A DNA stretch of 22,206 nucleotides, from the NCBI GenBank assembly GCA_016932035.1, contig JAFGDR010000039.1:1-22206 (forward strand). The letters are read 5' to 3'. Numbering within the stretch: the stretch's first letter is position 1; every line of letters starts with the position of its first letter. The notes under the pieces were generated by a model. It was not told the DNA's origin, did no database searches, and saw only the letters and a program-made list of their open reading frames with translations. This document shows positions 1 through 22,206 of the stretch, in pieces. Source of the DNA: Candidatus Cloacimonadota bacterium. GTDB lineage: Bacteria > Cloacimonadota > Cloacimonadia > JGIOTU-2. The translations under genes and the position numbers were made by a program.

Positions 1-1359
1 AACTGTTTCATCTATTAAGTTAGTTCTTCCAACAATCCACAATCGTTCTCCAGGCTCATACGATGATTGAGCATTAGGAATAATAATGTCAATGTATATT
101 GGTTCTGTTGTGAATTGCCAAACGTCCCCCTCTGTTTCATTTCCATAACTGTCCCTTGCAACTACTTTCCAATAATAGGTCATATTATAATCGAGTGAAT
201 CTACATGGATTTCACTTGTTTCCAAATCAGAATAGAGCAAAGGAGGGTTTTCATCAATCCCCACATATACATCATAAAAGATCTGGTCATAATCAACATC
301 TTCAGATCTCCAATCCAGGGTAACAAAAATGTAGATCGAATCACTAAGGTTCTCCGGATATGGATCATAGGGAGGGACAGGCGGGTAGTTAATCTGGTTA
401 CCCATAACACATCGTACAGATAATCCCGCTTCCATGTCGAAAATGTCTTCCCTACATCTATATCTATTATGAAGCAATTCATAACCAACATTATCACCAT
501 AATCATCAATGAAAGTAGACCAAAAATAAGCACCGAATCCTATACAACCTGCATAAAGACCCCCACCAGGTTGAGCTGAAAAGCCACTCTCGTTGGTTGC
601 ACCGTAATTGGGTTCCAGCCATAATCCTGTACCTGCTTCGAGAGTACCGGTTGTCTTCATTTTACCACCAGCAATGTCCCCTCCTCCCAGAAACTCGCAT
701 AATACTTCCCAATCACCTCTTGAGGGAATATGCCATCCTTCTGGTGGGAGTCCGCGTTCGTCTTCAACAGCGTAAAAATTATACAATCGTCCATAGATCT
801 CTTCATTCGCAGGATCTCCATTATAAATACATGAAGCACCGGATTGAAGTGTATCCCAAACGTTCAAATCATTTACTTCAGGGATAAGGTCACCGTTCTG
901 ATAATGAGTGACTTTCAGGTTCTCTGTCATCCACCATTGAGTGCCTATCTTTATCGTATTATATACATTCCCATCGATATCGGTTACTGTTCCGGTTACT
1001 GTCAGATATACATTTATTGGATCGGAGAAAGCATAATTCCCGTTTGCATCGACAGCTTTTGCATAGATCGTGCACTCAGTATTCTTGGAATTCTCAGTAT
1101 CCCATTCATATTCATACGGTTCTTCTTCATCGATACAAACGAGTTGATCATTAATATAAATCTGAACAGAAAGTACTTCCTTATTGTCAGTAGCTTGAAC
1201 TCGGATCGTATCAACCAATCCTTTGTAAATTATGGTATTATTCAAAGGATGAATTATCTTTACCGTTGGTGGTGTGTTATCTGAATCGGTTGTTCTATCA
1301 CATGCAAACCAGCATAGTGCCAATATGCATGCCATCACAATATAACTTACTCTTTTCAT
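1..1359 (-). CDS. Secreted FISUMP-domain protein, C-terminus beyond window
   Basis: An uninterrupted minus-strand frame of 453 codons runs from ATG at 1359 to the window edge without a stop, so the protein is partial at its C-terminus. The start is preceded by a GGGGA site; an in-frame ATG 12 bases upstream is less well placed. Residues 1-20 form a signal peptide ending in WFAC, a plausible but atypical lipobox with Cys20. Residues about 30-120 look like a bacterial Ig-like domain (TPPTVKIIHP, then DNKEV). Residues about 125-325 match the Fibrobacter succinogenes major paralogous (FISUMP) domain: IGTQWWMTENLKV, EGWHIPSRGDWE, NESGFSAQPGG, and a closing LSVRCV. A fibronectin type III-like stretch follows (YYWKVVARDSYGNE). 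It is probably an exported, lipid-anchored surface protein. Its ligand is unknown; FISUMP has no established biochemical function that I know of. Confidence 0.85.
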   Translation of the reverse strand, partial: MKRVSYIVMACILALCWFACDRTTDSDNTPPTVKIIHPLNNTIIYKGLVDTIRVQATDNKEVLSVQIYINDQLVCIDEEEPYEYEWDTENSKNTECTIYAKAVDANGNYAFSDPINVYLTVTGTVTDIDGNVYNTIKIGTQWWMTENLKVTHYQNGDLIPEVNDLNVWDTLQSGASCIYNGDPANEEIYGRLYNFYAVEDERGLPPEGWHIPSRGDWEVLCEFLGGGDIAGGKMKTTGTLEAGTGLWLEPNYGATNESGFSAQPGGGLYAGCIGFGAYFWSTFIDDYGDNVGYELLHNRYRCREDIFDMEAGLSVRCVMGNQINYPPVPPYDPYPENLSDSIYIFVTLDWRSEDVDYDQIFYDVYVGIDENPPLLYSDLETSEIHVDSLDYNMTYYWKVVARDSYGNETEGDVWQFTTEPIYIDIIIPNAQSSYEPGERLWIVGRTNLIDETV

Positions 1360-1753
1360 GTTTCCCCACATGTTATTTTTAATTTTCACATCAAAAACTT
1401 TTTGAATTAAAATACTACTTTACTAAGACATTTTTTCTAAGGATAATTGTCAAGATAAGAATTCATGAGAAATGTGATTTTTTTAATTGGTGAAGTGATT
1501 TCCTTATTTCAAGGATAGAACCTTTGTTTTTTTGTATGCGGATAATACCAGTTGAGTAAGATATTTCTTTTGAGCCTTTACAAATATAAAAGTCTTGACT
1601 AAATTAATTCATAAAGAGCCCCTTCTTTAAAAGAAATAATTTTTGAATAGAGAAGTATTTAATTATGAAAAATCAGAAATCGCGAATAGAATCTCATTAT
1701 GACCTTTAAGATTTGACACACCCAAAATATCACGTACATTACTTCATACTGAT
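1360..1753. other. AT-rich divergent intergenic region
   Basis: These 394 bases separate the minus-strand FISUMP gene from the plus-strand ABC-F gene, so promoters for both should lie here. I see no convincing protein gene or RNA gene. On the minus strand a CTTGACA motif occurs at 1448-1454, but no good -10 element stands 16-18 bases downstream of it. A very short AT palindrome (TTCTTT-A-AAAGAA) occurs near 1625-1640 and is not a terminator. Confidence 0.6.
1713..1740 (+). promoter_or_regulatory. Possible promoter of ABC-F gene
   Basis: A perfect TTGACA (1713-1718) is followed after 16 bases by TACATT (1735-1740), which matches TATAAT at four of six positions. The transcript would have a leader of only a few bases before the ATG at 1754, and no Shine-Dalgarno site is visible there. 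A near-leaderless mRNA, or a different promoter further upstream, are both possible. Confidence 0.2.
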
Positions 1754-3673
1754 ATGAAAGATATTACCCTGAATGCAGTCAAAAAATCCTTTGGCGGATA
1801 TGACGTCCTGAAGAATCTCTCCTTCGAGTTGATTCATGGTGAAAAGATTGGGCTTATCGGCAGGAACGGCAGCGGCAAAACAACCATTTTCCGTCTGATT
1901 ACCGGCTCTGAAGAGCAAGATGCAGGTTCCATAAGCATAGCACATGGCGCATCGATCGGTTATATCGAACAAATTCCCGTCTATACTGACGGCACTCAGG
2001 TCATCGATGTTCTCAAACAATCCTGCCAGCATATCTTCGATCTGCGCCGCGAGTTGCGAGAGCTTGAACAGAAAATTTCCAAAACTAAAGATCTTTCAGC
2101 TCAACAGAAACTCATGTCCAAATACGAGAAGAAGCAGCTGCGTTTTGAGCACCTTGAGGGTTATGATATCGATGTAAAACTTGAAATTGTCTGTACCGGT
2201 CTTAAAATTACTGAGGAAATGCTTAATAGAGACTATAATTCTCTCAGCGGTGGCGAAAAGACACGTGTTATGCTCGGGCAGATATTTCTTAACCATCCTG
2301 ATGTGCTGCTCCTCGATGAGCCGACGAACCATCTTGATATCGAATCCATCGAATGGCTGGAAGATTTTATATCACAATATAAAGGAAGCGCAATTATCGT
2401 TGCACACGACAGATACTTCCTCGATGCAACCGTGACGAAGATCGTCGAACTCGAGGATGGAAAAGCCAAGACCTATAAAGGCAATTACTCGAAATATATT
2501 GAATTGCGGGATGAAGAAATTCGACGCCAATTTGCATCCTATAAGAACCAGCAAAAGAAGATCGAAGCGATGGAAGAAGCGATCAAACGATTCCGGGATT
2601 GGGGAACACGGAAAGACAATCCCGACATGTTCAAAAAAGCAATGAATATGGAACGTCGGCTGCAACGCATCGAGCGAATAGAGAAACCGACTGAAGCAAA
2701 AAAAATGGGACTCAACCTTTCATCCACAGAACGTTCAGGTAATGATGTGATAAAACTCCATGATGTGAGTAAAACATATGAAACACAAAAGGTGCTTCAT
2801 GATCTGGAACTTTCTGTGTATTATCAAGATCATATTTGTATTCTCGGCAAAAACGGAACAGGCAAATCAACCATCTTCAAGATCGTTATGAATGAAATCC
2901 AACCTGATAAAGGAGAGGTCAGACTTGGCTCGCGCCTGAATATTGGATACCTTGAACAGGAAGTTCAATTTGATGATGATAACGAGCCCATTCTCGACGC
3001 ATACCGCAGAATGTTCCCGATGCATGAAGACAAAGCCCGTACAGCACTTGCGAGATTCCTCTTCTTTGGTGATGATGTATTTAAAAAACTTGGAAACCTT
3101 TCCGGTGGAGAAAAGGTTCGTTTCCAGCTCTGTGTTCTCATGAAACGTAATCCCAATCTGCTGCTTCTTGATGAGCCGACAAATCATCTGGACATCGATT
3201 CGATGGAGATGCTGGAAGAAGCGCTTTCCGAGTACAGAGGTACTATTCTCTTCATATCACATGACAGGTATTTTATCAATAAGATCGCACACAAAGTTCT
3301 TGAGCTTGAAGATCATACACTGCATGAATATCTCGGAAATTACGATTTTTATAAACAGAAGAAAACTGAAAATTCTTCCACTTTTCATCCAGAACCCGTT
3401 ATGCAAAAAAAACCTGATTCTCAACTCGATCACGAGTCTCGAAGAAAAGCAGCCAATGAAGAGAAAAGCAGAATAAGGCGACTCAATGAAATCGAGAAGC
3501 AAGTAGAAATTATTGAAGAAAAGACAGCGCAGATCGAGAAGGATATCGAAGTATTTGGTCGTGATTATGAGAAATTACTCGAACTATATAAAGAAAGAAA
3601 TGAATTGCAAAAATCGCTTGATGCATTATTAAAAGAATGGGCAGAACTCGATGCCCGTCAGCAGGCAAACTAA
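1754..3673 (+). CDS. ABC-F family ATP-binding protein (Uup/YdiF type)
   Basis: This 639-residue protein has two ABC ATPase domains in tandem and no membrane segment. That is the ABC-F plan: soluble proteins that bind the ribosomal E site and act in translation or antibiotic protection. Domain 1 has Walker A GRNGSGKT (36-43), signature LSGGE (164-168), Walker B VLLLDEP with TNHLD (about 184-195) and switch His218. Domain 2 has Walker A GKNGTGKS (365-372), LSGGE (449-453), LLLLDEP (about 469-475) and His503. The linker (about 240-325) is charged and helical, matching the tRNA-contacting extension. Residues 560-635 form a predicted coiled coil rich in Lys and Glu, as in Uup and some YdiF-like members. 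Both catalytic sites look intact. No antibiotic-resistance subtype can be assigned. The start has no obvious ribosome-binding site, but the first beta-strand begins at once, so the start is probably right. Confidence 0.93.
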   Translation: MKDITLNAVKKSFGGYDVLKNLSFELIHGEKIGLIGRNGSGKTTIFRLITGSEEQDAGSISIAHGASIGYIEQIPVYTDGTQVIDVLKQSCQHIFDLRRELRELEQKISKTKDLSAQQKLMSKYEKKQLRFEHLEGYDIDVKLEIVCTGLKITEEMLNRDYNSLSGGEKTRVMLGQIFLNHPDVLLLDEPTNHLDIESIEWLEDFISQYKGSAIIVAHDRYFLDATVTKIVELEDGKAKTYKGNYSKYIELRDEEIRRQFASYKNQQKKIEAMEEAIKRFRDWGTRKDNPDMFKKAMNMERRLQRIERIEKPTEAKKMGLNLSSTERSGNDVIKLHDVSKTYETQKVLHDLELSVYYQDHICILGKNGTGKSTIFKIVMNEIQPDKGEVRLGSRLNIGYLEQEVQFDDDNEPILDAYRRMFPMHEDKARTALARFLFFGDDVFKKLGNLSGGEKVRFQLCVLMKRNPNLLLLDEPTNHLDIDSMEMLEEALSEYRGTILFISHDRYFINKIAHKVLELEDHTLHEYLGNYDFYKQKKTENSSTFHPEPVMQKKPDSQLDHESRRKAANEEKSRIRRLNEIEKQVEIIEEKTAQIEKDIEVFGRDYEKLLELYKERNELQKSLDALLKEWAELDARQQAN

Positions 3674-3682
3674 GGAGCAAAT

Positions 3683-3862
3683 ATGCCGATCATAACTTTG
3701 GAAAATGCCGATGAATTATCAAAAGAGAAGAAACAGCTTTTGATTAAAAGATTGACAGAAGTTGTGTCCGAAATTACAGGAAAAAACGAAAAATATATCT
3801 ATGTCCGAATTGATGAAGTTCCACGTGAGAACTTTGGCATCGGTGGAAAGAGTTTATCATAA
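3683..3862 (+). CDS. 4-oxalocrotonate tautomerase family protein
   Basis: A 59-residue protein begins 9 bases after the ABC-F stop with an AGGAG site. Met is followed by Pro, the catalytic N-terminal proline of the tautomerase superfamily after Met removal. The closing block DEVPRENFGIGGKSLS fits the family, with Phe50 (numbering from Pro1) kept and the usual length of about 60 residues. Aligned by eye with Pseudomonas 4-oxalocrotonate tautomerase, the substrate-binding Arg11 is Leu and Arg39 is Tyr, so the same dicarboxylate substrate is unlikely. A small keto-enol tautomerase of unknown substrate is the best call. It probably shares a transcript with the ABC-F gene; 64 bases separate it from the next operon. 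Confidence 0.85.
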   Translation: MPIITLENADELSKEKKQLLIKRLTEVVSEITGKNEKYIYVRIDEVPRENFGIGGKSLS

Positions 3863-3926
3863 ATGATTGTAACAATACATTATTTTTCCCGAAATTTTAA
3901 AGGCAGCTATTCGTTCCGGAGGTGTT

Positions 3927-4421
3927 ATGAGAATCTTTAAAAGAAGCGTTTTGCTTTTTATCTTTCTTTTCCTCATCTGGTTCCTTCTTACAGGATTCAA
4001 AACTCAGGAACTCATTGCTGGTGCAGTCGTTGCACTCCTTATTACGGTGATCTATAATTCGCAAACACTGGCATTCGAAGAGTTTAAATTAACCCCCAAA
4101 TCTTTTGTATACAGCATTATTTATATTTTCATTTTTATCATCGAGCTTTTAAAATCTAATTTTGATGTTGCATCCCGAGTAGCCAGCCCCACTTTGCCGA
4201 TCAATCCCGGCATAGTGAAAGTGAAAACAAAATTGAAATCAAAAATGGGGCGTCTCATTCTTGCAAACTCAATCACTCTAACCCCTGGCACGTTAACAGT
4301 GGAAACAAAAGACGAGTTTTTTTACATTCACTGGATCAATATTTCTACTGAAAATATTGAAGATACAAGCAAAGAAATCATTTCTCGTTTTGAACGATAC
4401 CTGGAGGTGATCTTTGGCTGA
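3927..4421 (+). CDS. MnhE/MbhA-type subunit of ion-translocating complex
   Basis: This is the first gene of the respiratory-complex operon, 164 residues, with a strong GGAGG site before ATG. It belongs to the MnhE (Mrp antiporter E) family, called MbhA or MbxA in membrane-bound hydrogenase and Mbx/Mbs complexes. Three hydrophobic segments lie in residues 8-80. The family hallmark LANSITLTPGTLTVE sits at 112-126, followed by FYIHWINI. The subunit is a small membrane component of the Mrp-like module that couples electron flow to cation movement. Its 3' end overlaps the next gene by 8 bases, which suggests translational coupling. Confidence 0.9.
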   Translation: MRIFKRSVLLFIFLFLIWFLLTGFKTQELIAGAVVALLITVIYNSQTLAFEEFKLTPKSFVYSIIYIFIFIIELLKSNFDVASRVASPTLPINPGIVKVKTKLKSKMGRLILANSITLTPGTLTVETKDEFFYIHWINISTENIEDTSKEIISRFERYLEVIFG

Positions 4422-4674
4422 AGTTATTATTTCAATTGCTGGTTACATAGCGCTTGGAGCTCTTGCACTTTCATTTATTCGAATGATCATTGGACCGACC
4501 ACTGCGGATAGAGCTGTTGCGTTGGACACCATGACCATCATCAGTATTTCTTTGATCGCATTTATTGCATCGAGGTCGATGAAGATCATTTATCTTGATG
4601 TTGCAACGGTCTATGCACTTATCAGTTTTCTTGGTGTTATCGCTGTTGCCCGTTACATTGAAAGGGGGATTTAA
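4414..4674 (+). CDS. MnhF/MbhB-type subunit
   Basis: An 86-residue membrane protein of the MnhF/PhaF family (MbhB in Mbh). Three hydrophobic segments are present, and the family block GPTTADRAVALD lies at 27-38. Translation is taken from TTG at 4414 because a GGAGG site sits 6 bases upstream and the protein aligns from its second residue; no ATG is available near. The start lies inside the end of the preceding gene. The stop codon TAA overlaps the next ATG by one base. Confidence 0.88.
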   Translation: MAEVIISIAGYIALGALALSFIRMIIGPTTADRAVALDTMTIISISLIAFIASRSMKIIYLDVATVYALISFLGVIAVARYIERGI

Positions 4675-5024
4675 TGAATCTCCTCGATATTATCGGCGCA
4701 ATTATAACACTGATCGGTTCGCTGTTCCTGCTTCTTGGTTCGATCGGGATCCTGCGCATGCCCGATGTGTATAACAGAATGCAGGCAGGAACAAAAGCTA
4801 CGACGCTGGGAAGCATGCTTTTCCTTCTTGGACTTGGTCTTTCATATATTGAATGCGGATGTATCGGCAGGATTATTATTTTGATCCTCTTTATCATTTT
4901 TACGAATCCAATTTCATCTCATGCGCTTGCACGTGCAGCCCATCATGCTGGTGTGAAGCTGACTGAAAAATCAGTACGGGATAATCTCCGGGATGATGAA
5001 CAAAAGGAAGGAGCTCGAACATGA
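4674..5024 (+). CDS. MnhG/MbhC-type subunit
   Basis: A 116-residue protein of the MnhG/PhaG family (MbhC in Mbh). It has three transmembrane segments and the typical blocks GILRMPDVYNRMQAGTKATT (25-44) and NPISSHALARAAH (78-90). The C-terminal tail after residue 95 is charged and cytoplasmic-looking. It starts on the last base of the preceding stop and ends in an ATGA overlap with the next gene. Confidence 0.9.
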   Translation: MNLLDIIGAIITLIGSLFLLLGSIGILRMPDVYNRMQAGTKATTLGSMLFLLGLGLSYIECGCIGRIIILILFIIFTNPISSHALARAAHHAGVKLTEKSVRDNLRDDEQKEGART

Positions 5025-5278
5025 TCATTGCATTTATTATTGTTTTAGGAATCATCATGATCCTTGCTGCCGTCATTGCTGTGATGTCAAAGAATCTCCT
5101 TACTGCGATCATTGCTTCTGGTGTGATCAGTCTTCTTGCGAGCATCATCTATCTCATTCTTTCTGCACCTGATGTAGCAATGACCGAAGCTGCAATCGGT
5201 TCGGGACTTACAACAATAGTCTTCCTCTATGCCCTCAGCAGAATAAAGAAGATCAACAGGGAGGTGGATGATGATTAA
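5021..5278 (+). CDS. MbhD-type subunit (DUF4040, MrpA C-terminal-like)
   Basis: An 85-residue membrane protein with three hydrophobic helices. The block APDVAMTEAAIGSG (about 49-62) identifies the DUF4040/MbhD family, which corresponds to a C-terminal piece of MrpA. In the solved archaeal complexes this subunit sits in the Mrp-like module. It starts in a 4-base ATGA overlap and its end overlaps the next gene by 11 bases. A GAAGGAG site lies upstream. Confidence 0.85.
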   Translation: MIIAFIIVLGIIMILAAVIAVMSKNLLTAIIASGVISLLASIIYLILSAPDVAMTEAAIGSGLTTIVFLYALSRIKKINREVDDD

Positions 5279-5963
5279 GCGCATACTGATCATTGCAATT
5301 CTCATTCTCATTGTTGTCATCTTTCTTCCTTTTGTGAAAAATATTGTTTTGAAGGATTCACTCAATTCTCTCTCATCAGATTATATCGAAACCACCTCCA
5401 AGGATCTCAAGGCTGCAAATATTGTAACTGGGGTTGTTGTCACATTCCGTGGACTCGATACCCTTGGCGAGGTTACGGTTCTGTTCATTGCGACTGCCGG
5501 AGTTGGTTTTCTGCTTCGAAGAAAGCATGAAAAGAGCGGCAAAGTTAAAAAGCGTCCTGCTTCTGAGATTCTCTCGACAGGAGCATCATTCCTGTTTCCG
5601 CTGGTGATCTTTTTTGGCGTGTATATTTTTCTTCACGGACATCTCACACCGGGTGGTGGTTTTCAGGGAGGTGTTATCATTGCATCTGCATTCCTTCTTC
5701 TCCTTCTTTCAAATATACATTTTCAATTCAATCATAATATTCTGCATTGGGTTGAATCACTTTCGGGTGCAATCTATGTGCTGCTTGGGTTACTTGGATT
5801 GATCTTACTCGGTAGTTTTCTCGATCCCCGCTTCCTTCCTCTTGGCACACTTGGTAAATTGTTGAGTGCCGGCGCAATTCCACTGATTTACTCGTTTATA
5901 GGACTAAAAGTCGGCTCGGAACTCAGTAATATATTGGACAGCTTGAGAGGAGCAGAAGAATGA
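5268..5963 (+). CDS. Fused MbhE-MbhF-type subunit (MnhB domain)
   Basis: A 231-residue membrane protein made of two parts that are separate genes (mbhE, mbhF) in Pyrococcus Mbh. Residues about 5-90 resemble MbhE and the end of MrpA, with NIVTGVVVTFRGLDTLGE (51-68). After a basic linker (85-100), residues 105-228 are an MnhB domain with HGHLTPGGGFQGG (123-135) and four hydrophobic helices. As I remember it, Mbx/Mbs complexes carry this same fusion as subunit F. Either of two adjacent ATGs (5268, 5271) could be used; the GGAGG site is spaced better for the second. Confidence 0.85.
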   Translation: MMIKRILIIAILILIVVIFLPFVKNIVLKDSLNSLSSDYIETTSKDLKAANIVTGVVVTFRGLDTLGEVTVLFIATAGVGFLLRRKHEKSGKVKKRPASEILSTGASFLFPLVIFFGVYIFLHGHLTPGGGFQGGVIIASAFLLLLLSNIHFQFNHNILHWVESLSGAIYVLLGLLGLILLGSFLDPRFLPLGTLGKLLSAGAIPLIYSFIGLKVGSELSNILDSLRGAEE

Positions 5964-6313
5964 GATATACATTGATCCTCGGTTTCGTGCTGTTCATAAT
6001 AGGTCTTTGGGGAATGTTGACTCGGAAGAATCTCTTTAAGATCGTCATCGGCTTTTCTATAATCGATACAGGCATACATCTCATCATCGTTACCATTGGC
6101 TACTTGAAGGGAAAAACCGCACCAATTTTAGATAAGATGGTTACTCCCGGCAATGCAGTCCAGAAGGTTGTCGACCCCATTCCTTCTGCACTTGTTCTTA
6201 CTGCCATCGTTATAGGGCTCGCAGTAACAGCACTTATGCTCAGTTATATCGTTCGACTTTACAAACATAAAAGATCTTTGTCGATTGAAGATTACAGGGA
6301 GTTGAAATGGTAG
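5960..6313 (+). CDS. MnhC/NuoK-type subunit (MbhG)
   Basis: A 117-residue NuoK-like protein of the MnhC family (MbhG in Mbh). Three transmembrane helices and the diagnostic block VDPIPSALVLTAIVIGLAVT (71-90) are visible. Between helices 2 and 3 there is a loop (about 50-70) longer than in NuoK proper, as usual for MnhC. It overlaps its upstream neighbour by 4 bases and its downstream neighbour by 7. Confidence 0.9.
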   Translation: MRYTLILGFVLFIIGLWGMLTRKNLFKIVIGFSIIDTGIHLIIVTIGYLKGKTAPILDKMVTPGNAVQKVVDPIPSALVLTAIVIGLAVTALMLSYIVRLYKHKRSLSIEDYRELKW

Positions 6314-9300
6314 AACCAATCTTGATTTTTATCCTCTTTCTTGGGGCAGCATTCCTTTTAGCTCTGTTTGACAAAGTTCATAGAAATCTTTCTCTTTCGA
6401 TCTTTTATGTCATTCTAATTGTTTCAACGCTTATCGCAGGAGAGTGGCTTTACAGGTTTATTTTTTCTTCTCAGCAGCCGGTCATGATCTTCACTGCTGG
6501 ATTCAAACCACCTCTTTCAATTAATTTGCGAATGGGTATGGAAGAAGCATTTCTTCTCTTTTCGGTCAATCTTGCAGGACTTCTCAGCGCTCTTTATCTT
6601 AAGAGAACATTCTCTGAATCCAAAATTTATCCGCTCATCCTTTATCTTATGATGATCATGGGAGTGAACGGTATGGTAATGACCCGCGACCTGTTCAACT
6701 TGTTCGTTTTCATGGAAATTTCATCGATCTCGACCTATGCTATGATCACCCTGAAAGAGAACGAACTGCGACTTGCTTCGGGTTTTAAATACATGATCGC
6801 CAGCGGACTTGCGTCAGTATTGTTCCTCCTTGGCACGATATTTATATATCATGCAACCGGAACCTTAAATATCGATCAAATCATAGCGCAGAAAAGTCTC
6901 TTTGCTACCTCAATCGGATTTCTCTCTGTTTTCACACTCTTCACGTCATTGATCATCGAACTGAAACCCTTCCCTGCAAATGGCTGGGCTCTCGATGTAT
7001 ATCAATCGACAACCTCCGGAATTGTCTCGATCATCGCAGTTGTAAACTCAGCTGGTGTATTTTTTGCTCTCTATAAACTCCTTCCGCTTATTTCTCATGC
7101 ACACCTGCCGTACATTGCAGGGATCGGTCTAGTCTCTTTCCTTTTCTCAAATCTTGTTGGTCTCAGGCAAACTGATGCAAAACGTCTCCTTGGATATTCA
7201 TCAGTAGCACAGATAGGTTTGCTTATTACCGTTACAGCACTGACGAGATATCTGCATATCAAAACCTCGGCTTCACTTTTCATCATTGCTAGTATCTTTA
7301 TCAGCAATTTCATCGCGAAAGCCGGTCTGTTCTGGATTGCCGGTATTATAAAGAAACGGCTTATTAACGAGTGGGGAATTCTCAAACATCATTCCGGATT
7401 ACTCATCATGTTCGGAATTTTTATATGTGCTCTTATCGGCATCCCACCTTTCCCGAATTTCTGGGCGAAGTGGGAACTGGTACGGTACCTTGCGCTCTCA
7501 AAACTGCATATCTGGATAATTCTGATATTACTCGGTTCGCTGTTTGAAGCATGCTATCTTTTTAGATGGTTCGGAAAAACTATAAAAGCAGAAAGTGTTT
7601 CAAATCCAGTAAAAGCCCCAGTTTATAAAGAGGTACCTTTGATCGTTTTCTTTATTGCTTTGATCGCCATATCACTCGGAATTCCCATAAAAATATATAG
7701 ATTTGATATTCTTCCAATGTTTCCGGTATTAGGATTTTTGATTCTGTATGTACTCGATTTTCTTCCATCCAAGATCAAAGCTCTTATTTCAATGATACTT
7801 ATTGCAGGATACACTTACTACATCTATCCAATGCTTTCAGGACTCGGCTTGATCTTTGCCTTCATATTTCTTGCAGGAAGCTTCATCCAGCTTATTGCGA
7901 CAATGAACAGAACGGAGTTGGAAAGAGGTTTCTTTCCCTTCCTCGTTGGATTGATTGTATCGATGGGTTCGATGCTGGTTGCACGAACATCTCTTGAATT
8001 CTTCTTTGCCTGGGAGATCATGACGATTTCGGCTTATATGCTTGTTCTTCGCGGTAAAAACGCAGAAAAACCATCACTGCTTTTTATTTTGTTCTCCCTT
8101 GCCAGCGCTTATCTGCTGCTTGGTGGATTAAGCTATGCCCACAATATTGAGTTCTCGCTCGCCGGCTTAGGCTCAATTCCCATTTCTGCAAACATACTTC
8201 CAATATCTGCCTTCATCCTGATTGTTCTCGGTTTTCTTATTAAGGTCGGAGCTATTGGACTTCATATCTGGCTTCCCGGTTCATATGCAGAAGCAGAGGA
8301 TGATACGACATCTTTCATGTCATCTATCATGAGTAAAACCGGGATATTCGGGATATTACTAATGCTTCTCTTCCTCCTCAACATGAACATGTCCCACTCT
8401 GCATTACTTACAAGTATGCTTGGATGGATCGGCATTTTTACGATTTTCTTTGGTGCTCTTATGGCAGTGTTCCAGGAGGATGTGAAATATCTTCTCGCAT
8501 ATTCGAGTATGGGACAGCTTGGATATATCGTTCTCTGCCTTGCTGCAATGTCTCATCTTGGTTGGGTTGCAGGTTTATATCTAGCTGTAAACCACCTCTT
8601 TTTCAAAGGCATGATACTTCTTGCTGTTGCTGGAATCATTTCACGAGTTAAAACGAGGAATATGTACGAAATGGGAGGATTGATCAAAAAAATGCCTTTC
8701 TCTTTCATCTCTGCTCTTATTGGAATTATTGCACTTTCAGGCGTACCGCCGCTATCGGGTTTTGGCGCAAAATGGCTTATCTATACCTCACTTCTTGAGA
8801 AAGGGTGGTATTTTCAGGCAGGTTTGAGTTTCTTCGCCAGTGCAATTGCTTTCCTTTATCTTTTCCGCCTGATTCATACTATTTTTCTTGGGCAACTAAA
8901 ACCGCAGCATAAAGACATCAAAGAAGCATCGCTATTTATTTTAATCCCTCAATTTATATTTATTTTCGCAATTATGGCAATATCGATGTACCCGAGTTTG
9001 ATCATCAAACCATTAAGTAGTTTTATCAATCCATATCTTCCTGCAACTATTCAATGGCAGGGAAACACACTGTACAGCAGTTTGGGATACTGGAATGGCA
9101 ACCTTGTCATGTACGTGACAATGGGTGTGTTTATGCTGCCGCTCATCTGGTTGATCGTATCTATTGGTAAAGTGACAAAGGTAAAACAGTTCAACATTGT
9201 TTATGCTGCCGAAAGACCTTTTACTCCTTCGACAACACATTTTGCACATAATTTTTATGCACATTACAAGCGAGCTCTCGGAACATTTGTACGACCGTTG

Positions 9301-9447
9301 GTGACAGGATTCTGGAATAGTGTTGGAGAATGGATCCAGTCGATTGGAGGAACGATCAGACAGATTTATTCCGGCAATGGTCAAACATATATCCTTCATA
9401 TCCTGATCTACTTCGTTGTCCTCTATTTCATCATGGGAGGTAAGTAA
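6307..9447 (+). CDS. Double proton-antiporter subunit (MbxH-H' fusion)
   Basis: A 1046-residue polytopic protein with two complete MrpD/NuoN-type antiporter modules in one chain, about twice the length of MbhH. Module 1 (about 1-480) keeps the helix-5 Glu137 (FVFMEISS), the helix-7 Lys220 (ELKPFPANGW), Lys338 (FIAKAG) and Lys388. Module 2 (about 490-905) keeps Glu570 (FFAWEIMT), Lys646 (FLIKVGAIGLHIWLPGSYAE), Lys767 (FFKG) and Lys822. All these acidic and basic residues are of the kind that forms the central ion pathway. Residues 930-1046 add a TM helix, an amphipathic stretch and a final TM helix, resembling the NuoL tail or MbhI. Mbx/Mbs complexes have two such subunits, H and H', as separate genes; here they are joined. 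Both modules look competent for Na+ or H+ transfer. The frame is open throughout. Confidence 0.9.
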   Translation: MVEPILIFILFLGAAFLLALFDKVHRNLSLSIFYVILIVSTLIAGEWLYRFIFSSQQPVMIFTAGFKPPLSINLRMGMEEAFLLFSVNLAGLLSALYLKRTFSESKIYPLILYLMMIMGVNGMVMTRDLFNLFVFMEISSISTYAMITLKENELRLASGFKYMIASGLASVLFLLGTIFIYHATGTLNIDQIIAQKSLFATSIGFLSVFTLFTSLIIELKPFPANGWALDVYQSTTSGIVSIIAVVNSAGVFFALYKLLPLISHAHLPYIAGIGLVSFLFSNLVGLRQTDAKRLLGYSSVAQIGLLITVTALTRYLHIKTSASLFIIASIFISNFIAKAGLFWIAGIIKKRLINEWGILKHHSGLLIMFGIFICALIGIPPFPNFWAKWELVRYLALSKLHIWIILILLGSLFEACYLFRWFGKTIKAESVSNPVKAPVYKEVPLIVFFIALIAISLGIPIKIYRFDILPMFPVLGFLILYVLDFLPSKIKALISMILIAGYTYYIYPMLSGLGLIFAFIFLAGSFIQLIATMNRTELERGFFPFLVGLIVSMGSMLVARTSLEFFFAWEIMTISAYMLVLRGKNAEKPSLLFILFSLASAYLLLGGLSYAHNIEFSLAGLGSIPISANILPISAFILIVLGFLIKVGAIGLHIWLPGSYAEAEDDTTSFMSSIMSKTGIFGILLMLLFLLNMNMSHSALLTSMLGWIGIFTIFFGALMAVFQEDVKYLLAYSSMGQLGYIVLCLAAMSHLGWVAGLYLAVNHLFFKGMILLAVAGIISRVKTRNMYEMGGLIKKMPFSFISALIGIIALSGVPPLSGFGAKWLIYTSLLEKGWYFQAGLSFFASAIAFLYLFRLIHTIFLGQLKPQHKDIKEASLFILIPQFIFIFAIMAISMYPSLIIKPLSSFINPYLPATIQWQGNTLYSSLGYWNGNLVMYVTMGVFMLPLIWLIVSIGKVTKVKQFNIVYAAERPFTPSTTHFAHNFYAHYKRALGTFVRPLVTGFWNSVGEWIQSIGGTIRQIYSGNGQTYILHILIYFVVLYFIMGGK

Positions 9448-10361
9448 TGGATACTCCCCTTCTTCTCAAAATACTCTATGCAATCATCTCCCTTGGGGTG
9501 ATAACGATCTGGGGACTCACACTGAATGGAGTTGTTCGCAAAATCTATGCACGCGTGCAGGGAAGGATAGGACCTCCTTTCTGGCAGCCGTTCATCGATA
9601 TTATCAAAACATATGGAAAGAGGACAGCTGTCGCTCACGGCATCATGTTCTTCCTGGGACCAGTCTTCAGGATAGCAGGCGGGATCGGTACATATTTGTT
9701 CATCCCTGCCATTATCGGTTCAACTGTTTTCAGCAATTTCAGTGTTTCAGGCGACGTTTTGCTGGTTATGTATTTCATATTTTTCGGACAGCTTGGTATG
9801 GCGTTGGGGGCTGGAGAGAGCGGTCATCCCTACAGTGCGATCGGTGTTGCTCGCGGACTTGCGCAGATGACTGCATTCGAAGTTCCTTTTGCTCTATCCA
9901 TTATTGCGCTTGCAATACAATATAAGACCCTGAACATCACTGCGATTATAATGGCTCAGCAGGGAGGATTCCTCAACTGGACGATCTTCACGAATCCCTT
10001 GGCAACGATCGCTGCACTTATCGCTCTTCTTGGCATGAACATGCATAATCCTTTCAGCGTTGTGCTTGCACCACAGGAAATTCCCATCGGACCACCTACA
10101 GAATTTCACGGCAGTTATCTTGGTCTTATGCAAACGAACAGAGGTATTTTTAATGCAGCAAAACTCGTCCTGTTCATGAACCTCTTCTTTGGTGGAGCGA
10201 CAAATATCTTTGCCATGATCATCAAGACCTTTGCTATTTATATGATATCTGTGATCGTCGGTGTTTCGTTCCCGCGATTCAGAGTAGATCAATCGATCAA
10301 ATTTTTCCTGTCCGTTCCTGCAGTTATCGCACTGATCTCAATTATATTATTGATCATTTAA
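9447..10361 (+). CDS. NuoH/MbhM-type membrane anchor subunit
   Basis: A 304-residue protein of the complex I subunit 1 family, which anchors the peripheral electron-transfer arm to the membrane. GRIGPPFWQPF (39-49) is the family signature. Glu145 lies in AFEVPFAL. The cytoplasmic loop APQEIPIGPPTEFHG (208-222) contains conserved acidic residues, and SFPRFRVDQ (274-282) matches the last signature. About eight hydrophobic helices are present. It starts on the last base of the preceding stop codon with GGAGGT upstream. Its place before the NuoB-like gene, not after the large subunit, follows Mbx order as I recall it. Confidence 0.92.
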   Translation: MDTPLLLKILYAIISLGVITIWGLTLNGVVRKIYARVQGRIGPPFWQPFIDIIKTYGKRTAVAHGIMFFLGPVFRIAGGIGTYLFIPAIIGSTVFSNFSVSGDVLLVMYFIFFGQLGMALGAGESGHPYSAIGVARGLAQMTAFEVPFALSIIALAIQYKTLNITAIIMAQQGGFLNWTIFTNPLATIAALIALLGMNMHNPFSVVLAPQEIPIGPPTEFHGSYLGLMQTNRGIFNAAKLVLFMNLFFGGATNIFAMIIKTFAIYMISVIVGVSFPRFRVDQSIKFFLSVPAVIALISIILLII

Positions 10362-10371
10362 GGATTTTTTT

Positions 10372-10992
10372 ATGAAAAAAGAACATAAATCATTACTAAA
10401 TACTGATTTACCGGATTTTGAACGCGACTACTTCTGTGATACATATCCTCAGGAAGTTAAACCACTCAAGGGCTTCATTGAAAAGTTCCTTAACTGGGCT
10501 CGGGCTCAATCATTGTGGATATTAGGATTTGGAACCGGCTGTGGGGCAATCGAGCTTCGTCCTCTGATGACTGCTCGTTTTGATATGTTTCGTTATGGAA
10601 TGGCTCCCAGACCAACTCCCCGACAATCATGTGTTTTCATCATCGGAGGGTATGCATCGATTAAGACACTGAAGCGTATTGTTCGAAGTTATGAGCAAAT
10701 ACAAGCCCCGAAATTTGTGCTTGCACTTGGAAGCTGTACGATCAATGGCGGCATGTACTTTGATTCTTATAACACGATCAACCGAATCGACCATTACATT
10801 CCGGTCGATGTCTATGTTACGGGTTGTATGCCTCGTCCCGAAGCCATTATAGCCGGTTTGAGAAAACTCCAGGAACGTATTATGCAGGGAAAAGCAGAAA
10901 AGGCAAATGATTATATTAAAAATTTTGAATGGTACAAAGCAAATCAGAAAAAGATCATCAAAGATTGGAATATGCCAGATTTTAACTGGTAG
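10372..10992 (+). CDS. NuoB/MbhJ-type small subunit, altered cluster site
   Basis: A 206-residue protein of the complex I 20-kDa and hydrogenase small-subunit family, which holds the [4Fe-4S] cluster next to the active site. The family features are GAIELRPLMTARFDMFRYG, GSC (Cys122), INGGMY and VTGCMPRPEA (Cys152). The N-terminal ligand site reads TGCGAIE: one Cys (57) where complex I has the CC pair and hydrogenases have CxxC. An additional Cys87 lies in PRQSC, a place usually Ala or Ser followed by Asp. Four cysteines (57, 87, 122, 152) are therefore available, but not in the usual pattern. The C-terminal 30 residues are lysine- and aromatic-rich. An AAGGA site precedes the start. Confidence 0.9.
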   Translation: MKKEHKSLLNTDLPDFERDYFCDTYPQEVKPLKGFIEKFLNWARAQSLWILGFGTGCGAIELRPLMTARFDMFRYGMAPRPTPRQSCVFIIGGYASIKTLKRIVRSYEQIQAPKFVLALGSCTINGGMYFDSYNTINRIDHYIPVDVYVTGCMPRPEAIIAGLRKLQERIMQGKAEKANDYIKNFEWYKANQKKIIKDWNMPDFNW

Positions 10993-11003
10993 AAGGTAAA
11001 GAA

Positions 11004-11540
11004 ATGAAAGAATTACTCCAAAGATTATCCGATAGATTTTCCCTTAAAGAAATTACCTATCAACGTGATAATCTTATATTCATTACAGTAGAAAAGAGCA
11101 ATGTTATACCGTTTATTACCCATCTGAAACAGCATGAAAACTTCTCGCATCTCGTGATGATCGGTGCAGTCGACTATATCGAGAACGGAACATTCCAGCT
11201 TACATATCTTCTTCATAACTACTCGTTACATGCAGATATCGGAGTGCGTGTTCATGTTCAGCGAGAGAATCCGGTCATGGAATCAATCCATACAATATGG
11301 GCACAAGCGAGAACCTATCAGCGCGAAATTCGTGAGATGTTCGGTATCGATTTCCCGGGAAGTCCCGATGTTGACAAACCATTCCTTCTTGAAGGCTGGC
11401 AGAACATTCCCCCAATGCGCAAGGATTTTGATACGCTGAAATACTCCCAGGAAACCTATTTTCCCCGCTCCGGAAGAAAACATTACGATCCTCAAAATTA
11501 TATGAAACAAAAGCTGTACCCGGACAAGGAACCGGAATAA
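11004..11540 (+). CDS. NuoC/MbhK-type subunit (complex I 30-kDa)
   Basis: A 178-residue protein of the respiratory-chain 30-kDa subunit family, a structural part of the peripheral arm that packs against the large subunit. The signature region is easy to see: REIREMFGIDFPGSPD (107-122), then FLLEGWQNIPPMRKDFD (127-143). The N-terminal 100 residues form the usual alpha/beta domain. Soluble, no metal ligands expected. It begins 11 bases after the NuoB-like stop with AAGGTAAAGA upstream. Confidence 0.9.
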   Translation: MKELLQRLSDRFSLKEITYQRDNLIFITVEKSNVIPFITHLKQHENFSHLVMIGAVDYIENGTFQLTYLLHNYSLHADIGVRVHVQRENPVMESIHTIWAQARTYQREIREMFGIDFPGSPDVDKPFLLEGWQNIPPMRKDFDTLKYSQETYFPRSGRKHYDPQNYMKQKLYPDKEPE

Positions 11541-11553
11541 TCACAGAGGTTTT

Positions 11554-12723
11554 ATGGAAGATTTTAATCGAGATAAATTTCCCCCTATCGTCAATGGAAA
11601 ACCGATCATAGACCTTGATTCTCAGAAATTTTTGAAGGTTTGGCAGGGTCCTCAACACCCGGGTGTTACCGGTAATATGGCTCTGGAAGTGACACTTAGC
11701 GGAGATGAAGTTGTTGATCTAAAAACTCATGTCGGATACCTCCATCGCGGATTTGAAAAACTGATGGAACGAAGGAAATATTTGCAATGCTTCACTATCG
11801 TATGCAGAATCTGTGTGCCCGAACCTGATACGAACGAATATGTTTTTGCTGCTGCTGTTGAGGATCTTGCAGGTATTAAGGTTCCTGAAAAAGCACTCTG
11901 GCTTAGAACGCTAACCCTTGAAATGTCTCGTCTGGCGAGTTTTCTTATGTGGATCGGCGGTCAGGCAGGTTCTCTTGGAATGGGTACGATTGCCCAATGG
12001 ACTGTCGCCCAGCGCGATTACATTCTCGACCTTTTTGAAGAATTAACAGGAGGAAGAGTGTATCACATGTATATCGTTCCGGGTGGTGTACGTGGCGATG
12101 TTCCTGAAGGCTTTTTCGAACATGTTGAAGATGTAATGAAAGGTGTGGAAAAGGTACTCGCTGATGTAGAAATTGCCCTGCTCAACAATGCAATTTTCAA
12201 AAAAAGAGCAAAAGGACTCGGTATTATTTCACAAGACATGGTCGATGAATATGGCATCGTGGGACCGAATGCACGTGCAGCAGGATTCGTAAGAGATATC
12301 CGAAAGGACACACCCTATGCTGCATATGACCAGCTGGATTTCACTGTGATAACAGGAACAAAATCTGATGCTCTTGAACGAACATACGTACGCTTTCAGG
12401 AAATGCTGCAATGTGTGTCTCTCATACGACAAATTGCTAGGAGGATACCGAAAAAGGGAGCATTGTATACACAAATACCCAATCCGCTTCACTGGAAAAT
12501 TCCTGCCGGCGAAACGTATATTCGGGCTGAAGCGTCACGGGGAGAATATGGTTATTACATGGTTTCCGATGGTTCTGAATATCCAAGAAGAGTACAAGTA
12601 CGTGGACCAAGTTATACCCATGCAATCGCAGTTTTGGAAGAACTGGCTGTCGGAACGAACCTGGCCGACCTCGCAGGACTGATGGTCTCCCTTCATACCT
12701 GCCCACCAGAAATCGAGAGGTAA
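11554..12723 (+). CDS. NuoD/MbxL-type large subunit lacking full NiFe ligands
   Basis: A 389-residue soluble protein of the NuoD/hydrogenase large-subunit family. The N-terminal half includes VGYLHRGFEKLMERR (60-74) and an intact CxxC (Cys84, Cys87; VCRICVPEPDTNEY). The C-terminal half ends exactly in the family motif, VSLHTCPPEIER, where hydrogenases have DPCxxC. Cys383 is kept, but the last ligand is Glu386. Three of four NiFe-binding cysteines therefore remain, unlike NuoD, which has lost all four, and unlike true hydrogenases. No maturation-protease extension follows the motif. This mixed pattern points to an Mbx/Mbs-like enzyme, proposed in Pyrococcus to reduce polysulfide or sulfane sulfur, and not to H2 chemistry. 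The active-site substrate here is an inference. It starts with AGAGGT upstream, 13 bases after the previous gene. Confidence 0.9.
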   Translation: MEDFNRDKFPPIVNGKPIIDLDSQKFLKVWQGPQHPGVTGNMALEVTLSGDEVVDLKTHVGYLHRGFEKLMERRKYLQCFTIVCRICVPEPDTNEYVFAAAVEDLAGIKVPEKALWLRTLTLEMSRLASFLMWIGGQAGSLGMGTIAQWTVAQRDYILDLFEELTGGRVYHMYIVPGGVRGDVPEGFFEHVEDVMKGVEKVLADVEIALLNNAIFKKRAKGLGIISQDMVDEYGIVGPNARAAGFVRDIRKDTPYAAYDQLDFTVITGTKSDALERTYVRFQEMLQCVSLIRQIARRIPKKGALYTQIPNPLHWKIPAGETYIRAEASRGEYGYYMVSDGSEYPRRVQVRGPSYTHAIAVLEELAVGTNLADLAGLMVSLHTCPPEIER

Positions 12724-12725
12724 TC

Positions 12726-14504
12726 ATGAAATTGAAAGACTGGATTTCACCTTTTTATGTATGGAAACGCGCATTTGAAAAACCCTTTACAGTTCCAAAA
12801 CCTCTGGATGAAAGACCCGGGTCTTCACGATATAGAGGATTTCATAAGAATGATCTTGAAAAATGCATAGGATGCGGAACCTGCTCCTCGATCTGTCAAA
12901 ATCATGCAATCGACATGGTCCCTGTGGAAGGCATTGAAACAACCAAAGGTGACAGCGGATTACGTCCGAGGATTGATTACGGACGCTGCTGCTGGTGTGC
13001 ACTATGTGTCGACATCTGCCCGACAACATCGCTTTCTATGAGCAACGAATATTTATGGATAGACACTGATGCAGAAGTATTCAGATTTATACCGGGTGCA
13101 GAAAATAAACCATGGGATAATGTACAGGAAGGTTATACACGAGAAGAATCATATCATATTGTTGATCCTGAGCGTGTTACAATGGAAATGCTACCTCCGG
13201 ATGAGCGTGTTAAATCATTCCTTGAAATGGTTAAAGGATACTCAAGAGAACAAGCCCAGAAAGAAGCTGACCGTTGTATCCAATGTGGAATCTGCACCGC
13301 TACCTGTCCTGCTCATATGGATATTCCCGGATATATTAAAGCTGTTCGAGAAAACAATATAAAAGACGGTCTTAAGCTCATGTATGAGACCAATCCTATG
13401 CCTGCAATGTGCGGACGTGTCTGCACACACCAGTGTGAGGACGTTTGCGCATTAGGTCATTCCGGTGATCCTATTTCGATCCGATGGCTCAAGCGATACC
13501 TTGCAGATCAGGTTGAGCTTGATGACTATGCAAAAGCAATGCTGGTCGCGATAGATTCAAACGGAAAGCATGTCGCCATTATCGGGGCTGGACCCGGCGG
13601 TTTGAGCGCTGCTTATTATTTGCGATTATTGGGTTATGATATTACAATTTATGAAGCCAAAGACTATGCAGGCGGCATGACGCGATACGGAATCCCTGAA
13701 TATCGTCTCCCCTATGACCAGCTTGATAAAGACATATCATATATTCTTTCACTCGGTATAAACATTCAGTATAATACCCGTGTAGGTGAAGACATCACTT
13801 TCGAACAGGTATATACTTCATTTGATGCAGTCTTGATTTCAGTCGGATTACTTACTCCCTACAAGATGGAAATTCCCGGAGAAGAACTGCCCGGCAACAT
13901 CTCAGGACTTGAAGTTCTTGATATGGTAACGAGAGGTGAAAAAGTATATTTTGGAAATAGAGTAGCTGTGATCGGTGGCGGAAACGTCGCCATGGATGCT
14001 GCACGAACCGCTCGAACTTTTGGTGCAGATGTCACACTTTTATATAGAAGAAGGATCGAGGATATGCCTGCTGACGAAGAAGAGATCATCGATGCGGAGC
14101 ATGAAAAAGTGGAGTTTATCACACAAGCAATACCACTTCGTATCGAACAAACTGAGGATAACAAGCTTCGTTTTATCTTTGGTTTGGCAGAAATGGTCGA
14201 TCAGGGAGACGAAAAGAGACCACGGCCTGTTCTCATAGAAGGTAAAGAACATTCGATCGATGTAGATATGGTGATCTCGGCAATCGGTCAAGGTGCAGAT
14301 TTTTCATTCCTTCCAATGCATTATGAAGCACTTTTCAGCAGAAGGAATCAATTGAAGATCGATGAATTTTGCAGAACAAACGATCCAAAAATATTCGCTG
14401 CAGGCGACATTGCAAACAAAACAAAAGATGCAATCAGCGCCATTGCTGATGGACATCGTGCAGCAAAAACGATCGATCATATGCTACAAAAAGAAGGAAT
14501 ATAA
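12726..14504 (+). CDS. NuoI-ferredoxin/NfnB-GltD flavoprotein fusion subunit
   Basis: A 592-residue protein in the place of the NuoI/MbxN ferredoxin subunit. Residues 1-110 are NuoI-like, with two [4Fe-4S] motifs (Cys47, 50, 53, 57 and Cys88, 91, 94, 98; Cys89 is extra). Residues about 155-260 match the N-terminal cluster domain of the GltD/NfnB family (Cys184, 187, 190, 194; then CGRVCTHQCEDVC, Cys229-241). Residues 280-590 are the flavin reductase: FAD motif GAGPGG (287-292), second nucleotide motif GGGNVAMDAA (417-426), YRRRIEDMPADEEE, and GDIANKTKDAISAIADG near the end, which holds FAD. The family uses NADPH or NADH to pass electrons to ferredoxin, sulfur or a partner enzyme. Fused here, it would give the membrane complex its own NAD(P)H site. 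Coenzyme preference cannot be read from the sequence. It follows the large subunit by 2 bases with AGAGGTAATC upstream. Confidence 0.92.
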   Translation: MKLKDWISPFYVWKRAFEKPFTVPKPLDERPGSSRYRGFHKNDLEKCIGCGTCSSICQNHAIDMVPVEGIETTKGDSGLRPRIDYGRCCWCALCVDICPTTSLSMSNEYLWIDTDAEVFRFIPGAENKPWDNVQEGYTREESYHIVDPERVTMEMLPPDERVKSFLEMVKGYSREQAQKEADRCIQCGICTATCPAHMDIPGYIKAVRENNIKDGLKLMYETNPMPAMCGRVCTHQCEDVCALGHSGDPISIRWLKRYLADQVELDDYAKAMLVAIDSNGKHVAIIGAGPGGLSAAYYLRLLGYDITIYEAKDYAGGMTRYGIPEYRLPYDQLDKDISYILSLGINIQYNTRVGEDITFEQVYTSFDAVLISVGLLTPYKMEIPGEELPGNISGLEVLDMVTRGEKVYFGNRVAVIGGGNVAMDAARTARTFGADVTLLYRRRIEDMPADEEEIIDAEHEKVEFITQAIPLRIEQTEDNKLRFIFGLAEMVDQGDEKRPRPVLIEGKEHSIDVDMVISAIGQGADFSFLPMHYEALFSRRNQLKIDEFCRTNDPKIFAAGDIANKTKDAISAIADGHRAAKTIDHMLQKEGI

Positions 14505-14506
14505 TT

Positions 14507-15109
14507 ATGTTTACGGATTCTGGATTGATCTCATACGGCCTACTTCCTCTCCTTATATTTCTCTCTCGTATCTTTGATGTTTCGCTGGGCACGCTCCGCA
14601 TCATCTTTGTCAATCGGGGGATGAAGTTCCTTGCTCCCATCATCGGCTTTTTTGAAGTGTTCATCTGGCTGGTGGTGATCGGACAGATCATGCAGAATCT
14701 TACGAATATCACAAATTATATTGCTTATGCCGGCGGGTTTGCTATGGGCAATTTCGTGGGAATCCTTCTCGAACAAAAACTTGCAATGGGAATCGTTCTC
14801 CTTCGTATCATCACGATGAAAAAAGCAAAGGAACTGATAGTGTATTTCCGCGGACTTGGCTATCGTGTGACCCACGTTCCTGCAGAAGCAAACGACGGAA
14901 AAGTAGAGATCATCTTTATCCCTATCAAAAGAAAGGATATTAGATCTGTTATCGAAGCAATACGAAAATATAACGAGAACGCGCTTTACACATTTGAGGA
15001 TGTTCGAGCTATCAGCGAATGGGCAATACCTGGAAGAAAAAAACGTCATCTTGTACCCTCTTTCAAAGCATATCCGCACTTGTTCAAATTTAAACGCAAA
15101 AGCAAGTAA
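14507..15109 (+). CDS. UPF0316 membrane protein (DUF5698/DUF2179)
   Basis: A 200-residue protein two bases after the flavoprotein fusion, with GAAGGAA upstream. The first 100 residues contain three hydrophobic helices with the family-typical RIFDVSLGTLRIIFVNRG. Residues 105-170 are a DUF2179 domain, a small alpha/beta domain thought to bind a ligand on the cytoplasmic face. The last 20 residues are strongly basic. The function is unknown. The position suggests cotranscription with the respiratory complex, but the family is widespread and need not be linked to it. Its stop overlaps the next start by one base. Confidence 0.85.
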   Translation: MFTDSGLISYGLLPLLIFLSRIFDVSLGTLRIIFVNRGMKFLAPIIGFFEVFIWLVVIGQIMQNLTNITNYIAYAGGFAMGNFVGILLEQKLAMGIVLLRIITMKKAKELIVYFRGLGYRVTHVPAEANDGKVEIIFIPIKRKDIRSVIEAIRKYNENALYTFEDVRAISEWAIPGRKKRHLVPSFKAYPHLFKFKRKSK

Positions 15110-15726
15110 TGCCCTCCCGAAAATACAAAGCTCTTATCTTTGACCTCGGTAATGTCATCATTGATATTTCCCCAAAAAATGCCTGCGATTACTGGGCAAA
15201 GGTCAACGGAATACTACCAGGACAGTTATATCTTCGCTTCCCCTTTGATGATGTTTATGCACAATTCGAACGCGGTGAGATATCTCCTGATTTTTTTAGA
15301 TCTCATGTTACTCAATGTCTTGAAATTGAACTTACTCCACAGCAATTTGATGAAGGGTGGAGTATGATCTTGATAAAGATCAGGGATGGTATTTCAGAGC
15401 TTCTGCATAATCTGAGTAAACATTATCGAGTATTTGCGTTATCGAACACGAATGAAATACACGTTCCCATGTGGCAGGAAATGTGTACGCCGATTCTTCC
15501 TTATTTTGAGAAAATATTTTCATCAAATGAGATCGGTTTCCGCAAACCGGAGAAAGAATCGTTTGTCCATGTGCTTGATTATTTAGATCTTGTACCGGAA
15601 GAAGTTATCTTTTTGGATGATAATTATGAAAATGTGATTGCTGCAGAAGAGATCGGCATGAAAGCAGTTCATGTTATCGATTATGAACAAATGATGAAGG
15701 AGCTTACAAAAATCGGGATTATGTGA
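15109..15726 (+). CDS. HAD-family phosphatase, YihX-like
   Basis: A 205-residue HAD-superfamily protein with a helical cap. Motif I is FDLGNVIID (nucleophile Asp; the second Asp is Gly, as in YihX). Motif II is ALSNTNEIH, motif III is the Lys in FRKPEKESF, and motif IV is FLDDNYENV. The cap block FERGEISPDFF also matches Escherichia coli YihX, an alpha-D-glucose-1-phosphate phosphatase. A sugar-phosphate phosphatase is likely, but the substrate cannot be fixed. No ribosome-binding site is seen and the start overlaps the previous stop by one base, so translation is probably coupled. The 3' end overlaps the convergent kinase gene by 8 bases. Confidence 0.88.
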   Translation: MPSRKYKALIFDLGNVIIDISPKNACDYWAKVNGILPGQLYLRFPFDDVYAQFERGEISPDFFRSHVTQCLEIELTPQQFDEGWSMILIKIRDGISELLHNLSKHYRVFALSNTNEIHVPMWQEMCTPILPYFEKIFSSNEIGFRKPEKESFVHVLDYLDLVPEEVIFLDDNYENVIAAEEIGMKAVHVIDYEQMMKELTKIGIM

Positions 15727-17092
15727 TCAACACGATCTGAACATCACATACATTTGTACCGGTATATCCCGTTTTGAACAAATAACCGCAGGAATCGAAA
15801 AATGTATAGGAATCGTTCCTGCTCAAATATTCACTGATTGAGATACCTTTTAATTTTACAGTCTGTGCGATTTCCGAGGATGCAAAAGCACCTGCTGCAT
15901 CGGTTGGTCCGTCATTGCCATCTGTACTCGCAGAAAGAAAATATATTCCTTGCGAATCTCCAGGATTTCTTTCCATTTCCTCAAGAAATGCCAATGCCAT
16001 TTCCTGGTTCCTTCCACCTTTTCCCCCACCTTGAACATTCACTGTTGTCTCACCACCACTTATAAGTATAACCGGTTTTTTTCGGATTTTGTCATATTTA
16101 ATCTTAAGTGCTTCTCCGTAAAGCTCTCTGCCTGCAGCACGGCTTTCTCCTTTAATCCATTTATCTATTACAATAGACGTGAAACCCAATTCCTTCGCTC
16201 TATTTTTAAGAGCATTCAATACTTTTGCATTGTTCCCTATGATCACATTCGTTGTTTTATCAAAAACAAGTTTTTCGGATTTTGGTGTTTCTAAAATTTT
16301 GTCATTAACACCCCACTCAAAGATCTTCATGACCTTTTCGGGCATTTTTTCTTTGATATCATACTTCTCAATGATCCAGAGTACATCCTCAAAAAAGGTT
16401 TCATCATAGGTGGTCAGTCCTGAGCCTATCACATCGATCCGGTCGAGTTCGTCATCCGAAAGAATGAGATTGAGTGCTGTGGCAGGATACATCCATGCAG
16501 AAAGATACCCACCCTTGATCATTGAAATATGCTTACGCACACAATTGATCTCTTCGATCGATGCACCGCAATGAAGAAGGAGCTTATTCACCTCGACAAT
16601 ATCCTCGAGAGAAAGTTTTACTTCCTCTCCATCTGCGAAATCAACTCTTGGTACTTCGACCAAAGCAGATGCTCCTCCAGAAATAAGAGAGATAAACAAT
16701 GTTTTCTCTTTTGCTCTATGAGCCATAACCTGCAATGTAGTCCCGCAATTGACACTCCTCTCATCCGGAAAAGGATGCCCTGCCTCCATAACATGGATCA
16801 TACCAATATTAAAATATTTTGCTTCTTTTGTTACGACCAAACCGCTTTTTATTGAATCACCAAGAATTTCATATATCCTTTCAGCCATGGATTCACTTGC
16901 TTTGCCTGCGCCAATAACGTAGATTTCATCGAATGTATCAAGATTGAACAATTTATAATCTTTCTCTGTTTTGAGAATAAGAGTATTTTTTTCTAAATTT
17001 AAATAATTATGTATTAAAGAGGTTGGCTCAACAGCTTCAATTCCTGCATAAAAAAGTTCTTTGAGTATATTCAGGTATTCCGAATGATTCAT
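15719..17092 (-). CDS. Glycerate 2-kinase (MOFRL/DUF4147 family)
   Basis: A 457-residue protein of the GckA/TtuD family, which phosphorylates D-glycerate to 2-phosphoglycerate with ATP. Motifs in order: VIGAGKASESMA (59-70), GHPFPDERS (105-113), SGGASAL (138-144), RKHISMIKGG (186-195), ISGGETTVNVQGGGKGGRNQ (344-363, with Arg361), STDGNDGPTDAAGA (389-402), and GTNVCDVQIVLI near the C-terminus. Length is normal for the family. Several invariant-looking places differ: SGGASAL for SGGGSAL, a longer less conserved LSDDELDRIDVIGSGL loop, and NVCD for NVND. The known catalytic lysine region (Lys64) and Arg361 are kept, so an active enzyme is probable, although the substrate might differ. It is coupled to the upstream HAD gene by an ATGA overlap. 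Confidence 0.88.
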   Translation of the reverse strand: MNHSEYLNILKELFYAGIEAVEPTSLIHNYLNLEKNTLILKTEKDYKLFNLDTFDEIYVIGAGKASESMAERIYEILGDSIKSGLVVTKEAKYFNIGMIHVMEAGHPFPDERSVNCGTTLQVMAHRAKEKTLFISLISGGASALVEVPRVDFADGEEVKLSLEDIVEVNKLLLHCGASIEEINCVRKHISMIKGGYLSAWMYPATALNLILSDDELDRIDVIGSGLTTYDETFFEDVLWIIEKYDIKEKMPEKVMKIFEWGVNDKILETPKSEKLVFDKTTNVIIGNNAKVLNALKNRAKELGFTSIVIDKWIKGESRAAGRELYGEALKIKYDKIRKKPVILISGGETTVNVQGGGKGGRNQEMALAFLEEMERNPGDSQGIYFLSASTDGNDGPTDAAGAFASSEIAQTVKLKGISISEYLSRNDSYTFFDSCGYLFKTGYTGTNVCDVQIVLIT

Positions 17093-17694
17093 GGATGAAT
17101 ACCCAATCGTGCCAGGTCAGATACCAGTTTTTCATGCCCCTGGAAAAGAATGCTATGGATACCGCATTTTTTTGCTGTGGATATGTTTGATTCTGAATCA
17201 TCAATAAAAATGCAGTTCTGTGCGTTGATATGCAAATCGTTCAGGATCTTTTGGAAATTGTGCTCCTCGTCTTTGATATGACCTGTCATAAACGAATAGA
17301 GTCGATACTTAAACATCTTGAGAAACTCATGATATTCTTCAATATATTCGATCCATTCCCTTGCATGATCGCTCAAGAGGATACAGGTATATTCCTCTGA
17401 TAGTTTTACGATCAAGTCATCCATACAATCAAAAATATGATGAAAATTATTTCTGATAATTGTTGCAAGCTGTTTCTTCGAACAAGACCAGTTTTCGCGT
17501 TTGATCAGCCTGTTTAGATACTCATTTTCTGTCATTTTATTTTTACAGAGTAGTATAAGATTGTTCCCACCAAATTTTCTGAGTATCTGATCTTGGGGAA
17601 CTCCTGTTAATGAACTTATCTCTTCCTCTATACCCACAAGTCCGGAAACGAGTACTTCGGACAGATCAAAGATAATATGAGTAATTTTTTTCAT
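17089..17694 (-). CDS. HAD-like hydrolase of unknown substrate
   Basis: A 201-residue HAD-superfamily protein. Motif I is IIFDLSEVLVSG (7-18), with the nucleophile Asp10 and Ser in place of the second Asp. Motif II is ILLSDHAREW. Motif III (GHIKDEEHNFQKIL) is less standard than the usual RKP. Motif IV is IFIDDSESNISTAKKCG. The cap is helical. The general layout resembles the YihX-type protein on the other strand, but the sequence is quite divergent. The ATG at 17694 has no Shine-Dalgarno site; it lies directly at the T-run of a hairpin (see terminator). The stop overlaps the glycerate kinase start by 4 bases, so the two are probably one transcription unit. Confidence 0.8.
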   Translation of the reverse strand: MKKITHIIFDLSEVLVSGLVGIEEEISSLTGVPQDQILRKFGGNNLILLCKNKMTENEYLNRLIKRENWSCSKKQLATIIRNNFHHIFDCMDDLIVKLSEEYTCILLSDHAREWIEYIEEYHEFLKMFKYRLYSFMTGHIKDEEHNFQKILNDLHINAQNCIFIDDSESNISTAKKCGIHSILFQGHEKLVSDLARLGIHP

Positions 17695-17728
17695 AAAAAT
17701 AAGAAGAGAGGAACTTTCATTCCTCTCT
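17695..17728 (-). terminator. Rho-independent terminator or attenuator hairpin
   Basis: A perfect 9-bp stem (arms 17705-17713 and 17720-17728) with a 6-base loop is followed on the minus strand by TCTTATTTTT. This reads as a terminator for the membrane-protein gene ending at 17752. The T-run touches the ATG of the HAD gene at 17694, so transcription reading into that gene has to pass the hairpin, or a promoter must lie within it. Confidence 0.7.
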
Positions 17729-17751
17729 AAAATTATTCGGTTGTTGGTCGT

Positions 17752-18375
17752 TTACGCAGTTTCAGTTTCCGGCGCAATGTCTTTTGAAAGAACGCTGTAG
17801 ATATATGCTTTCACACCCATACCGATTGCAATCATGCATACTATACCAATGAATGTGAAGAGACCGCCAAGAAATCCCCAAATCTTATAGAAGATCGATA
17901 CGAGAATAACAAAAATGATAATGACGATGACCATCAAAATGAATTCTCCGAGGAAGATATTCCACTTTTTGCCATAGGTGATCTCATTGCTTTTTCTCAG
18001 AGCTCCGAGAGGTTTGATACCTTTATCGAGGAAAAGATAGAATGCCTGTCCCCAGGCGACCTGCAATACGATACCGGGAATGATCATAAGCATAGAAGCA
18101 AAATAAATACCGATCATCAAGAAGCCGCCCAAAAGGAAGAATTCGCCGAAATTCTTTCGATATTTTGCATCAAAAATAACTGTTGGGGAGAAAGGTTCGC
18201 CCTTACTCATGTGTACAACCAGTCCGACAAGACCGATCGTTGTTCCAATATTAAGATAAGGAATCCAAATGGTGATTATCCAGAGAATGATTGCCCCCAA
18301 TAAGTTGAGGATATTCTTAAAACCGTAGGAGAAACCATTTGAAATGATGTTACCAATCGATAGTTGTTCGTCCAT
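17752..18375 (-). CDS. Small polytopic membrane protein, function unknown
   Basis: A 207-residue protein with about five hydrophobic helices (about 25-50, 75-95, 95-120, 142-170 and 170-195) and a soluble N-terminus with FSYGFKNIL. I cannot place it in a named family with confidence. The pattern of an N-terminal amphipathic segment, a Gly-Ala-rich membrane core and a basic loop between helices (GIKPLGALRKSNEITYGKKW) recalls DUF975-like and similar bacterial membrane proteins. No enzymatic motif is visible. The ATG has a good AAGGAG site 5-6 bases upstream. A hairpin terminator lies 24 bases after its stop, so it may be monocistronic. Confidence 0.75.
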   Translation of the reverse strand: MDEQLSIGNIISNGFSYGFKNILNLLGAIILWIITIWIPYLNIGTTIGLVGLVVHMSKGEPFSPTVIFDAKYRKNFGEFFLLGGFLMIGIYFASMLMIIPGIVLQVAWGQAFYLFLDKGIKPLGALRKSNEITYGKKWNIFLGEFILMVIVIIIFVILVSIFYKIWGFLGGLFTFIGIVCMIAIGMGVKAYIYSVLSKDIAPETETA

Positions 18376-18434
18376 CGTTACTCCTTCTTGTAGTATTTCA
18401 GCTAAATGCCGATGACGATTGCATGGATTGGTAA

Positions 18435-18477
18435 TAGGTTTAAAAATTATGTCAAGAATATGTGAAAATTAAACCTA
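18435..18477. repeat. 9-bp inverted repeat upstream of membrane protein
   Basis: TAGGTTTAA (18435-18443) and TTAAACCTA (18469-18477) are perfect inverted copies with 25 bases between them. They lie between the start of the 207-residue protein and the end of the sensor kinase. A TTGACA motif (minus strand, 18450-18455) falls between the arms. The pair could be an operator or a weak hairpin. Confidence 0.35.
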
Positions 18478-18500
18478 ATATTTTAATTCTTCTACGATAC

Positions 18501-21500
18501 TCAATGGTTATCATGGTTCAATTTGCGCTTTGGAATCAGTAATGTGAAATGAGTCCCGTTCTTGATATCTACTGAATAGGTTCCATTGAACTCTCCCATC
18601 AGCATATCGACAAGTGATAAACCGAGTGTCGTCGAATTTGGTATCTGTATCTCCTTCGGGATGCCGATTCCGTCATCTGAAATTATGATCTTTATATGGT
18701 CTATGAAATCTTCCAGGATGATATTTATCTTCCCGTTATCTCTTCCATCAAATGCATATTTTATCGCATTGGTCACTATCTCATTTACAATCAATCCAAG
18801 CTTACTCAATTTTTCCGTACTGAATGCAACCTCATCCAAAGAGTAAGATATCTTGACTTTGCCATTTGGATCATAATTACGCTTCAGCTGTTCTGTAATT
18901 AACCTAATATACTCACCGAGTTTTATGCCAGACATATACCTTGCCTGTAATAGAAGTTCATATGCTTCAGCCATCGTGCGTATTCTGTCCTGGCTTACTT
19001 CAAAACTTTTAATCGCATCGTCCTTTGTTGAAATGGTATCCTGCTGCAATTGTAATAAACTGGATATCATCTGTAGATTATTTTTGATCCTATGGTGAAT
19101 TTCATCAAGAAGTACTTTGTTCTCTTTTAATTCTTTTCGGATTTGTTCTTCTGCAAGTTTATGTTTGATTGCAAGCGCGATTTCTTCTGAGATAAAGGAG
19201 AGAATTTCAAGGTCCTTTTCTTTATAGAGCTTAGGATCATCATAGCTTTGAACAGCAATCACTCCGATCACTTTATTGTCTACTTGTAACGGTGCACCAA
19301 GCCAGATTTTTGAAGGTGTACCAAGAATTTCAATCAATCCTTTTTGTGTCAGTTCATTTTGCAATTTCTCAGATGCATACAGAGGTTCCCCGATCTGGAT
19401 AACATATTTTGTTAATGTCTTACCTGCGGGAAATGCCTTGAATACATCTTTTTCATCAATAACATAAGGAAGTGAAATTTCATTTGAACTTTCATCGTAT
19501 AGAGCAATATAAAAATTGGTCGTATCAATAACATTTCCAAGAAATTCCTTTATTTTACGATAAAGATCATACATTGTTTCTGTCGTATTTAAAGCATTTG
19601 AGATATTGAACATCGTTTCCTGGATTTTCTCTGCTCGTTTACGCTCTGTAATATCCTGATTTGCACCAAAAGTTTTAACAGTTCTTCCCTTATCATCTTT
19701 TATAACAAAGAAACGAGCAACAATATAACCAATTTCTCCATCTCCATACATGATACGGTGCTCGACCTGGCGGTTAAAATGAGGATCTTTTGTTTCAATT
19801 GCTTTTTTAACTTCATCACCTACCATTGACATGTCATCAGGATGCACAAACTGTTTGGCATACTGTTCTGAAGACATTGTATAACCACCAACTTTTTCAG
19901 CATTTGTTCTATAAATATTGTAAAATTGATCATTAAATGTGAACATATCATTGAGAACATCATATTCCCAATAACCAAGTTTGGCAATCTCTATAGCATT
20001 CGATAATTTATCTTCACTAGTACGAAGAGCCAACTCCGCTTCCATTCTCATCGTTATATCTTTCGAACTACCTTGAACACCAATAATTTCTTCTCCTTTT
20101 CGTAACAAACTTATGCTTATCTCAAAATATCTTTTTGAACCATCCTTTATAATAGCTTCAACTAAGAGATTGTGTATGGGTTCGCCTGTTTGATAAACAC
20201 CATGAAATGCACGAAAGAGTTTTCTCTGATCCTTTTTACTCGTATAGTCTCTAAAATTCATTTTGAGCAATTCTGACTTGGTATAACCAGTTAGTATTTC
20301 TGCTGCTTTATTCACATCAGTGAAATTACCTTTAATATCCAGGGTAAAGAGGAACTCGCTTGAGTTTTCAAATAATGTTCTATATCGCAACTCAGAATCT
20401 TTGAGTTCATTTTCTAATTTTTTATTTTGTGTTATATCTCTTACAACTGCTTGAATATAGTCTGTATCTTCGAGAGTCAGCTTATTTAAAGAAACTTCGG
20501 CATCAAAAGGAGTATCGTCCTTCTTAATGTGCTTCCAGTAAAAAAGTTGAGTTTCTCCCTCGAGTGCAGCATTGATATAACTTAAGGCTTTCTCCTTTGA
20601 ATCTTGTCCATCTGGTTGAAAAGGTGGAGAAAATTCCCATGGTGAATGTTCTAATATATCCTTTTTATCATCACATCCGAACATTTGAATTGTCGACTCA
20701 TTACAGGTAACAAACCGGTCTCTTTTCATCATAAAGATAGCATCACCAGCAGTGTCGAACAATGTGCGATATCTCATCTCACTCTCTTTGATCTTCTTTT
20801 CTGCCTGCTTTCTATCTGTAATATCTAAAGAAAAACCTGCTATATATGGTTCTTGATCTTCTCGATCAATTCGAAACGTATGGGTTTCCCATATTCGATT
20901 CCTATTCTTGCTGTCTGGTAAAACATGAACATCAATACTATAACCATTTTTTAGGGCTTTATTATCTGCATCAGCCAGTCTTTTCGCAACAACCTGAGGG
21001 AAAATGTCAAACAGAGATTTCTCAATCCAGTCATCCGCACCAAAACGTTTTTTCATTTCACTATTAACATATAACACTGTATGATCGGCAGTTTTTATAA
21101 ATGCTGTAATCGGTAGTGTTTCCATAAAAGCTGAAAACCGCATTTCGCTTTCATGTAGGGCTTTCTCAGCTCGTTTTCGCTCTGTAATATCTGTGATCGT
21201 ACCAATATAACCGATAATGTTGTTTTCTTTGTCTTTTTTCGGAACGGCCTGTCCCAATACCCAATGTATGGTGCCGTCTTTCAGGATAAATCGATATTCA
21301 GAAACAGAAATTTTATGATCTATTGTAGCCTGTTTCCAGGTAACGGATAATTTTTCTCTATCGTCCGGATGAACAGCAGCAAGCCAACCCTCTCCCATAG
21401 CTTCCTGAGCAGAGAGACCGGAAATTTCACTCCACCGTGGATTAACATAGGTAGTGAGACCTTCCGAATCCGTGCGGAAAATACCTACTGGAGAATTTTC

Positions 21501-22052
21501 TGTTAGGACCTTAAATCGCTGTTCGCTTCTTTGTAATTCGTTTTCAGTGCGAATACGATGTTCAACCTCTTTTTCCAATTGGTCGATCTTATCTTCGAGT
21601 TTCTTTATCAGTCTTTCGTTATAGAGTTTATATAGATCTTCTTCTCTTTTCAGGGTTATCTTCGATGGTGAAAATTTTCCCGTTTTAAGTTTTTCATGGA
21701 TCTTCTCGATCTCTTGCAGCAATAGAGTCGGTTCCATTGGCTTTTTCAGGAAAAGATCAGCTCCCAGATTCAGACCAAATTCTTCATCCTTTTTATCTAC
21801 ATAGGTAGCTGTATAGAAAATGAAAGGTATATTCTTCCGGACATCATCTTTCTTTAGAATTTGGCAAAATTGAAAACCATCCATTTCCGGCATAAGGATG
21901 TCACTGATGATTAAATCGAAATTGGTTTGTTCCAGTTTCTTTAAAGCATCGAGACCATTTACTGCTGAGACCACTTCGTGACCATTGCTTTTCATAAGTA
22001 ATTCCAGCATGTATCGGGCTTCCTGATTGTCATCAACAACAAGAATTTTCAT
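18501..22052 (-). CDS. Soluble REC-PAS5-GAF histidine kinase (HisKA_2)
   Basis: A 1183-residue signalling protein without membrane segments. Residues 1-120 are a receiver: acidic pair Asp7-Asp8, phosphoacceptor Asp51 (SDILMPEMDGF), Thr81 and Lys104 (LKKP). A charged helix (about 130-175) follows. Five PAS domains come next, most ending in a DIT-type motif (TDITERKRAEK, LDITDRKQAEK, RDITQNKK, KDITMRMEA, QDITERKRAEK). A GAF domain follows (about 820-965; FYIALYDESS, WLGAPLQVDNKVIGVIAVQS). The kinase core has LLDEIHHRIKNNLQMISSLL, the HisKA_2 type; the His before Arg, about 987, is the likely phosphosite. The ATPase has NEIVTNAIKYAF (N box), SDDGIGIP (G1) and TLGLSLVDML (G2). ATG at 22052 is chosen because AAGGAG lies 5 bases upstream; the TTG one codon earlier would be too close. 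No separate response regulator is seen. Confidence 0.93.
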   Translation of the reverse strand: MKILVVDDNQEARYMLELLMKSNGHEVVSAVNGLDALKKLEQTNFDLIISDILMPEMDGFQFCQILKKDDVRKNIPFIFYTATYVDKKDEEFGLNLGADLFLKKPMEPTLLLQEIEKIHEKLKTGKFSPSKITLKREEDLYKLYNERLIKKLEDKIDQLEKEVEHRIRTENELQRSEQRFKVLTENSPVGIFRTDSEGLTTYVNPRWSEISGLSAQEAMGEGWLAAVHPDDREKLSVTWKQATIDHKISVSEYRFILKDGTIHWVLGQAVPKKDKENNIIGYIGTITDITERKRAEKALHESEMRFSAFMETLPITAFIKTADHTVLYVNSEMKKRFGADDWIEKSLFDIFPQVVAKRLADADNKALKNGYSIDVHVLPDSKNRNRIWETHTFRIDREDQEPYIAGFSLDITDRKQAEKKIKESEMRYRTLFDTAGDAIFMMKRDRFVTCNESTIQMFGCDDKKDILEHSPWEFSPPFQPDGQDSKEKALSYINAALEGETQLFYWKHIKKDDTPFDAEVSLNKLTLEDTDYIQAVVRDITQNKKLENELKDSELRYRTLFENSSEFLFTLDIKGNFTDVNKAAEILTGYTKSELLKMNFRDYTSKKDQRKLFRAFHGVYQTGEPIHNLLVEAIIKDGSKRYFEISISLLRKGEEIIGVQGSSKDITMRMEAELALRTSEDKLSNAIEIAKLGYWEYDVLNDMFTFNDQFYNIYRTNAEKVGGYTMSSEQYAKQFVHPDDMSMVGDEVKKAIETKDPHFNRQVEHRIMYGDGEIGYIVARFFVIKDDKGRTVKTFGANQDITERKRAEKIQETMFNISNALNTTETMYDLYRKIKEFLGNVIDTTNFYIALYDESSNEISLPYVIDEKDVFKAFPAGKTLTKYVIQIGEPLYASEKLQNELTQKGLIEILGTPSKIWLGAPLQVDNKVIGVIAVQSYDDPKLYKEKDLEILSFISEEIALAIKHKLAEEQIRKELKENKVLLDEIHHRIKNNLQMISSLLQLQQDTISTKDDAIKSFEVSQDRIRTMAEAYELLLQARYMSGIKLGEYIRLITEQLKRNYDPNGKVKISYSLDEVAFSTEKLSKLGLIVNEIVTNAIKYAFDGRDNGKINIILEDFIDHIKIIISDDGIGIPKEIQIPNSTTLGLSLVDMLMGEFNGTYSVDIKNGTHFTLLIPKRKLNHDNH

Positions 22053-22172
22053 CAAGACTCCTTATTAAAAGTCAAAATGTTCATTTTATTTACCTTTGAC
22101 TATGTATCGACCTCTAATATCACACTCCAAACGCATAGCTACTAATTTAAGGATCTTCATTAACTGGTTTTC

Positions 22173-22201
22173 TTTATCATTTATAATATATTATATGTCA
22201 A
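22173..22201 (-). promoter_or_regulatory. Possible promoter of sensor kinase
   Basis: On the minus strand TTGACA (22196-22201) is followed after 17 bases by GATAAA (22173-22178), four of six matches to TATAAT. The leader would be about 115 bases. A TATAAT also occurs at 22190-22195, but its -35 site would lie at or beyond the window edge. The surrounding 22053-22206 is AT-rich and holds no gene that I can see. Confidence 0.35.
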
Positions 22202-22206
22202 GAATT

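Follow-up and report, generated by a model that had tools for sequence, protein, structure and literature searches.

A NuoI-flavoprotein fusion in bacterial Mbx as a putative NAD(P)H-linked input subunit, with signs of exchange of its FAD/NAD(P) domain between lineages

One relative of the complex considered here is MBS of Pyrococcus furiosus, which takes ferredoxin electrons at a NuoI-type subunit; the sole ligands of its proximal cluster are C28, C93 and C123, C25 being too distant to coordinate, and polysulfide reduction has been placed at the open iron of this cluster (PMC7684303). The Mbx complex of Thermotoga maritima has also been described with ferredoxin as donor (PMC9431562). The name ferredoxin:NADP oxidoreductase was given to Mbx first; results on the archaeal enzyme later led to the name ferredoxin:sulfane reductase. 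The archaeal result is not simply transferable, because the bacterial form, found in about 15 phyla, has a predicted NAD(P)H site of its own. A second point of reference is StnC of the Sporomusa StnABC enzyme, whose flavin does not bifurcate but hands electrons from NADPH singly to a chain of clusters (PMC10482914). In a literature search with most subscription journals outside its coverage, we found no paper on the flavin half or the NuoI-GltD subunit of bacterial Mbx. Here, we analyze a 22,206-nucleotide stretch of DNA (the window) from a 2.44 Mb draft genome of a Candidatus Cloacimonadota bacterium that is 95% complete (GCA_016932035.1, contig JAFGDR010000039.1).

The gene at 12726-14504 is one intact ORF of 592 codons with an ATG start and zero internal stops, and 3 bases lie between the stop of the NuoD-like gene and its start. 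Three sets of Pfam domains follow one another along the chain, namely, Fer4/Fer4_9/Fer4_7 at residues 43-101, Fer4_20 at 161-263 and Pyr_redox_2 at 282-576, which bears out the proposal of the sequence-only reading that a NuoI-type ferredoxin and a flavoprotein with predicted FAD and NAD(P) sites are joined in a single polypeptide. The gene is the 12th and final member of a contiguous same-strand Mrp-Mbx operon (3927-14504) in the order MnhE, MrpF, MnhG, MbhD, MbhE/MnhB, MnhC, double MrpD, NuoH, NuoB, NuoC, NuoD and the fusion (Table 1). All 12 genes could be matched to the make-up of the Mbx/MBS branch (Mrp-type arm, MbhD/MbhE, antiporters and NuoH/B/C/D/I). The two antiporter-like genes, where complete, are fused throughout the window's clade, which is marked by GTGC in NuoB, and are separate in the CTGC clade; the sole "fused" antiporter call in the latter (L091) looks like overlapping long ORFs. 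No sulfur gene was recognized beside the operon within the window, and no plasmid copy of the fusion was found. Directly behind the fusion, at 14507-15109, lies a gene for a DUF5698/DUF2179 membrane protein, a neighborhood seen only in the window and in one genome of the same genus (L024).

Table 1 Operon members in the window and sites within the fusion gene
Feature	Position	Strand	Evidence
MnhE/MrpE-like subunit (MbsA position)	3927..4421	+	PF01899 E 4.7e-41
MrpF-like subunit	4414..4674	+	PF04066 E 1.4e-15
MnhG/MrpG-like subunit	4674..5024	+	PF03334 E 1.5e-26
MbhD-like subunit	5021..5278	+	PF13244 E 4.6e-23
MbhE + MnhB fused subunit	5268..5963	+	PF20501 and PF04039
MnhC/NuoK-like subunit	5960..6313	+	PF00420 E 4.3e-26
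Two antiporter-like subunits (MbsH' and MbsH types), single 1046-aa chain	6307..9447	+	PF00361 twice in ORF
NuoH/MbsM-like membrane anchor	9447..10361	+	PF00146 E 3.4e-51
NuoB/MbsJ-like subunit, predicted proximal [4Fe-4S] cluster	10372..10992	+	best PDB match MBS 6u8y_J
NuoC/MbsK-like subunit	11004..11540	+	PF00329 E 2.4e-29
NuoD/MbsL-like large subunit without Ni-binding CxxC pairs	11554..12723	+	best PDB match MBS 6u8y_L
Fusion of NuoI, Fer4_20 and FAD/NAD(P) reductase, 592 aa	12726..14504	+	NF010590, residues 2-590, 702.9 bits
NuoI-type dicluster ferredoxin cysteines (residues 47-98)	12864..13019	+	Pfam, homologue alignment
Fer4_20 domain, 8 cysteines and Lys256 (13491-13493)	13206..13514	+	PF14691 E 1.4e-31
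FAD- and NAD(P)-binding half (residues 280-592), invariant Arg327	13563..14501	+	PF07992 E 7.3e-38
YRRR motif (residues 440-443)	14043..14054	+	alignment

The first question is whether such a fusion is peculiar to the source genome. The NCBIfam model NF010590 (PRK13984, "putative oxidoreductase") aligns with the protein over its full length, although the score stays under the curated cut-off of 946 bits, which the named control T. maritima exceeds; the window gene thus appears to be a divergent relative of this family and not a formal member. A scan with NF010590 of 98 genomes from the class of the window and from closer relatives revealed 37 fused-gene places, 30 of which were fetched as loci, and a NuoD gene of the MbxL type adjoins the fusion in all 37. 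Among the 80 loci obtained from named genomes, 66 carried a fused ORF, adjoining NuoD in 62 cases; the other four comprised two at or near contig starts, one with a doubtful GltD match (L101) and one orphan (L082). The named loci with the fusion belong to about 15 phyla, including Pseudomonadota, Spirochaetota, Bacteroidota, Chlorobiota, Acidobacteriota, Bacillota and Thermotogota. In the last phylum (81 genomes), the fusion was found in 60 genomes and MbxL in 61, with the two genes side by side. One complete Mbx operon, which we take to be that of T. maritima MSB8, an identification with which the control result agrees, ends in a fused ORF of 619 aa. The fusion is therefore the norm in bacterial Mbx, T. 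maritima included, and the suggestion that it might not be known elsewhere falls away. The window shares with the family the gene order, the fused last gene and NuoB and NuoD of the MBS type, while it differs from T. maritima in having YRRR instead of SLE, both MrpD units in one chain instead of separate genes and Gly at the Cys25 position (CTGC in T. maritima). A frame error or a chimeric assembly, for which the draft state of the genome is the sole argument, has a practically negligible probability, and we regard it as ruled out, because independent assemblies have yielded fused loci more than 150 times, far above what chance would give.

The survey of NuoI-GltD proteins beside mbxL homologues that the sequence-only reading had called for also yielded unfused states. 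In nine loci of Thermoproteota (L160-L168), an Mbx-type NuoD is accompanied by a NuoI of about 152-163 residues in a different gene order, and none of the nine has a GltD-like gene within the stretch examined; MbsN of P. furiosus has 208 aa. The archaeal loci examined encode a short NuoI without a flavoprotein, so that fusion is associated with bacterial Mbx and its absence with archaeal Mbx/MBS. The generalization that ferredoxin subunits of such complexes are short thus holds for Mbh and archaeal MBS, but not for bacterial Mbx, in which the subunit is usually fused. The sole unfused bacterial case that we found is a genome placed by its NuoD as a relative of Mesoaciditoga (G178, L173 2013-2800), in which an intact NuoI ends in a stop and is followed by shortened, stop-ridden remnants matching both ends of the flavin half of a fused locus (L074), with NfnA- and NfnB-like genes next to them. 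This locus looks like a natural loss of the flavin module. Since two loci with an intact fusion (L074 and L075) have an NfnB-like gene downstream as well, an "adjacent GltD" arrangement, in the cases observed, represents Nfn beside Mbx and not a split precursor of the fusion. A GltD-like gene beside Mbx-like genes, suggested earlier for Thermotoga-type genomes, is accordingly not a general feature of them. The orphan, in a gammaproteobacterial contig (L082 9950-11746), retains 16 of 16 cysteines; no Mbx gene was found within the 13 kb examined, which is a counterpoint to the linkage of fusion and complex.

The next question concerns the kind of complex to which the fusion belongs. In comparisons with PDB, both core subunits matched MBS best, with 213.7 bits for NuoB (next match, complex I, 140.4 bits) and 321.6 bits for NuoD (complex I, 233.6), well above the scores against complex I or Mbh, in agreement with the Mbx-like context claimed earlier. 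NuoB keeps the three MBS proximal-cluster cysteines as Cys57, Cys122 and Cys152, and the position of MBS Cys25 is occupied by Gly54 (GTGC), a Cys-to-Gly change that maps to a single event in the window's clade on the NuoD tree. NuoD contains the motifs RICVPEPD and CPPEIER, as in MbsL, and keeps two MBS cysteines, while the other two of the four Ni positions have no Cys; the quinone residues H38 and Y87 of Nqo4 are replaced, as in MBS. These features indicate an MBS-like catalytic core, and the likeness to P. furiosus MBS and archaeal Mbx extends to the best matches of NuoB, NuoD and NuoI within the complex I superfamily, the lost Ni ligands and the three proximal-cluster cysteines, whereas the archaeal NuoI is short (about 150-208 aa), the archaeal operon is without a flavoprotein and its gene order is unlike that of the window. 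The complex I-type core is shared with group 4 [NiFe] hydrogenases (Mbh/Ech), an identity that we reject because of the absent Ni ligands; a true group 4 hydrogenase is encoded elsewhere in the same genome. Respiratory complex I was likewise rejected, as the operon lacks NuoE, NuoF and NuoG and both Nqo4 positions are altered, and so was Rnf, since no rnf gene occurs among the Pfam matches of the operon and the RnfC of the genome lies on another contig. NuoB also has an extra cysteine, Cys87 (PRQSC), present in 2 of 56 aligned NuoB rows, window included, where MBS has Asp and relatives mostly D, N or S. Either chance or a role as a fourth cluster ligand could explain it; in the latter case, the open iron of the NuoB cluster would be removed.

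The fusion itself carries eight NuoI-type cysteines (residues 47, 50, 53, 57, 88, 91, 94 and 98) and eight GltD-type cysteines (residues 184, 187, 190, 194, 229, 233, 237 and 241), in keeping with the two NuoI-type motifs and two further cysteine groups noticed from the sequence. In an alignment of 100 homologues, 98-99 show the same residue at each of these 16 cysteine positions and at Lys256 and Arg327, and every deviation is a gap. The AlphaFold2 model of the fusion (pLDDT 90.4, pTM 0.85) was used in a fold search whose rows covered residues 144-592, and the best match was NfnL (5jfc_L; residues 144-589, Z 47.4, 437 residues, 1.9 A). The likeness to NfnB/NfnL (5jfc, 4ylf) thus comprises the fold and a conserved arginine, Arg327 matching R201 of NfnL, but Glu126 of NfnL corresponds to Lys256 in the fusion. 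Lysine occupies this site in 52 of 52 aligned fusions and in 99 of 100 aligned rows (the remaining row is a gap), and Lys170 of StnC occupies the same position. At the end of the nucleotide-binding strand lies YRRR, a motif common to the NADP(H)-binding NfnL and the Stn/NfnABC chains. The other motif class at this site, L-E/D, present in 66 other rows, is probably of the NAD type, as an acidic residue at the end of the nucleotide-binding strand generally favors NAD; T. maritima has SLE and no YRR motif. With StnC and NfnABC (8oh5, 9bov, 9n5u), the window shares the cluster-adjacent Lys, a complex I-type ferredoxin partner and the NADP-type motif, while the partner of the GltD module is NuoI of a membrane pump in one case and NuoG of a soluble bifurcating enzyme in the other. 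Judged by these residues, the flavin half resembles the non-bifurcating StnC rather than NfnB, and the NfnB label given to it earlier does not fit.

What could such a subunit do in an Mbx complex? We propose that electrons enter through it into a complex I-type ion pump belonging to the MBS branch. Oxidation of NADPH would take place at the FAD predicted in the C-terminal half, and electrons would pass singly through the two Fer4_20 clusters and the two NuoI clusters to the proximal cluster of NuoB, a wiring suggested by the order of the domains together with the NfnL, StnC and MBS structures. With three cysteine ligands, the NuoB cluster would have one open iron, at which a sulfane substrate such as polysulfide could be reduced in the chamber formed by NuoB, NuoD and NuoH, and this reduction would drive Na+/H+ movement by the Mrp-type membrane arm. 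Because the coupling chamber of the superfamily lies at the NuoB cluster, electrons would have to pass NuoB to drive pumping; this holds for a path from NAD(P)H to sulfane, but a path that starts at ferredoxin and reaches NAD(P)+ by way of NuoI and the flavin would leave NuoB out. That the fusion serves Mbx as an NAD(P)(H)-linked input module is very probable, as supported by the one-to-one linkage with MbxL in the Cloacimonadota and Thermotogota places, and StnC may serve as a structural precedent for a GltD module feeding a complex I-type ferredoxin chain. The full chain, from NADPH input down to sulfane reduction with ion pumping, comes close to an even chance without reaching it. An NADP-type motif would suit a sulfur acceptor energetically, since NADPH is in vivo more reducing than NADH; nevertheless, by textbook potentials, the redox gap between NADPH and polysulfide is small and may not pay for pumping. 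Transcription of mbxA of T. maritima is up 4.36-fold on S0 (PMC9431562), although these data come from a species whose flavin half is without the YRR motif. The flavin half may also be dispensable, given the Mesoaciditoga relative with NuoI and a decayed flavin half.

The older alternative, also put first in the sequence-only reading, is that reduced ferredoxin is the donor and that the flavin reduces NAD(P)+, with the energy released spent on pumping, as proposed for Mbx in the Thermoanaerobacter (PMC3608648) and Caldanaerobacter (PMC4596419) papers. Such a Fd:NAD(P)+ oxidoreductase would account for the nucleotide site and draw on a larger redox gap than that from NADPH to sulfur, and mbx and rnf of Thermoanaerobacter reportedly occur in separate clades, as if interchangeable (PMC3608648). 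However, electrons running from ferredoxin over NuoI or Fer4_20 to FAD would never reach the NuoB coupling chamber, the conserved MBS form of the NuoB cluster and the chamber residues would be left without a role, and Rnf, which is also encoded in the source genome, would already cover this function. Because the path would bypass the coupling site, we consider this pump unlikely, and less likely than the sulfane-reducing pump with NADPH input. Equally unlikely is a dual-input sulfane reductase in which ferredoxin and NAD(P)H feed one wire and the flavin half is an extra entry or a valve between pools: the NuoI part at which MBS accepts ferredoxin electrons is conserved in the fusion and stays intact in the relative with the decayed flavin half, but the flavin half of a fused chain may cover the face at which ferredoxin docks.

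Two further readings start from the relatives of the two halves. If the flavoprotein bifurcated in the manner of Nfn, NADPH electrons would be split between ferredoxin and an acceptor of higher potential; the close NfnL fold and the invariant Arg327 speak for this reading, but the Glu126 ligand is replaced by lysine, as in StnC, which is non-bifurcating at that flavin, and no NfnA gene occurs in the operon, the NfnAB-like pair of the genome being separate. Bifurcation on the pump is therefore disfavored and quite improbable. A minimal complex I in which GltD replaces NuoEFG, acting as an NAD(P)H:quinone oxidoreductase, would be in line with the overall complex I type of the subunits and with hosts such as Sedimenticola and Tropicimonas, which have quinones; as NuoD offers no equivalents of Nqo4 H38 and Y87, which are absent in MBS too, we consider it highly improbable. 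Returning to the NADPH-input sulfane-reducing pump, if the flavin half indeed feeds the complex, many anaerobes and sulfur-oxidizing symbionts would possess an ion pump that is linked to NAD(P)H and distinct from both Rnf and complex I.

Another important question is whether the two halves of the fusion share one history. On the NuoD tree, the window's GTGC clade is recovered as one group (support 100), as it is with the NuoI half (98), whereas the FAD/NAD(P) half rejects this grouping (log-likelihood difference 403, AU p = 5e-70) and groups rows by nucleotide motif instead (support 99). The grouping by motif is in turn rejected by NuoD (p = 4e-153) and by the NuoI half (p = 9e-4). All trees were built by a quick method, with SH-aLRT as the sole support measure. 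The motif groups were defined with the trees already in view, a circumstance that the AU test does not correct for, while the clade-A test group was defined by NuoD. Mean identities follow the same pattern: one group of Cloacimonadota and others (group X) shares 75% with window-type rows in NuoI and 41% in the FAD/NAD half, as against 57% and 65%, respectively, with clade B rows. Windowed identity places the crossover between residues about 140 and 330. Thus, the trees and identities indicate that Mbx lineages have exchanged the FAD/NAD(P) domain and that the NuoI half has remained with its complex, a domain exchange that we report here as new. Since the fused GltD halves form one group versus other GltD-like proteins (support 94, or 99 without L058), the simplest reading is a single origin of the fusion followed by exchange of the C-terminal part. 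The combined picture, in which bacterial Mbx would be an NAD(P)H-driven sulfane-reducing ion pump whose FAD/NAD(P) domain and nucleotide signature were repeatedly swapped by intragenic recombination, is tentative and short of even odds. The fusion itself is ordinary among bacterial Mbx; what merits further work is the NAD(P)H-input reading and the domain exchange, and the natural swaps and the decayed copy provide ready-made tests.

Besides Mbx, the source genome encodes RnfC, the NfnAB-like pair, a Stn-type three-gene set and the group 4 hydrogenase, so other ferredoxin-NAD(P) routes are available to it; no [FeFe] hydrogenase was found in this genome. The group 4 [NiFe] hydrogenase operon (contig C31, L115) keeps RICGIC and DPCYCC and lies near a membrane pyrophosphatase. 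Mrp-linked group 4g hydrogenases have been reported in Cloacimonadota (PMC8542988), and part of this call might be Mbx, because Tenebribacter mawsonii has the Mbx fusion (L036). A second, distant Mbx type was observed in two genomes (L029 on contig C5 of G005 and L022 on contig C204 of G009); in both, a further NuoD-like gene lies at a distance of about 3 to 5 kb, which may reflect a hydrogenase operon beside the Mbx operon.
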